Assembly (NCBI RefSeq): GCF_029919255.1
Contig: NZ_CP123991.1
Location: 2,333,833 to 2,397,832 of the forward strand
Direction: 5' to 3'
Source of the DNA: a cyanobacterium endosymbiont of Epithemia clementina EcSB
GTDB lineage: Bacteria > Cyanobacteriota > Cyanobacteriia > Cyanobacteriales > Microcystaceae
Length of the DNA stretch: 64,000 bases
The position numbers were made by a program, and so were the translations under genes. Positions within the stretch are counted from its first letter, which is position 1. Every line of letters starts with the position of its first letter. This document shows positions 1-64,000 of the stretch, piece by piece. The notes beneath the pieces are model-generated. The model saw only the letters and a program-made list of their open reading frames with translations. It did no database searches and was not told where the DNA came from.

Positions 1-325
1 ACAATTTTTAGTTACTTAGTACATCTTTTTGCATATAAAACTTTATCAAACGAGTAATGAAGATCAACAAATTTTTTTGGCAAAATTTTCTTCACAACAT
101 AAATCAACTTTCATAATTTTTCATTATCTTAGTTCCTGTCCCATTGATAAAATTTCTCTAACTCTCCTGCTAGTTTGACATAGCCAAAACATTTAGTTAG
201 TAGCAAGGTCTTAGCTCTGTTAATACACCTAAGCCGAAGCTTGCTTGCTACTAACTTAGAGTTTTATGCACCATATGCACTATTTTAGCTGTGTCAGTTT
301 ACCAATTCTTAAATTTCTATCTCCT
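1..325. other. AT-rich flank without recognisable gene
   Basis: No open frame of useful length and no RNA gene recognised on either strand. It lies downstream of the glycosyltransferase gene and may contain its 3' untranslated region. Composition matches the decayed spacers elsewhere in the window. Confidence 0.5.
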
Positions 326-1141
326 TTAAGTTGTTGCCCAAAATCTGATAGTGTACCAGAGGGCTTTTACCCCATCCGTCCAATTAATTTTTTTACCTTC
401 AGCATAAGATCGCCCATAATAGGAAACTCCTGCTTCATATAAACGCCAACGACGGCGAGACTTAGCTACTTTGACGGTGAATTCTACTTCAAAACCGAAG
501 TCATTACAAGTCAATTTTATATCATCCAACACTTCCCTTCGGAACATTTTTGTACAAACTTCAATATCTGTTAAAGTTGTGTTGCAAAGTAAATTAATAA
601 AGTTAGAAATAACCTGATTACCTAAGAGGTGATGAAAATATAAAACCCGATGGGGTTCACCATAAAAACGGGATCCATAAACCACATCAGCCCACCCTTC
701 CTCAATTAATCGCCACATCCGTTTCCAGTCCTGGGGATCATATTCCAAGTCGGCATCTTGAATCAGAATGACTTCTCCTGTGGCAGCTTTAAACCCTGTT
801 CGTAAGGCAGCCCCCTTACCTTGATTGCGTTTATGGAAGATAACTTGAACACCGACAGACAAAGACTCAGAAGCTGCTACTTCTGATTGAGGATGATGAG
901 TTTCGCATTCGATTTCCTCTTGAACTATTAATTGCTGATTACTATCAAGTTTAATTTTCACCATTTGGCTACTTACTTGTCCAAAGGTTTGTACTAACCA
1001 TTCTCTGGTTCCATCAGTCGATCCATCATCAACTAGAACAATTTCTTTAGAAATTGCTGGAAGTGCTTGAGCTACTTTGGTCAAAGCACTTTCTATAGTA
1101 TGGATTTCATTGTAAACAGGAATAACAATCGACAGTTTCAT
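326..1141 (-). CDS. Family 2 glycosyltransferase (DPM1/GtrB-like)
   Basis: A 271-residue GT-A glycosyltransferase, probably transferring a sugar from an activated donor to a lipid or polysaccharide acceptor at the cytoplasmic membrane. The N-terminus reads KLSIVIPVYNE, followed by the nucleotide-binding LVDDGSTDGT near residues 36-45. RNQGKGAALRTG and the metal-binding DADLEYD motif follow. About 45 residues rich in charged and polar residues sit between the VDDGS and NQGKG motifs, longer than usual for the family. There are no C-terminal membrane helices, unlike GtrB. I start at 1141 because GGAG lies just upstream of this ATG; an in-frame ATG at 1168 would add nine residues without homology to the fold. 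Family is certain; donor and acceptor are unknown. Confidence 0.88.
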   Translation of the reverse strand: MKLSIVIPVYNEIHTIESALTKVAQALPAISKEIVLVDDGSTDGTREWLVQTFGQVSSQMVKIKLDSNQQLIVQEEIECETHHPQSEVAASESLSVGVQVIFHKRNQGKGAALRTGFKAATGEVILIQDADLEYDPQDWKRMWRLIEEGWADVVYGSRFYGEPHRVLYFHHLLGNQVISNFINLLCNTTLTDIEVCTKMFRREVLDDIKLTCNDFGFEVEFTVKVAKSRRRWRLYEAGVSYYGRSYAEGKKINWTDGVKALWYTIRFWATT

Positions 1142-1828
1142 AAGAGATCTCCTCAAACACCCTTTCAATGGTTTATTTTGTTTATTGACCTAACTTTACT
1201 CTTTTTTTCTCCTTGCTTACACAAGTTTGTTTCTAGTTATTGCAAGGCTTATAAAAATTTGGTATGAGTCAATTACAGTTGATAGATAAAGTTCAATGCT
1301 AGATATTAGCGCAACTAATATCTATTGTCATCATAGTTGGGAGAAGTTCTTCAAGGTCAGATTTTAATAGCTAAAGATACTAGGATTTCTCAGATATTGG
1401 TATCTATATTTAGATAATCTTGTGAAGTTGCACAGAATAGCAAACTTGTTTTGGTCAAAACAATTTAAATTAACATAAGTTACGTAAAGTTGATTTTTAT
1501 TCACTAGCTTTACTAATTTTTATTTTATTTTTTTATAGACAGCAATCAATTTATTTTATTAAATAATAGATCTTTCATGAAAACTATTTGAGCGATATAT
1601 TTTCTAGTTTTAAACATTTTATTAACTAACTGCGTCAATTAAAGAACATGCTCATGGTTATTTTTATTGTCTGAATTTTATTTAAAAGTTCATGAATTAC
1701 TGCAGTAGTTTATAAACCAATGTAGTTTACATTTCTGATGCTATTTTACATAATTTTCCATTAATTGTTAAATTAATTGAATTAAGTCTTTAAAAACTAA
1801 ATTTATTGAATTGCGATACTGATGACAT

Positions 1829-1876
1829 AGTTCTTTCAAATCAAATTAAGTTAACTTAATTTGATTTGAAAGAACT
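1829..1876. repeat. Perfect 48-bp palindrome, no spacer
   Basis: Two 24-base arms, each the exact reverse complement of the other, meet at GTTAAC with no unpaired centre. The arm begins AGTTCTTTCAAATC. It lies in non-coding sequence about 700 bases from the glycosyltransferase start and nearly 2 kb before recQ, so it is not an obvious terminator. Its sequence is not shared with the other long hairpins in the window. Confidence 0.9.
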
Positions 1877-2194
1877 TTTTTAAAAGTTATCATAACTTCA
1901 TCTGTTCTCAAACAATAACAGTACTTTCTTATTCAATAAATGCTGCCAGTTGATAAATAAGATGACAGTAATATTCATTTTTTTGACAGAAGTGATATGC
2001 GTAATAAAAGATTTTGTTAAAATTACAATCTGGATTTATATCTATAAAACTAAAACTTAATAAAAGAATAAAAGTAACTTCTAATATGGAGCTACTGCTT
2101 TCTTTTATTCCTATAATTTTCTCTATATTTTATCTTTAATAAAAAATCTTTTAAGTCAAACTCAAACTAAATCTCAAAAAAAATTAATTAAACT

Positions 2195-2230
2195 AATTTA
2201 TCTAAAGAAAGAATTGTCTTTAGATAAATT
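2195..2230. repeat. Inverted repeat, 14-bp stem
   Basis: Arms AATTTATCTAAAGA and its exact complement are separated by 8 bases, followed on the + strand by a short T run and then A-rich sequence. It could be a terminator-like hairpin of a lost gene. Confidence 0.6.
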
Positions 2231-3368
2231 TTAAAAAAAGATAAATGCTCCTAGAGTTAAGCTGTTTTTCTATTTAAATCATTTTAGCCAATACTTGTCC
2301 ATTTTACTTAAATAAATCTAATAGCAACTACACCCAGATACTTCGTTAGGTACAGGTAAAAGTCTCAGTAGTAACTGCTACCATGATCAAGTATAAATTA
2401 CGTTTAAGTCAATATTATTTATATAAATAAAAATAATATTGATAATTTAAATAGTACTTGTGATATAAGAAAATTTTGCCAAAAAATCAAAAATTAGTTG
2501 ATTTTTAAACGACGAATGGTAGTAGCACTATTAATTAATGATTTAACTTTGTGCTTATTTTAATTTTAGGTCGATTTTAAACAGAAAAATATTTTTTAAG
2601 AAACTACTTACTAGTAGTATAGTACTAAGCATATTTAAAATTTTTTATTATAGGTCATTTATTTTTTTATTTTTTTAAAAAAATTCTATATTTTTTAGTT
2701 TTTTTATAGTACTAGTCTTATTAATGGCACTTTTTTATAGAAGTTATTGTTTTAGAATTAACTGCTATTTCTAAAAAAATGTTAGCAATAGGAGTCATAC
2801 TTATAACTATTTCAATTACTAATATTTTACCTCTATGCGTTCAAAGCATTTTTTAGAGATTAACTGCTTTATGTCTTTTATAGTGCAGTAAGTTCTTATT
2901 AAAATAGAACTTTTCTGCTTTTATATAAAGCATTAATAGCAACAGAGTTTATTTCTCCTGTAGTCTGGCAATTAACCTTATTTATTTTAATCTTTACTAT
3001 GGCAATTGCTACTTTTAAAAATGTTGTTTACACCTTTCTAGATAAGTAATATGATATCACTAATTTTAAAAATACATTGATTAAAAATAATTTTTAGGGT
3101 AAGATTATGAATCTTTGTACTTTATTACATTGGAATAATAGAGTAGATTTAATTAAAGTTTCAAGTATTAATCGTTCCTTAACTCTTGGTTTCTATCTAG
3201 GTTTATTAGTTTTACTATGATGGCGTGCTTAAAGACTTAATTTAGAAAATTAAATGGCTATTGCTAAATCTTATCAGTTTATTTAAAAAATATTTTTTTA
3301 TAAGATTCACCCTCTCCTTTTGATTGTATAGATTTGTATAACAACAAATTTAATTAGGAGTGTAACTC

Positions 3369-3655
3369 ATGGGTAAATCGACTACTGTTGTCTATTCAAT
3401 CGCAGAAGTTCTTAAGTGTATTAAAGATAAGTTAGATAGAAACTAAAAGTAAGTTAATCACAAGTGAAAACCTCTCCAAAAAGATGTAATAGCTTTTAAG
3501 CTGGAAGTAATGACCTCAACTTTCTTAGTCGAGGGAATAGACAAGTGACTAGAAAAAGTAAAAGAAACTTAAAAAATCAAGTTTGGGCGTTAATTGTTCT
3601 TTTAGCCGGTACCATTCCTACCGCTACTAGATTATTTTTTAAGGCCAACCGTTAA
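3369..3655 (+). pseudogene. Relic of a small coiled-coil membrane-anchored protein
   Basis: A good ribosome site (TTAGGAGTGTAACTC before ATG) opens a 25-codon frame beginning MGKSTTVVYSIAEVL and ending in a stop after KCIKDKLDRN. Some 120 bases further, frame 3575-3655 encodes NQVWALIVLLAG, a hydrophobic tail, then a stop. The start and end together resemble a common cyanobacterial hypothetical type: an ISEVL-type N-terminus, a heptad coiled coil, and a C-terminal membrane helix. The middle has lost its frame. The 25-residue peptide could still be translated because start and ribosome site are intact. Family match is from memory and moderate. Confidence 0.5.
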
Positions 3656-3824
3656 CTAACAAAGGGTGATTTGATATTTCAGATTAGCTTTAATGTAACA
3701 GTTAAAGGTAGTATGATCAAAGATCATAAATAAAATATAGAACAAAAAAAGCTCATTCTAGATAAATTAACTTGTTAACTTGAAGTGTTGGGAGAAACAA
3801 TAGTAACTCCTTCCGATTCTTTCT

Positions 3825-5963
3825 ATGATGATGTATCAATCTAACTCTCTCAGACAGTCCTTAAAACATTTTTTTGGGTATGATAGTTTTCGCCCTGGAC
3901 AGGCAGAAATTGTCGAAGAAGCTCTACGAAACCGTGACTTATTAGTAATCATGCCCACAGGGGGGGGAAAGTCCCTTTGTTTTCAACTGCCTGCCTTACT
4001 CAAACCTGGTTTAAGTGTGGTAGTCTCCCCCTTAATTGCTCTCATGCAAGACCAAGTAGACACTCTGTTAGATAATGGCATTGGGGCAACTTTTCTTAAT
4101 AGTAGTCTTAGTTCTCAAGAAATGCGGTCTCGTGAACAAGCAATTGTTCATGGGAAAATAAAACTGCTGTATATCGCCCCGGAAAGGTTATTAAATGAAA
4201 AATTTACCCCTTTTTTAGATTTTATTTCTCAAAAAATTGGAATTTCTGCCTTTGCAATTGATGAAGCTCATTGTGTGTCTGAATGGGGACATGATTTCCG
4301 TCCTGAATACCGACAATTAAAACAACTTCGTAAATGTTACTCTCAAGTTCCTATGTTTGCTTTAACCGCAACAGCAACCAATCGGGTACAAGAAGATATC
4401 ATCAAGCAGTTAGGATTAAGACAACCAAGAATTCATATTTCCAGTTTTAATCGTCCTAACCTTTACTACGATGTAAAACCTAAAGAACGCCATAGTTATA
4501 ATAAATTACTTACCTATATTCGTGGACAAAAAGGGACAGGAATTGTCTATTGTCTCAGTCGTCGTTCAGTAGATGAAATTGCCCTTCATTTACAAAACGA
4601 TGGAATTGATGCTTTGCCCTATCATGCAGGAATGGATGATAAGACAAGACGGTTAAATCAAAACCGTTTTATCCGAGATGATGTACAAGTGATAGTGGCA
4701 ACTATTGCCTTTGGAATGGGCATTGATAAACCTGATGTTCGCTTCGTTATTCATTATGATCTACCCCGTAATTTAGAAGGTTATTATCAAGAGTCAGGAC
4801 GAGCAGGAAGAGATGGAGAACCAGCAGAGTGTACCTTGTTTTTTAGTTTATCTGACCTCAAAAAAATTGAATATATAATTAATCAAAAAACCTCTTCTCA
4901 AGAACGAAAAGTATCCCGTCAGCAGTTACGTCAAGTAGTAGACTATGCTGAAGGCGTTGACTGTCGTCGCACCATTGTTTTACAGTATTTTGGGGAAAGA
5001 TTTTTAGGAAACTGTGGTAACTGTGATAATTGTCTTAACCCAAAACCTATAGAAGACTGGACAATTGAAGCACAAAAGTTTCTTTCTTGTGTTGTTCGTT
5101 GTAATGAAAAATTTGGCATGAATCATATTATTGATGTCTTGCGGGGATCGAAAAAGCGTAAAATTGAACAATATGGTCATCATCTTTTGTCAACTTATAG
5201 TATTGGAAAAGATAAAAGTTTAGCTGAATGGAAAATGCTTGGACGGTCTTTAATTCATCAAAATCTATTAGATGAAACTAGCGATGGATTTCCTGTATTA
5301 AAACTTAACAAACAGAGTTGGAAAGTTTTAAAAAAACAGAGAAAAGTAAAGATTTCAGTTGATAAAAAAATAGCCTTAGAAGCCCCAATATATAATAAAT
5401 CTGAAGTTAATAAAATTGAATTACTCTTTGAGAAGTTAAGAAACTTACGGAAACAATTGGCGGACAGCCATAATATAGCTCCATATGTTATTTTTGCTGA
5501 TTCAAGTTTAAGATTAATGGCGCAATTAAAACCTAAAAACATGCAAGAATTTTCTAAAATTTCTGGGGTAACTGACTTTAAAAAGAATCAATACGGAGAA
5601 AAATTTTTATCAGAAATTATGTCATTTCTTCGAGAAGAAGCTTATCCAAATACTCTACCAACTTCAAGTAATATGATTACTTTAGAGCTATACCAACAGG
5701 GATTAGATACGGCAGAAATCGCTAAGATGCGAGGGTTGAAAGAAAGTACTATTTACTCTCACCTCTCGGAATTGATTGAAACAAGACAACCAGTAGATAT
5801 CGATAAATTAATTCTTCCAGTTAGACAAGATATTATTATTCAAGCCATCAAGAAAATTGGGGACGGCACCTTAACTTCTATTAAAAAATATTTAGGAGAT
5901 AATTACAGCTACAATGAAATTAAATTAGTTAGAGCTTGGTATCGAAGGGAACAAGAACTTTGA
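3825..5963 (+). CDS. recQ: ATP-dependent DNA helicase RecQ
   Basis: A 712-residue superfamily 2 3'-5' DNA helicase acting in recombination and fork repair. Visible motifs are motif 0 (FRPGQ, residues 22-26), Walker A TGGGKS (45-50), DEAH box (146-149), SAT-like TATAT (181-185), and the helicase C-terminal domain ending in QESGRAGRDG (322-331). A RecQ zinc site is formed by Cys380, Cys397, Cys400 and Cys403. A winged-helix RQC region follows, then an HRDC domain around 530-605 and a C-terminal helix-turn-helix (HTH_40-type, about 618-705). Length is full. Three consecutive ATG codons open the gene, so the start may be 3825, 3828 or 3831; the nearest GGGAGA lies about 35 bases upstream, too far to decide. 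It is flanked by decayed sequence on both sides, so it is probably monocistronic. Confidence 0.95.
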   Translation: MMMYQSNSLRQSLKHFFGYDSFRPGQAEIVEEALRNRDLLVIMPTGGGKSLCFQLPALLKPGLSVVVSPLIALMQDQVDTLLDNGIGATFLNSSLSSQEMRSREQAIVHGKIKLLYIAPERLLNEKFTPFLDFISQKIGISAFAIDEAHCVSEWGHDFRPEYRQLKQLRKCYSQVPMFALTATATNRVQEDIIKQLGLRQPRIHISSFNRPNLYYDVKPKERHSYNKLLTYIRGQKGTGIVYCLSRRSVDEIALHLQNDGIDALPYHAGMDDKTRRLNQNRFIRDDVQVIVATIAFGMGIDKPDVRFVIHYDLPRNLEGYYQESGRAGRDGEPAECTLFFSLSDLKKIEYIINQKTSSQERKVSRQQLRQVVDYAEGVDCRRTIVLQYFGERFLGNCGNCDNCLNPKPIEDWTIEAQKFLSCVVRCNEKFGMNHIIDVLRGSKKRKIEQYGHHLLSTYSIGKDKSLAEWKMLGRSLIHQNLLDETSDGFPVLKLNKQSWKVLKKQRKVKISVDKKIALEAPIYNKSEVNKIELLFEKLRNLRKQLADSHNIAPYVIFADSSLRLMAQLKPKNMQEFSKISGVTDFKKNQYGEKFLSEIMSFLREEAYPNTLPTSSNMITLELYQQGLDTAEIAKMRGLKESTIYSHLSELIETRQPVDIDKLILPVRQDIIIQAIKKIGDGTLTSIKKYLGDNYSYNEIKLVRAWYRREQEL

Positions 5964-6785
5964 TACTCTTAGATAATTCTAAGAATCAACTATTTTTACT
6001 TGACTTATGTTATTCGATTACCAGATTTTGTCCTGGCAGTAGATTCTTCTTTAAAAGGAGAGCAAAAAGACTCGTGATATCTAGGTTCCGATTGGATAAG
6101 TAGCTCTCAGCCGTTTTGACAGTAGAAATTGATCAGCAATCCTGTCTTTAGGATACTGGCAAGGTGTTCTTACCTCTCTATTTATAAAGGCTTTAAAATG
6201 ATCGCTTTTAGAATGGAGTTCAATCATAAAGTCAAGATACAGGAGAAAATTTTTCTGCTGTTTAGATGTCTAACTACTATGATGTTCTAGCTTTACTCAG
6301 GCTACATTAGGAGAGTGATAATTTCCATTCAGTAGCTTTAAAACTATCGAATAACTAAAGACTTAACCTAGCTAAATTTGAAGATTCCAGATATTTAACT
6401 CGGTAATATAATTCGCTTCTTTTGCTCCATTCTCATCACCAACTGGGAGCATAACAGTTACTTCTCCTGTTTAATTGCGTCCCATCGCAATGTCTTTATT
6501 AGCCATGAATAACTTACATAACTGCTTATGGGTAAACTTTCAGACTAAGGGTTATAAATTCAAATAAATGCTAGTTTTATCAATTTGTTTTGCTTCCATT
6601 CTGGACTTTTAACAAAACCATATGATGTATCTGGTAAAATTTATGAAGACGAGTAGGATTGCCAAAATTTCTATTTATGAAAATAAATACTAAACCTCAA
6701 TTTAGAGTAGACCAGGCGATAATTAATCATTTTATAATAAATAACTATCGCCTAGCCTTCTAGCTAGAAGATTTTCACTACTTTT
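5964..6785. other. Decayed spacer
   Basis: Short protein-like frames occur on both strands, for example a minus-strand stretch near 6390-6510 reading roughly MANKDIAMGRN then TGEVTVMLPVGDENG. They are interrupted by stops and I cannot assign a family. Probably one or two dead genes. Confidence 0.4.
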
Positions 6786-6845
6786 AAAACTTACTTCACA
6801 AATTACCTCCAAGAGGGATTGGAAGGAATTTGTGAAGTAAGTTTT
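6786..6845 (-). terminator. Hairpin downstream of the small membrane protein
   Basis: Perfect 19-bp inverted repeat (arms 6786-6804 and 6827-6845) with a 22-base loop. It begins 56 bases past the stop of the minus-strand gene ending at 6902. The last stem bases on the minus strand are TTTT. Position fits a terminator; the long loop is unusual. Confidence 0.55.
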
Positions 6846-6901
6846 AGGTTAATCTTCTTATAATTAGAACTCACTAGATTATCGTATAAACCTTTTAACT
6901 T

Positions 6902-7345
6902 TTAATAAGATATTGCCCTTTCATTATTAAACTCAGTAACTTCCAAGATTACCCCGCCATCTTCAATCTTAATAGGGAAATTGCCTACTAATACATTTTT
7001 AGATTGAGAGAAATCTGGTTGATTCTGCGAAGTCTTCTCAAATTTTTTTTTCTTAGTTTTTTCTGAAGATAACTCAGAACTAGATTTTTTATCTTGAGCA
7101 TGAATATGATCATAAACCTTGATTAAGATCATTTTCTCGTCGACTGGTTCAAATTCAGTAGGTCGAGTTGATGATTTTTTAACTTTTGTTAACTTTTTAG
7201 CTGGATTAGCTGTTGGTTGATCAACTCCCTGTAAGGCTTTATATCCAGCCTTATAAGCAATATAAGCACTAACTGTACTAACTCCAGACATAACCAACAA
7301 AAGTAGTACAGTCCATTTAATGGTAGAACCAATTGAGATTGTCAT
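6902..7345 (-). CDS. Small membrane-anchored protein of unknown function
   Basis: 147 residues. The start chosen is ATG 7345, giving MTISIGSTIKWTVLLLLVM and a single N-terminal membrane helix (about residues 8-30). An Ala/Gly-rich linker follows, then a hydrophilic, Lys/Ser-rich cytoplasmic or periplasmic segment. The last 30 residues read like a compact beta-rich tail (VGNFPIKIEDGGVILEVTEF). An upstream in-frame extension to 7459 overlaps spacer sequence next to the tRNA and looks non-coding. No Shine-Dalgarno is obvious. The uninterrupted frame in a region where dead genes are riddled with stops supports a living gene. Function unknown. Confidence 0.6.
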   Translation of the reverse strand: MTISIGSTIKWTVLLLLVMSGVSTVSAYIAYKAGYKALQGVDQPTANPAKKLTKVKKSSTRPTEFEPVDEKMILIKVYDHIHAQDKKSSSELSSEKTKKKKFEKTSQNQPDFSQSKNVLVGNFPIKIEDGGVILEVTEFNNERAISY

Positions 7346-7493
7346 AATCAATAATTGAGTTAATCTATCAAAAAGACGAAAGAAAAACGTTAAATAACGC
7401 TGACTCAGGACCCCTGTGCGAGCTATAATAAAGGTATACCCTAACGATAGGCAAGTCAACCGAGCAGTTGACTTCTTATAAACTGGGGGACAT

Positions 7494-7566
7494 CCAGGGT
7501 TGGCCGAGCGGTTGAGGCAGCAAACTCATAATTTGCCCAAGGCAGGTTCAACTCCTGCACCCTGGA
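7494..7566 (+). tRNA. trnM-CAU: tRNA-Met (CAU), elongator type
   Basis: 73 nt. The acceptor stem CCAGGGT pairs with ACCCTGG and is followed by discriminator A. The D arm is GGCCGAGCGGTTGAGGC. The anticodon stem GCAAA/TTTGC encloses loop CTCATAA with anticodon CAT. T arm GCAGG TTCAACT CCTGC. CCA is not encoded. The stem lacks initiator features, so it is elongator tRNA-Met, or alternatively a tRNA-Ile whose wobble C is modified to lysidine. Confidence 0.93.
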
Positions 7567-8104
7567 CTTGAACCCTTTCGAGTTTCTGAGAAGTAATGGG
7601 GGGTTGTTGCATTACGATGTTAATTCCAGCATAAAGATAATTAGTTCATAGAATAGATTAAGAGAGGTTATACTGGATCTAGGTATTAACAGCACTGGGT
7701 AGATTCAGGGGAAAAGTGACAAAATATGCAATTTTCTACCTCAAGGCTTCCCAGTACGCAGTTTCAAAGTTTTTTTTGTCGTTAACCCTTAATTACCTTT
7801 TTTAACGCCTGATATTTTTCAGTTAAGAAAAGAAGCATCCCGTAATTGTTCCATACTCTAAATTTGTTGTGAGGTTGTTTGGTAATCCTCAAATTAAACT
7901 TAAAATCAGTCGAGAGGTTTTAACTTTATCAAAAGTATGGTTCAATGAAATATTGACCCGTAATTTAGTTGTCAAAGATCTTAGCTAGGGCATAGCTTAA
8001 TTCTAGTGAAAGTTCAAGCTAAGGATTTAAGTGTTTAGCTTTCAAGTCGCAACATTTCAGATCTAGAGACATCATTGTTGATAATTTTTCCTTAGGCTTT
8101 TTCT
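7567..8104. other. Spacer with faint gene relic
   Basis: Between tRNA-Met and pyrE. A short + frame around 7880-7980 reads REVLTLSKVWFNEIL and is bounded by stops; it may be a gene relic but cannot be named. The pyrE promoter is presumably in the last 100 bases. Confidence 0.4.
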
Positions 8105-8713
8105 ATGCAATCTAATTCTATCAATACCTCTTGTGTCGGAATAGCTGATTTATCTGTGTTGCGTCAATATCTTTTAAGATTATTCGTTGATCATGCCTAC
8201 GCTGAAGGTGATTTTTTGTTATCCTCCCAACAAAAAAGTGCCTACTATATCAATGGAAAACAAGTAACTCTGAGGGCTGAGGGGGCTGTGATGATTGGTC
8301 GATTGTTATTATCTATGCTGCCTGAAGATACCCAGGGAGTGGCGGGGTTAACTTTGGGAGCCGATCCCATTGTTACTAGTGTTAGTACGGTTTCTGCCTA
8401 TGAAAACCGTCCTATTCCTGCTCTAATCGTCCGTAAAGAGGCTAAAGGACACGGAACACAAACTTATATTGAGGGGCCAACCCTCGAAGATGGAGCTAAA
8501 GTCGTGGTCTTAGAAGATGTAGTAACGACAGGTAAATCTGCTATGCTGGCGGTAGAACGGTTGCGAGCTGTGGGTTATAAAGTTGATAGAATTATTGCTC
8601 TCGTAGATCGTGAACAAGGAGGGGCTGTTTGTTGCGAGTCCCAAGGATTGGAGTTTAAAGCTATCTTTTCGATTACAGAACTTCAGAAAGTTTATCAAGA
8701 AAAGCAATGGTGA
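8105..8713 (+). CDS. pyrE: Orotate phosphoribosyltransferase
   Basis: 202 residues, full length. It converts orotate and PRPP to orotidine 5'-phosphate in de novo pyrimidine synthesis in the cytoplasm. The type I PRTase PRPP-binding motif VVVLEDVVTTGKS is at residues 133-145. The substrate loop region RKEAKGHGTQTYIEG (110-124) carries the Lys and His residues of the catalytic flexible loop. The N-terminal cap has YYINGKQVTLRAEG. It ends 78 bases before gloA on the same strand, so the two may share a transcript. Retention implies the cell still makes its own UMP. Confidence 0.95.
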   Translation: MQSNSINTSCVGIADLSVLRQYLLRLFVDHAYAEGDFLLSSQQKSAYYINGKQVTLRAEGAVMIGRLLLSMLPEDTQGVAGLTLGADPIVTSVSTVSAYENRPIPALIVRKEAKGHGTQTYIEGPTLEDGAKVVVLEDVVTTGKSAMLAVERLRAVGYKVDRIIALVDREQGGAVCCESQGLEFKAIFSITELQKVYQEKQW

Positions 8714-8791
8714 ATAGTCAATAGTTAACAGTGCGATATCACGGTTAAGATAGAAATGAGGAAGTATCAACCAAAGGAGCATAAATTGCCC

Positions 8792-9223
8792 ATGCGGATA
8801 TTGCACACCATGCTGCGGGTTAATAACCTAGACGAATCGATCAAGTTCTATTGCGATATTTTAGGGATGAAATTACTTCGCAAAAAAGATTATCCAGGCG
8901 GCAAATTCACTTTAGCCTTTGTAGGGTATGGAGATGAGTCTGAAAATACAGTCATTGAATTAACCTATAATTGGGGTGTGGATTCCTACGAGCTCGGAAA
9001 TGCCTACGGACATATTGCCCTAGGGGTTAATGATATCTATGAAACCTGTGAAAAAATCCGAGAACTTGGAGGGAATATTACCCGCAAACCAGGACCAATG
9101 AAACATGGTTCAACAGTGATTGCTTTTGTTGAAGATCCCACTGGTTATAAGATCGAGTTAATTCAATTAAGTTCCCACAGTTCAACCCAAAAAAAAGCCG
9201 CCCTAGGCGATGCTAACCCTTAA
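8792..9223 (+). CDS. gloA: Lactoylglutathione lyase (glyoxalase I)
   Basis: 143 residues. Glyoxalase I isomerises the methylglyoxal-glutathione hemithioacetal to S-lactoylglutathione. Two beta-alpha-beta-beta-beta modules are visible. The four metal ligands of the bacterial Ni-type enzyme are all present at the usual numbers when counting from this start: His5, Glu56, His74 and Glu122. That agreement, plus AGGAG about 12 bases upstream, decides ATG 8792 over the in-frame ATG at 8756. The C-terminus beyond residue 127 is polar and probably unstructured. It follows pyrE on the same strand. Confidence 0.95.
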
Positions 9224-9454
9224 TCACAATTGATAAATTGTCTTGGATTTTTGCGTAAGGTGGGGTAGTTCCTGACATTGCTTATTGTCTGGATACTTTT
9301 TTTTCTATATCTTCGTTATAGCTCTCGGTTTTTATTCTCCGGACCACCCTCTCTCTTTAAATGGGTTTTCACAACTGGATTCAATTGTATTATTAATACA
9401 GTTCCTATTGTAAAAAACAAGATTTTTAGGTTTTACAAATAATTAAACACTTGA

Positions 9455-9763
9455 TTATTGATTACGTTGATGTTCTTGAAGAAGATCTATTAAAGTTTCC
9501 TGACATTGGGTCGGTAATAAATCCATTAGAGAAACTTCGAGTTTTCCTCCTCCTAAAGGAACCTTGATATCACGAAGAATGGATAATACTTTCTCTTCGC
9601 TTAATTCGTGGTTTTCTATGAGAGGATAGACCTTTTCCGCCACCTTGGTATGGAGATGGGCTTCTGCAAGATAAAGATGCCATTTTGTGATATCGATATA
9701 GACGCTCTCACCAATTTTGGCAGCGATGGTTTCAATTGCTTGGGTAGTAGTTAAATTAGTCAT
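9455..9763 (-). CDS. DUF3181 family protein
   Basis: 102 residues, the usual size of this cyanobacterial family of unknown function. The core reads AAKIGESVYIDITKWHLYL, then AEKVYPLIENHELSEE, and a C-terminal LLPTQCQETLIDLL. ATG 9763 matches the family N-terminus; an in-frame extension to 9844 has no family similarity. Predicted mostly helical and soluble, no signal peptide. No operon partner: both flanks are decayed sequence. Confidence 0.82.
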   Translation of the reverse strand: MTNLTTTQAIETIAAKIGESVYIDITKWHLYLAEAHLHTKVAEKVYPLIENHELSEEKVLSILRDIKVPLGGGKLEVSLMDLLPTQCQETLIDLLQEHQRNQ

Positions 9764-10424
9764 AAGATTCTTCAGAACGAACAGCGACCACCTAGATATT
9801 AAGTGAGATGACCTGACAACATTATCGCTAATATCGCTGTACATGTTAATGGATATATTGATAAGTTTAATTAAGTTAATTCACATAAACTCCACAGAGA
9901 AGTCAAAAACTCTGCTCTTTGCGAAACTTGGTTCATTGTAGAACAATTAGTATCTGCATTGATTCACTAAAGGAGGTTGACACCGATATCTATGCCAAGA
10001 TTACTAAATTTGTGGAAAGCTACTTCAAGTGTTAAATTAACATAACCACTCCACCTTGCTCTTAGAAAAATACAGATATAGATAAATACTATTACAAATA
10101 GAAATACCGTCAAAAATATTTCCAACAAGCAATTAAATAAAGACCAACTATAAGTTTATTTAGATCTCATAATGAGATCTAAATAAACTTATATATTAAA
10201 ATCTTGTTATTTCAACTATTTGAAACTAAATTAATTTGTAAGGGTTTTATTTTAAATGTTTATAAAACATAGTTTATAAATGCGGGTAAGTAGTCACTTA
10301 ACTATAAGATTAACATCCTGCATAACCCCTATAAAATATATTTTTTTATCATTAAAAGTAGACTAGTCACCAATTTATATATTTTTTTATAAAAAATAAG
10401 AACCTTATTTACAGCCTATTTTAC
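9764..10424. other. AT-rich spacer with long palindrome
   Basis: No gene recognised. It holds the near-perfect palindrome at 10149-10193. The promoter of the DUF3181 gene is expected just above 9763. Confidence 0.5.
10149..10193. repeat. 45-bp palindrome with 1-base centre
   Basis: Exact 22-bp arms around a single central A; the arm contains AAGTTTATTTAGATCTCAT. It lies downstream (minus sense) of the broken gene ending at 10425 and could have been its terminator. No other copy is visible in the window. Confidence 0.85.
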
Positions 10425-10766
10425 TTAAAAATCTAATATTTTAGATTGACATAATTTTTTTAACACTTTTGTCATATGATTAATAGTTAAAGTAGCCACA
10501 GAAACGGTAATGAGAGTTGTTATTTCTCCCCCGGTTTCTGCTTTGGTAATGAGGATGGCTCGAATTTGATACCTTGGTGGTATTTTATCAAAAGTTAACG
10601 TCACCTCAATACAGGAAAAGAGCATCACACAGAAGAATAAAGTTAGCTGTTATTAAAACTGCTCCTTTGGGGGCATTCCTGCTTCAATAGCAGTCAAAGT
10701 ACTCTGGAATAATCCATACGTAGACACTTGATTATAGGGAGAAAATTGAGTTTTTTCTTGATAATT
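10425..10766 (-). pseudogene. Broken gene of unknown family
   Basis: On the minus strand a protein-like frame from about 10766 reads YQEKTQFSPYNQVSTYGLF, then TAIEAGMPPKEQ, and ends in two stops near 10650. After a frame change, 10628-10425 reads TFDKIPPRYQIRAILITK, then ETGGEITTLITVSVATLTIN, to a natural stop. The two halves look like one protein of about 115 residues broken by a stop and a frameshift. I do not recognise the family. The 67-residue second half alone is unlikely to be a functional gene. Confidence 0.45.
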
Positions 10767-10884
10767 AAGATGAAAAAAGGAAAAATTAAGAGTTGATATA
10801 TTATAGTCATTAATAGCAAGTAAATTTAACGAGAGAACTTGTATTTATTTTGAGATTATTTAAGAGTTTCCTCTGCGAATTAAG

Positions 10885-11682
10885 ATGAAATGGCAAAAAA
10901 TATCTGGGAATTCAGTCTTGATTCCCTCTCATCCAATTATGGTGATTCATTTTCTAGGGGGAGCTTTTTTCGGAACTGCTCCTGATTTTACCTATCGTTG
11001 GCTATTGGAAGAGTTAGGCAAGTCAGGTTGTATTGTAATCGCTACTCCATTTGTTAATACTTTAGATCACTTGGCAGTCGCCCGTAGTGTTCTTAACCGT
11101 TTTGAGAATATTTTAGAGCGTCTCCAGACCAAAAGTTTCCTTAAACAACGTTATTTACCAATTTATGGCATGGGACACAGTATGGGGTGTAAACTCCATT
11201 TATTAATTGGGAGTTTATTTGAAGTTGAAAGAGCCGGGAATATTCTAATCTCTTTGAATAATTATCCCGTGCGTCGTGCCATTCCCTTTCTCGAACAGAT
11301 CGACATTGACAATTCGTTAAATTTAGAATTTACCCCTTCCCCAGAGGAAACTCAGATTCTTATTGCCAAAAATTATAAAATTCGTCGCAACCTACTTATC
11401 AAATTTAAAAAAGATGATATTGATGAAACCTTAACCTTTAACCCTGTGCTACAAGAAAAATTTTCAAATATGGTTGCTTTACTACTTCTTTCTGGGAACC
11501 ATTTAACCCCTTTAGGACAAGAACTTAAGTGGCAAACGGGAGATGTTTTTTCTCCCTTAGATGCAGTAGTACAATGGATACAATGTAATTCATCTAGTGA
11601 TTTAGGTAAACTGAAACAGGAAATTTTACACTGGCTAAATCCTGAACAAATATTTTTAAAAAAAACTATAAATTTACCATAA
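10885..11682 (+). CDS. DUF1350 family alpha/beta-hydrolase-like protein
   Basis: 265 residues. DUF1350 proteins are found in cyanobacteria and chloroplasts. The fold is alpha/beta-hydrolase-like, with a nucleophile-elbow-like GHSMGCK (about residues 97-103) preceded by a beta strand YLPIYGM, and an N-terminal HFLGGAFFG oxyanion-type loop near residue 28. ATFVNTLDH-like and LSLNNYPV-like segments also fit the family. The start ATG at 10885 is directly before the conserved WQKISGN. No signal peptide. Neighbours are decayed, so context gives no hint. Substrate unknown; hydrolase activity is inferred only from the motif. Confidence 0.82.
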   Translation: MKWQKISGNSVLIPSHPIMVIHFLGGAFFGTAPDFTYRWLLEELGKSGCIVIATPFVNTLDHLAVARSVLNRFENILERLQTKSFLKQRYLPIYGMGHSMGCKLHLLIGSLFEVERAGNILISLNNYPVRRAIPFLEQIDIDNSLNLEFTPSPEETQILIAKNYKIRRNLLIKFKKDDIDETLTFNPVLQEKFSNMVALLLLSGNHLTPLGQELKWQTGDVFSPLDAVVQWIQCNSSSDLGKLKQEILHWLNPEQIFLKKTINLP

Positions 11683-12620
11683 AATCTTATATTTATTAAG
11701 CTATGCAATATATGAAATATTATTTAGCTATTAATTAACTGTAAATGTTAAAATTACTCGAATTAAAGTTTGAGAAAGTAAGAGGATACACAGTCATTGG
11801 AGAGTTTGCTTAAAAGAAACTTTTAAGTCATCGAAGAACTAAAATAAAACTTCTTTAGATCTACTCACTTTGGCTTAAGACAACCAACACTAAACTTGAT
11901 TGATTAATGAAGTGATTTATAACTCGAGCATGAATCTGATCGGAGTTGACCACAAAGGCTAACCAAATACAAAAAAGGCAAATATACTAGTATGGTCCAC
12001 ATGGTGTTCCCGATGAGACTCAATCAGTAAATACCCCTTTTCTTGGAAATAAATCTGAGAACTCACATTCATAAGATGATTCTACTTATTCTTGTGAAGA
12101 TACAACCCATTTATCCTGCTTTTTATTGCACTATTCTCTTCAATTTGTCACTGATCCTATGAAAATGATATGTTCGAGTCTTAAACTAGAATTAGAATAA
12201 GATCATTTTAAAAATTTTTATATTACCCAAAAAATTAAGAAGTTTAAAAATACCATTCATATGGTATTAGTCCCATTTTAGTTGCCAAAGTGAACAATTC
12301 TAGCGATAAGAGTTAAAGCTGAAGATAATGGGAAACAGTAGTAAAAATTATCGAATTTATTTTTCTGAATTTTACAGATAACAAACTGTTGGAACATACT
12401 ACAATTATAGCTATTTCAGACTAAATCTAGTAAATTAGTGGCTAAAACTTATAAGACTTTTATTATGATTAAAAATATGTTATACAACTACCAAAAACTT
12501 GATTTTTATAGAAGTACAAGTTTTGTCATTCTGGAAACATTACAAAGCAATACTTTTAGCTTTTACTTGTTAAGATTTTATTACAACTAATCTAAAATAG
12601 CCATAATTATCTTCTGAGTT
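11683..12620. other. Decayed region with unnamed gene relic
   Basis: On the minus strand around 12050-11870 two adjacent frames read LLIESHREHHVDHTSIFAFF and, after a frame shift, VNSDQIHARVINHFINQSS. These look like pieces of one dead gene that I cannot identify. The remainder is stop-rich AT sequence. Confidence 0.4.
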
Positions 12621-13820
12621 TTATTCTTTCCAAAGCCCTATTTTTTTTAGTTTACTTCGCAACTCCTCAGCTTCTTTATAACAATTTTGCTCCTCGTAAA
12701 GACTAACTGCTTTTCTAAATACTTCTGTACTTTTAAGTATTTTTTTTAATTTAAATAAAACTACCCCTAAATTCTGATAAGCAGCAGCGTAATTTGGACT
12801 TAAAGATAATAACTTATCGTAAATTACTTCTGCATCGGCTAATTTACCCATAGCATTAAGGATCATGGCAAAATTATAATATCCTGTAATAAAACTAGGA
12901 TCTATTTGTATAGTTGTTTCATAAGCTTTAGATGCACTTTTTAAATTTCCCATAGCTTGTAAAACAACACCTAAATTATTGTAAGCTCCTAATTTTAAGG
13001 GAGGCATTATTTCTTGAGCTAGAGCTTTTTGATAATGTTTAATAGCTTTATCATTATCTTGTTGCCTTGTGTAAGCATTACCTAAATGGTAATGTAACTC
13101 AAATAAAATATGAGTATTAGCCTTATTGGATTTTAATGCTCGCTTTAGTAATTTTATTCCTGCTTTTTCTTGGTTTATATGTAAATAAAGTGCGCCAAGT
13201 TTACTACAAATATAGGGATCATTGGGGTGGTCTTTTATAAAACTTTCCATTGCTTGTCGCGCCCTTTTATATTTATCTAAAAAAACAACAGTTTCAGGAT
13301 GATAACCATAATGAAACACTGCTATTGCCGGAAGTTCTCTAATTTTCCATTGAGATTCCCATTTTAATAACTCAGTAACACTGTCGTCAATAATGGCATG
13401 GTAAGGACGAGAAAATTCAACTGCCGGATGCTTCCGAAATAACCGGGATACCAAAGAGTAAGGAGACTGAGACGCACCAATTTCATGACGGACTAAATTA
13501 ATAACTAAATTATTTTTATCAGCGATTGCTTCTCTAACTTGAGAGGCAATTTTTGGGTTAAATACTTCGTCAGCATCTAGAATCAAGACCCAATCCCCAG
13601 TAACATGACTAAGGGCTGCATTACGAGCAATGGCAAAATTATTACACCATGTAAAAAAAGGAACTTTTGCCCCAAATTTTTGAGCAATTTCTACTGTTTG
13701 ATCAGTCGACCCGGTATCCATTACCACCATTTCGTCTACAATATCTTGAACGCTTTCTAGACATGTAGTTAAGTTTTTTTCTTCATCTTTAACAATCATG
13801 CAGAGACTGAGTTTTGTCAT
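12621..13820 (-). CDS. Family 2 glycosyltransferase with TPR repeats
   Basis: 399 residues. An N-terminal GT-A domain begins TKLSLCMIVKDEEKNL, with VVMDTGSTDQT at about 32-42 and LDADE at 81-85, typical of the SunS/WaaE-like glycosyltransferases. From about residue 190 to the end are at least five tetratricopeptide repeats (AYNNLGVVLQAMGN, YYNFAMILNAMGK, AYQNLGVVLFKLKK). The combination suggests sugar transfer onto a protein or surface polymer, with the TPRs as interaction surface; the acceptor is unknown. Start 13820 is chosen because it begins the family motif and has AGGAG directly upstream, though with only two bases of spacing. The in-frame region up to 13964 lacks similarity. Confidence 0.87.
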   Translation of the reverse strand: MTKLSLCMIVKDEEKNLTTCLESVQDIVDEMVVMDTGSTDQTVEIAQKFGAKVPFFTWCNNFAIARNAALSHVTGDWVLILDADEVFNPKIASQVREAIADKNNLVINLVRHEIGASQSPYSLVSRLFRKHPAVEFSRPYHAIIDDSVTELLKWESQWKIRELPAIAVFHYGYHPETVVFLDKYKRARQAMESFIKDHPNDPYICSKLGALYLHINQEKAGIKLLKRALKSNKANTHILFELHYHLGNAYTRQQDNDKAIKHYQKALAQEIMPPLKLGAYNNLGVVLQAMGNLKSASKAYETTIQIDPSFITGYYNFAMILNAMGKLADAEVIYDKLLSLSPNYAAAYQNLGVVLFKLKKILKSTEVFRKAVSLYEEQNCYKEAEELRSKLKKIGLWKE

Positions 13821-15614
13821 AGCTCCTAATTTTTTAACTATTTTATATTGGGGAAACTGATTAATTTTGGCTTTTCTATAAAAGACAATTTGTTTATTAT
13901 AAACTCGAGCGCGATTAACCTTTAGTCGAGTACCATCCAGAACAAATTTATCTAAGTCTAGCAAAGTATTTACATACTTAATTGAGATTTTCCTCTCTTG
14001 TCATTTTTCCGTTATTGGGTTGTTACACTTATCTTCAATTTTAATATCAATAAGTATTAATTTTAATAAAGTTTTATTGCCTAATTTGTCTTAGGTGTTA
14101 ATATTCTATGAATATATACCTTTTTTTCTTTTTTCTCTTTACCGTAGTTAAGATTTTCCAATGTCTTCCATATTGCTAGATTATTTTCAGTTTATCTCCC
14201 GATAGAGAAGATTAAGCTGGTAACAGTTTTAAGTTTAAATCTAACTTACCATAGGGGTTTGAGCTCTTACTCAATTACAAATCAGATTGAAAGCTTTATA
14301 TATAGTCGAGGCTAGAGTTATGGTAGCGATTCCCTAAAGACAACATCGACGTTCCATGACCAGTTTAATTTCAGATGACCGCGTAGCAGTGTTGTTGATG
14401 TGGTACGGAGAAGTAGAAAGTTGTGAAGATTTTGCTGATTACAACGAAATAAATATTAAGCTTAATTAACTACTAAATTTACGCTGGTTACCACCTGAGT
14501 TTATCTCCCCATGGCTAAATTATTAGCTATATCTAATCCTGATAAATAGCAACGTCGACATGATTATTTAACTTATTCTCATAACCAGCTTTTAAACAAA
14601 GAAGAGCCTGCATTGAGGAAAAATTCCGATAAAAGTGGAACCATCGCATTTAGGTTCTTAAAGCATTTAACTTTTGTGAACTCTTTCTACTCATGAGGTT
14701 TTAGAAGTCATTCAAATCTAAGAATTTGATAAGATTTTTATTTACTACTTTGTTAGTAGTCGATTCTATTTTTCCCAGTGGAATTGCTATTAAATTGGTA
14801 AATAATGCGTCAGGGAATATTCCTCTTATAAGAAACCTACCCATATTGGTTTGATAGACCAAATGCTATTCAATTATTTTGCAAAAAATTTATCTAAAAA
14901 GTATCTTCCTTCCCAAATTGTGATGATTTTGATAAATCATGGTTGTCTCAATAAAGCAAAAAGGTTAACTTCTAGAATTGATGGACGCAACCTAATGCAT
15001 ATCTAGCTTCTAGAAATTTGATTAATTTAGAGGCGAAAGCATTAGTATTTATGCCCATTAGACTTGCAATAGAAAACTATAAAATCATATTATATATTGA
15101 GCATCTTATTGAAAGTTTCCGTCGGAAACAGTTTGATCTTACCTCCGTGAAAATACCTTATGTCAATGGATATCCTAAATTTTGTTAAATGGCAGCAGAT
15201 TAGGCATATCCTCATATTGCTGACTTGTTGAATGAGCAAGCATTAAGGGTAAATACTTCATTAAGTTTAGACAATTTGGAGGTAAACGACGATAATGATA
15301 ACCATCTCTAGTTATTTAAAACAAGGAAAAATCAATCAACCATACTGCTGTGCAAAAGGTAGAAAGTATTAAATAGAAGTCAATAGTTGTTAACCTTTAC
15401 TTGTAGTTATGTCATGAAACTTGTGCAGGTGAGCAACGTGGAATTTTTACTTCATCATACTCGTCTAGTTTTCAGGTATTTATAACAAAAAACGCAAGAC
15501 TTATCTCTATACTTATCCGTTCCAAGTATTTGTTTAAAGTACACCGACTGCTCGAGAGCAGACTGAAGTATTTTCAGAATATGTCAAGTATTCGGACTGT
15601 ATTTTAAATCAAAC
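13821..15614 (+). pseudogene. Large decayed gene of unknown identity
   Basis: Protein-like + strand frames run through most of about 14330-15614. Near 14357 is MTSLISDDRVAVLLMWYGEV, then SCEDFADYNEINIKL. Near 14860 is IDQMLFNYFAKNLSKKYLPS. Near 15440 is EFLLHHTRLVFRY, and KTYLYTYPFQVFV then EVFSEYVKYSDCILNQTY run to 15614. Several stops and frame changes separate them. Together they suggest one protein of 350-420 residues, once + oriented and converging on the GH57 gene. I could not assign a family. The first 400 bases are plain AT-rich spacer. Confidence 0.45.
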
Positions 15615-17204
15615 TTATAAAGGTCGGTAGACTCGATAGTTAATTTTAGGAAAAATATTATCAATCTTCTCGACTTTTTCTAACCAACCTGAGTCGACTT
15701 TTTGTTCTTTAATATCATCATAAATTTTATTCAACCGAAGCAGGTGTGATCGCGTACGATGAACTGCATAGGGAACCATGGTTCCTGTCCGCATGATAAA
15801 TGCCCAGTCAGAAGATTGAGCCAACAGTAATTCTCGTGCAGCCTGATTTAACGCCCTCCATTGTAACTTATCAGAAGGTTCTAGGCGACTAAGTTCAATC
15901 ATTCGTTCTGTCGCTTTGTGGAGATGAGGATAAATCCAGGCATTGGTATGATTTAACCAGTATTCATGAAACCCCTTATAACCCCAACTCGACTGAGAAG
16001 GACGACTGACTTGTTGAGTAGGATTGCCCTGTAAATACTCCGCTAAATGGATCATATCAAAAGTGTTTTGATCGTACCAAGCCTTACGGAAAAGATAATC
16101 AATAAACCAAGGGCCTTCATACCACCAGTGACCAAACAACTCTGCGTCATAGGGAGAAACGACAATAGGGGGACGTTGCATAATTGCCGCCAAATTACTT
16201 ATTTGTTGTTCCCGATTGTGGATAAAGTTCCCCGCGTGTTCTGCAGCCTTCTCTCGCGCCCAGTAAGGATCATAGAGAGCCTTATCTGAAAGTCCTGCCT
16301 GATGATTGGTAATTTTATGGTATTTGATGCCTATATTTTTCCGTTGACCATTAGGCATAATATAAGGTTTGATATACTCGTATTCAGCGTCCCAACCTAA
16401 ATCCTTATAAAATTCTCGGTATTCAGGGTCTCCTGGATAACCTACTTTAGAAGACCAGACTTGCTGAGAAGATTCATGATCTCGACCAAAAGCTGCTACC
16501 CCAGTTTCCGTAAAGATAGGGGCATAGGTTCCGTAACGGGGGCGAGGACGAGCATGTAAGATCCCATGACCATCTACTAAAAAGTAACGTAAGCCAGCAT
16601 CGGCTAATATTCGTTCTACTCCTTCATAATAGGCACATTCAGGTAACCAAATTCCTTGAGGAGAACGGCCAAAGTTTTCCTCATAATGCTCACAGGCTAC
16701 CTTAATTTGTGCCCAGACTGCTTCGGGATACATTTTCAACAAAGGAAAATAGCCATGGGTTGCACCACAAGTGATAATCTCCAGATTATGGCTATCAAAG
16801 AATTGTTTAAAAGCAAGGAGCAAATCGCCCTTGTAAGATTCCCAAATTCCCCGAATATGAGCAAATTCTTTAGCATAGTATTCAGCTAAATAACGAAGAT
16901 GTCCGTTATGTTCGTTGCGGACAATTTCGTTTTCGATCAGTTCTTGTAACCGAGCTAGATGTGCATCGTAGCGTTTTTGGAGTAAGGGATCTCTAAGCAT
17001 AGAAACCAAGGGAGGTGTCATGCTCATAGTCATTTTAAAGTCAATTCCGTCCCGTTTTAACCCTTCGAAAACATAAAGGAGGGGAATGTAGGTTTCTGTA
17101 ATGGCTTCGTAGAGCCATTCTTCCTCTAAAACATAGTCACTTTCTGGATGACGGACAAAAGGTAAATGAGCATGAAGGACGAGGGCAACATAGCCAAGAG
17201 CCAT
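15615..17204 (-). CDS. GH57 1,4-alpha-glucan branching enzyme
   Basis: 529 residues, full length for the cyanobacterial/archaeal GH57 branching enzyme (DUF1957-type). It cuts alpha-1,4-glucan and re-attaches the fragment in alpha-1,6 linkage, producing branched glycogen. The N-terminal catalytic barrel begins VALVLHAHLPFVRHPE with the characteristic HAH. The nucleophile is Glu189 in WLPECAYYEG, and the acid is Asp353 in SPYDAELFGHWWYEG. A helical C-terminal region contains the SSDWAFIMRTGTM segment. Start ATG 17204 opens directly into the conserved N-terminus. Retention indicates the cell still stores or remodels glycogen, which is interesting beside the loss of photosystem I assembly. No other glycogen gene is in the window. 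Confidence 0.92.
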   Translation of the reverse strand: MALGYVALVLHAHLPFVRHPESDYVLEEEWLYEAITETYIPLLYVFEGLKRDGIDFKMTMSMTPPLVSMLRDPLLQKRYDAHLARLQELIENEIVRNEHNGHLRYLAEYYAKEFAHIRGIWESYKGDLLLAFKQFFDSHNLEIITCGATHGYFPLLKMYPEAVWAQIKVACEHYEENFGRSPQGIWLPECAYYEGVERILADAGLRYFLVDGHGILHARPRPRYGTYAPIFTETGVAAFGRDHESSQQVWSSKVGYPGDPEYREFYKDLGWDAEYEYIKPYIMPNGQRKNIGIKYHKITNHQAGLSDKALYDPYWAREKAAEHAGNFIHNREQQISNLAAIMQRPPIVVSPYDAELFGHWWYEGPWFIDYLFRKAWYDQNTFDMIHLAEYLQGNPTQQVSRPSQSSWGYKGFHEYWLNHTNAWIYPHLHKATERMIELSRLEPSDKLQWRALNQAARELLLAQSSDWAFIMRTGTMVPYAVHRTRSHLLRLNKIYDDIKEQKVDSGWLEKVEKIDNIFPKINYRVYRPL

Positions 17205-17500
17205 AATAATTCCGAAGATTTTATGATTTAAGTTTTTTCGGTTGAACTTTAAGAGCGAGTATCATAGTTTTTATACTATCTTTAGATTCTAAAATAGAAG
17301 GGGCATGAAAAAAACTATTTATATATTTAGCACGCCTTCTTCGATTATTTTTATCTGATGGGTCTCAGTCGGAGAAATTTGGCTTTTTGGCTTAATTGTC
17401 TAACTGTGCCAATAGACATTAGAATCAATCCAATTCGGTGTCTTCAAGTCCTGTTACCGATCAACTTGTTTACCTTGTAAGCCTATAGTCTTGACTTCCA

Positions 17501-18679
17501 GTGCTAGAACCTACCAACCTTGAAACAACATTTGGATCTGACATATCTTCATCGACGTCGATTCAGCTTTTGTTGTTTGTCGATGAGCGTCCAAGCTCCC
17601 ATGAACACATTGAAAAAATCCAAGATTACTTTAAACAGCTGAAAGCGGACTTTTCATATCAACTGCAAGTCATTGAAGTTCCTGAACAGCCCCACCTAGT
17701 GGAACATTTTCGTCTTGTGGCTACGCCTGCCTTAGTGAAAGTGTCTCCAGAACCCAGACAAACCTTAGCGGGAAGCAATATTGTTAACCAACTTAGGAAA
17801 TGGTGGCCGAGATGGCAATTAGCTCTCGAAGAAAGTAGTCCTGACGCTAGTAACAATGGACAGACCCAGAAACTCATCTCTCCCAACCCCATTAACTCCC
17901 TAGGTCATTCGGTCGAACTAATGCGGTTATCCGATAAAATTTTTCACCTCAATCAAGAAAAAGAGGAACTTATACGACAACTAAAATTCAAAGATCAAGT
18001 TTTGGCTATGCTTGCCCATGATTTGCGAAGTCCTTTGACAGCTGCGTCTATCACCGTCGAAACTCTCGAACTCGCTCAAAATCATCAAAACCCCCAACGT
18101 AGCGCAGAATTGAAAGAAGAGCTCTACCAGCAAGCCCGAAAACAATTCCGTATTATGAACCGTTTAATTACGGATATATTACAAGCATCACAAACAATGA
18201 AAACGGAGTTAGCTGTTCATTGTCATGATGTCTTTTTACAAAAGTTATGTAAAGAAATTCTTGAACAGTATACTAACTTATTTGAAGAAAAGTCCTTAGT
18301 TTTAGTTAGGGATATTCCCCAAGATATCCCCCGAGTTTATGCTGATGAAAAATTGATTCGCCAAGTGATCGTCAATTTATTAGATAATGCAATTAAATAT
18401 ACTCCCTCAGGAGGAAAGGTCACTGTTTCAATTCTCCATCGCACTACTCAGAAAGTTCAGGTCAGTATCTGTGATACAGGGCCAGGTATTCCAAAAGGGA
18501 AGCGGGAGAAAATTTTTGAAGGTTACTTCCGCCTCAAGCGCGATCAAGAAAAAGAGGGTTATGGGTTAGGCTTATCTTTATGCCGAAAAATTATTCGCGC
18601 TCACTATGGACAAATCTGGGTCGATAGTGTTCTTAATCAGGGTAGCTGTTTTCAATTTACATTACCCGTCTGTCGTTAA
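17501..18679 (+). CDS. sasA: Adaptive-response histidine kinase SasA
   Basis: 392 residues, start codon GTG. SasA senses the KaiC phosphorylation state through an N-terminal KaiB-like thioredoxin-fold domain (about 20-105: QLLLFVDERPSSHEHIEKI and the conserved TPALVKVSPEP). It then phosphorylates the response regulator RpaA, passing circadian time to transcription. The transmitter has phospho-acceptor His173 in LAHDLRSPL, an N box DNAIKYTPSGG, G1 DTGPGIP and G2 YGLGLSLC. All catalytic boxes are present, so it should be active. A 92-base gap separates it from the next + strand gene. Kai genes and rpaA are outside this window. In free-living cyanobacteria it is needed for robust clock output. 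Confidence 0.95.
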   Translation: MLEPTNLETTFGSDISSSTSIQLLLFVDERPSSHEHIEKIQDYFKQLKADFSYQLQVIEVPEQPHLVEHFRLVATPALVKVSPEPRQTLAGSNIVNQLRKWWPRWQLALEESSPDASNNGQTQKLISPNPINSLGHSVELMRLSDKIFHLNQEKEELIRQLKFKDQVLAMLAHDLRSPLTAASITVETLELAQNHQNPQRSAELKEELYQQARKQFRIMNRLITDILQASQTMKTELAVHCHDVFLQKLCKEILEQYTNLFEEKSLVLVRDIPQDIPRVYADEKLIRQVIVNLLDNAIKYTPSGGKVTVSILHRTTQKVQVSICDTGPGIPKGKREKIFEGYFRLKRDQEKEGYGLGLSLCRKIIRAHYGQIWVDSVLNQGSCFQFTLPVCR

Positions 18680-18771
18680 TAAATACCCTAAAAGTTAAGG
18701 TGTATAGATGAAGATTTTGGGCTTTTAACCCCCTAAGCCTGCCAACATATCGCTGTATTTTAAATCTCGAA

Positions 18772-19464
18772 ATGCACAAGGTTATTATTATTGTTAATGC
18801 TGAGGTAAACGCACAAGGAGCTATTTCTCTAGGTTCCCCTGCGACAAGAACTATGGTAACAGCTCTACAAAGAGCTATCTCGGCTGATTCTGACTCAACC
18901 GAGGTTGAGGTTATCTCAGCGGCTTCCTTGTGGTCTAATAGCTTGGCTTCTTCAAAGAAGAACTCTAATCTCATTTACTGTCCCCTAACCATTGAAATTC
19001 CTCCCAAATTTTTGTTTCCTGTGCAAAAACTTTATCAAGCTTGTAAAAACATCCCAGGACTACGACAATGGGTTGAACAAAATTTAGGATATAAAACCAG
19101 TATTCGAGATTCTTGGTTGGGAGATTTGTGGTTGCCTATCGTTGTGACAGGTGAACAAATGTTATATGGTTCAGTTATTGGTGAAGGAGCAATTCCTAAT
19201 TCTTATGAGCAACCAGTTGAGTTGGAGCGTAAAGTGGAAAAATCTCTTCACTCTCTAGCTCAGGAGTTACTAACTTCCCTTGATGCTTCCCCTTCAGTCT
19301 ATCTAGTCCAGTTTCGCTTATTAAGAAATGAAATTATTTTTGACCGACTCTGGCCATTTCCGGCAGCTCCAGCTATCGCTTCTCTAAGATATCAACAACC
19401 AGATTTATTTATTTGTCATTGGTATTGTCTTACTCAAAAACCTATCGTACAGGTAACAACCTAA
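18772..19464 (+). CDS. Conserved-looking protein of unknown function
   Basis: 230 residues, intact frame. I do not recognise the family. The N-terminus reads HKVIIIVNAEVNAQGAISLG with Thr/Ser-rich sequence after it. The middle contains LYQACKNIPGLRQWVEQNLG, and the end has LWPFPAAPAIASLRYQQ and DLFICHWYCLTQKP. No clear membrane segment or signal peptide. It follows sasA on the same strand after 92 bases; co-transcription is possible but unproven. The intact frame among decayed sequence argues for function. Confidence 0.7.
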   Translation: MHKVIIIVNAEVNAQGAISLGSPATRTMVTALQRAISADSDSTEVEVISAASLWSNSLASSKKNSNLIYCPLTIEIPPKFLFPVQKLYQACKNIPGLRQWVEQNLGYKTSIRDSWLGDLWLPIVVTGEQMLYGSVIGEGAIPNSYEQPVELERKVEKSLHSLAQELLTSLDASPSVYLVQFRLLRNEIIFDRLWPFPAAPAIASLRYQQPDLFICHWYCLTQKPIVQVTT

Positions 19465-19566
19465 TGAGTTCTAATAAGTTAAATTTATCCAAATCTTGAA
19501 AAGAAGAATATAGTCAATAATTTCGCTATTTAAAAGCTATAAATAATTCTAGAAAATCCTAGATAG

Positions 19567-21196
19567 GTTTCAGCTATGCATCAACTGATACCCCAAATTT
19601 TAGTCCAATTCTAGAAATTTTCTCCCGCAACGCGAAACAAAATTATTGCTGTTTTGGAAAAACACTTTTTTATTTTGATCGAGTCCATTCCCATTTTACT
19701 TGTGGGCTTAATTATGGCTCCGTTTGCTATAAGTAACCTATATAAACTATTTAAATAAGCTAACATTTATAACAGAATTACTAACTAGATTGGCAGTCGA
19801 TAAGAAGATGCATTAATCCCCATTGACAAACGAATTAGGAATTGGTGAATTTGTGTATTGACAGTTCTCTTGTTTGCAGTAGTGTCGCGTGTTTAAACAG
19901 TCTCAATCTACAATAGGTGTCATAACTACTCGATGTCTTAATCGTAGAAGTTATAGCCTTTTAGCAAAATTTATCAGGGCTATAATTTTACTGGGTGTTG
20001 CTTGGGGATTTGCCACTTCAACTAAAATGATTGCGACTTCATGATTCTAGTTGACTTAAGGTATTGATGAATGATTACGGTCATCGACAGAAGTCCCAGA
20101 CCAAGATAATCAACTGATCTTGATAAAATACTATTGGTAATGTTCTCCATGAGTTTATCTTTCTTCTATTTTTACTGTCGATCCTTAGTGCCCTCATAGA
20201 GGAAACATTGGTCTCCGTTCAGGGGCTCATTGACGATGTATCTTTTTAGGATTATACGTAGTACAATACTGGCAATACTTATTGGGGCACTTGATTGGAA
20301 TCACTGCTCAGATGGTGCAGCGCGTTGTCACAAATTTTTTATCAGTCACAGGAGTCAATCAAGTTAGGGCTAAATTTGTGAGATAGATTTTTTTCAACAG
20401 TAGGGATAATCTATCTCACAAATTTTGAAAACTATTGTTTTATCATACCCTAATCCTAATTCTAGTGGCTAGAATCGCTCTCAATGTCCTGTAAATTGCC
20501 ATTATTTTAGTGTCAGCAATTGCTCTATTTAATCAAATATTGAACTTTATTACCTAAATTAGTTACGATAACGGTATTTTTAGCAATTGCTTATGGGTGT
20601 AAATAATTTCCGTGGGAAATGGTCGGTAGTATTCTCAAATTAGTGTTGAGTCTAACAATATTTTGATTTTGCAATGGTTGGGACTAATTAAGTTGGAGAT
20701 CGTCTCTTTTACACCTGAAACAACAGCCATAGAATCTAGAGTAAGCGAAACTCAGTTAACGATTTCTAGTAAACTCCTCTTAGGATTTATGAAAATCACA
20801 TCTTAGTAGTAATGTTGGTGGTTGCTTTAACAGCCGTTGATTGATCTACTGTAAATAGAGATACTTAGAACTGTTTTTGGTACTTATATTACTGATTTGA
20901 CTTCAAGTGTTTCTAAAGACTATCATTTTGTACTTGGAGCTATACTCATCCAATCTGGCTTTCAGTGTGATTATTAGTTCAGGGACTGGACTCCTTAAAT
21001 CAATTTTCTTAGTAATACAGCTCTGATTTCTATTATTATCTTTGTCGTTACTATGGCACTCTGCAATAGATTAGACTGGCTCCCGATATTGTAAATCTAG
21101 TATTTGATTTGTCAGTAGGGGGACATTGTAGCGGTGATTACTTTCGCTTCCGGATTAGGAGGATGCGAAATAGCCGCGGGACAGTTACGAAAATAG
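19567..21196 (+). pseudogene. Dead TM-helix/mechanosensitive-channel-like gene
   Basis: Fragments in changing frames form the relic of a cyanobacterial membrane protein with TM-helix (PF05552-type) repeats. Near 19577 is a possible start MHQLIPQILVQF. Near 20310 is AQMVQRVVTNFLSVTGVNQV, which matches the repeat signature VxRIVTNxLxATGxD. Near 20430 is LILILVARIALNVL followed by ILVSAIALFNQILNF. Near 21080-21190 is PDIVNLVFDL and then, in another frame, ITFASGLGGCEIAAGQLRK, the conserved end. Many stops and at least four frame changes make it non-functional. It probably encoded an osmotic or ion channel of the MscS-like superfamily. An 18-bp perfect hairpin sits inside it at 20372-20425. Confidence 0.65.
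20372..20425. repeat. Perfect hairpin inside the dead channel gene
   Basis: Exact 18-bp arms (20372-20389 and 20408-20425; arm AAATTTGTGAGATAGATT) with an 18-base loop. It lies between the recognisable TM-helix repeat TNFLSVTGVNQV and the next membrane segment, where an intact family member would have ordinary coding sequence. Confidence 0.85.
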
Positions 21197-21367
21197 TTAA
21201 ATAATTCAAACCAAAATTAAAAACAATAAATTAGTTGGTTGATTATAACCTTTATTAATTGATTTTAATCCTTTTTAAGGATAAAAACGTTAATCCCTAA
21301 CGATTCTGATACACTAATCCTAGTCGAAGTATTTATTTTCTCTATCACTCAACAAGGAATTTTATCA

Positions 21368-22252
21368 ATGGGATTAGTGATTAGTACCGTCAACATGAAA
21401 GGGGGAGTCGGTAAAACAACCCTGACAGTTAATTTAGCTACTTGTTTGGCTAAATATCATGGAAAGCGGGTACTGGTGTTAGACTTAGATTCTCAAATTA
21501 GTGCAACCCTCAGTCTAATGTCACCTCATGAGTTTGCCAAAACTAGAAGAAAACGTCGCACTTTGAGCTATTTACTTAATAACATTGTTCAACCAAATCC
21601 CTATAGTAAACTAGATGTTCACGATATAGTCCAACCCTATATTTGCAATATAGAAGGGTTGGACTTATTGCCAGGAGACTTGGAACTTTATGACGAATAT
21701 GTTGTCTCAGAAACTCTACACAAACAGGCATCAATTGTTGGTAATCTTGATTTTAAGACGGTGTGGAACCACTTTGAAAGAGTCTTGATCAAGAAAATTA
21801 TTACATCAGTTATTGAACACTATGACCTAATCATAATGGACTGTGCTCCTGGTTACAATCTGTTAACTCGAAGTGGTTTAGCTGCTAGCCATTATTACTT
21901 ACTTCCCGCACGTCCTGAACCTTTATCAGTGGTTGGAATACAGCTTTTAGAACGACGCATTGCTAAACTCAAAGAAAGTCATCAAAAAACTGATCCTTTA
22001 AATCTAAATTTATTGGGCGTTGTGTTTATTTCATCAGGAGGAGGCCTGCTCAGCCGTTATTATAACCGCGTGATGAAGAGGGTTCAACAGGATTTTAACC
22101 CTTATCAGTTGTTTGATACTTCAATTCCTATGGATGTTAATGTGGCTAAAGCAGTTGATAGTTTTCGTCCCGTAGTGACAGCTATGCCGAATTCTAGCGG
22201 TTCCAAAGCTTTTATTAAATTAACTCAAGAGTTTTTAAGTAAGCTACCTTAA
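21368..22252 (+). CDS. ParA-family ATPase (orphan)
   Basis: 294 residues of the ParA/MinD/Soj P-loop family. The deviant Walker A KGGVGKTTL is at residues 11-19, with the signature lysine at 11. Switch I/Walker A' DLDSQISATLS follows around 39-49 and Walker B-like LIIMDCAPGYN near 155-165. Such ATPases position DNA or protein cargo on the nucleoid. No ParB or cargo gene is adjacent: upstream is the dead channel gene, downstream a dead pentapeptide gene. AAGGAA about 8 bases before the ATG supports the start. It resembles the longer cyanobacterial AAA-family proteins rather than chromosomal Soj in having an insert (YLLNNIVQPNPYSKLDVHD). Cargo unknown. Confidence 0.85.
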   Translation: MGLVISTVNMKGGVGKTTLTVNLATCLAKYHGKRVLVLDLDSQISATLSLMSPHEFAKTRRKRRTLSYLLNNIVQPNPYSKLDVHDIVQPYICNIEGLDLLPGDLELYDEYVVSETLHKQASIVGNLDFKTVWNHFERVLIKKIITSVIEHYDLIIMDCAPGYNLLTRSGLAASHYYLLPARPEPLSVVGIQLLERRIAKLKESHQKTDPLNLNLLGVVFISSGGGLLSRYYNRVMKRVQQDFNPYQLFDTSIPMDVNVAKAVDSFRPVVTAMPNSSGSKAFIKLTQEFLSKLP

Positions 22253-22320
22253 TTATCAATAGGGGAAGTTTTAGAAGATTAATGTACAGTAATATTTTTT
22301 CCATAGAAAAACTAATCTAA

Positions 22321-23262
22321 TTGAAGTTAACTTTAGAAGGTACTAATCTACACACAGCCAATTTAGGCAGGATTTTTTCTCGTAATGCTACTCGTAATGC
22401 TAACTTTCGCAATGTGGACTTTACCTGACTATTTATTTGAGAGTAATATTAAAAAATATAAATTGAATTAATGCTTTTTTAGACTAAGCTGGTTTAAGTA
22501 GATTCTGACTTAAAAAATGTGCATTTTGAGTGAGGCTTATCTCATTAATTGTTATTTGTTTGATACGTAGGTAAACTTAAATAAGTATGAAATAGAAAAG
22601 TAGTTTAAAAATAACAATTGTTGAATACGAACTTTTTTGAAAATCTAGCTAATAGAATATAGAAGGATAAGCATTACAAAAGTTGACTCACTACTCAATA
22701 TTTTCTTTTTTAAAAAACTTAAAACGAAGAATAGATAAAGTCTCTTTAAGAGCTCTTAAAAGAGAATGAAAACTTATAGTAACTAACGATTATCTAATCA
22801 TAAAATAAAAAAGAATTTGATTTATTTAGGCAATAAATTACAAAAATTTTAGAGAAATTGTAAATATAAAAGAATGAAAATTAGGACATAGTTAAATCTT
22901 TATCAAAAAAAGAGTCTAAAAAAGTAGATAAATCTTATGTTAATGCGCTTATGTTAATACTCAGACTAAGTTAATAAATCTTAAAAAGATAAAGAAATGA
23001 GTACAGTAATTAAATTTTTGTAAAAATGAAAAAAATTATCTCTATACACTCTACTAGCTCATAATTTAGAACTAAATTTAATGGATAATAGAAAAGAAAT
23101 GGCACAAAATGAAACCTAATAAAAAATCCGAAAGGATATTTAAAGATAAATATAATTTAGCTAATGTATTTAAATGGAGTCTTGATTGAAACAAATACTT
23201 CAAAAGATATAAATTTAAGGGATATCAATTTAAATGAAGCTAAAGTTTTCAGAAAAATAGAT
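22321..23262 (+). pseudogene. Dead pentapeptide-repeat gene
   Basis: Short + frames keep the A(D/N)Lxx pentapeptide rhythm: TNLHTANLGRIF with NATRNANFRNVDF near 22340-22425, and NLRDINLNEAKVF near 23210-23250. The sequence between is stop-rich and AT-rich. A right-handed beta-helix protein of unknown role was here once. It lies directly behind the ParA gene. Confidence 0.55.
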
Positions 23263-23584
23263 TATTAGAAGTAACTTTTATTAAGTTATTTCTAATAAAT
23301 ATCATATTTAGATAACTTAATAAGTATTGAAATAATTATCCTAGATAAGGATAATTAAGTAAAGGTTAAATAACGATTAGCTAGATTAGCTAAAGTTATA
23401 AAAATAAAAGTTAAAATTCTAACTTTAGAAATTATCTAAAAAAAATTATTATTTATACTTCAAGTGTATAGTACAAATAAAACTAGTATAAAGCATAACT
23501 TATCAGCATTTTTTAACGGAAGCTTATATTTTATTACACTAGCTGTTCCTGAAATTTCTAACTATCAGTAATTAGAAATTTTTA

Positions 23585-24379
23585 TTACAGAGAAACTTCT
23601 GGAATTTCTTTAAATATAGATAGCCAATCTTTTTTTACTTCATTTAGTTTTTTCTCCCAAGATTGCTCAGAACCCAATAGCTGATAATGAGGACAGCTTG
23701 TTTGACAATTGGCAAGATGAGGAAAATTAATGTTTTCTTGAGTATATTCATTGAACCAATTCTTGAGTTGGTTTAAAAGTATTGTTAAATCTTCATGATT
23801 TTTTTTATGTTTATCTCTATCATAAAAAAAAGTTAAAGATTGAGGTTTTGTCGGAAGTTTCACAAACCAATAAGTTAGAGAAATATGTTCAGGGGAATAG
23901 TCAGAAGTTTCTGCTAACACATATAAATAAAGTCGAGTTTGCCAATGATTAGCTAATTTTTCTGGATTTTCTGGCTTAAGATAAGTCTTCCAATCTAAAA
24001 TCTCAGCTTTTTCTGGCTCAGCAATTAATAAATCATAAATAACGGTCAATAAATATCCTTGAAACTCAAGATTACGACAGTGTTCAGCTTCTTTCCAACT
24101 ATTTTTAGAAGGATTTCTCAGGCTAGGGATAGCATTAATTAATGCGTTTAAAGAGTTTTGCATTTGTTTATCTTTAGCCACAAGCAACTCGATTGATAAT
24201 CCTAATTCATGCTGTTGCATTAGTTGGTGAAATTGATTTCCCCAAGATAATTTTTCCTGTTTTTCTGGACTTAAAGGAGTACCCAACTGTTCTAGATAAA
24301 CACGTTGGAATTGAGGAGGACAAGTTTCTAATAAATTCAAATGGGATTGAGATAGATGAATTAAACTAATATCTTTCAT
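23585..24379 (-). CDS. PD-(D/E)XK nuclease superfamily protein
   Basis: 264 residues resembling the RecB/Cas4-type nuclease fold. N-terminal LSQSHLNLLETCPPQFQ is the typical opening of this superfamily (S-x-L-x-x-x-x-x-C-P). GNQFHQLMQ (47-55) supplies a conserved His. Asp116 (VIYDLLI) and EILDWKT (Asp129, Lys131) form the D...(D/E)xK core. Gln149-type residues follow in WQTRLYLYVL. Three of the Cys residues (20 and two in NCQTSCPHY near the end) hint at an Fe-S site as in AddB/Cas4, but a fourth is not evident. No CRISPR array or cas genes are near. ATG 24379 is preferred over an in-frame TTG at 24388. Biological role unknown. Confidence 0.75.
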   Translation of the reverse strand: MKDISLIHLSQSHLNLLETCPPQFQRVYLEQLGTPLSPEKQEKLSWGNQFHQLMQQHELGLSIELLVAKDKQMQNSLNALINAIPSLRNPSKNSWKEAEHCRNLEFQGYLLTVIYDLLIAEPEKAEILDWKTYLKPENPEKLANHWQTRLYLYVLAETSDYSPEHISLTYWFVKLPTKPQSLTFFYDRDKHKKNHEDLTILLNQLKNWFNEYTQENINFPHLANCQTSCPHYQLLGSEQSWEKKLNEVKKDWLSIFKEIPEVSL

Positions 24380-24686
24380 TAGATCCAAAAATTGATGATT
24401 TTTCGTCGAAAACTTCCAAAATAGAAATATACTAAATTTAGGGATTGATACCTCTAATTTACTAGTATCTGAGCTTCTATTTATGACTTAATGGATGCTG
24501 TTTTAATCACTAAAACTGCTTACTTGCTAATGTTTTTCTCTCTTATATCTCTTATACTTTTAAGATAAAAGACAACAGCCTTCAACAGATAAATTCTATA
24601 ATAATTGTCCTTGTAACTTTTTAAAATTAATTAATAATTATCTCACATAAATCCTCATTAATAATTAATTATATATTTTAATTACT

Positions 24687-24960
24687 ATGACTTATACAAC
24701 CAATCCTCGGTGGACTTCTTCTACTTTAAAAAACCAAAGTCATTATCATTGATCATTAAACCTTCAGAAAGGGACTATTAGAGTCATATTGTCATAGCTC
24801 AACTTCCTTAAGAGTAAGAGAGTTGAAAATTACTTTTAAGACGAAAGAGAATTAATGATTTTCGACCTCCATCAGGATAGTAGTCAAGAAAGACCTAAAA
24901 AATATGGAAAAAATTTAAGCTAAATAATAAATATACTTGGACTGAATCAAGATAAAAAGT
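24687..24960 (+). pseudogene. Possible DUF2808-like secreted protein relic
   Basis: An ATG opens MTYTTNPRWTSSTLKNQSHYH and is stopped. Neighbouring frames continue IVIAQLP and RELKITFKTKEN, then FDLHQDSS. The order resembles DUF2808 proteins of cyanobacteria (a TxYxxxxxLPxxAGEPLQxVxIxQ core), but the match is loose and from memory. Confidence 0.22.
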
Positions 24961-25737
24961 GCAAGATTACTTAATAATAAGTTTTATTAAGTAAAAGTTA
25001 TTCTATGGTCACAGTTGCATTTCTTTAATCTCCCATATGTTTTTATTAATTTCGTTCTAGTTAAAAGATTTAAAACTAATAAGAAAGAGTCATCTTAGAT
25101 GTCAAGTTTTTAAAAAATAAAAAATAAAACAAGCTAATAAAAAAAATTGACTTCAATTTTAAATGGGTCTATACACTGTTAAGTGATTTTTTCATATTTT
25201 TAACTTTAGTATTGTTTCAAGTTTAAACAATAAACTAAATTATCACCATCGGCATAATTTCCATTCTTAATTACATGTCACAAAGTCTAAATTTTATAAA
25301 TTGTTTGTATTTAAACTGAATCGTACTATTTTTTAGTCTAACTTAGAATAACAGTTCTTAGAAAATTTTATAAAAAATACAAAATAGATTTGAGGATAAC
25401 TTAATAGGTAAAAATAATGTTCTGCTATTAATTAGCATATTCAATTTGAAATCTTAGTATCGTATAAAAATATAGATATTTTGCAATAGCAATACTTGAT
25501 ATAGTATTGGAATTCACAGGTTCAATGTCATTTCAACTAGACATAAACCATCTAAACTATTCGGTGTCCTTATCAATAAACATTAAGTTTTACAATAAAC
25601 CTTATAATAAGATAGCCAACCCACACTACATAAATCTCTTAAAATATAGTTTACAGTTATAGAATAAACGGCGTGATCATAATCATCACATTATTCTTGA
25701 TTCTTAAACTATAAATTTTAGTTAGCTTAATTTCACT

Positions 25738-25777
25738 AATGAGTATCTTAAATGTGCGAATATTCAAGATACTCATT
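25738..25777 (+). terminator. Terminator-like hairpin followed by T run
   Basis: 12-bp arms (25738-25749, 25766-25777; arm AATGAGTATCTT) with a 16-base loop, followed by TTTT on the + strand. No intact + strand gene ends nearby, so it may be the terminator of a lost gene. Confidence 0.4.
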
Positions 25778-26697
25778 TTTATACGCAAAACTAATTTAAG
25801 CAGGACTTTCCTTTATTAAGGCTACTCTTTTTTGAGTAAAGTTGATCCAAAATAAGTTAACCTCAGTAGTTGTCATCTAAGATTCACACTTAGTTAATAG
25901 TAATCTTAGATAAGTTAACTCAGAAAAAATCAATCTCAGTAATTCTACTTTAATCATAGCTAATTTACCTGATGTTGATTGAAGTAATTATCTGGTTTTT
26001 AGCAAAACTCTAAAATAGACTAAATTAACAGCATTTATTGCTGATTACAGAGTATTGAATAACTTGATTAATGGTTAAGTTAAAAAGTATAAATTAATCC
26101 CAAAGTAGATACTACTTTAATTTTTCTAAATAAATAAATTACCGAAAATAATTTTTGTTCAATAGATAAAATAAGTTAGATAAATATACTAATTATTTAG
26201 ATTTGAGATTGAAACTATAACTTCAGTACTTATAAGAAAATACTCTGAAATCAACGCATTCAGATTATACTTTAAACAATCTGCGAGTCTGTCCTGTACA
26301 ATCAGTGATCTTATGATAAAGAGGTAGTGATTAAAGAATACCAAAGTTTAAATAATAGCAAAATCTTAAGCACTTATTTAAACGTCAGTAACAGATAAGA
26401 AATTAAAGAAAATTTCTGCTTCGGTCTATATGGCAATTAATTATATAATTTTTAATTATTTTTATCTACATAGTTGGGGGAACGAGTAATATTTGTGCCA
26501 TTCAACCGATTAACTTTACTGCTACAATTCCTCTCTTTAGTTAATTTTTTTCCCTTGACATTATGTTACTATTAAATTGATATTTAATAATTAGTGGACA
26601 AATATTATTCCTCAATCTACTGAACACATTACTTATATTTTGTTTGTTTAGGTTTAATTACTTTCTAGTATTAACTAATACTCTTCTAATCAACAAT

Positions 26698-26727
26698 GTT
26701 AACTTATTTAGATTTAAATAAGTTAAC
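26698..26727 (-). terminator. Hairpin downstream of der
   Basis: Perfect 13-bp stem with 4-base loop, about 54 bases beyond the der stop. No strong U tract follows on the minus strand, so termination is inferred from position only. Confidence 0.45.
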
Positions 26728-26780
26728 CTTCATCGGCAAGGTAAAGAATAGATTTTTTTTGAATTGTAATTTTTATCTCT

Positions 26781-28139
26781 CTATACTTTGGTTGCTCGGT
26801 TAACAGTTTGTTCAAGATCTCGAACTTTCTTTCCCCTCCATAGCAAACGAATAGGAGTTCCCGGAAAACCTAATTGCTGACGGAATTGACCTTCAATATA
26901 ACGACGATAATTGTCGTTAAACCGTTTCGGATCATTGACAAATAAAGCAATAGTTGGGGGTTGACTTGATACCTGGGTTCCATAATAAATTTTTCCCTGT
27001 TTTCCTTGACGATTTGTAGGAGGAGAATGCCAACCAACTGCTTCTTGCAAAACCTCATTAATTACAGCTGTACTCACGCGACGACGGTGTTCTTCAGCTG
27101 AACTTTGAACTAAACTGAGAACTTTGTTAACTCGTTGACCTGTCATTGCACTAACAAAAATAATAGGAGACCATTCCATAAAGTAAAGTCGAGAAAATAT
27201 CTGTGTTTTATACTCATAAATAGTGTAGGAATTTTTATCAACAGTATCCCATTTATTAACTACAATTACAGCTGCGCGACCTTCATTGATAATTCTGTCT
27301 GCTAATTTTAGGTCTTGCTCCGTTATTCCATCAATCGCATCAATCACAAATAACACAACATCAGAACGGCAAATAGCTTTAAAAGAACGATTAATACTAA
27401 AAAATTCTGCTCCATATTCAACATTCTTTTTACGACGAATTCCCGCCGTATCAATTAACCGATAGCTTTGTCCATTCTCTTCAACCACCGTATCGATCGC
27501 ATCTCTTGTAGTTCCTGAAATAGGACTAACAATTGCCCGTTTTTTTCCTAAGAAAGCATTCAAAAGACTAGATTTTCCCACATTAGGACGGCCAATAATT
27601 GCTACACCAATTTCATTGGTGTCGGTTAATTCTTCGGAATGAGGAAGATAGGAAATTAAATCGTCTAAAAGTTCTCCTGTCCCACTACCATGAATTCCTG
27701 AGATTGGATAAGGATTTCCTAACCCTAACTCCCAAAATTGTGCCGCTTGAATAATTCCCTGTTCCACAGATTCACACTTATTGACAGCTAACAACACAGG
27801 GACGGATTGTTGACGTAACCAACTTGCAATTTCATGATCGCCAGCCGTGGGTCCAGTTTGTCCATCCACAACAAAAATAGTTGCACTTGATTCATTTAAA
27901 GCTGCCATAGCTTGTTCTCGAATTAACGGCAAAAATTCGGTGTCATCTTCGAATACCAATCCTCCCGTATCTACTACCTGAAAGTCCCGATCTTGCCAAA
28001 AAGAAGGCCGATAAGTACGATCACGAGTAATTCCTGGCTCATCATGGACAATAGCCTGTTGATCTCCTGCTAATCTATTAACTAGGGTTGATTTGCCCAC
28101 ATTAGGCCGTCCGATAATAGCAACAATAGGTAGTGGCAT
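26781..28139 (-). CDS. der: Ribosome-assembly GTPase Der (EngA)
   Basis: 452 residues with two tandem G domains and a C-terminal KH-like domain, required for 50S ribosomal subunit maturation. The first G1 is GRPNVGKST (residues 10-18) with DxxG in VDTGG and NKCES. The second G1 is GRPNVGKSS with DTAGIRRK and VNKWD. The C-terminal part holds [20 protein letters not shown] 28139 is chosen since it begins the family motif [11 protein letters not shown] and has GAGA upstream; an in-frame codon at 28163 adds eight residues. Essential gene, full length, flanked by decayed sequence. Confidence 0.96.
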
Positions 28140-28627
28140 AATTTTTCTCTCAATTCTGAACAAAAATACTACAGATTTTTAAAAATTAACTAAGGTACAC
28201 CTTGATTTATCTTCCATTCGATGATTCTATGAAAACTAGCAACCTCTATATCTCACTAAAGGAAAGGACTACCATAGACGAGCACCGTTCACTAATCTCT
28301 AATCCTATTTTAGAAAAAACTAATAATTACAACAACGATAACTATCACTATTTTAATCGTATTTAAACTGCAACCAATAGTTAATACTAGTTATTTTTCC
28401 GTTAGTCTTGTCCATCTCAACAGTGACCTCAAAATCAATAAAACTTACTATATATGCGATATTTCCAGTACGGAAGGTTAATCAAATAAAACAACAAACC
28501 ATAACAATTAATTGAAGATGCAAATTATGTCTACTCAACAACAGGCTCATATTTTAATGATGCATCCCATTCATGGTTCAATTAGCGGGGATTATTATGA
28601 TAAGAGAACCCCTCAATAATCTTTTTT
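28140..28627. other. Spacer with one short open frame
   Basis: A + strand frame at 28527-28619 encodes 30 residues starting MSTQQQAHILMMHPIHG. It looks protein-like but is short and I do not recognise it; it may be the head of a truncated gene. Otherwise AT-rich spacer between two minus-strand genes. Confidence 0.35.
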
Positions 28628-29890
28628 TTATAACTTCCCATTTCCTTGAACCACATGTTTAAGGGTTGTAAATGTTTCTAGAGAAATCAAGCCTCTATGG
28701 TGTCCTTTTTGATTGGAGACTCCTAGAAAGAGGGATTCTCCTTGCTTGGGATAACGAGAAAAACGAGGAGAAGCATTAATATAAACCAGAGCACTGTCAA
28801 CTTCCATAGCAAATTGACGACTTTCTGGGTAAGAATCTGTCACTAGACAATCGGCATGGCCACTACTATATTGATTTATCCAGCCAATTCCTTCAGATAA
28901 ATCATTAACTACCTTAAAAGCGATAATCCTATCAAGATAAGGATTTCCCCATTCCGACGATTTAACAGGATTGAGATAATCAGAAAACTCTGCTGATAAG
29001 TCTCCATCACCACGTAATTGAAATCCTTTTCCTCGTAGAGTGTTGAATAACCTCACTAAAATAGATGGATTGTGTAAGGGACTAATTAAAACTTTTTCAA
29101 TGGCATTAACAGGATCAGGTTCGCTAGCGTGGCTATCAAGAATAACCCATCGTACTAAATCTAAATCTACTGTGGGAGACCAATAAAGATAACAATTTCC
29201 CATCGCTGACTTAAGTACAGGGGCCGTCGCTAAGCGAGTTACCTGATCGACTAAACTAGGACGACCATAGGGCACCACTAAACTAAGATACTGATCCTGG
29301 GTTACTAAATCTTGAATGGAAGCCCCCTCATCCCCTGAAAGAACTTCCAGACATCCCCTCGGTAATTTGACTTGCTCAAGGGCAACTTGGAGAATTTCAG
29401 CAATAACGGCATTGGAATGAGTAGATGATCCACAACCTCTTAATATTAAACTGTTGCCTGTTTTTAGACAAAAACCAGCAGTGATTGCCCCCAATTCAGG
29501 AAAAGTTTCGTAAATCAAGGTAATGACTCCTAAGGGCATTAGTTGACAATAGGTCTGGGATGCACTTAGGGGATAGGGTGCGTGAAAGACTCGTCGAATT
29601 GGGTCAGGGACTTCAGCTAAACGTTCTAAAATAGAGACTACCTGATGAAGTCGTTCAGGGGTCAATTTGAGCCAATCAATTAGAAGATCCGGAACTGCCA
29701 TTTCCCTGCTCATTTCGAGGTCAAGTGTATTAGCCTCCAAAATGTCATCAAAGGCTTGGTTTATTCCTTGAGCCATAGCACGGATGCCTTGGCTACGATG
29801 AATACTATCAATTGTTTCCAGGGCGAGAAAAGCATTATGAGCCCGTTGAACAGATGTCAGAAGTACGTTAGGAGAGCTTTCTATTGCCAT
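28628..29890 (-). CDS. proA: ProA-like gamma-glutamyl phosphate reductase homologue lacking catalytic Cys
   Basis: 420 residues in the aldehyde dehydrogenase superfamily, closest to glutamate-5-semialdehyde dehydrogenase, which reduces gamma-glutamyl phosphate with NADPH in proline synthesis. Family landmarks: PLGVITLIYE (119-128), TGNSLILRG (144-152), LPRGCLEVL, and VDSALVYINASPRF near the end. At the position of the catalytic Cys (family motif CNxxETLL) the sequence reads PVNAIEKVL with Val261, so the thioester chemistry should be impossible. Some cyanobacteria carry two ProA-like paralogues, and this may be the divergent one rather than a decayed enzyme; the frame is intact. Its start overlaps the stop of the upstream gene by 10 bases, implying translational coupling. 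The symbol denotes family only. Confidence 0.78.
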   Translation of the reverse strand: MAIESSPNVLLTSVQRAHNAFLALETIDSIHRSQGIRAMAQGINQAFDDILEANTLDLEMSREMAVPDLLIDWLKLTPERLHQVVSILERLAEVPDPIRRVFHAPYPLSASQTYCQLMPLGVITLIYETFPELGAITAGFCLKTGNSLILRGCGSSTHSNAVIAEILQVALEQVKLPRGCLEVLSGDEGASIQDLVTQDQYLSLVVPYGRPSLVDQVTRLATAPVLKSAMGNCYLYWSPTVDLDLVRWVILDSHASEPDPVNAIEKVLISPLHNPSILVRLFNTLRGKGFQLRGDGDLSAEFSDYLNPVKSSEWGNPYLDRIIAFKVVNDLSEGIGWINQYSSGHADCLVTDSYPESRQFAMEVDSALVYINASPRFSRYPKQGESLFLGVSNQKGHHRGLISLETFTTLKHVVQGNGKL

Positions 29891-30402
29891 AGAGTTTGCA
29901 TCAACGCCGATAGGCTAACAAAAAAATTATTGCCGATAACGTTACTAATAGTCCCATAAGAACAATTCAGATTACCATACTGAGACTGGCGAGCAATCGT
30001 AGTACTAACCAGCTCCATCCAATTGAGGACTACTATCATCCCTGATGTTATTCGTAAATAATCGTCTCCGAAGCTAGGTAACACGCCTAGCCAGCAGAAA
30101 TAATCTGTCCAACGCCAAGATCGCTCACACGGGCTGCTCGACGGCAGCTGTTCAATAATCTGTCCATTTTCTTCGAATACAAATATTGGATGACACCGAT
30201 CACGTCCGAAAAACTTAGTAAGAATAATAGGGAAGAGAGGACCTCGCCGCCGACAGAGACAGGAATAGTCATTACTTAAATCAATTTTTGTAGGCTCTTG
30301 AGGTTGCACAAGCGTCAGTTGAGTTGCTCCAAAATTTGCGCCATGTGTATATAGTAAAGTCCCCAATTCTTGGACACTAACACTAAATCTTCGCTTAATC
30401 AA
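29881..30402 (-). CDS. Unknown protein translationally coupled to the ProA-like gene
   Basis: 173 residues, ATG start at 30402 (MIKRRFSVSVQELG). The stop codon lies inside the first codons of the ProA-like gene, giving a 10-base overlap typical of an operon. Composition is mixed alpha/beta with several Cys (CLCRRRGPLF) and Trp-rich RSWRWTDYFCWLG. A weak hydrophobic segment lies around 128-140 (SGMIVVLNWMELV). No signal peptide. I do not recognise the family. It is probably real because the frame is intact and coupled to a neighbour. Confidence 0.6.
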   Translation of the reverse strand: MIKRRFSVSVQELGTLLYTHGANFGATQLTLVQPQEPTKIDLSNDYSCLCRRRGPLFPIILTKFFGRDRCHPIFVFEENGQIIEQLPSSSPCERSWRWTDYFCWLGVLPSFGDDYLRITSGMIVVLNWMELVSTTIARQSQYGNLNCSYGTISNVIGNNFFVSLSALMQTLWQ

Positions 30403-30511
30403 CCCCTTTACTCCCCCTCTCCCTCAAGGCTATAGTTAATGACTGTCACTAATCTTAGAAGGTCAGCAGTCGTTGAGCTTTGTCTTGCAATGTTTTTTCA
30501 GACTTTCCGAA

Positions 30512-30582
30512 GCGGGTAACGCGATTCGAACGCGCGACATTCACCTTGGCAAGGTGACGCTCTACCGCTGAGCTATACCCGC
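30512..30582 (-). tRNA. trnG-GCC: tRNA-Gly (GCC)
   Basis: 71 nt on the minus strand. Acceptor stem GCGGGTA pairs with TACCCGC. The anticodon stem-loop is CACCT TGCCAAG-type with anticodon GCC. T arm CGCGC GTTCGAATC-type with the conserved GTTCGA. No encoded CCA. A perfect 19-bp hairpin lies 9 bases upstream of its 5' end. Confidence 0.95.
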
Positions 30583-30591
30583 AACTTCTTC

Positions 30592-30632
30592 TGACAAAGT
30601 CTTATTGTTTCATAAACAATAAGACTTTGTCA
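30592..30632. repeat. Perfect 19-bp hairpin beside tRNA-Gly
   Basis: Arms 30592-30610 and 30614-30632 (TGACAAAGTCTTATTGTTT and complement) with loop CAT. It sits on the promoter side of the minus-strand tRNA-Gly gene. On the + strand it is followed by CTCTTTTT, so it could also terminate a + transcript, but no + gene is seen before it. Confidence 0.8.
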
Positions 30633-31121
30633 ACTCTTTTTGAACTGCCTTTAGTTTAGGATACTAAAAACTACATCCCACAGCTCAAGCGCGTAGAATC
30701 TAGTTTTCTAGACTAAAGTAGGAGTAACGGTATTGTGTCATGATTCTTGGTGGTAATATGCGTAAAGTGTTTTTTGGTGTTTCTTACTTAGAACTTTCTA
30801 GAATTCTGTATTTTTAAGAATGGCTGGTAAATTCTTTCTAAGACATTTTTTACGGTGAAAAAACTTTACCCAGTTGAACTCAATAAAGGACGATAGCATG
30901 TTTAATAGTAGGCTAATTCGAATTACTAAAAACTTTAACAACACTTCAGTCTACTGTCGGTTGGTCAGTCGACCTTGAACAGATGCTTTTCGAGGGGATT
31001 CTAGACGGGGTTTTCGGTCAGTAATGGTCTAAAACTTAATGGACCAAATTAACTGAGAATCCTATGCTGTTTACCTGTGATAGTATCAAGATGTCGTAGT
31101 GATTGGCTGGAGGTATCCCAT
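30633..31121. other. Spacer, no gene seen
   Basis: Between tRNA-Gly and the small membrane protein. Stops in all frames; no RNA gene recognised. It should contain the tRNA-Gly promoter on the minus strand and that of the following gene on the + strand. Confidence 0.5.
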
Positions 31122-31313
31122 ATGGGAGTCTGGATTATAACGGTTGGTGTTCTTTTTGTTTTCGTTCGATTATTTCAGTGGTTTCAGGGGTTTATGCTTC
31201 CTTTTCCTATTTATCTTTTAGCTGGAGCTTTTTTAGCGATCGCTTCCAACTATGAAAAGGGACTGGGTGCATTACTCAAACAGATTCATACGACATCCGA
31301 CTCCTCCCAGTAA
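31122..31313 (+). CDS. Small two-helix membrane protein
   Basis: 63 residues. Start ATG 31122 is supported by GGAGG about 8 bases upstream; an in-frame start at 31077 would add unlikely residues. Two hydrophobic segments are visible: WIITVGVLFVFVRLF (4-18) and LPFPIYLLAGAFLAIA (26-41). A short polar tail follows (NYEKGLGALLKQIHTT). Family not recognised; small proteins of this form are common in cyanobacteria. It is followed by about 180 bases of spacer and then prk on the opposite strand, convergent. Confidence 0.65.
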   Translation: MGVWIITVGVLFVFVRLFQWFQGFMLPFPIYLLAGAFLAIASNYEKGLGALLKQIHTTSDSSQ

Positions 31314-31499
31314 TATTTAATCTGGTTGTTAATATCGACTAAAAGGTCAGAAGGGGGAATTTTAGGGAGATCAACTTAAAAAGTTATAAGAGGAAATAGC
31401 AATTGGGCTTGAGACAAAACCTCAACTATAAGGCTGTACGCCACCCGCTATCGTTACAAGGAGGTCAGCTGGGCTGTCCTTAAATTAGCTTAGCCGAAA

Positions 31500-32498
31500 T
31501 TATACTTGAATAGAAACCTCGGTAGCAGCGGTTATTTTTTTATAAGTTTCTCTCATTTTAAGTCCTACTAACACTTGAAACAAACCTGTTCCGTTATTAG
31601 AACCTGGATAATCTTTATGGTGAAGTAACAACTCTGTCATTTCACCATAATAGTTTGTCCCAGTTTTACTCAGATGGCTTTCGATATAAATCATTTCTTC
31701 AAGATTATCAAATTGACCATCTAATTCTAAGATAGAGACTTCATTTCCCATAAAATTATCGGGTCCGTAGTACATCTTAATCCCTGGATAGGCACAAGTG
31801 AGTTTACGACCACAGGGTCGCCAATCAATAGTAGACCCTTCATCAAACAAATAGGCAGGTTCGAAATAGGCGATCTCTTCTTTTTCGATCAAACGTACCC
31901 GTAAAAGCTTACTTTCGTGATCTTCAAGTAGTTGAGTCGGTAACACCTGGATAACAACATCTGCGTATTGTTTCTGCGGGTCAATATAAGCGTTAAAATC
32001 AGGTTTTCTAGCGTTAATCGAGGCTAGTACGTCTTCGTAGGTGTGACCCCGTTCGGCCATATCGCGCTGGATTTTCCAATTTATTTTAACTTCATTTTCA
32101 ATATCAAGATAAACACTAAAGTCAATTAATTCACGAACCCGCTGGTCATAGAGAGGATGTAACCCTTCAATGACAATCACTCTATTTGGTTCTACCCATT
32201 CTGATGGATCAATTATTCCAGTCTCATGATTATAAATTGGTTTATCAATGCCCTTGCCTGACTTAAGAGTTTTAATTTGCTCATACATTAGGTCAAAGTT
32301 ATTAGCCTTAGGATTTAAGGCTGTTAATCCGGCTTTTTTTCTCCCTTGGCGATCAAGGTTATGGTAGTCGTCTAGGCAGATGACTACCATAAATTCTGTA
32401 CCAAATAAATCTGTTAAGCGACGTAAAAAAGTTGACTTACCACAACCGGAATCTCCGGCGACCCCAATAACAACCACGCGATCTGGCTGAGTGGACAT
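31500..32498 (-). CDS. prk: Phosphoribulokinase
   Basis: 332 residues. It phosphorylates ribulose 5-phosphate to ribulose 1,5-bisphosphate, the step dedicated to the Calvin-Benson cycle. The P-loop is GVAGDSGCGKSTF (12-24). Both thiol pairs of cyanobacterial/plant-type PRK are present, Cys19 with Cys41 and Cys228 with Cys234, so CP12/GAPDH and thioredoxin control is possible. EGLHPLYD (110-117) and RxxRDMxxRG-type IQRDMAERG are also intact. ATG 32498 has AGGGGG five bases upstream; the in-frame start at 32516 is not needed. The intact gene is notable because ycf3 is dead in the same window. Whether RuBisCO persists cannot be seen here. Confidence 0.96.
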   Translation of the reverse strand: MSTQPDRVVVIGVAGDSGCGKSTFLRRLTDLFGTEFMVVICLDDYHNLDRQGRKKAGLTALNPKANNFDLMYEQIKTLKSGKGIDKPIYNHETGIIDPSEWVEPNRVIVIEGLHPLYDQRVRELIDFSVYLDIENEVKINWKIQRDMAERGHTYEDVLASINARKPDFNAYIDPQKQYADVVIQVLPTQLLEDHESKLLRVRLIEKEEIAYFEPAYLFDEGSTIDWRPCGRKLTCAYPGIKMYYGPDNFMGNEVSILELDGQFDNLEEMIYIESHLSKTGTNYYGEMTELLLHHKDYPGSNNGTGLFQVLVGLKMRETYKKITAATEVSIQV

Positions 32499-33116
32499 AG
32501 TTCCCCCTAAATGCAAAACACCAATTATTAACTTGGCTTCTTTCCCATGTCATCTAAATGCTCCAAACAATGAGACTTTAATATGTGAACTGTGGATTAA
32601 TCTTTTTTCTAGAAGACCCTGACAAGTTCGAGTAAGTTAAGTATATGGTAGTGAACTACCGAACATTAAACTTTGTGATTTTAAAATTGGTCTTTAACTC
32701 AGAAGTCTGCTTGCTGTGCAAAGAGACACAAGAAGTCTTACACTCCGACGACAAACTGCCCCTTCGTTCTGATAGCGTAAATACGGTGTGCTCAAAACTT
32801 TATTTCTATTTAGTTTGGTTTTAGCTATCTACTTGCCGTGTCAGAATGTTTGAATTGTATCATAAGCAATTCCTACCCTTTCGAGTTAAAAATGACTTCT
32901 TACAGCCTCAAAATTTCTTAAAAGAGAATTAAATACAGACTATGAATCATACCAGAATCATATTCCTTTTTACAAAACCAATTCTTCCGAAAACCATTCT
33001 TTATTTGTTTAGAGAGAAATATATAAAAAGTTAGCTCTAATTTTTTAGTTAAAGTTAAAATAGCATATTCAAAATTTATTAGTCACAAGGTTAAATTATC
33101 ATTCTTTCAGTATTAG
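32499..33116. other. prk upstream region and spacer
   Basis: AT-rich spacer without recognisable gene. The prk promoter must be in the first 100-200 bases above 32498. Confidence 0.45.
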
Positions 33117-33746
33117 ATGACACAAGATATCCGTAACGTTCTCTCAATAAAAGATATATTAAATAATATTGAGTCGTTACATAACTTGTTGTCTGATGCT
33201 CAATATTGTTTTCTTGCTAAAAAGATTGACATCTCTACTGGTCTACACTAATGCTCTTAATCAAAATTAGAAAAAAATTTGCGAGAATAACAAATTGGAG
33301 AATTTACTGGATTAGAATCCCTGGGAGATTTTAATTAAACAACAGGAATTATAGCGATAATCTTCAGCTCGGATGGTTCCTGGGGAAGTTTGTCAGACAT
33401 TTTTCAAGAATTTTCTCAAACCTATGGAAACTGCTTACTTTACCTTGCCTTATAAAAATGAGTTTTTAAAGCTGAGCATTATCCCTCAGAAAATCTGAGA
33501 GTCTTAGTTGATAAATTAGGATGGATGAAAGCCAGTTTCAGAGATATAACTGAAATTAATCCTAAAATCTTCAAAGAAAAAAACGAAAATGTTCTCCTGG
33601 TAAAAGCAGAAGCTCATCCAATAGTAAGGATACTGATTATTTTAGAACTAGTTGGCTATTTAATTCCATTAAATCGAAAAATCGTATTTGGACTAAGTGG
33701 GATTAATCTGTTTTTCAAACTGACCTTACCTCAAAATCATGAGTAA
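33117..33746 (+). pseudogene. Broken gene of unknown family
   Basis: A + frame opens at 33117 with MTQDIRNVLSIKDILNNIE and runs to a stop near 33250. Other frames continue IGEFTGLESLGDF, IFSSDGSWGSLSDIFQEF and YPSENLRVLVDKLGWM. The final frame runs to 33746 with ASFRDITEINPKIFKEKNEN and a hydrophobic RILIILELVGYLIPL. It appears to be one protein of about 210 residues with several stops and frame changes. I do not recognise it. Confidence 0.45.
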
Positions 33747-34221
33747 ATACCTTCTTAAACTGTATATAACTGAAAACATTATGTATCTTCTAAAAAAGAT
33801 CGCTGACTTATTTCGAAGTTACAATGAATAACTCGATAGTAAGTGTACCATTAAAATTATATTTACTCTCACCATAGTTAAACAATTACTTTTCCATTAA
33901 AAACTAATTTCGATAAATCTGTTTGTACTTACATCCTATATGAAAGAAAACCTCGGTATAAATCACACAGTTGCAAGGTTAATCTATTTTCACTAAAAAG
34001 TAAATATTTAGATAGAGTCTTTAATGATATAAAGTCTAATGATATAAAGTTCTCTACTTCAGAAATAATAAGAAATAGAAGGTTACATGATATTGCTCTA
34101 GAAATTACAGTGATTAAACAGACCGGTAATAGTGTTTTCACAAGAACTAAGATCCAGCTCAGAGTATACATAAGAATTCGCTCTGCAGACAGGAGTTTCA
34201 ATGTGTTTTTTTGCGCACTTT
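33747..34221. other. Spacer between relic and CDF transporter
   Basis: A 90-codon minus-strand open frame exists (33929-34201) but has low-complexity, hydrophobic, AT-driven composition and no ribosome site, so I do not call it. A 14-base direct repeat (TAATGATATAAAGT) occurs twice around 34020-34050. Confidence 0.45.
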
Positions 34222-35295
34222 CTAAGAAATTTCAGTCCCAAAACTAATTTCAGAAGACTGATAATCGGGGGGTTCGATATGAATCACCACTCGTACTGGA
34301 CTAAAACGTTCTTCTAATCTCTTTTCTACTATTTCTGTAATATAATGAGAACCTTCCACATCTGGAGAATTTACCACCAAATGCATTTCAATAAACACTT
34401 GTCGTCCTAAAAGTCCCCGCGAAGCAATATCATGACAGTTGAGTACTCCAGGAACTCCCATCACAATTTCATGGATCGCTTCAGGAGCAATCACCATAAC
34501 ATCTACTAACCAAGGTACATTGCTTCGCAGCACCTGCCAACCACTGATAAACACCAAAAAGGCGACAGGAAAAGCTAATATAGCATCTAGCCACTGAAGT
34601 TGCGGTAAATTTAATTGTCTTGCTTGCCAAATTCCGATTAACCCTCCTAGTACCATAATTGTCACCCAAATGTCGCTCATGGTATGATAAGCGTCCGCCA
34701 CTAAAATCGGACTGTTTAACCTTTTTCCCACACGACGTTCATAAAAAGCGACAAAAATGTTAACGCCCAAAACAATTAACAAAATCCATATTTGCGCTTC
34801 AGAGACCCTAACTTCTTGACCACCGGAATAGATTCTTTGAATTGTACCTTGAAGAATTTCAAAACAGGCGATGCCCAAAAAAGCTACAATTCCCAAGGTA
34901 GCTACTCCTTCATATTTCTGACGTCCGTAAGGGTGATGACGATTAGGTTGAGGAGAAGACAAACTATTGGCAATTAACCCCAAAATATTATTGGCACTAT
35001 CTGTAATACTATGAATGGCATCCGCTTGTAAACTTAACGAACTAGTCATAATGCCTACTGTAGCCTTTAACCCCACCACAAACAGATTGAGAAACAGGGT
35101 GATGAGTAAGACCTGACGAACTTGAGAATGGTTATCTTGTACCACGGAGGTTAAATAAAGTGTCCAAGTCTTCGAGTCAGAGGTTTCTGACCTTTGTTCA
35201 GTTTTATTATACTGAGATTTTGCACTTCCTTGAAAACTAGCTAAAGAACGGAGATAATACTTTAACAAGCTAGGTAACAAAGAAAGAATTGACAC
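34222..35295 (-). CDS. Cation diffusion facilitator family transporter
   Basis: 357 residues with six predicted membrane helices, exporting a divalent metal such as Zn, Fe, Mn or Co in exchange for protons. The first helix follows RQVLLITLFLN near residue 65. The helix 2 motif LQADAIHSITDSANN and the helix 5 motif VADAYHTMSDIWVT carry the paired metal-binding Asp/His residues (HxxxD type). The C-terminal cytoplasmic domain has HDIASRGLLGRQVFIEMHLVV and the terminal VVIHIEPPD typical of the family. The start is GTG at 35295, and the first 60 residues are polar and unusual; translation could instead begin at a later GTG just before the first helix. Metal specificity cannot be read. Confidence 0.87.
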   Translation of the reverse strand: MSILSLLPSLLKYYLRSLASFQGSAKSQYNKTEQRSETSDSKTWTLYLTSVVQDNHSQVRQVLLITLFLNLFVVGLKATVGIMTSSLSLQADAIHSITDSANNILGLIANSLSSPQPNRHHPYGRQKYEGVATLGIVAFLGIACFEILQGTIQRIYSGGQEVRVSEAQIWILLIVLGVNIFVAFYERRVGKRLNSPILVADAYHTMSDIWVTIMVLGGLIGIWQARQLNLPQLQWLDAILAFPVAFLVFISGWQVLRSNVPWLVDVMVIAPEAIHEIVMGVPGVLNCHDIASRGLLGRQVFIEMHLVVNSPDVEGSHYITEIVEKRLEERFSPVRVVIHIEPPDYQSSEISFGTEIS

Positions 35296-37384
35296 ACCAC
35301 CCTGTTAAACTCTGTTGTAATGAGAAAATTTTTAGTTTTCGAGAAGTACTCGAAAAACTTACCGTTTTTTACCAAGTTTTTTCCTTTCAAAGTTTCGTAA
35401 CATATCGGATTAATTAGATCTGAAATAACGCCAACGCATTTTTAATTGCCTTGTCTTTACATTGTCTTGACATTTTAAGAAGAAACTTTACAGTTATCAA
35501 TTACTATTCTGATAGTTATTAGACTGTTTGTTTCTCTTTACACAAACGTTCTGATAATCTATATTGTACTTTTTTCATTTTTTAACTCTCTTTTAAGAGA
35601 GTTAATTGCCCACAGTACTGTTTCTTTGTCTCTTAAATCATGATTTAATTACGGTTTACAACTTATATCCGTTAATTTGTTGTGATAAATAACAAACAGA
35701 TGTTTTTGACTGTTCCATAAGTCTAATTTTTTAGCTTTAAATCCGTCAGTAAATTTACTTTTATGTATATAAAATTCTAATCTATTAAATTAGAACTAAC
35801 AGAACTACTATAGTGTTTAAACTTAGTAAAACTCTTCTTTCCTGTAATCTTATGGTAATAATTCTAATTAATTAATATGCCATATTTACATGATACTAAC
35901 AGGCTTATAAATTTATTTGTTAAATACAAGAGATGTCTTTACTTTTAGCTATTTAAAAACGAAGTTTATGGAGATTATTATGGTCAGTATTCTTATTATT
36001 TATTCAATAACTAACGTAGGTATTACACACCAACTTGAGATGTCCTAATAGCTTAATTTAATCTCTGGTATTGCTCTGTGCTTCCATTTAGGAGTTTAGT
36101 TTAGACAAATAAGTAGATTGGTATATCTAAATAGTTATTTTTTTAAAAAAATGACTATTTTAGCCAATATTGTATTTAATTGCCTTGGTTAACTTGTATT
36201 GACTTCAAACATACTTTTTATAATTTAATTAATTTTTATCAAATGTTATTTTTCCTCTATTAAATAATAATACTAAAGCTGATTTTATAGAATAAACTCA
36301 TCAAATATAAAGGAAAGAAAATTTGAAGTTAAAAATTAAAAATATCTTAAAATCTATGCGATTTTATCTTAATCAACTTCAATCGATTATTAGTATTTCC
36401 TACTATTCTATAAGCTTGTTTTAACAAAAAAAATATAATATAATATTTAATTATCTAATAATTTATACAGAAATATTTTTTGACACTAAGCCATGCGATC
36501 GATATAGCTAATTTTAATAGTCTTAATAGTCTTAATATTTATTTTCCCCAAAAAGCAGTTTTACATTCCATTTTTATTGATGTAATCTTGAGATCAGCAG
36601 TTATATTTTATAAGCCTATTTATTTCTATTTCAGTGATTTTATCAAAACAGTTAAACTATCTAATATATCTGATTTTTAATCTAAATCTTAATAATTAAT
36701 TACTACTTAATTTGATTATTAGTACAACAACCTATTTAATTTAGGGCAAAGGTGATTATCCTGACGCTAATAATACAGATTACTTCCGACAATCAATATT
36801 TTATCAGGTTTATAACTTATAAAATCATAGTAACCATCACTAACAATTTATTGGGTAAGAGTATTTGTTAATCAAGTAGAAAAGAACCTAAGATTACCCG
36901 ATTTATCAGTGGAGATTATCGTTGAACGTAATTTACGGACTGGCAAGATTAGTCGCGACAAGTAAAGATAATACGTCAGCAAACAAATCAGTTGCATCAG
37001 ACTACTTAAGTTTTGAATTAAGGATGAAGACAGTTCTTCTTTTGTATTCAGAAATTCCCCCATATTTAACGTATTTTAGTTATACCTCTACAGTAATCTC
37101 ATTAATTTTTAATATTTTTGTATATAGACAACCAAGAATATAACATAAGATTTGCTTAATGACATAGTTAAAGATAGTTGGAATACTGAAAATTGCTAAT
37201 CCTGATTGAGTATATTTCTCTGAGTTTTTAACTAAGTTTTGTGGACTATAACCACTGATAATCACTAGAAACAAAGCTACAATTGAGGCAGTTAAGAGAC
37301 AAAACGATCAATCGAAAATTTGACCCTATATTTTGTTAATTAGTTCTAAAATTCCTGTTAATTTTTTTTACTACTCTAAAATTT
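35296..37384. other. Long decayed region
   Basis: 2.1 kb with no intact gene. Minus-strand fragments around 36870-37280 (LTYYLYLSRLILPVRKLRST; FLVIISGYSPQNLVKNSE) could be leftovers of a membrane sensor protein, but this is weak. A 32-bp almost perfect palindrome lies at 36129-36160 and an 11-bp stem at 35582-35605. Confidence 0.5.
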
Positions 37385-38305
37385 CTACTGACTTTGATTG
37401 TAAACGCGGATCGCCTCTCTGAGGTTTCCTTGATGGTTATCTAATAACTGTTGTCCTTGTTGAGCATCTAGTGCTTTCCAGTGCATTAACAAGGCTAATT
37501 TTACCCGTTTACCGCTACTTTCTAGCAAAATTTCGGCTTCTTCACGATTTAACTCCGTGAGATCTTCTAACATCTTGAGAGCGCGATCATGGAGTTTTCG
37601 ATTAGTCACTGAAACATCTACCATACGATTCCCATAAACTTTCCCAAGACGTATCATCACCCCTGTAGACAAAATATTCAAGGCCATCTTGGTGGCTGTT
37701 CCAGCTTTCAGACGAGTGGAACCAGCTAAAATCTCTGGACCAGTAAGCAAGCGAATATCAATATCGACAATTATAGGGACTTGTTCAGCAGGAACGCAAG
37801 TCATGGCAATGGTGGTTGCGCCACGCTTTTTGGCAGCTTCTAGCGCACCGTGAACGAAAGGGGTGGTTCCTCCAGCACTAATTCCCACAACCACATCTTT
37901 ATCCACAATCTGGCGTTGGGCAATCGCAGAAGCTCCATCTTCTTTACGATCTTCGAGATTCTCTGAACTTCTCACCAATGCAGCAGCCCCTCCGGCAATA
38001 ATGCCCTGTACTAAGTCAGGATGGGTACAGAATGTGGGGGGACATTCTGCTGCATCCAAGACGCCTAACCGTCCACTAGTCCCTGCTCCAATGTAGAATA
38101 ATCGTCCTCCTCGACCTAAAGATTTTGCACTCACTTCAATGGCTTGAGCTAATTTCAGTCTTGCTTGGGCAATGGCTTTGAGGGTTTGAGCATCCTCTCT
38201 ATTAAACAGATCGACCAACTCTAAGGGACTTAACTGGTCTAAATTGCGACTATTGGGGTTAATCTGTTCGGTTAATAGATGGTCTCGTTTTTCTAAATAA
38301 TCCAT
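37385..38305 (-). CDS. murQ: N-acetylmuramic acid 6-phosphate etherase
   Basis: 306 residues, full length. MurQ cleaves the lactyl ether of MurNAc-6-phosphate to GlcNAc-6-phosphate and D-lactate, recycling peptidoglycan sugar. The SIS-domain phosphosugar site AGTSGRLGVLDAAECPPTF (about 74-92) includes the catalytic Glu of AAECPP. GISAGGTTPFV and the SxxxKAGTATKMALN segment follow. Helical C-terminus LLDNHQGNLREAIRVYN. It starts 7 bases after the stop of the DUF3110 gene, so the two form an operon. Retention implies the cell wall is still made and turned over. Confidence 0.95.
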   Translation of the reverse strand: MDYLEKRDHLLTEQINPNSRNLDQLSPLELVDLFNREDAQTLKAIAQARLKLAQAIEVSAKSLGRGGRLFYIGAGTSGRLGVLDAAECPPTFCTHPDLVQGIIAGGAAALVRSSENLEDRKEDGASAIAQRQIVDKDVVVGISAGGTTPFVHGALEAAKKRGATTIAMTCVPAEQVPIIVDIDIRLLTGPEILAGSTRLKAGTATKMALNILSTGVMIRLGKVYGNRMVDVSVTNRKLHDRALKMLEDLTELNREEAEILLESSGKRVKLALLMHWKALDAQQGQQLLDNHQGNLREAIRVYNQSQ

Positions 38306-38312
38306 AGATTCG

Positions 38313-38699
38313 TTATATTAACCTTTCTAGTTGACGACGAATACGGTCGAGTTCGTCAGAAGACATGTCATAAGTTGTTTCTGGCAGAGCGTTTTTTTGG
38401 GAGATTTTTTCATTTTCCCAATCAGTGTCTACATTTGTTTCCGGAGGAATGGCTAACATTCCTTCTTTAATTAATTCATAATCATAATCTGCTTTTCGAC
38501 AAAACTCTTCTACTTCTTCTGAGTTTAAAGATTCGATGGATGGGGAGGGGAAATCTTGAGCTTCGAGTAGCAAGGAGTAGCGGGTAGCATCGTCTTCAGA
38601 CTCAAACATCAAAACTTTGGTGCGCTCACCCATTTGAACAGTGTGAATTCCTTCGTTTTCGGTGCGAGCATTGTACAGTAGAACATACACTTTGGCCAT
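38313..38699 (-). CDS. DUF3110 domain protein
   Basis: 128 residues. The N-terminal DUF3110 domain (about 1-80) reads AKVYVLLYNARTENEGIHT, then VLMFESEDDATRYSLLLEAQ. This family is found in cyanobacteria and plants and has no assigned function. The acidic C-terminal half (SSDELDRIRRQLERLI at the end) is probably helical. ATG 38699 has an excellent ribosome site (AAAGGAGGAG about 5 bases upstream), ruling out the in-frame start at 38780. First gene of a two-gene operon with murQ. Confidence 0.85.
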   Translation of the reverse strand: MAKVYVLLYNARTENEGIHTVQMGERTKVLMFESEDDATRYSLLLEAQDFPSPSIESLNSEEVEEFCRKADYDYELIKEGMLAIPPETNVDTDWENEKISQKNALPETTYDMSSDELDRIRRQLERLI

Positions 38700-38977
38700 A
38701 CAAACTCCTCCTTTCTTCAATATATTAATATTAGGTTCAAGCCTGATTCTACAACAACTTAGTTCTTGTTGCCGACTCAATGTTAATTTATGGATTTAAA
38801 TTGGGTTTATCTCTTTAAATGCTTTAGCTCTAAGTCTACTACTAAAGTTTAGCAAGTCGCAGAAACATTAGTAGAATACAAGGCTAAGTCTTTAGAGATT
38901 AAAGAGTCTATTTATTCTTGAAATAAAATATAAGTTTATTCAATTAAAAGTATTTTTTACGCTGTTATTTAACACCA

Positions 38978-39026
38978 AATTAATATAACAAATTAATATG
39001 AATCATATTAATTTGTTATATTAATT
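38978..39026. repeat. 49-bp palindrome with 1-base centre
   Basis: Exact 24-bp arms on either side of a single A at 39002; the arm contains AATATAACAAATTAATATGA. It is nearly pure A/T and lies about 280 bases upstream of the DUF3110 start. Confidence 0.85.
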
Positions 39027-39052
39027 ACACATTCACTAACATAAATTTCTAT

Positions 39053-39087
39053 ATATTATACCTAATAATAGGTATTAGGTATAATAT
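39053..39087 (+). terminator. Terminator-like hairpin with T run
   Basis: 14-bp stem (arm ATATTATACCTAAT) with a 7-base loop, followed on the + strand by TTTTTTT. It looks like a rho-independent terminator, but no + strand gene precedes it; a small RNA or a lost gene is possible. Confidence 0.45.
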
Positions 39088-39851
39088 TTTTTTAGGGGGT
39101 TAGATTGTTATTAGTTTAGAGTTTATTGATAAAAATAATTAATTTTATATGTAGAGATAAAATATTAAGCTTTTTTTATGTAAATAAAATTACTTTATTT
39201 AATTTTATTTAAAAGCTATTGGCTGTTATTTTTACCTAAAAATTTAACAATTTTTAACTTAGACAATTGAGCTAAAATTACAGATATATAAATCATCTCA
39301 TGAATTATGTTTACAGACAATAGAACAACCACAAATATTACTGATAAGGAACGTATGATTATTTTGCCAAATAACGAAAATAAAATTAAACAGGGTATAT
39401 AAAACTTTACCAATTAGGATAGAAATTTGGGACAATTTTTAAGAATAACTCAAATTAGGCATTGGGTATTGGGTATCATTAATATTGGCTGATTGGTAGG
39501 AAAAATACTATTTATTGTCCTGAAAAAGCTGTGGACAATTAGAGTCCTTACATTTGGAAAAGTGATTGCCTATTTTTACTGAGGAACAGTGTAAAATGTT
39601 AACAGTAAATTGAGTTCTCTTAAAAAGAGAACTTATAGATTTGGGAACCTTATAAATTTTTGACTATAAAGTTTTTTGACTTAGCATTTCATTGATTAAT
39701 TTTAGATGATCAGTTCAGTCTAATCGACCTTTTTTTAATTTTATTTAAATCAGAACTAATAAATTTTAAAAATTTCAGTTAGGTCAATTATTATTAAATA
39801 TTTAAAATTAGAATTCTAATCTAAATCTTTAATTGTTTAATCAATTGATCC

Positions 39852-42464
39852 CTATTCTTCTTTTCTTTTTAAATAACTAAATTTTTGGGTTCCTTGGCGT
39901 ATTCCTAAGGTAATTTTACTATGTTTTTCAATCTGATCCATCATTTGTTTGGCTCGTTTAATGACCGAATTAGGTAATCCAGCTAATCTTCCTACTTCTA
40001 TCCCATAAGATTTATCTGCGCCTCCTGGACGGACTTGGTGTAGAAAAATAATTTCATGGGGTAATTCTTGTACTGTCACTTGATAATTAGCAACATTAGA
40101 AAAAATAAATGCTAATTCATTTAATTCATGGTAGTGAGTCGCAAAAATCGTTCTTCCTTGAATTTCTGTTGCTAAATATTCTGCGACTGCCCAAGCAATA
40201 GATAGTCCATCAAAAGTAGCAGTTCCTCGTCCTATTTCATCTAATAAAATCAAAGATTTAGCAGTTCCGTGATTTAAGATATTAGCGGTTTCATTCATCT
40301 CCACCATAAAGGTTGACTGTCCTGTAGCCAAATCATCTACTGCCCCTACACGAGTAAAAATGCGATCACTAATTCCTAATTTTGCGGTTGTAGCCGGAAC
40401 AAAACTTCCAGTTTGTGCCATCAATTGAATCAGTCCCACTTGTCTTAAATAACAGCTTTTTCCACTGGCATTGGGGCCAGTTAAAACAATTAAATCAGGA
40501 GCATCATTGTCTTGATTGTTACCTATCAAGGTTGAATTAGGAACAAATGCACCTGCTGCCAAAAATTGTTCAACGACCGGATGTCTTCCATCGACGATTT
40601 CTATTACTCTTCCTTCGATGACTTCGGGACAACAATATCCGTGAAAAACTGCTATTTCTGCTAACCCTGATAAGACATCAATAGCCGCTACCGCTTTAGA
40701 AATATCACGAATTTCTTGGGCTTTTTTAGCTACTTTAGAACGTAATTCTGTAAAAACTTGATATTCCAACTTATTGAGATCATCTTGTGCTGTTAAAATA
40801 CGAGTCTCCCGTTCTTTTAATTCAGCAGTGATGTACCTTTCTTCATTAGTTAACGTTTGTTTACGAACGTAATTATCTGGGGCCAGTTCTGCTTTACTAC
40901 GAGGAAGACTAATATAGTAACCAAAAGTCTTATTGTAACCAACTTTTAGATTAGATACTCTGATTTTTTGTCTTTCTGTAACTTCTAAATTAGCTAACCA
41001 TTGACGATCATCTTCAAGACGATGACGGATGGCATCTAAGTCACTGTTAATGCCATCACGAATTACACCTCCATCTTTTAAATGAAGAGGAGGAGATTCA
41101 ACTAAATGGTCAATAATATATCTACCTAATTTTTCTAATCCAGGGGGAATTTTTTGCAATTTTTTAAAATAAGGAGAAGTGCCTTGAGAAGTTAATTCTA
41201 CTAAATTAGTTAACCGTACTAAAGACTCTGCTAATGATAACAAATCCCGCGCGTTTGCCGTTCCTGAACCTACTCTACCGGTAATCCTTTCTAAGTCATA
41301 AATACTGCGTAATAATTGACGCAAATCTTGGCGCAATGAAGGATTTTCTACTAACTCTTTAACTGTATTTTGTCTGGCATTAATTCCTTTGATATCTAGT
41401 AAAGGTTCGATCAACCAACGACGTAAAGCTCGGCCTCCCATAGCAGTACAAGTACGATCCAAAGCCCATAATAAAGAACCATGAAAGGTTCCATCCCTTA
41501 CAGTTTGGGTAATTTCAAGGTTACGACGGGTTTGATAGTCCAAAATTAGGAAATCAACCTGATTGTAAGTTCGTAGGGGTTGTAGAGAAATCTGATGGAC
41601 TTTCTGGGTATCTTCGATATATTCTAATAACCCTCCCGCGGCTCGAATTGCTAGGGGTAAATGTTCACATCCCATTCCTTCGAGGGAACGAATACCAAAA
41701 GTGATCAAAAGCTGGGATTTGGCTTTATCTAAAGTAAAAGGAATTTGTGATCGCAAGGAATAACAGAAACAGTCTGGCAACCCATCAATTAGATATTCCG
41801 ATTGTTCTCCAGGACGCAATAAACTATTAAAATTAGGGGCATTACTAGGAACTAAAATTTCTGAGGGTTGTAGACGCAATAATTCCAGGTTTAAATTAGC
41901 TAATTCTTGTCCCTGAGTAGTAAAAAACTCGCCAGTTGAAATATCAGAATAGGAAAGTCCCCAATGTTTTTTCTCTACTACAATAGCAGCCAAAAAATTG
42001 TTCCGCTTGGCTTGTAGCATCCCATCATCTGTTAGAGTTCCGGGAGTGAGTAATTTAGTCACTTTTCTTTCTACCATGCGCCCTTGAGCAACTGCTTGAG
42101 AAGAGTCTTCTACTTGGTCACAAATAGCCAAAGCATAACCTTTTTCTATTAACAAGCGACTATATCTTTCTAAGGCATGGTGAGGAACTCCTGTCATGGC
42201 TACTCGACCAATTTCTTTTCCTCCATCTTTACTAGTTAACGCTAATTCTAATTCCTGGGAAATTATTACGGCATCTTGAAAAAAGCACTCAAAAAAATCT
42301 CCTACCCTATACACTAATAAAGCATTAGGATATTGACATTTAACCTTCACGTAATGCTGATACATGGGGGTTAATTTCTGGAAGTCAAGATGACAATAAT
42401 TAGTATGAGGAGATTTGCTTGTCCCAAGTTTTGATTGAGAATTAGGATCAGGAGAAATGGTCAT
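39852..42464 (-). CDS. mutS: DNA mismatch repair protein MutS
   Basis: 870 residues, full length. It recognises mismatches and small loops and starts repair. The N-terminal mismatch-binding domain has GDFFECF (55-61) with the wedge Phe and Glu of the FxE motif. Connector, lever and clamp regions follow. The ATPase has Walker A GPNASGKS near 655, an ST-rich [14 protein letters not shown] loop, Walker [12 protein letters not shown] and HYHEL. The C-terminal helix-turn-helix is present ([18 protein letters not shown]). All catalytic residues appear intact, so loss of this MutS does not explain the decay around it. TerC lies 110 bases upstream on the same strand. Confidence 0.96.
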
Positions 42465-42574
42465 AATTGAAATGGTCAGTCATCTAGTTCAGAGTTAGTA
42501 TTTTGGAGTTTCGGAGTACAACTTTGTTATTCCCTCTATATTCTTATTGGGTAGTATCGGTCATAAGTTTGTTA

Positions 42575-43324
42575 CTACGAGGAAATTTTTTCACGCTCCT
42601 CGTGTTCCTTAAGTTCTAAGTCTTCCATCGCAACTTTGTGAGGTTCTATTGTTTCAGAAGATCGTTTAGAAAATCCCCATAAAAATACCAGTGCTATAGT
42701 ACTAATCATTAACCATTCAGGAGGGACAAAGTCAGTATTAATTACCCGTATTAAAAGTCTAACTCCAACTAATCCCACAGTAATAAAACCTGCATCTTCA
42801 AGGTGAGTATATTCTTCTAACCAATGGATAAACAATTCTGCTAAAAACCTTAAGGTAATTACCCCAACTGTTCCCCCTAAAAGAATTAACCAAAGATCAT
42901 CAGCAATAGCGATTGCAGTGGTAACACTATCAAGAGAAAATGCTAAATCTGTGATAGCAATTGAAGGAATAGCTTGCCATAACGATTGAGATTGTAAACT
43001 GTGATGATGTTCTTTTTCTTTTTGGAAAATAAAATAATTAAACACCAACCACAGTAAATATAAGGCTCCTAATAGCTCAAATTGCCAAAAATTTATTACC
43101 CAAGTCGCTGTTAAAATTAGGGCCATTCGTAGAATATAAGCGAAAACCAAGCCTAAATTTAAAGCATATTTTTGTGATTTCCTATTCGGTAATCCTTGGG
43201 CAATAGCAGCCAAGGCAATAGCATTATCTGCAGATAAAACAGCCTCTAAAATAACGAGAACTAAAAATATCAGGATGGTTTTGAAACTAAATATAAGGGA
43301 AGAATCGACGATCTGGTCTAGCAT
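42575..43324 (-). CDS. TerC family integral membrane protein
   Basis: 249 residues with seven or eight predicted membrane helices. TerC proteins transport manganese or calcium, or help membrane protein insertion; in chloroplasts and cyanobacteria relatives are linked to thylakoid assembly. The conserved motifs are LEAVLSADNAIALAAIA (27-43) and ITDLAFSLDSVTTAIAIADD (about 125-144), each holding the acidic residues thought to bind metal. The C-terminus is charged and cytoplasmic. Same strand as mutS with a 110-base gap, possibly co-transcribed. Confidence 0.88.
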   Translation of the reverse strand: MLDQIVDSSLIFSFKTILIFLVLVILEAVLSADNAIALAAIAQGLPNRKSQKYALNLGLVFAYILRMALILTATWVINFWQFELLGALYLLWLVFNYFIFQKEKEHHHSLQSQSLWQAIPSIAITDLAFSLDSVTTAIAIADDLWLILLGGTVGVITLRFLAELFIHWLEEYTHLEDAGFITVGLVGVRLLIRVINTDFVPPEWLMISTIALVFLWGFSKRSSETIEPHKVAMEDLELKEHEEREKISS

Positions 43325-43586
43325 TAAAAAATATTTACTAAATTGAGATTATTCAATGAGGGCATGAGCACAAAATTGAGCTGGAACCAAATTGATATTA
43401 ATTTGACCCTTGTTTCATCATAAAGGATCTTCTCTCGGAAAAGTAAAAAGGGAAACTAAGGAGGGAAACTGAAGAGACAAAGTGTAACAGGTCCAGTAGC
43501 GATTTAAGCCTGAAATAGGTTTAGGAACTATGTAACAATAGTTCAGAAAATTTTAATGTATTAGCAATTGTGCTTAGTTTGCAGTA

Positions 43587-44240
43587 CCTACCAGTTTAGA
43601 AGTGGCTATTATTCAAGCTCGAGAAGCGACGATACTAGCTCTCAAAAACTAAATAAGATGTATTTTAGTTGAATTAGCTACCCCTAAAATTACCTTTAAA
43701 TCCTAATCTTTCAACCTAGAATGTACCTCCATATTTGAAAATCTGTCAGGTCTAAAAGTAATTTTCCTGATACAGTAGCTGCTGTATTAGCCCGTCGAGA
43801 TTGGGAAGAAATCTACTTTTGGGTAACTTATTTTGGAAGTCGGTTTAAACCATTAAAACCATTAAAAACTCAGATTTCTACTCATAGAGCAAAGCTTTTT
43901 GATTGTTTCTACCTCATTGGTGAAAGTGGAAATGTTGAAAAAATTGTGTAACTTAGCAGATAATCGTACTGTAGTGTCATTGATTTCCTAATTACGAAGA
44001 TGTTCTCATTGATTAGGTATTGGCTATGTCGCCTGTGAGATGCAGAAACAGTTCCTCATAAAATTAGTGCGTGTTATTTTAGACTATTAAATAGGGCTGC
44101 TATCGTCTACTCCTACAATGTGCATCTCGAACAAGGAACTAGCTATGAATTTAATTGCTGAAAAACTTCAAAAAACTATGAGGGAAACCTTAGAATTAAT
44201 TGCCTCTAAAGCCGTGTATAAAAAGGTAAACAATAAGAAC
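43587..44240 (+). pseudogene. Dead DUF1995 family gene
   Basis: The + strand pieces follow the order of the cyanobacterial/plastid DUF1995 family. SLEVAIIQAREATILALKN is at the N-terminus (near 43593), then a stop. Next comes ELATPKITFK, DTVAAVLARRDWEEIYFWV (near 43770), and FYLIGESGNVEKI. After a frame change there is HKISACYFRLLNRAAIVYSY and finally LIAEKLQKTMRETLELIA near 44150-44200. At least three stops and two frame changes kill it. The family is thought to act in plastid or photosynthetic contexts but has no firm function. Confidence 0.65.
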
Positions 44241-44337
44241 AACTCTTTACCTAAAAAATTAAGTTTATTGCAAATAGACCTAATTTTTTAGGAATTATAG
44301 GTCAATAAATTGGGAATTATACAGAAAAATTAAACTG

Positions 44338-44982
44338 ATGAATTCTAATCAAACTGTTTGGATCGCTAGACATGGGAATCGTCTAGATTTTGTTAACCCT
44401 GAGTGGTTTAATACGGCTGAACGTCCTTACGATCCTCCTCTCTCTGAAGACGGAATTATGCAAGCTCAACAATTAGGAAAACGACTAAAATCAGAAAATA
44501 TTGTCCATATTTTTGCCTCACCTTTTTTAAGAACTATTCAAACTGCCCATCAGATAGCGGAAATTCTTGATATTGAGATTAAACTAGAAGCGGGACTCGC
44601 TGAATGGCACAATCCTGAATGGATGAGTCAACATCCAGAAATACATCCTCCCGACTATTTAGATAAAGAATATCCTCGTATCAATTGGCATTACCACTCA
44701 AAATGTGTCCCTCAATATCCTGAAACTGAAACTAAAGTAATGCAACGAACAGGAGAAATTATTAAGCAATTAATTGCTGAATTCCCCGAGAATATCTTAT
44801 TAGTTGGTCATGGGGTATCGGTGTTAGGAACTACTTGGGGATTAGTGCCAGGAACTCCTAAAATTAGGGCTGCTTTATGCTGTTTAGTTAAAGTCGTTTA
44901 TGAAGATGAGCGCTGGCAATTGAAATTAAATGGTGACACTTCCCATTTGCATAAAACAGAGAGTAAAATTAGCTTTCTTTAA
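44338..44982 (+). CDS. Histidine phosphatase superfamily protein
   Basis: 214 residues of the phosphoglycerate-mutase-like superfamily. The catalytic RHGNR with nucleophile His12 is at residues 11-15. FASPFLRTIQTAHQIAEIL holds the second catalytic Arg, GLAEWHN supplies the acid, and LLVGHGVSVLG the second His. It is intact and probably a phosphatase of unknown substrate. It resembles eukaryote-type members of clade 1 in the SPFLRTIQTA block, which is also seen in cyanobacterial homologues. It follows the dead DUF1995 gene; nothing suggests an operon. Confidence 0.85.
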   Translation: MNSNQTVWIARHGNRLDFVNPEWFNTAERPYDPPLSEDGIMQAQQLGKRLKSENIVHIFASPFLRTIQTAHQIAEILDIEIKLEAGLAEWHNPEWMSQHPEIHPPDYLDKEYPRINWHYHSKCVPQYPETETKVMQRTGEIIKQLIAEFPENILLVGHGVSVLGTTWGLVPGTPKIRAALCCLVKVVYEDERWQLKLNGDTSHLHKTESKISFL

Positions 44983-45589
44983 AAAATTTTTTTAAAAAAG
45001 TGGTGTTGCTGAACTTGTGTACAACAGATAAAAATACAAAGAAAAAATTTAACCATCAGCAACAAATTTCTCAACAGAGATAACCATGATATGGGGAGTG
45101 TTAAAATAAGTTCTGTGTTTTAACTGAAACATGCTAAATATAGTGTTTCGGTAATTCATGTTAAATTAACTCAATACAATGACAACTGAATTGAATATTA
45201 ATTGTGAAGCGGTTATTAGAATGATGCTGAGACGTTTTTTCGATAAATATTCTAGAAAAAATAGCTTATCAACTCAGAAAATACATATTTTAGTGCTATT
45301 AGCTTCGCGGAGCCTTCAGTTTCCTCAATCTTGTTGGTTGGGTAGTCTTCGACGCTGTTCGGTAAAAGAGTAACAAAACCCAAGATAAATCTTTCTTGTG
45401 TTTTACATTTATCTGTTAAATTATACTTAGTTTGATTCAACTTGGATAATGTTTTTTATCAATTGTGCACCATTATGGCTGGCAATAATTCACTGATATA
45501 CTGAAATCATCCTTGGATTCCAGTAGCTAACATTATTTGGGATTACTAAGTTAAAATGCCTAATCGTTAATATTTTGAGACTCAAGACA
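44983..45589. other. Spacer upstream of the ycf3 relic
   Basis: No gene supported. Small overlapping frames near 45180-45440 on both strands have no ribosome sites and no recognisable domains. The former ycf3 promoter would be here. Confidence 0.5.
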
Positions 45590-46091
45590 ATGCCTAGAAC
45601 TTAACGTAATGATAACTTCATTGATGAAAACTTTACGGTAATGGCTGATATTTTTATCCAAATCTCACCAACCAGCAAAAAAGCCAAAGAAACTTTTATG
45701 TACTACCGTGAGGTAATTTCCACTTAAGCAAATGGAGAATATACCGAGACGTTAGATAACTACTATGAAGCTCTCAAGTTGGAAGCAGCTCCTGACAGTC
45801 GTAGCTATGTCTTCTACAAGACTAACATAATTTTTTATGCCAGCAATGGAGAGCAAGCCAAAGCTTTGGAATACTATGCAAAATATGTTGCTCTTAACCC
45901 AAGATAACATCGCTGTTATTTATCACTACAAGGGAGAAAAAGCTAAAGAACGAGGGGAAGAAACAGAAGCTTTGGTTAATAAAACGACTTAATGTTGTAA
46001 ACAAGCGATCTGTTTAGCTTTCAATAATCACATTGAAGTTCAAAATTGGTTTAAAATGTTAGGACCTTCAGAAATGAACGTTGTTTTCTAA
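45590..46091 (+). pseudogene. ycf3: Photosystem I assembly gene ycf3, inactivated
   Basis: The reading follows Ycf3 from end to end. It opens MPRT, then a stop, then [17 protein letters not shown] and [14 protein letters not shown], then a second stop. TPR blocks follow: [39 protein letters not shown], a third stop, and in a shifted frame AVIYHYKGEKAKERGEETEA-like sequence. It ends EVQNWFKMLGPSEMNVVF then TAA at 46089-46091. The native protein is about 173 residues with three TPRs that chaperone photosystem I subunit assembly. At least three in-frame stops and a frameshift make it dead. The decay is recent enough for the whole length to be readable. It ends 29 bases before gatC. Confidence 0.9.
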
Positions 46092-46120
46092 TGAGTATTC
46101 CTAATTCCTAGAAAAAATAA

Positions 46121-46417
46121 ATGATTAATCGGCAACAAGTTCAAAAAATCGCTCATTTAGCAAGATTAAATATAACTCCTACAGAAGAAGAAGAATTTGC
46201 CCCTCAATTAAATAGCATTTTGGAATATTTTGATCAGTTAAGCAAACTTGATACCGAAAATGTGCCCCCAACTACTAGGGCAATCGAATTAAGTAACATT
46301 ACCCGTAGCGATAGTTCAACTGTTTACAGTGACCGCGAATCCCTTTTAAAAGAAGCTCCAGAAAAAGAAGGAGACTTCTTCCGAGTTCCTCAAATTTTGA
46401 AAAGTGACGAAGAATAA
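46121..46417 (+). CDS. gatC: Asp/Glu-tRNA amidotransferase subunit C
   Basis: 98 residues, full length. GatC wraps the GatA-GatB interface of the enzyme that amidates Glu-tRNA(Gln) (and Asp-tRNA(Asn)), giving glutaminyl-tRNA in organisms without GlnRS. The typical N-terminus [16 protein letters not shown], the middle [19 protein letters not shown] and the C-terminal [13 protein letters not shown] are all present. It lies directly behind the ycf3 relic; upstream transcription may once have come from ycf3, so its present promoter is uncertain. Confidence 0.95.
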
Positions 46418-46465
46418 TCTGTATAGAACTCTAAATTTCTAAGTTGTATGTTATGCTGATAGTTA

Positions 46466-46557
46466 GCTCGGACCCATGCGATTGCAACGCCCAAATCTTG
46501 TCAGGACCGGAAGGTAGCAGCAATACGGGATGCTTGCAATAGGCGTGGACTCCGGGC
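46466..46557 (+). ncRNA. ffs: Signal recognition particle RNA (4.5S)
   Basis: About 92 nt. The apical domain is GTCAGGACCGGAAGGTAGCAGC, the SRP RNA signature with the GGAA tetraloop and asymmetric loop that bind Ffh. The ends GCTCGGA and TCCGGGC pair, as do flanking ACCCATGCG and CGTGG-type segments, giving one long hairpin. It guides ribosomes translating membrane proteins to FtsY. Located 49 bases after gatC. Exact ends are inferred from pairing. Confidence 0.92.
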
Positions 46558-48074
46558 CCCCGCCACGTGTGTGGAAATATATTTTTTCATCAGTGACAAA
46601 TTGATTTCATTTAATCAAATGTCTTAATATGCACTCAGACATCATTCCTGGAATGAACCTTTGATTTACCTCCTGAGGCTGAGGATGAGTGTAGTTTGTC
46701 ATTTCTATTTTTGAGTTAATACTTCAATTGCTCCTCTTTATAAGAAAGTGAACAATGAGAGTCTCCAAATCTCATAACGTTAATTAGACATCTTTAATTG
46801 AGGATGTTGAAAAGAGGTTTTACAATGCCTAACAAATTCTAATTTAATCGTAATTTCAACTAAATAATTTGACCTAATATTGTTTAAGTAAGATTGCATT
46901 TTGTAAAGCTAAAACAACCACTTAAGAGCTAAGGACATTAAGCGTTAGATTAAACCCAATAACACAACGAGAATAATTATCGATTGCAGTTTTTAACTAA
47001 AAATGATTAATATCCTTACCTTAACGATAAACTAAGTAGGCAGCTCTCGATAAACATCAAAAACGCAAATAGTTTTGTATATCTATATTGCCGCTATTAT
47101 AAAGAGTTTGTTTAACTGTTCTAGTTAAATTAACTTTATTTTTAAACACTTTTCTGGTAATTTTATAAGTTTTTATTTTTATTTTTTTTATTGAATTTTA
47201 TCTTCGGGCTATAAGTTAATAAAAAGTATAGAAATAATTATTATTTCTCCTATTATTTTAGTTTTGCTTTAACTAAATTACTTATGTATTATGTGCGCTC
47301 AATTCCTATTAAGGATAATTTTCATATCTATGTTTTTATTTGCCGTATTTTTTAGATTGATACCTTTTTAGATAAAATTTTCTGTTTTTTAGGACATGTA
47401 TTAATCCTCGTTATTACTTTTATTCTTCTCTATTGCTAGCACTTTTACTTTGTCAAAAAAACATAGGGGTTTCAAAAAAAAAAATTATAATTACGTTTGA
47501 TAGTGAACAATATAATCTGCAAATTTTTTAGTTTTTTGATGCTCTATATAAGAGCATAAGATTGTGAGTCATTATTATTTTTTTAGAGAGTTATTTGAAG
47601 TTATAAGTAAACTTTAATAGGTTTTATCTATTAATTGTATTAGCTAATTTTTTAGACAATTTAGTATCCAGTAATTGCTTTTTAAATTAAAAATTACTTT
47701 TTGAGCATAGGTTTATTTAATTTTACTTATTCTTATTGAAGGTTACTTATTTAAGTTATATAGATTGATATCAATAAAAATATTTTTTATTATCAGCATA
47801 TTTTGAGTAATTTAAAAATTATTTATGCAAGTATATTTAAGTTATTTCTAGTTTCTAGAATCTTTTGATTCTAGAAATTTAAGTGCTCCCCTGACAACTA
47901 AACAGATTAATGATCTCCTTAAAGAAGAAACATCCTAGTGTGAGAATACAATCTAGTTTCCCTCTAGTTGATCACTCATTCCTTAAACTGACAGTTTCTC
48001 CATAGAAGTTATCGTATTTTTGATACAATCTACGGCATAATTGATATTTGATGTGATTTTATCGTTCATTCCCT
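46558..48074. other. Decayed AT-rich region
   Basis: 1.5 kb with no recognisable gene. Long T-rich stretches on the + strand suggest relics of membrane proteins but none can be assembled. An 11-bp stem with TTTT loop lies at 47852-47877. The promoter of the ABC cluster is in the last 100 bases. Confidence 0.55.
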
Positions 48075-49046
48075 ATGATTGAAGTTGAACACCTAACTAA
48101 AATTTATGGTTCCACCGCTGCCATCCAAGATGTGAACTTCGCTGTTAAAACAGGAGAGATACTCGGTTTTTTGGGCCCAAATGGTGCGGGAAAAACTACC
48201 ACCATGAGGATTTTATCGGGATATATTCCCGCCACCAGTGGAACTGCTAAAATTAGTGGCTATGACGTCCATGAACAGTCAATGGAAGTGAGACGGCGTA
48301 TTGGATATCTTCCCGAAAACCCTCCTTTATATCCTGATATAACAGTAGAAGGATTTTTAATGTTTGTGGCAAGAATTAAAGGAATAGCAGCCGGAGATCG
48401 CCTTTCACGAGTTAAATGGTCGACGGAACGCTGTCAACTCGAAGATAAACGTAAAGTACTGATCCGTAAACTTTCTAAAGGGTATAAACAAAGAGTAGGA
48501 ATTGCTCAAGCGATCGTTCACGATCCCCCAGCTATTATTTTAGACGAGCCTACCGTCGGACTTGATCCGAAACAAATTATTGAAGTTCGCCATCTAATCA
48601 AGAGTCTGGCTGGAGAACATACTATTATTTTGTCTACTCACATTCTACCTGAAGTTAGTATGACTTGTGATCGCGTAGCCATTATTAATAAAGGAAAAAT
48701 AGTTGCCATTGATACCCCAAACAATTTAATGTCTCAATTAACCGAAAGTGGTGGGTATGAACTGGAAGTGTCAGGGGATATTTATAGCATAAAATCCCTA
48801 TTAGAAGAGATTAAAGGTGTTTATAACGTTACCATTAGAGATAAAAAAAACGCTAGAAATGATCAATCAAATCACTATTTAGTTCATTTAACAGCTGATT
48901 TAAATACAGAACCGGGACGAGATATTGCAGCCTTAATTATTGACCGAGGGTTAGCCTTATATGAAATGCGTCGTACTCGTCCTACATTAGAGGATGTGTT
49001 CTTAAATTTGCTTACCGAAGAATCAGAAGTAGTCAATGACCAATAA
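48075..49046 (+). CDS. ABC-2 type exporter ATPase (GldA-like)
   Basis: 323 residues. Walker A GPNGAGKT is at 34-41, the Q loop around residue 82, signature LSKGYKQRV, Walker B AIILDEPTVGLDP and the switch His in STHILPE. The C-terminal ~100 residues form the DUF4162-like regulatory tail ending TRPTLEDVFLNLLTEE. This is the nucleotide-binding subunit of a four-gene system with the permease, GldG-like and DUF4340 genes that follow. The next gene overlaps its end by 11 bases. Cyanobacterial versions are usually annotated as gliding-motility-type ABC transporters, though no gliding role is established for them. Confidence 0.9.
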   Translation: MIEVEHLTKIYGSTAAIQDVNFAVKTGEILGFLGPNGAGKTTTMRILSGYIPATSGTAKISGYDVHEQSMEVRRRIGYLPENPPLYPDITVEGFLMFVARIKGIAAGDRLSRVKWSTERCQLEDKRKVLIRKLSKGYKQRVGIAQAIVHDPPAIILDEPTVGLDPKQIIEVRHLIKSLAGEHTIILSTHILPEVSMTCDRVAIINKGKIVAIDTPNNLMSQLTESGGYELEVSGDIYSIKSLLEEIKGVYNVTIRDKKNARNDQSNHYLVHLTADLNTEPGRDIAALIIDRGLALYEMRRTRPTLEDVFLNLLTEESEVVNDQ

Positions 49047-49836
49047 ATATATGATTTTATCTAATTTAACTGCCATTGTTCGTAAAGAATTTCAAAGTTA
49101 TTTTTATACTCCTTTTGCTTATATTATTGCAGCATTTTTTTGGTTTATTTCAGGATTCTTTTTTAATGCAATTCTTGATCAATTGACCCAAGATGTTAGC
49201 TTTCTCGAACAAAGTGGACAAATTTCCCGGTCTGTTGATGTTGCTAGTCAATTTTTAGAAACTTTTTCAGGAGTCATTATTTCTCTGTTTTTAGTGCTTC
49301 TTCCTGCATTGTCTATGGGATTATATTCCGAAGAACGTAAGCGAGGAACTTTAGAACTTTTAGCCACTTCTCCAGTGAATAATTGGGTAGTTGCTTTTGG
49401 TAAACTTTTAGGAGTTATTAGCCTTCTTATCGTATTGATGGTTCCTATCTGGATCTGGGAAACTATTGTCTTCAGTGCTGCTAGTCCTCCGGTTAGTCTA
49501 CAAATTATTCTCCTAACTCACTTGTCTTTATTCTTTATTTCTACAGCTATTTTGTCACTAGGGATGTTTATTTCTTCTTTAACAGATAGTTCTATATTGG
49601 CTTATATTTTGACATTTATTTTAATTCTTTTCCTTTGGATTATAGATTTAGTAGCCAATAGTATAATTGAACCTTTTAGTAGTATTTTATCGCATCTTTC
49701 TCTTTTTGATAGTTACAATGATCTCGTTAGAGGTGTTTTAGAACCTAGTAGTTTAGTTCTATTTGCAAGTTATATTTTCATTGGTATTTTTCTGACGGCT
49801 CAATCCATAGAAATTTTTAGATTTCAACGAAGTTAG
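49036..49836 (+). CDS. ABC-2 type permease (GldF-like)
   Basis: 266 residues with six membrane helices. N-terminal VRKEFQSYFYTPFAYI with a first helix IIAAFFWFISGFFFNAI, then a loop with YSEERKRGTLELLATSPV, the conserved EExxGTLELLxTxP motif of ABC-2 permeases. Its ATG lies inside the end of the ATPase gene, so the two are translationally coupled. A second ATG at 49051 is also possible. It forms the membrane channel of the exporter. Confidence 0.88.
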   Translation: MTNKYMILSNLTAIVRKEFQSYFYTPFAYIIAAFFWFISGFFFNAILDQLTQDVSFLEQSGQISRSVDVASQFLETFSGVIISLFLVLLPALSMGLYSEERKRGTLELLATSPVNNWVVAFGKLLGVISLLIVLMVPIWIWETIVFSAASPPVSLQIILLTHLSLFFISTAILSLGMFISSLTDSSILAYILTFILILFLWIIDLVANSIIEPFSSILSHLSLFDSYNDLVRGVLEPSSLVLFASYIFIGIFLTAQSIEIFRFQRS

Positions 49837-49883
49837 AATTTACTGTAATCCGTGTATTTTCAATGAAATAGAAACGACAAAAT

Positions 49884-51563
49884 ATGTTTAAATACCACAA
49901 AGTCTTGAAATATTTATTGATTCCAGGACTAATTATGACTGTAGCCGGTTTAATCGCAGAATCTATGACCAAAAGTGGGTCAATTCTATATGTTAGTTTG
50001 ATCATCACTGGAAGTGTTTTCCTTATCATTTGGCTATCCTATTTATTGATTGCTCGACGAAGTTTCTGGCAAAGAAGATCAAGCCAAGCAGGGACTAATG
50101 CTTTGGTCTCCACTTTTTCTTTAATAATTATTTTAGGAATAATTAATTTCTTAGCAGTTCGTTATTTAACCCCCATTGATTTAACAGAAAATCGACTTTT
50201 TACTATTTCTTCCCAAACTCAAAACGTTGTTAAAAATATTGATGAACCTGTCAAAGTATGGTTATTTGTAAAAGCCCCTAATCCTAGAGATAAAGACTTA
50301 TTAGAAAATTATCGCCGCTACAATAAAAAGTTTAAATTTGAATTTATAGATCCTGATACTAACCTTGGATTAACCAAACAATTTAATGTTAATTCATTAG
50401 GAGATGTATACCTAGAATATAGAGATAAAAGACAGTTAGTACAAACCTTGATTCAATTTAATACTCAGGAACCTTTGTCTGAGATAAAACTAACTAATGC
50501 TATTGAAAAAATTCAGCGCAATTATATTCCTACAGTTTATTTCCTTCAGGGACATGGAGAATATTCTTTAGAAGAATCTCACGAGGACAGTATTTTTATA
50601 GCTGTTAACAGTTTAAAAAACAAGGGATATAATGTTGAACCGCTTAATTTGGTAACGTCTTCTAAGATTCCTGATGATGCAGATGCAATAATTATTGCAG
50701 GTTCTCAACGCAAATTATTTGAACAAGAAGTTAAAGCATTAGAGACTTATTCGAATCAAGGGGGAAATCTTCTTTTGTTACTTAATCCTAATATTGAGAC
50801 AGGTTTAGAAACTATCCTAGAAAAATGGGGAGTTCGACTAGATAATCGTGTTGTAATAGATAGTTCAGGACGAGGAAATTTAATCGGGTTGGGTCCAGTA
50901 ACTCCTTTGATTAATACCTATGGAAATCACCCCATTACAAAAGAGTTTAAGAACGGAATTTCGTTCTATCCATTAGCGCGTCCTATTGATACTATCAAAG
51001 TAGAAAATATAGAGGCAATTTCTCTATTAGTTGCCGGGGAACAAATGTGGGCTGAAAGTAACGTAGAATCTGAAGAGTTTACCTTTGATGAAACTCAAGA
51101 CATTGCCGGTCCGTTTGATTTAGGAGTTGCTTTAATTCGTCAAATTGATTCAGATAAAAAGCAGAGACTTCAACTATCTCCTTCTTCTAGTCAACTAGAT
51201 AAAGATTCTCCTTCAGAAATAATGGAAACTCAAGAAAATAATTCCATCTCTAAAGAAAGTTATGAAAAAATGACACCAATAAATTCTGATAAAATTGAAT
51301 CTCGTTTAGTTATAATTGGTAATTCAATGTTCATTACTAATAATTTATTTAATCAACAACTTAATGGCGATGTATTTTTAAATTCAGTTCAATGGTTAGT
51401 GAGTAAAAATGATAAATCTTTATCAATCAGTCCTAAAGAAGCGAAAAATCGTCGGATAAATTTAACTCCGTTACAAGCAGGAGTATTGACTTTTCTAACA
51501 TTAGTATTTTTCCCATTAGGAGGGGTTATTGCCGGTTTCATGACTTGGTTACGTAGGCGGTGA
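49884..51563 (+). CDS. GldG-family ABC-type accessory protein
   Basis: 559 residues. Three N-terminal membrane helices (about 8-25, 34-56, 74-92) are followed by a large periplasmic domain. A final helix GVLTFLTLVFFPLGGVIAGF precedes WLRRR. The periplasmic domain starts LTENRLFTISSQTQNVVKNI and holds KVWLFVKAP, LQGHGEYS and DADAIIIAGSQRKL, typical of the GldG/ABC_transp_aux family. A Ser/Asp-rich linker near 425-460 is low in complexity. It lies 47 bases after the permease. Probably the substrate-facing or scaffolding part of the exporter. Confidence 0.88.
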   Translation: MFKYHKVLKYLLIPGLIMTVAGLIAESMTKSGSILYVSLIITGSVFLIIWLSYLLIARRSFWQRRSSQAGTNALVSTFSLIIILGIINFLAVRYLTPIDLTENRLFTISSQTQNVVKNIDEPVKVWLFVKAPNPRDKDLLENYRRYNKKFKFEFIDPDTNLGLTKQFNVNSLGDVYLEYRDKRQLVQTLIQFNTQEPLSEIKLTNAIEKIQRNYIPTVYFLQGHGEYSLEESHEDSIFIAVNSLKNKGYNVEPLNLVTSSKIPDDADAIIIAGSQRKLFEQEVKALETYSNQGGNLLLLLNPNIETGLETILEKWGVRLDNRVVIDSSGRGNLIGLGPVTPLINTYGNHPITKEFKNGISFYPLARPIDTIKVENIEAISLLVAGEQMWAESNVESEEFTFDETQDIAGPFDLGVALIRQIDSDKKQRLQLSPSSSQLDKDSPSEIMETQENNSISKESYEKMTPINSDKIESRLVIIGNSMFITNNLFNQQLNGDVFLNSVQWLVSKNDKSLSISPKEAKNRRINLTPLQAGVLTFLTLVFFPLGGVIAGFMTWLRRR

Positions 51564-51621
51564 AAAATAGATTAGATAAAATATTTAATCGTAAATTAGG
51601 ATCTAATAGTTTAGAAAATTT

Positions 51622-52224
51622 ATGAAGTTACAGAAAAGAACTTGGGGTTTATTGAGCGCTGCTGTCTTTTTATGCACTGCGGTATATATTTATGAAATTA
51701 AATTTCAAAAACAACAATCACAAATTAAATCAAACAATAATGAATTGTTTGATTTCACCGAAGAAGACATAAAAAATATCACTATTAAAACTGAACAAAA
51801 TACTTTAAAATTCCAACGAACTGAAGATGATAAAAAGTTTTGGAAAATGACTCAACCTAAACAAAAGACTGCTAACGATGCTACTATTTCGTTTTTAATT
51901 AATCTATTAGTTACTGGAGAAAGTGAACGCCGTTTTACAATTTCCACTAGTCAACAAAAAGATTATGGTCTGAATAAGCCATTAGCAACTATAGAAGTAA
52001 TACTAAATGATGGGAGTAAACATCAGATAGTTTTAGGAAATTCTGATTTTAGTGATAGTTTTTTATATGCTAAAATAGATTCTGATAATCAAGATACAGC
52101 AGAGTTAATTATTAGTTTAGTTTCTAAAAACTATCAATATGCAATTGACAGAAAAATAGATGAATGGTTGGAAATAAATGACAATGAATCATCAAAAAGA
52201 TCAGAAAATACTGAGATAAACTAA
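51622..52224 (+). CDS. DUF4340 family protein
   Basis: 200 residues. An N-terminal signal-anchor helix (TWGLLSAAVFLCTAVYIYEI, 7-26) is followed by a beta-rich domain, FTEEDIKNITIKTEQNTLKF, then ATISFLINLLVTGESERRF and DYGLNKPLATIEVILNDGS, the DUF4340 pattern. It closes the ABC-2/GldG cluster, as DUF4340 genes commonly do. The tail after residue 185 is polar. Length is typical of short cyanobacterial members. Role inferred: periplasmic accessory of the exporter. Confidence 0.82.
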   Translation: MKLQKRTWGLLSAAVFLCTAVYIYEIKFQKQQSQIKSNNNELFDFTEEDIKNITIKTEQNTLKFQRTEDDKKFWKMTQPKQKTANDATISFLINLLVTGESERRFTISTSQQKDYGLNKPLATIEVILNDGSKHQIVLGNSDFSDSFLYAKIDSDNQDTAELIISLVSKNYQYAIDRKIDEWLEINDNESSKRSENTEIN

Positions 52225-53181
52225 AAAAATAGTCAATTAAGTTTAGAGAATAAAAGGCTTTAAAATAAACTATTAAAATAGTTAAACACTTTAAAAAATA
52301 TCCTTTTACTAGGACTAAAAAGTTACTGTAAGTTTAAGAGTTAATTAAAAACAAATATTTTGTAGACAAAGAACAAAAAGCTAAAAGTTTTGCTTTACAA
52401 GCTTGCCATAATTTCAACAACCTATTTTTATAGTAATTAATTTTTTGGAGTAATGGAATACAGTACGAATAAAAAATTAATAAATTCTAATTAACCTAGA
52501 ATAGTAAATATCATTCTAAACAACTATTAAATTAAATAAAAAATAATTATACCCATTTATAAAAAAAATAAAATATTATTATTTTTCAACAAAAGTAATT
52601 AGTTAAATTTAAAAATACTAAAGATATAAATCATTTTTTATTTCTGTATTTAAGTAAATAAACCTAGCTCTATTTTACTTGAAATGATGTTTTTTATACT
52701 AACTATTTCGAGAAAAACTTTATTTGACTACCTTGGTTAAATTATATTAATTTTCGGTTATTTTTCTATTGATTGCATTAGATCTTATTTAAAATAATTT
52801 CTCTTTTATTAGATTTGGTATTAAGTTAAAAATCAGGAAAATATATGTATAATCCTTATCTGCCTGTTTATCTTAAATTTTAACTAAACTTTTCTTCTAC
52901 AATAAATATTTATCTATAAACCGTTTCTATAATTGTATTTTACGGTCCTGTTACTTAGTTTGATTTTTTTAAACCTTGTAATGCTCTTCTATTTAAACAT
53001 AAAATTTTTGCTCTTATTCTTGTTCTGGAGAATATTTTTTGGAACATCTATTAACTTTTATAAATCTGGCTCCTCTAATTCTATTAGATGAATTTTCAGG
53101 CGGGCTGATATCTAGTGCTTGCTCTTTTTCAACTACTTTTTTGGTCTACATTGATTTAAGCTCACTCACTTAGTGTCTCAA
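52225..53181. other. Decayed AT-rich region
   Basis: No gene recognised in nearly 1 kb between the ABC cluster (+) and the copper genes (-). Stops are dense in all frames. Confidence 0.55.
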
Positions 53182-53238
53182 TTTTATAAACCTATCGAAC
53201 TTACTTCTAAATAAAGTAAGTTCGATAGGTTTATAAAA
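53182..53238 (-). terminator. Long hairpin at the 3' end of the copper operon
   Basis: Perfect 25-bp stem (arms 53182-53206 and 53214-53238, containing ATAAACCTATCGAACTTACT) with a 7-base loop. It starts 29 bases past the stop of the small membrane gene. No U tract follows, so it could stabilise the mRNA end rather than terminate. Confidence 0.55.
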
Positions 53239-53267
53239 AGTCATAAATTAACCTTGACTACAACTTC

Positions 53268-53513
53268 TTAAGTATGTTTATTAATATTTTTTTTAAAAGG
53301 CTTTGTTCTACTGAATAAAAACCACCAAACTTCTGTTCCAATTAATCCTATTCCCCCCAATGTTACTAGGATCTTTAATGGCAAGGGTTGTTCGAGACGA
53401 TAAAATTGACTATTGGTTTCTCTAGGTTTTATCTTAGCGTAAGAAACAGAAATATTTCCTAATACTAAACTAAGACCTATTAGGGCAAAAAAAGTTACTT
53501 TTATCTTGTTCAT
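53268..53513 (-). CDS. Secreted/membrane protein, probably a truncated cupredoxin-anchor protein
   Basis: 81 residues from ATG 53513, chosen because GGAG lies 7 bases upstream. An N-terminal signal-like segment (NKIKVTFFALIGLSLVLG, then SVSYA) is followed by FYRLEQPLPLKILVTLGGIG and a second membrane helix LGGIGLIGTEVWWFLF. It stops after a Lys/Asn-rich tail. In free-living cyanobacteria I recall this signal plus membrane head being followed by a cupredoxin (copper-binding) domain in proteins encoded next to copper ATPases. Here that domain is absent, so the gene looks truncated and the remnant may be non-functional. It lies 90 bases after copA and probably shares its transcript. Confidence 0.6.
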   Translation of the reverse strand: MNKIKVTFFALIGLSLVLGNISVSYAKIKPRETNSQFYRLEQPLPLKILVTLGGIGLIGTEVWWFLFSRTKPFKKNINKHT

Positions 53514-53603
53514 TAAGAGACTCCTTGTTAAGATCAAGTACATAAATTAAGTAAAGAACTGGAGTTTAAACTGAATTTAAAATGACTATCTCACTTTAAT
53601 GAG

Positions 53604-55874
53604 TTATTTTGGATTAAAGTTTCGTAATCTTAAAGCATTTGTTACTACAGAAAAAGAACTAAAAGCCATTGCCGCTCCTGCAATCATAGGATTCAATAGC
53701 CAACCACAAAAAGGATATAAAATCCCGGCAGCGATAGGAATACCAAGACTGTTATAAATGTATGCAAAAAAGAGATTTTCTTTGATGTTCCTCATGGTGG
53801 CATGACTCAGTTGAATTGCTGTGACAATACCCCGTAAATCCCCAGAAATTAATGTTAAATCACTGGCAGCCATTGCCACATCTGTTCCTGTCCCCAGCGC
53901 TATTCCCACATTAGCTTTTGCTAAAGCAGGTGCATCATTAATCCCATCCCCAACCATTGCTACAATTTTCGGTTGTTGTTTACGGCTATTTTTTTCTTGT
54001 TGAATTTGTTCAATGATACTAGCTTTTTGATCAGGACGTACTTGGGCGAAAACTCTTTGAATACCTACTTCGGAAGCTATGGCTTCTGCCGTTTTCTGAT
54101 TGTCTCCTGTTAACATCACTACTTCCAAACCCATTTTTTGCAAGGATTTAACAGCCTCTAATGACGAAGGTTTAGTTGCGTCTGCAATACCAATTAGTCC
54201 CTCAATTTGTCCATCTACAGCTATTAAAACAGTTGTTTTGGCTTCACTTTCCCATTGTTGACGGGTGGCATCCAAAGATTGAGTATTAATATTTAACATA
54301 TCCATCCATCTTTGTGTACCAATTTGTACTAGTTTCCCCAAAACTTTCCCCTGAACTCCCATTCCGGCAACAGCTTCAAAATTTCTAACTTCAGGGAACG
54401 GGATCTTTACTTGTTGAGATTGAGCGTAATTAATCACTGCTTCGGCTAAAGGATGTTCAGATTTTTTTTCTAGAGCAGCCCCAAGTTTTAAGAGTTCTAG
54501 TTCATTACTATTAGCCACACCATTAACAGTAATATAGTTAGTAACACTGGGTTTTCCTTGAGTGATTGTTCCTGTTTTATCAAGAACAATAGTGTTTAAT
54601 TTATGGGCTAATTCTAAACTATCCGCCCCTTTAATTAGAATACCATTTTCTGCTCCTTTTCCTGTTCCAACCATGATGGATGTAGGTGTTGCTAAACCCA
54701 AAGCACAGGGACAAGCAATAATTAAAACTCCCACTGTTGTAATCATGGCTAGGGTAACGTTCCCCATTGTATTAAACCAAATGACAAATGTCGCAATGGC
54801 AACGGCAATCACTCCTGGGACAAACCATCTGGTTACCTGATCAGCTAATTGTTGAATTGGAGCTTTACTTCCTTGAGCATCTTGTACCAACTTAACAATC
54901 TGTGCCAACATTGCATCTTTTCCTACTTTTGTTACTTTAAATTTGAAACTTCCTGTCTTATTAATGGTTGCCCCAATCACCTGATCTCCTGCTTTTTTCT
55001 TAACAGGGATAGGTTCTCCTGTTATCATTGATTCATCAATGGAAGATTCTCCCTCAACCACCTCACCATCAACAGGAATTTTTTCTCCAGGACGTACTAA
55101 AATAACATCGTTCACAACTACTTGTTCAATGGGAATATCTATTTCTTGTTGATTACAAATTACTCTGGCTGTTTTTGCTTGTAAGCCTATTAATTTCTGT
55201 ATCGCTTCTGAGGTTTTTCCTTTAGCTCTCTGTTCTAAAAGTTTTCCTAATAACACTAGGGTGATAACTACAGAAACGGTTTCATAATAAACTCCTGTAG
55301 CAATGCCATGAGATTTAAAAATATTTGGAAACACAGTTATAAATAAAGAGTATAAATAGGCAACTCCAGTACCTAAAGAAACTAGGGTATCCATATTAGC
55401 AGAATGAAATTTAAAGGACTTCCAAGCCCCGACGAAAAAGTCTTTACCTACCCAAAAAATAACTGGAGTTGCTAATAAAAATTGGACTAAGAAATTATGT
55501 AAAAAAGGAGGAATCCAAGTTATTTCTAATCCTGTCATCATCGGGAGACCCCCGATGATTAATAAGATACTAATAATAGAACCGACAACAAATTTACGGA
55601 TTAATTCTTGTTGTTGTGCTACTGTCGTTATTTTTTCTAAATCTTCTTCGTCCGTTTTTTCTAAAAGAGGATAAGCATCATAACCCGCGTTTCTTACTGC
55701 TTGTTGAATAACTGATAAATTAGTCTTTGTCGGATCATAGGTTACAGTTGCTCGAGAGATTGCAAAATTAACGTTTCCTAGAGTGACTCCCTCTACTTCT
55801 TGAATGACTTTTTCAATCGCAGAAGCACAACCGGCACAACTCATTCCTTGTAGTTTTAAATGACAAGTTTCCAT
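53604..55874 (-). CDS. copA: Copper-translocating P1B-type ATPase
   Basis: 756 residues. One N-terminal heavy-metal domain has MSCAGC with Cys13 and Cys16. Eight membrane helices carry the CPC metal site (388-390), which marks Cu(I) or Ag(I) specificity. TGE actuator motif at 285-287, phosphorylated Asp in DKTGT (432-436), HP in SEHPLAEA (474-475), and GDGINDAP (641-648). All catalytic motifs are intact. It pumps Cu(I) across the plasma or thylakoid membrane. In cyanobacteria one such pump (CtaA/PacS pair) feeds plastocyanin and cytochrome oxidase; which paralogue this is cannot be decided here. Confidence 0.94.
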
Positions 55875-56500
55875 TCGAATTATAGCTTTAGATTTTTCTA
55901 GAAAGTATTGATGTTTGATATTTGACGATTTAATCGAAATTAAAGGGAAAATTTTGGCGAATTAGACCAAGGATAAAAAAGTTATCCAGTCAGTTTTATA
56001 TCGCTCTAATTCAGTTTTTAAAAGGGTCATTTGCTTAATGTTCATCACTGGTTCCTTTATTTTACTATCTAGTAAACCTTGTACTAAATCACAAGGTATT
56101 TTTACGTATCTTGTATACCGAAAATTTACTTGATTTCTTTGAGTATAAAGCTAAGAAATTGGGCTTTTTCACAAATTCAACCTGTTAATTCACTTCTATA
56201 ATGTAATTATAATAGCCATTTTCACCTCTTTTTACGGGTTCAAGAAGGCTTAAGTCGCTGTAATAGCACAAATTTCCTGTAGAAAATACCTGTTTGTTGG
56301 GCGAATTCACTAATTTTGAGATAAAGTGCTGCATTGATAATGGTAAGTATAGCGAATATTTTTTTACTGATTGGTGTAGATTTTCTATTAAATTAAAAAT
56401 TCAGAAGCTAAGAGTTTAGAATAATTCTTTCTTACTTAAATTAGTTAAAGATAGCTAAATTGTATAAAGCAATTACACCTTAAAACTACAATAATAACTA
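55875..56500. other. Spacer between copA and ABC exporter
   Basis: No intact gene. A minus-strand fragment near 56250-56340 reads INAALYLKISEFAQQTGIFY and may be a scrap of a dead gene of unknown family. The copA promoter lies just above 55874. Confidence 0.4.
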
Positions 56501-58333
56501 TTAACTATTTTTATCTTTCATCATTTGCAACTTGTATAAATCATTATATAATCCGCCTTTTTTTAATAATTCTTGATGATTTCCTGATTCAAGTAACTCA
56601 CCTTTTTTTAATACAAAAATACGATTTACATCCCTAATAGTTGAAAGTCGATGAGCGATAATAACGGCAGTTCTCTGATTTAATAAATGATCTAACGCAT
56701 CTTGAATTAATGCCTCTGTTTTCACATCCAAACTAGAAGTAGCTTCATCTAAAACCAAAATGCGAGGATTACGAATAGCAACTCTAGCAAATGCTAATAA
56801 TTGTTTTTGTCCTCCAGACAAATTTGCTCCTCTTTCCCGAACTTGAGTTTTATAGCCTTGAGGAAGTTCGTTAATAAATTGCTCGATATTAGTTATGTTA
56901 GCTGCTTTTTGCACCTGTTCAAAACAATAATCTTCTCCTAAAACAATGTTACGCATAACGTCCCCTGCAAAAAGAAAACTTTCTTGTAAGATGACACCAA
57001 TATATTGACGTAGTTCGGTTTTAGAAATCTCTCGAAGATCTACGCCATCAATAAGAATTCTTCCTTGAATGGGATCATAGAGACGACATAGTAAACGAAT
57101 AATAGAACTTTTTCCAGCTCCAGTAGGACCGACAAATGCAATTTTTTCCCCTGCATGAATTGTAAAATCTAAATTTTTGAGAACATACTCATCTTTGTTA
57201 TAACCAAACCAAACATTTTCAAAACAAATTTCGCCACTTGTACTCCGTTGATGAAAACTTGATAAAGAATGGATTTTATCTTCAAGTTCAATAATTTCAA
57301 TGGGTTCATTCATCAACTCACTAATACGTTCTATGGCTGTAAATCCAGCTTGAAATATAGTTAGCTTATCAACTAGTTGACGCAAAGGATTAAACAAACG
57401 TTGTGCATAAAGAATGAATGCAGATAAAGTACCAAAGGTAATCACTTCATCGACAATAAAAACTCCTCCTAACCATAAAACTCCTGCGATCGCTACTAAA
57501 CTAATCCATTCTGAGGTTGCAGAAACAGCCGAGTCATAAAAAATTGTTTTATCAACTGCCTTACGATATCGTTCATTAGCAGAACGAAATAATTCTGAAT
57601 TAAAAAGTTCTCTACGAAACAATTGAACAACGTCGATTCCAGCTATATTTTCCTGTAAAATAGAATTTAGTTTAGAAAGTTCCTCTCTTACTTTGTAATT
57701 TGCCTTCCGATATTGACTTTGGAAATAGATGATTAATCCAGTAACAGGAATCATCATTAAAACTAACATTAATGCTAATTTTACTTGTACTGTAATCATT
57801 GTGATAATAATTACGAAAATATAAACACCATCACTTAAAACACCAATTGCACCACTAGAAAATACGTCTCCTAATGCTTCAACATCACTGGTTAATCGTG
57901 TTACCAAGCGTCCTACTGGGGTACGATTAAAGAAACTCATTTCTAATGAGGTAACATGTGTAAACAAGTCTTTACGTATGTCTGCAGTAATTATTTGACC
58001 AATTTTTTGAACAAGGTATCCTTGAAAAGAAGCGCAACAAACACGGATAATAACCGTGATTGATAATAGTATACTCAGCCATATTATGCCTTGTTCTATA
58101 GAAAGGGTTCTTAAAAACCTCCATGCAGACTCCTGACGTAAAAGAGAAACGGCCTGTCCGATAATTAAAGGTTGTATCGCTCCGGCAGTAGCCAATGGTA
58201 TAAGTAGCCCCATCGCCAGTGACAATAAATAGATATGGCGACGAAGATAAGGAACTAGTCTCAGGACAAGTATTCTATTATTATTGAGACGGTTCAAGTT
58301 TTTTTGTTGACCTATAGGTGAGAAAACAGCCAT
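56501..58333 (-). CDS. ABC exporter with fused permease and ATPase
   Basis: 610 residues, a half-transporter of the MsbA/multidrug type that functions as a dimer. Six membrane helices lie in residues 30-310 with the coupling QLFRRELFNSELF segment. The ATPase has Walker A GPTGAGKSS, Q loop VILQESFLFAGD, signature NLSGGQKQLLAFARV, Walker B RILVLDEATSSLD and switch His in IAHRLSTI. ATG 58333 (MAVFSPIGQQKN) is preferred; a GTG at 58372 would add thirteen residues. Substrate unknown: lipid, peptide or drug. Flanked by decayed sequence. Confidence 0.9.
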   Translation of the reverse strand: MAVFSPIGQQKNLNRLNNNRILVLRLVPYLRRHIYLLSLAMGLLIPLATAGAIQPLIIGQAVSLLRQESAWRFLRTLSIEQGIIWLSILLSITVIIRVCCASFQGYLVQKIGQIITADIRKDLFTHVTSLEMSFFNRTPVGRLVTRLTSDVEALGDVFSSGAIGVLSDGVYIFVIIITMITVQVKLALMLVLMMIPVTGLIIYFQSQYRKANYKVREELSKLNSILQENIAGIDVVQLFRRELFNSELFRSANERYRKAVDKTIFYDSAVSATSEWISLVAIAGVLWLGGVFIVDEVITFGTLSAFILYAQRLFNPLRQLVDKLTIFQAGFTAIERISELMNEPIEIIELEDKIHSLSSFHQRSTSGEICFENVWFGYNKDEYVLKNLDFTIHAGEKIAFVGPTGAGKSSIIRLLCRLYDPIQGRILIDGVDLREISKTELRQYIGVILQESFLFAGDVMRNIVLGEDYCFEQVQKAANITNIEQFINELPQGYKTQVRERGANLSGGQKQLLAFARVAIRNPRILVLDEATSSLDVKTEALIQDALDHLLNQRTAVIIAHRLSTIRDVNRIFVLKKGELLESGNHQELLKKGGLYNDLYKLQMMKDKNS

Positions 58334-59409
58334 AGAATTAATAGTTAGGAGTTTATGATTAAGGTAACACACGCTTTTAGTTTATGTCTTTTATCTCAAG
58401 TAGGATGTATCTATAAAAAAACAGGTATATCAGTTAGTAAAATACTATTTTATGAGGAATAAATTTACTAATAAATTAATGATTAGTAGTTATCGCTTGA
58501 AATATAAATAATTTTCATCATCAACTTTTTTAAAATCTTAAAAGACTAGATTTTTTAGTTTAAATACATTTTTATTAAAAAATAAATAGTAATTATATTA
58601 TTGTAATGTATTGAACTGCATTAAAAATCTTCTTAAGAAAAAAATTAGCAGTCATTATAAAAACAAAAAAAACAAAATAGCTAAAAATACGAGTTACTCT
58701 GTAAACTAATATGATTGATTTTTTAAGAAAATAATTTCTCTATAAATATCCATCGCCATAGAGGAAGTACAAGTTTTTAATAAAAAATATTACTCTATCA
58801 AGCTTAAGAGTAATTAATACTGTGCTAATAATAGCCAATATAATTGCTACCAATAATTTTTATTGTTACTATTATGTTTAATATATTTTTATGGAAAAAT
58901 GTCATTAAAAATTCAAGAGTAAAGATAGCATAGCTTCTATAAAAAGTAAAAATTTAATTTTATTAAAGTAAAAAATATAAAAAAATAAACTTTAAAATTC
59001 TAAATTATTTTAAGCATAAAAACATTATCAGCTGAATTTAAACATAGGATAATGCACTAATTAAATTTTATTTTTTAAGCAATTTTAGTAATCTTATCAA
59101 GATATTTTTATCCGAGATAATTAACTTGTAACTATTTTCATAGATCAAAACTAACAAAAATAAAATACAAAAAATATTTACTACTAAAACATTTTAAAAA
59201 TAAGTTTAATGGATAGTAGAAATTAAAGTTTGTTCTTACGTTAATCAGCTGATAAGTAACTAAATTAATAACACAAAAAATAACGACTGACAGTAAGTAT
59301 TTTTTCTTGAATTTGATTGAAAAAATACAATTAGTTATGCATAGATAATTAACTTATAAGACTATTTGTAGTATCTATTAAATTTTCTTTAAAAATTTAA
59401 CTTATTTTA
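58334..59409. other. Decayed AT-rich region
   Basis: About 1.1 kb of very AT-rich sequence (long A-rich runs on the + strand), no recognisable gene or RNA. The exporter promoter is just above 58333. Confidence 0.55.
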
Positions 59410-59965
59410 AAGAAGTGTTATCTAATTTAGCTCCCTTGAAAATAGCCCCTCGTAGAGGAGCTTTTAATAAATAGGAATTACATAAATAAGCTTGAATCAG
59501 TTGTGCTTAAAACAAATTTGCTCGATAAAAATACGCTCCTTATAACTTTACTCCGTATAAAGTCCCTTGACTGAGATCTGCTTCATAAAAGTTAGCATTA
59601 ACTCCATCAGCTTCACTTAGATTAGTTTGGTTGAGTCGCGCTCGGCTAAAATTAGTTCCTCTTAGATAGACATTTCGTAGAGATGTCCCAATTAAATTTG
59701 GTTGAGATAGATTAGCCCTAATTAAATTCCCCTGGCGTAAATTAGCTTCGATCAGATTAGCTTGAGATAAGTTGACATAACTAAGATCAGATTCAATAAA
59801 GTTAACATTAGCTAATCCAGACTTTTCCAGATTAGCGTAATTAAGTTTAGTCTTTTAGAGGTATGAGAGACTTAAATTAACACCTAAAAGATATGTTTAT
59901 TGTAAATCTCCACCCTTTAAATTAATTTCTCCAAGATTAGGGACAATTGTTTGATTGTTTTGCCG
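59410..59965 (-). pseudogene. Dead pentapeptide-repeat gene
   Basis: Reading the minus strand from about 59965 gives a long series of A(D/N)LxX repeats: LNYANLEKSGLANVNFIESD, LSYVNLSQANLIEANLRQG, LIRANLSQPNLIGTSLRNV, LNQTNLSEADGVNANFYEAD. It then passes stops at several positions before ending near 59415 in IFKGAKLDNTS. About 30 repeats are recognisable. The right-handed beta-helix protein is interrupted by at least three stops and lacks a clear start. Better preserved than the similar relic at 22321. Confidence 0.7.
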
Positions 59966-60772
59966 CCATGTTCACTATTTTTTGTTGCCTTGTTACAGCA
60001 AGGCAAGGTGTCCCACGTCTGTGATGAACACCATTCCTCTGTTAACTCTACATTACAGTTAGCTTATCAAGGAATAGAATCCTAGACGAAAGGATCAAGT
60101 TAAAGTTTTTCACCTTATACAAGCTCACTGACTCTGGCAAACACTATATTTGCTAATGAAACCTTGGTAGAAAAACTTAATGAATTGAAAGATTATACAC
60201 TCTAATTTTTATAGTGCTCGCTGTTTCCTAGGGGAGATTAATCATAATTTTTACTTCTCCTCGCAGTCTTTCTAAAGAAATACCAAACTTTTCTTAAGAA
60301 TCAAGTTTGTGTCAATTAATTTTGCTAATTTAGAGAAATAAGAATCAGGGTTAACCCTGGAAGCTCCAGGATGTCATTCCACCGACATCGGAAAATCAGT
60401 TTTTGGCTCAGATGATCGCAACCATCATAAAAGTCTTGTCTGACAACCTTATCAAACTTTCATTACAATGCAAAGGATAATTATAAAGAAGGTAAATCAT
60501 CAAGGTGAAAAAAAGATAAGTTTGTTACGGGAAAATCATTCAGAAGTTAATTAATAACTTAAATATTTGTATTAAACATTACAAAAAATGGTGAAATCTA
60601 CATTTGCACTTTAACGGTCTCAGGAGTTAAGCGTTGACAGATGAACTTACAATATGGGCTATCTGAAAAGCTAAAGAGTTTTGGAAAATACAAGTATTAG
60701 AAACATTTCAAAAATTAAATTGTTCGATTCTATGTTTTATTTAATACTTTAGCTTACGTACATCTTGGAATA
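59966..60772. other. Spacer, no gene seen
   Basis: Short frames only. A GC-richer patch near 60350-60430 breaks the AT trend but shows no gene I can name. It ends at the hairpin downstream of the Fur-family gene. Confidence 0.45.
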
Positions 60773-60813
60773 ATTAAAGGGTGTATTAGCGCTAGGCTAA
60801 TACACCCTTTAAT
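60773..60813 (-). terminator. Terminator-like hairpin after the Fur-family gene
   Basis: Perfect 18-bp stem (arm ATTAAAGGGTGTATTAGC) with 5-base loop GCTAG, 47 bases beyond the stop of the perR-like gene on the minus strand. Only a weak U tract follows. Confidence 0.65.
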
Positions 60814-60859
60814 ACCGGTCTTGGTATGTTAACTTCTCCGAACGGACAATTAACTTTAT

Positions 60860-61276
60860 TTACTGACAGTTTTCACATAATCCCTGAACCGTAATTTCGT
60901 AACTGTCTACGGTTAAACCGGCACGAAGAGAATTTAGATTAATGGATTGGAAAGCATACCAGTCGACGTCTTCTATTTTCTCACATTGCCGACAATGGAA
61001 ATGATGATGAGGAGAAACATTTGCATCATATCGAGAGACTCCCTCTTGTAACAAGACTTCTCGAATCAAATTGACTTCTCTTAGGGTCTGCAAAGCACTA
61101 TAAACTGTCGCTTGAGAAGAGGTAAAAATCTCCCTATTAAGATCCGTCAAAATCTGTTCGGCTGTAGGATGATCTCCACGTGATCGCAAATTGACATAGA
61201 CGGCAAAGCGTTGAGGTGTTATCCTCAATCCTTTTGATTTTAAGATTGTCACAATTTCACTTTTGTGAACACCCAT
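60860..61276 (-). CDS. perR: Fur-family peroxide regulator (PerR-like)
   Basis: 138 residues. The N-terminal winged helix has RITPQRFAVYVNL and the recognition helix ATVYSALQTL. The structural zinc site is Cys95, Cys98, Cys134 and Cys137. The regulatory metal site matches B. subtilis PerR spacing: His36, Asp84, His90, His92 and Asp103. The Asp at 84 (Glu in many Fur proteins) favours PerR, which derepresses when iron-catalysed oxidation hits the His residues. It is transcribed divergently from a peroxiredoxin gene, with a symmetrical operator-like site between them, as expected for a local peroxide switch. Start ATG 61276 has no strong ribosome site. Confidence 0.88.
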   Translation of the reverse strand: MGVHKSEIVTILKSKGLRITPQRFAVYVNLRSRGDHPTAEQILTDLNREIFTSSQATVYSALQTLREVNLIREVLLQEGVSRYDANVSPHHHFHCRQCEKIEDVDWYAFQSINLNSLRAGLTVDSYEITVQGLCENCQ

Positions 61277-61375
61277 TTTTGTTTTGAGACTTTAATTTAC
61301 CCAGATTGTAACGATTCCCATTGTAGCGTCAACTTTATATAGTAACTTTTTCTCAAATATAAATTGTTATAACTC

Positions 61376-61404
61376 TTGACAAATTCTTATATAAGAATTA
61401 TTCT
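61376..61404 (+). promoter_or_regulatory. Peroxiredoxin promoter
   Basis: -35 box TTGACA (61376-61381), 17-base spacer and -10 box TATTCT (61399-61404). This is a near-consensus sigma-70-type promoter, with transcription expected to start near 61411, 60 bases before the peroxiredoxin ATG. Confidence 0.7.
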
Positions 61405-61408
61405 TATA
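61390..61408. promoter_or_regulatory. Putative PerR/Fur operator
   Basis: TATAAGAATTATTCTTATA is a perfect 9-1-9 inverted repeat, very close in form to the 7-1-7 Fur/PerR box (TTATAATnATTATAA). It covers the spacer and -10 box of the peroxiredoxin promoter, so bound repressor would block it. The adjacent divergent gene encodes a PerR-like protein, the likely ligand. Confidence 0.7.
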
Positions 61409-61469
61409 CGAAGTTACAGCAAAAACTGTATACAATTACACTATCTAATAAAATGAGGCAACAAAAAAC

Positions 61470-62042
61470 ATGGCTGTCATCGAAAAAGTTCCCCATGCTG
61501 TCTTTAAGACTCGCATCCGTGATGAGTCTGTTTCTGGCCCCAACCCTTACCGTTGGCAAGATCTAACCACCAAAGAGATCTTCGCCGGTAAGAAAGTCGT
61601 TGTTTTCTCTTTACCGGGAGCATTTACTCCCACTTGTTCATCTAACCATTTACCTCGCTATGAAGAGTTATACGAGGAGTTCAAAGCACAAGGAGTAGAT
61701 CAAGTCATTTGTCTGTCCGTTAATGATGCTTTTGTTATGTTCCAATGGGGCAAACAACAAGGTGCTGCCAACGTATTTTTACTTCCCGACGGTAACGGAG
61801 AATTTACCCGTAAAATGGGAATGTTAGTTGATAAGTCTAACCTGGGGTTCGGAATGCGTTCCTGGCGTTATTCCATGATGGTTAACGACTGCAAGATTGA
61901 AAAAATCTTCGTAGAACCTCAATTCTCCGATAATTGTCCTACTGATCCCTTTGAAGTATCTGACGCTGACACCATGTTAGCTTATCTTAAAGGAACAAAA
62001 TCTAAGGGTGTTTCTGAACCGCGTAAAGCATTTGTTGGTTAA
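61470..62042 (+). CDS. Type II (Prx5-like) peroxiredoxin
   Basis: 190 residues. It reduces hydrogen peroxide and organic hydroperoxides using a thiol donor such as glutathione/glutaredoxin or thioredoxin. The peroxidatic Cys56 lies in [20 protein letters not shown] and a second Cys81 lies in VICLSVND, the PrxII arrangement. There is no fused glutaredoxin domain. The gene begins 194 bases from the divergent PerR-like gene, with promoter and operator between. Frame and codon use look like highly expressed genes: it is the most GC-balanced CDS nearby. It probably protects oxygen-sensitive enzymes in the host cell environment. Confidence 0.93.
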
Positions 62043-62788
62043 TCAATAATCAAACCTAAAATTTGTATAAAATCCATAAGTAGGGGGGAATAACTATTCG
62101 CCCCTATTTTCGAAAAAAATAAAAAACTGGAGTAGGCTTCTCAGTCCTCTCCAGCGCTGTCACGGAATTCAGTTCTGTTATATAGGTAGTTTAACTGCTT
62201 ATTCATGGTACATCTTTGAAGTAGATGCTAATTTACCTTTTCTAATCCCTAAAACCTTGATCTTTATTGGCTTTGAGTGCTTTAGTTAACCTTTGTAGAG
62301 TGAGTGTTCACGTCAGAAATAAAAAGAAGTGGCTTTTATGGCTTGAATACCTTGACATGAGCCTTATTAACCCTGAGTACATCAATGGTAATCTGTAGTT
62401 CCATAAATACTATACCCCTACTGTAAAAATATTAGTTCCCTAGCCCAAAATAATTTTTTTTCTTGAGTCTAATCCTTGTTGGAACTGAACTCTGATGTTT
62501 GAGTACAAAACTGACTAATTTAATAAGTCGAGACTGATCAGTTAAATAAATAAAAACTAATCAGTTTAATGAATGTTGTCGAGGGAAATGTTGATTAAAA
62601 AGTTAATTAAACAGAAAACCAGTGACCGCAATCACTGGTAGCTCTAAATAGTCTTATTGTTGATCCTTTCGGAAATTTTGGTTGAATAATAGTTGTGTGT
62701 TATCAAGACGTCAACTCGACTAACCGTGGAAGGATTGTAAGATTAAATACTGTTATTTCATTATTTGTAGAAATAATTGATTTTTTGC
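62043..62788. other. Spacer with small hairpin
   Basis: No intact gene. A minus-strand fragment near 62402-62330 reads MELQITIDVLRVNKAHVKVF and then a stop; it may be the head of a dead gene. An 8-bp stem ACCAGTGA with 6-base loop lies at 62618-62639. Confidence 0.4.
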
Positions 62789-64000
62789 CTACCCCTGATT
62801 TTTTAGATAAATCTGCGTTTTATGCGGTTGTCCCCATAGTAATTTTTCCCGCTTATAGATCACCATTCCTGGTTTAGATCCTTTAGGCTTGTAAACATAT
62901 TTAGGTTCGGTATAAACAATAGGGACATGCTCACTAAATCTAGCACGACTGTAATAAGCAGCCCAATCTGCGGCACATTGTAAGTCTAGTTCATTAGGTG
63001 TTTGCCCTGGTTCTAAGCGCAATAAAACGTGACTTCCGGCACTCTCTTGCGTATGAAACCATAAATCGTAATCTCCTGCAGTACAAAAAGTTAAGCGATC
63101 ATTTTGTCGGTTATTACGACCTACCCAGACTTCTAACCCTGATGGGGTGATGTATTGATAAGGCTGAGATTCATCTAAATGACTAGAATTACTTTGAGTA
63201 GAAGATTTCAGGTAATTTTGTTGAATGAGTTCCTCTCGAATTTCCTCGAGAGTTTGCAAATCTTGAGGAGAGTCATAGGTATCTAATTGATTCAAACTTT
63301 CTTCGACTTGCTCTAAGTAGTCGATTTCCCCTTTAACCTCAGTTAATAAGGGTTCGACAGCACTACGAGCCCGTTTGAGTTTTTGATGTTGTTTATAGAG
63401 ATATTGGGCGTTTTGGACAGCGTTTTTTGTAGGGTTTAGGTTAATTTCAATCGTTTTTTCGGTTTCAAAGTTTTTTAAAAAAATAGACTTCATTCCTGGT
63501 TGCCATAAATGCGAATACGCCATCAATAAATCTGCTTGTTGACGATATTGACTAGCTTCGGTAGATTGTTGTAGTTTTTGAATAAAGTTAGATGCTTTAA
63601 CTCGCAGTTTTTTAAGAAGAGAACTGAGTTTTTGCAACAGTTGATGACGTAGTTGTTGAAAAGATTGATAATTAGTTTGATCTTGATAGTATTGATTAAT
63701 TAGGGTTTGTATCTCAGAAGCAGGTTTTACGATTCCCCATCCTAAAACGGTATAACCTTCCTCAGTCCATCCAGGTTTAAAATCTGCTGTAACTAAAATA
63801 GTTAGCCAGGTTTGCCACAAACAAAATAATCGATTCCAGTCGGATAATTTTAGAGTATCCGTTGACTGTTTGGGGTCTAAATTGGCTGTTTGAATTATCG
63901 AATGAGCAACTACCGGACTTAGCCCGCGATAACTATTCAACATTTGCTTTTTTAATGTCTTAGGAATGAGACTAATTCTTTCTTGCCAACATTTGTAAGG
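62789..64000 (-). CDS. NFACT/Rqc2-family RNA-binding protein, partial
   Basis: The open frame runs off the right edge of the window: 19 further codons (PYKCWQERISLIPKTLKKQ) precede the first internal Met at 63943, so the true start is outside. The visible 403 residues comprise the end of the NFACT-N domain, a coiled-coil middle (QKLSSLLKKLRVKASNF; LKRARSAVEPLLTEV), and the NFACT-R domain. The last has SGLEVWVGRNNRQNDRLT, DLWFHTQESAGSHVLLR, AADWAAYYSRARFSEHVPI and YKPKGSKPGMVIYK. The family binds tRNA and obstructed 50S subunits in ribosome-associated quality control; older names are fibronectin-binding protein or Tlr-like. The C-terminus is complete. Confidence 0.9.
   Translation of the reverse strand, partial: PYKCWQERISLIPKTLKKQMLNSYRGLSPVVAHSIIQTANLDPKQSTDTLKLSDWNRLFCLWQTWLTILVTADFKPGWTEEGYTVLGWGIVKPASEIQTLINQYYQDQTNYQSFQQLRHQLLQKLSSLLKKLRVKASNFIQKLQQSTEASQYRQQADLLMAYSHLWQPGMKSIFLKNFETEKTIEINLNPTKNAVQNAQYLYKQHQKLKRARSAVEPLLTEVKGEIDYLEQVEESLNQLDTYDSPQDLQTLEEIREELIQQNYLKSSTQSNSSHLDESQPYQYITPSGLEVWVGRNNRQNDRLTFCTAGDYDLWFHTQESAGSHVLLRLEPGQTPNELDLQCAADWAAYYSRARFSEHVPIVYTEPKYVYKPKGSKPGMVIYKREKLLWGQPHKTQIYLKNQG

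Follow-up and report, generated by a model that had tools for sequence, protein, structure and literature searches.

A ycf3 pseudogene in a cyanobacterial endosymbiont and its place in the decay of photosynthesis genes

Is the ycf3 locus of this endosymbiont chromosome still a gene for photosystem I (PSI) assembly and, if it is not, when did selection release it? The locus lies in a window of 64,000 nucleotides, the whole stretch of DNA that was analysed, from the genome called G000 here (contig NZ_CP123991.1). In passages of PMC6015050, which mention no cyanobacterial ycf3 knockout, Chlamydomonas and tobacco are said to depend on Ycf3 for PSI, while a cyanobacterium can do without Ycf4. A sequence-only reading of the window had described a fresh ycf3 pseudogene and had taken it as a sign of relatively recent loss, in a lineage that cannot be a normal phototroph and would be a non-photosynthetic endosymbiont such as the spheroid body of a diatom. 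We consider it highly probable (about 0.9) that the locus holds an orthologous ycf3 pseudogene, still in place on the chromosome of a diatom endosymbiont that does not photosynthesise (spheroid body or diazoplast), and that the gene decayed along the path proposed below.

The curated Ycf3 family model, NF002725, which describes this photosystem I assembly protein, matched the locus in two pieces, at 45590-45919 (E 1.4e-38, model positions 1-109, three TAA within) and at 45897-46088 (E 3.5e-13, model positions 108-173, one TAA within), which together span the whole model; the intact orthologue of the congener G038 scores 325.7 bits. Lesions were mapped with that intact G038 gene as reference (table 1). 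The ATG at 45590 and the ancestral TAA at 46089-46091 are retained, and the same residue is still encoded at 109 of 165 aligned codons. With three stops and a 17-nt deletion, no open reading frame for a working Ycf3 remains. The sequence-only reading was right on these points: it had claimed at least three in-frame stops and a frameshift in a Ycf3 that can be followed throughout, and the alignment to G038 recovered them, at codons 5, 46 and 141 and in the deletion. It had also named an intact copy elsewhere as a finding that would overturn it. A DNA search of the closed 3.07-Mb genome returned the window itself as the sole match, and a plasmid DNA search returned no match; small plasmids are described for other spheroid bodies in passages of PMC11131595, and the G000 sequence is a single contig with no plasmid beside it. 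NF002725 gave seven matches in G000, and among the matches listed (E down to 9.3e-9) there were only the two pieces in the window, the other five being weaker than that. These results confirm that the locus is a ycf3 pseudogene and not a working member of the family.

Table 1. Features in and around the ycf3 locus (positions in the window)
Feature	Position	Strand	Basis or remark
ycf3 pseudogene, complete from its ATG to the ancestral TAA	45590..46091	+	NF002725 matches, alignment to intact congener
In-frame TAA, codon 5	45602..45604	+	Q in free-living congeners
In-frame TAA, codon 46 (Q)	45725..45727	+	Alignment to G038
In-frame insertion, 3 nt	45827..45829	+	Alignment to G038
17-nt deletion (the frameshift), from codon 104	45901..45902	+	Alignment to G038
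6-nt in-frame deletion, from codon 126	45950..45951	+	Alignment to G038
In-frame TAA, codon 141 (E)	45990..45992	+	Alignment to G038
Histidine-phosphatase/phosphoglycerate-mutase-like ORF, 214 aa	44338..44982	+	Below every NCBIfam cut-off; upstream of ycf3
gatC, intact, 98 aa	46121..46417	+	Downstream of ycf3; served as intact control

The G000 genome is one contig of 3,072,807 bp (completeness 99.78). Six further genomes of the same genus were compared with it, three of them endosymbiont-sized (the single-contig G037, 2,794,318 bp; G040, 3,020,309 bp; and G041, 2,483,960 bp) and three free-living-sized (G036, with one contig of 4,679,413 bp, G038 and G039). As in spheroid bodies, the G000 chromosome is reduced, falling within 2.5-3.1 Mb, and belongs to the lineage neighbouring Rippkaea/Cyanothece PCC 8801; passages of PMC11070190 and PMC12903740 give this same size range and report ChlL, kept in G000, as kept in EcSB also. 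G000 groups with the diatom spheroid bodies, and it appears to be a nitrogen-fixing symbiont inside a diatom. A second match of the ChlL model in G000, below cut-off with an open frame of 314 aa, may be nifH. The ycf3 locus is in its orthologous position, since ycf3 is followed by gatC in the free-living G036, G038 and G039 as well as in the endosymbiont-sized genomes.

Across the family, ycf3 scored above the curated NF002725 cut-off in 43 of 50 genomes. The seven without such a match were the four endosymbiont-sized members of the genus and the free-living-sized drafts G023, G027 and G032; within the genus the count was 3/3 free-living-sized congeners against 0/4 endosymbiont-sized genomes. 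Both ycf3 and ycf4 are intact in G002 and G003, which are of UCYN-A size. The G040 gene has lost its start and carries a 198-nt deletion and one stop, the G037 gene has lost its start and carries five stops and several frameshifts, and about 41 nt are left in G041. No identical ycf3 stop or indel was found in any of the three pairings of G000, G040 and G037. Overlapping in-frame deletions around codons 125-126, of 6 (G000), 15 (G040) and 18 nt (G037), could mask one common deletion, which would not have been disabling. Codon 5 is TAA in G000 and TAG in G041 but CAG in G040 and G037, so that on the tree its stop most likely arose twice.

Timing of the release was based on G000, G040 and G037, the gene being lost in G041. 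Divergence of ycf3 at codon positions 1+2 was 0.203 (G000-G040), 0.321 (G000-G037) and 0.248 (G040-G037), against 0.195 (12 genes), 0.205 (10 genes) and 0.183 (12 genes) at four-fold sites of intact genes. Substitutions common to the three endosymbionts and absent from the three free-living outgroups were assigned to the stem. By codon position 1, 2 and 3 the stem carries 7, 0 and 8 of them, and the tips together carry 30, 25 and 9 (positions 1+2 against 3, Fisher p=0.0025). When a codon model was allowed its own dN/dS on each of the free-living branches, the stem and the tips, the values were 0.043, 0.133 and 0.88, on a short sample of 87 codons common to all three endosymbionts, with stops and gaps as missing data and a stationary base composition assumed for these A+T-rich genomes. 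Equality of stem and tips was rejected (p=3.1e-6), the tips were compatible with 1 (p=0.54), and equality of the stem with the free-living branches was weakly rejected, the stem being higher (p=0.011). In the gatC control the three values were 0.120, 0.051 and 0.123, and a tip value of 1 was rejected (p=3.7e-10).

The ycf3 gene is thus constrained over most of the stem, with no detectable constraint on the tips. Selection on it ended near, and probably just before, the common ancestor of the three genomes that still hold it; because the stem value exceeds the free-living one, part of the neutral phase seems older than that ancestor. By a rough hand estimate, such a phase should have left about two common ycf3 lesions where none was observed, which is a mild tension. 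The stops and frameshift of G000 are private to it and therefore younger than the release from selection. 'Fresh' hence suits the individual lesions and fails for the loss of function, given a tip dN/dS near 1 and a divergence of 0.20-0.32 beside 0.18-0.21 at four-fold sites; a relatively recent loss is not supported either, as neutral drift of the gene goes back at least to the split from G040 and G037. That it can still be read is owed to a neutral divergence of only about 0.1 substitutions per site in this lineage, not to the youth of the loss.

Other photosynthesis genes were searched genus-wide, in seven genomes each. PsaA/PsaB gave long open matches in all three free-living-sized congeners, stop-bearing pieces in G000 and G040, and no match in G037 and G041. 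For D1/D2 there were stop-bearing pieces in G000 and pieces in G037, and no match in the endosymbiont-sized G040 and G041; for CP47/CP43 there were pieces in G000 (one, under cut-off), G037 and G040 and none in G041. Ycf4 is broken in G000, G037 and G040, without a match in G041. The Rubisco large subunit is broken in all four endosymbiont-sized genomes, and phycobiliproteins occur as broken pieces in three of the four, with none in G041. Judged on the core subunits PsaA/B, D1/D2 and CP47/43, G000 holds only pieces with stops and, like the spheroid bodies, no functional PSI or photosystem II (PSII) genes. With PSI, PSII, antenna and Rubisco genes broken or undetected, ordinary phototrophy is impossible for G000, in agreement with the sequence-only reading. 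Its comparison with a diatom spheroid body also fits, as the genome groups with these endosymbionts and psaA/B, psbA, psbB, ycf4, rbcL and the antenna genes are broken.

The same note had proposed a search for chl genes beside psaA, psaB and psb, and here the outcome differs, in that psaA/B and psb are broken and chlL is open and selected. Matches to the ChlL model exceed the cut-off and are open in G000, G040 and G041, though not in G037. Tip dN/dS of chlL is 0.107-0.135 in these three genomes versus 0.03 in free-living congeners, and neutrality was rejected in 3/3 pairings (p 6.8e-13 or less). Thus chlL is still under purifying selection, though relaxed, in three endosymbionts without photosystems. 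Passages of PMC12903740 report ChlLNB as held by RgSB, EcSB and EpSB, and in passages of PMC5638926 the chlorophyll genes of RgSB are proposed to be pseudogenes in effect already.

Some lesions in PSI genes are common to several genomes. The psaB copies of G000 and G040 have both lost 1 nt at one site, carry a stop in place of the same tryptophan codon and are truncated alike at the 3' end, and the stem dN/dS of psaB is raised (p=0.00034). Codon 133 of ycf4 is TAA in all three of G000, G037 and G040; at codon 181 G000 and G037 carry a stop that G040 lacks, a pattern that requires a repeat or a reversal on the tree. That tree, built from eight proteins of which only three have the outgroup G038, makes the ancestor of G000 and G040 the ancestor of G000, G040 and G037, with 75% support. 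A 15-nt deletion in the psaB tail was dropped as a lesion, since the free-living G039 has it too.

By DNA match, G000 psaB ends at about codon 517 and is followed by DNA leading into intact chlM and panB. G040 has this psaB-chlM junction too, and in G037 and G041 the chlM side occupies the matching position. In all four endosymbiont-sized genomes the region upstream of psaA is joined to the chlM side (L036:2970-4657; L158; L159; L037); in G036 and G038, tblastn found no chlM in the 20 kb downstream of psaA/B or in the 12-13.5 kb upstream. Within the stretches compared, the join is a common rearrangement, present even in G041, the most distant member. What precedes it in G000 is a psaA::psaB hybrid pseudogene (G000:C1:2151907-2153469; L036:1408-2970), in which diagnostic sites flip from psaA-like to psaB-like near G000:C1:2152750-2152810, in or beside a region of strong likeness (78%) between the two genes. 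The hybrid apparently formed through a deletion by recombination between the tandem paralogues psaA and psaB.

These data bear on four other accounts of the locus. PSI could have been functional in the common ancestor and lost several times separately, ycf3 going with each loss. The lack of a common ycf3 lesion would agree with this, as would the fact that psaB is readable in only two genomes, G000 and G040. We nevertheless regard it as quite unlikely: it is contradicted by the deletion, stop and truncation that these two psaB copies have in common, by the ycf4 stop at codon 133 in 3/3 genomes, by the raised psaB stem dN/dS, and by a tree that places the G000/G040 ancestor at the base of all three. 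A recent loss of ycf3 in the G000 lineage alone, leaving a fresh pseudogene, would explain why all four disabling lesions are private to G000 among the three genomes and why the whole gene is traceable. It would not explain why ycf3 is neutral over the tips, with positions 1+2 diverged at least as much as the silent sites of intact genes, why the G040 and G037 copies are broken as well, or why psaB and ycf4 have lesions in common with those genomes, and we consider it very unlikely.

Sequencing or assembly error as the source of the stops and frameshift is extremely improbable. Neither the stops nor the frameshift is a homopolymer slip, the former being substitutions (CAR to TAA, GAA to TAA) and the latter the loss of 17 nt; congeners G037 and G040 are also broken at ycf3, in different ways, and the adjoining gatC is intact and constrained. 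It is likewise hardly credible that the broken gene still works, by stop read-through, as a short functional fragment or from a copy moved to the diatom nucleus. A tip dN/dS indistinguishable from 1 speaks against a selected protein product of the locus, and the PSI core genes are broken, so that nothing is left for Ycf3 to assemble.

We therefore return to ycf3 as an in-place pseudogene that decayed with the rest of PSI. The antenna and PSII would have been lost first and the PSI core thereafter, which would have left Ycf3, whose known job is PSI assembly, without a substrate. Selection would have lapsed on ycf3, psaB and ycf4 at about one time, near the endosymbionts' common ancestor; the neutral stem lengths of the three genes overlap (table 2). 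Mutation would then have broken the reading frame separately in each lineage, and ycf3 would now be functionless, decaying DNA.

To order the losses, we fixed tip dN/dS at 1 in the same codon model and estimated, for eight pseudogenes including ycf3, how much of the stem had already evolved neutrally (tau, counted in neutral substitutions per site). Two of them we take, from their start sequences, to be apcB and apcF; each matches PF00502, the phycobilisome family. The order rests on these eight genes, each of them short, with base composition taken as constant. Intact orthologues of psbD came from one congener only, which kept it outside the timing, as poor alignment did for G040 rbcL (tip counts 115/103/75) and G000 psbB (130/127/70). 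Gene conversion is possible in psbA, which is multi-copy.

Table 2. Already-neutral part of the stem in eight pseudogenes (ranges 5-95%, 60 bootstrap resamplings)
Gene	tau (range)	Genomes
apcB	0.277 (0.195-0.360)	G000+G040+G037
psbB	0.154 (0.129-0.190)	G040+G037
apcF	0.120 (0.081-0.177)	G000+G037
psbA	0.101 (0.078-0.130)	G000+G037
psaB tail	0.071 (0.041-0.100)	G000+G040
ycf3	0.055 (0.017-0.090)	G000+G040+G037
ycf4	0.038 (0-0.088)	G000+G040+G037
rbcL	0.001 (0-0.011)	G000+G037

The ranking was unchanged after dropping codons within four of a gap, and counts of common lesions agree with it. There are two stops and two frameshifts in apcB (3/3 genomes), eight stops and four frameshifts in psbB (G040 and G037; one and two of these, respectively, in all three), five stops and three frameshifts in psbA (G000 and G037), one stop in apcF, one stop and one frameshift in psaB and one stop in ycf4 (3/3), with none in ycf3 and none in rbcL of G000 versus G037 (G040 rbcL aligned poorly). 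The bootstrap fraction in which a gene was released earlier than ycf3 (three genomes) was 1.000 for apcB and psbB, 0.979 for apcF, 0.949 for psbA and 0.004 for rbcL, while psaB (0.618) and ycf4 (0.251) could not be distinguished from ycf3. The earlier release of apcB and CP47 (psbB) is thus well supported. Taken as a whole, the order PSII before PSI is only probable: psaB and the PSII genes were judged from separate ranges rather than by direct bootstrap comparison, the ranges of psbA and apcF overlap that of psaB, and in mean-tip units psaB is no younger than those two genes, at 1.01 versus 0.87 and 0.84 (tip-unit estimates from 40 bootstraps for 5 of 11 gene sets and 24 for the others).

A longer survival of ycf3 than of psaB is not claimed. 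When scaled by tip length, psaB seemed the older loss (1.01 versus 0.23-0.49 tips), as it did in second-position stem:tip counts with two outgroups (16:21 versus 2:19 for ycf3, Fisher p=0.0085). The psaB stem count falls to 11 when the third outgroup G039 is added, and the two genes overlap in absolute neutral units.

At the other end of the ranking, rbcL is under strong purifying selection over the whole stem, and Rubisco is firmly the last of the eight to be released. Together the estimates suggest an order of antenna/PSII, then PSI with ycf3 and ycf4, then Rubisco, with chlL still selected. We tentatively extend this into a history in which the ancestor passed through a PSI-only stage and then a stage with Rubisco and no photosystem, followed by parallel Rubisco losses, at least two, and with chlorophyll synthesis going last; the Rubisco part is the firmer and the PSII-before-PSI part the weaker. 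Selected after the photosystems had gone and lost later at least twice, Rubisco would have been useful in a cell that did not photosynthesise, for example in carbon recycling or as a redox sink, a suggestion no firmer than the history to which it belongs. On the same two tips (G000 and G037), the stem dN/dS was 0.045 for rbcL and 0.556 for psbA (L163, L165).

UCYN-A, the endosymbiont of Braarudosphaera bigelowii, is an independent nitrogen-fixing endosymbiont that has lost PSII and carbon fixation and retains PSI, according to passages of PMC12362246 that compare end states of the endosymbionts. In the spheroid bodies, by contrast, PSI is broken and Rubisco outlasted the photosystems. If the proposed history is true, the ancestor of the spheroid bodies passed through a PSI-only stage resembling present-day UCYN-A. 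Were the order to hold, the two independent cases could be compared step by step, and it would show what parts of photosynthesis keep their use longest as a nitrogen-fixing endosymbiont evolves towards an organelle.

That spheroid bodies are non-photosynthetic and have lost photosynthesis was already known, and a dead ycf3 is as expected. Like G000, EtSB (Epithemia turgida) and RgSB (Rhopalodia gibberula) have no functional PSI/PSII genes and many pseudogenes in the account of PMC5638926, whose main text does not mention ycf3 and treats pseudogenisation by its present state; passages of it give neither shared versus private lesions nor an order of release. A full-text literature search returned no paper combining 'ycf3' and 'spheroid body'. 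By title or opening of the abstract, none of the papers listed dealt with the order of photosynthesis loss in spheroid bodies; ycf3 may already be listed in the 2014 PNAS genome paper or in a supplement. Read beside seven other pseudogenes, the decay of ycf3 turns the loss of photosynthesis into an order of events and helps to date its steps in this symbiont family.

Around the locus, the phosphoglycerate-mutase-like ORF is the upstream neighbour of ycf3 in all four genomes of spheroid-body type, so that the order of this ORF, ycf3 and gatC (44338-46417 in the window) is common to the endosymbiont-sized members of the genus; in the three free-living congeners the mutase-like gene is placed elsewhere. 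This arrangement favours one origin for all four endosymbiont genomes. Identity of the encoded protein to its G000 counterpart is 85-88% in G040 and G041 but only 62.5% in G037, where the gene may be decaying. A small bacterial SRP RNA gene lies downstream of gatC, at 46465-46561.
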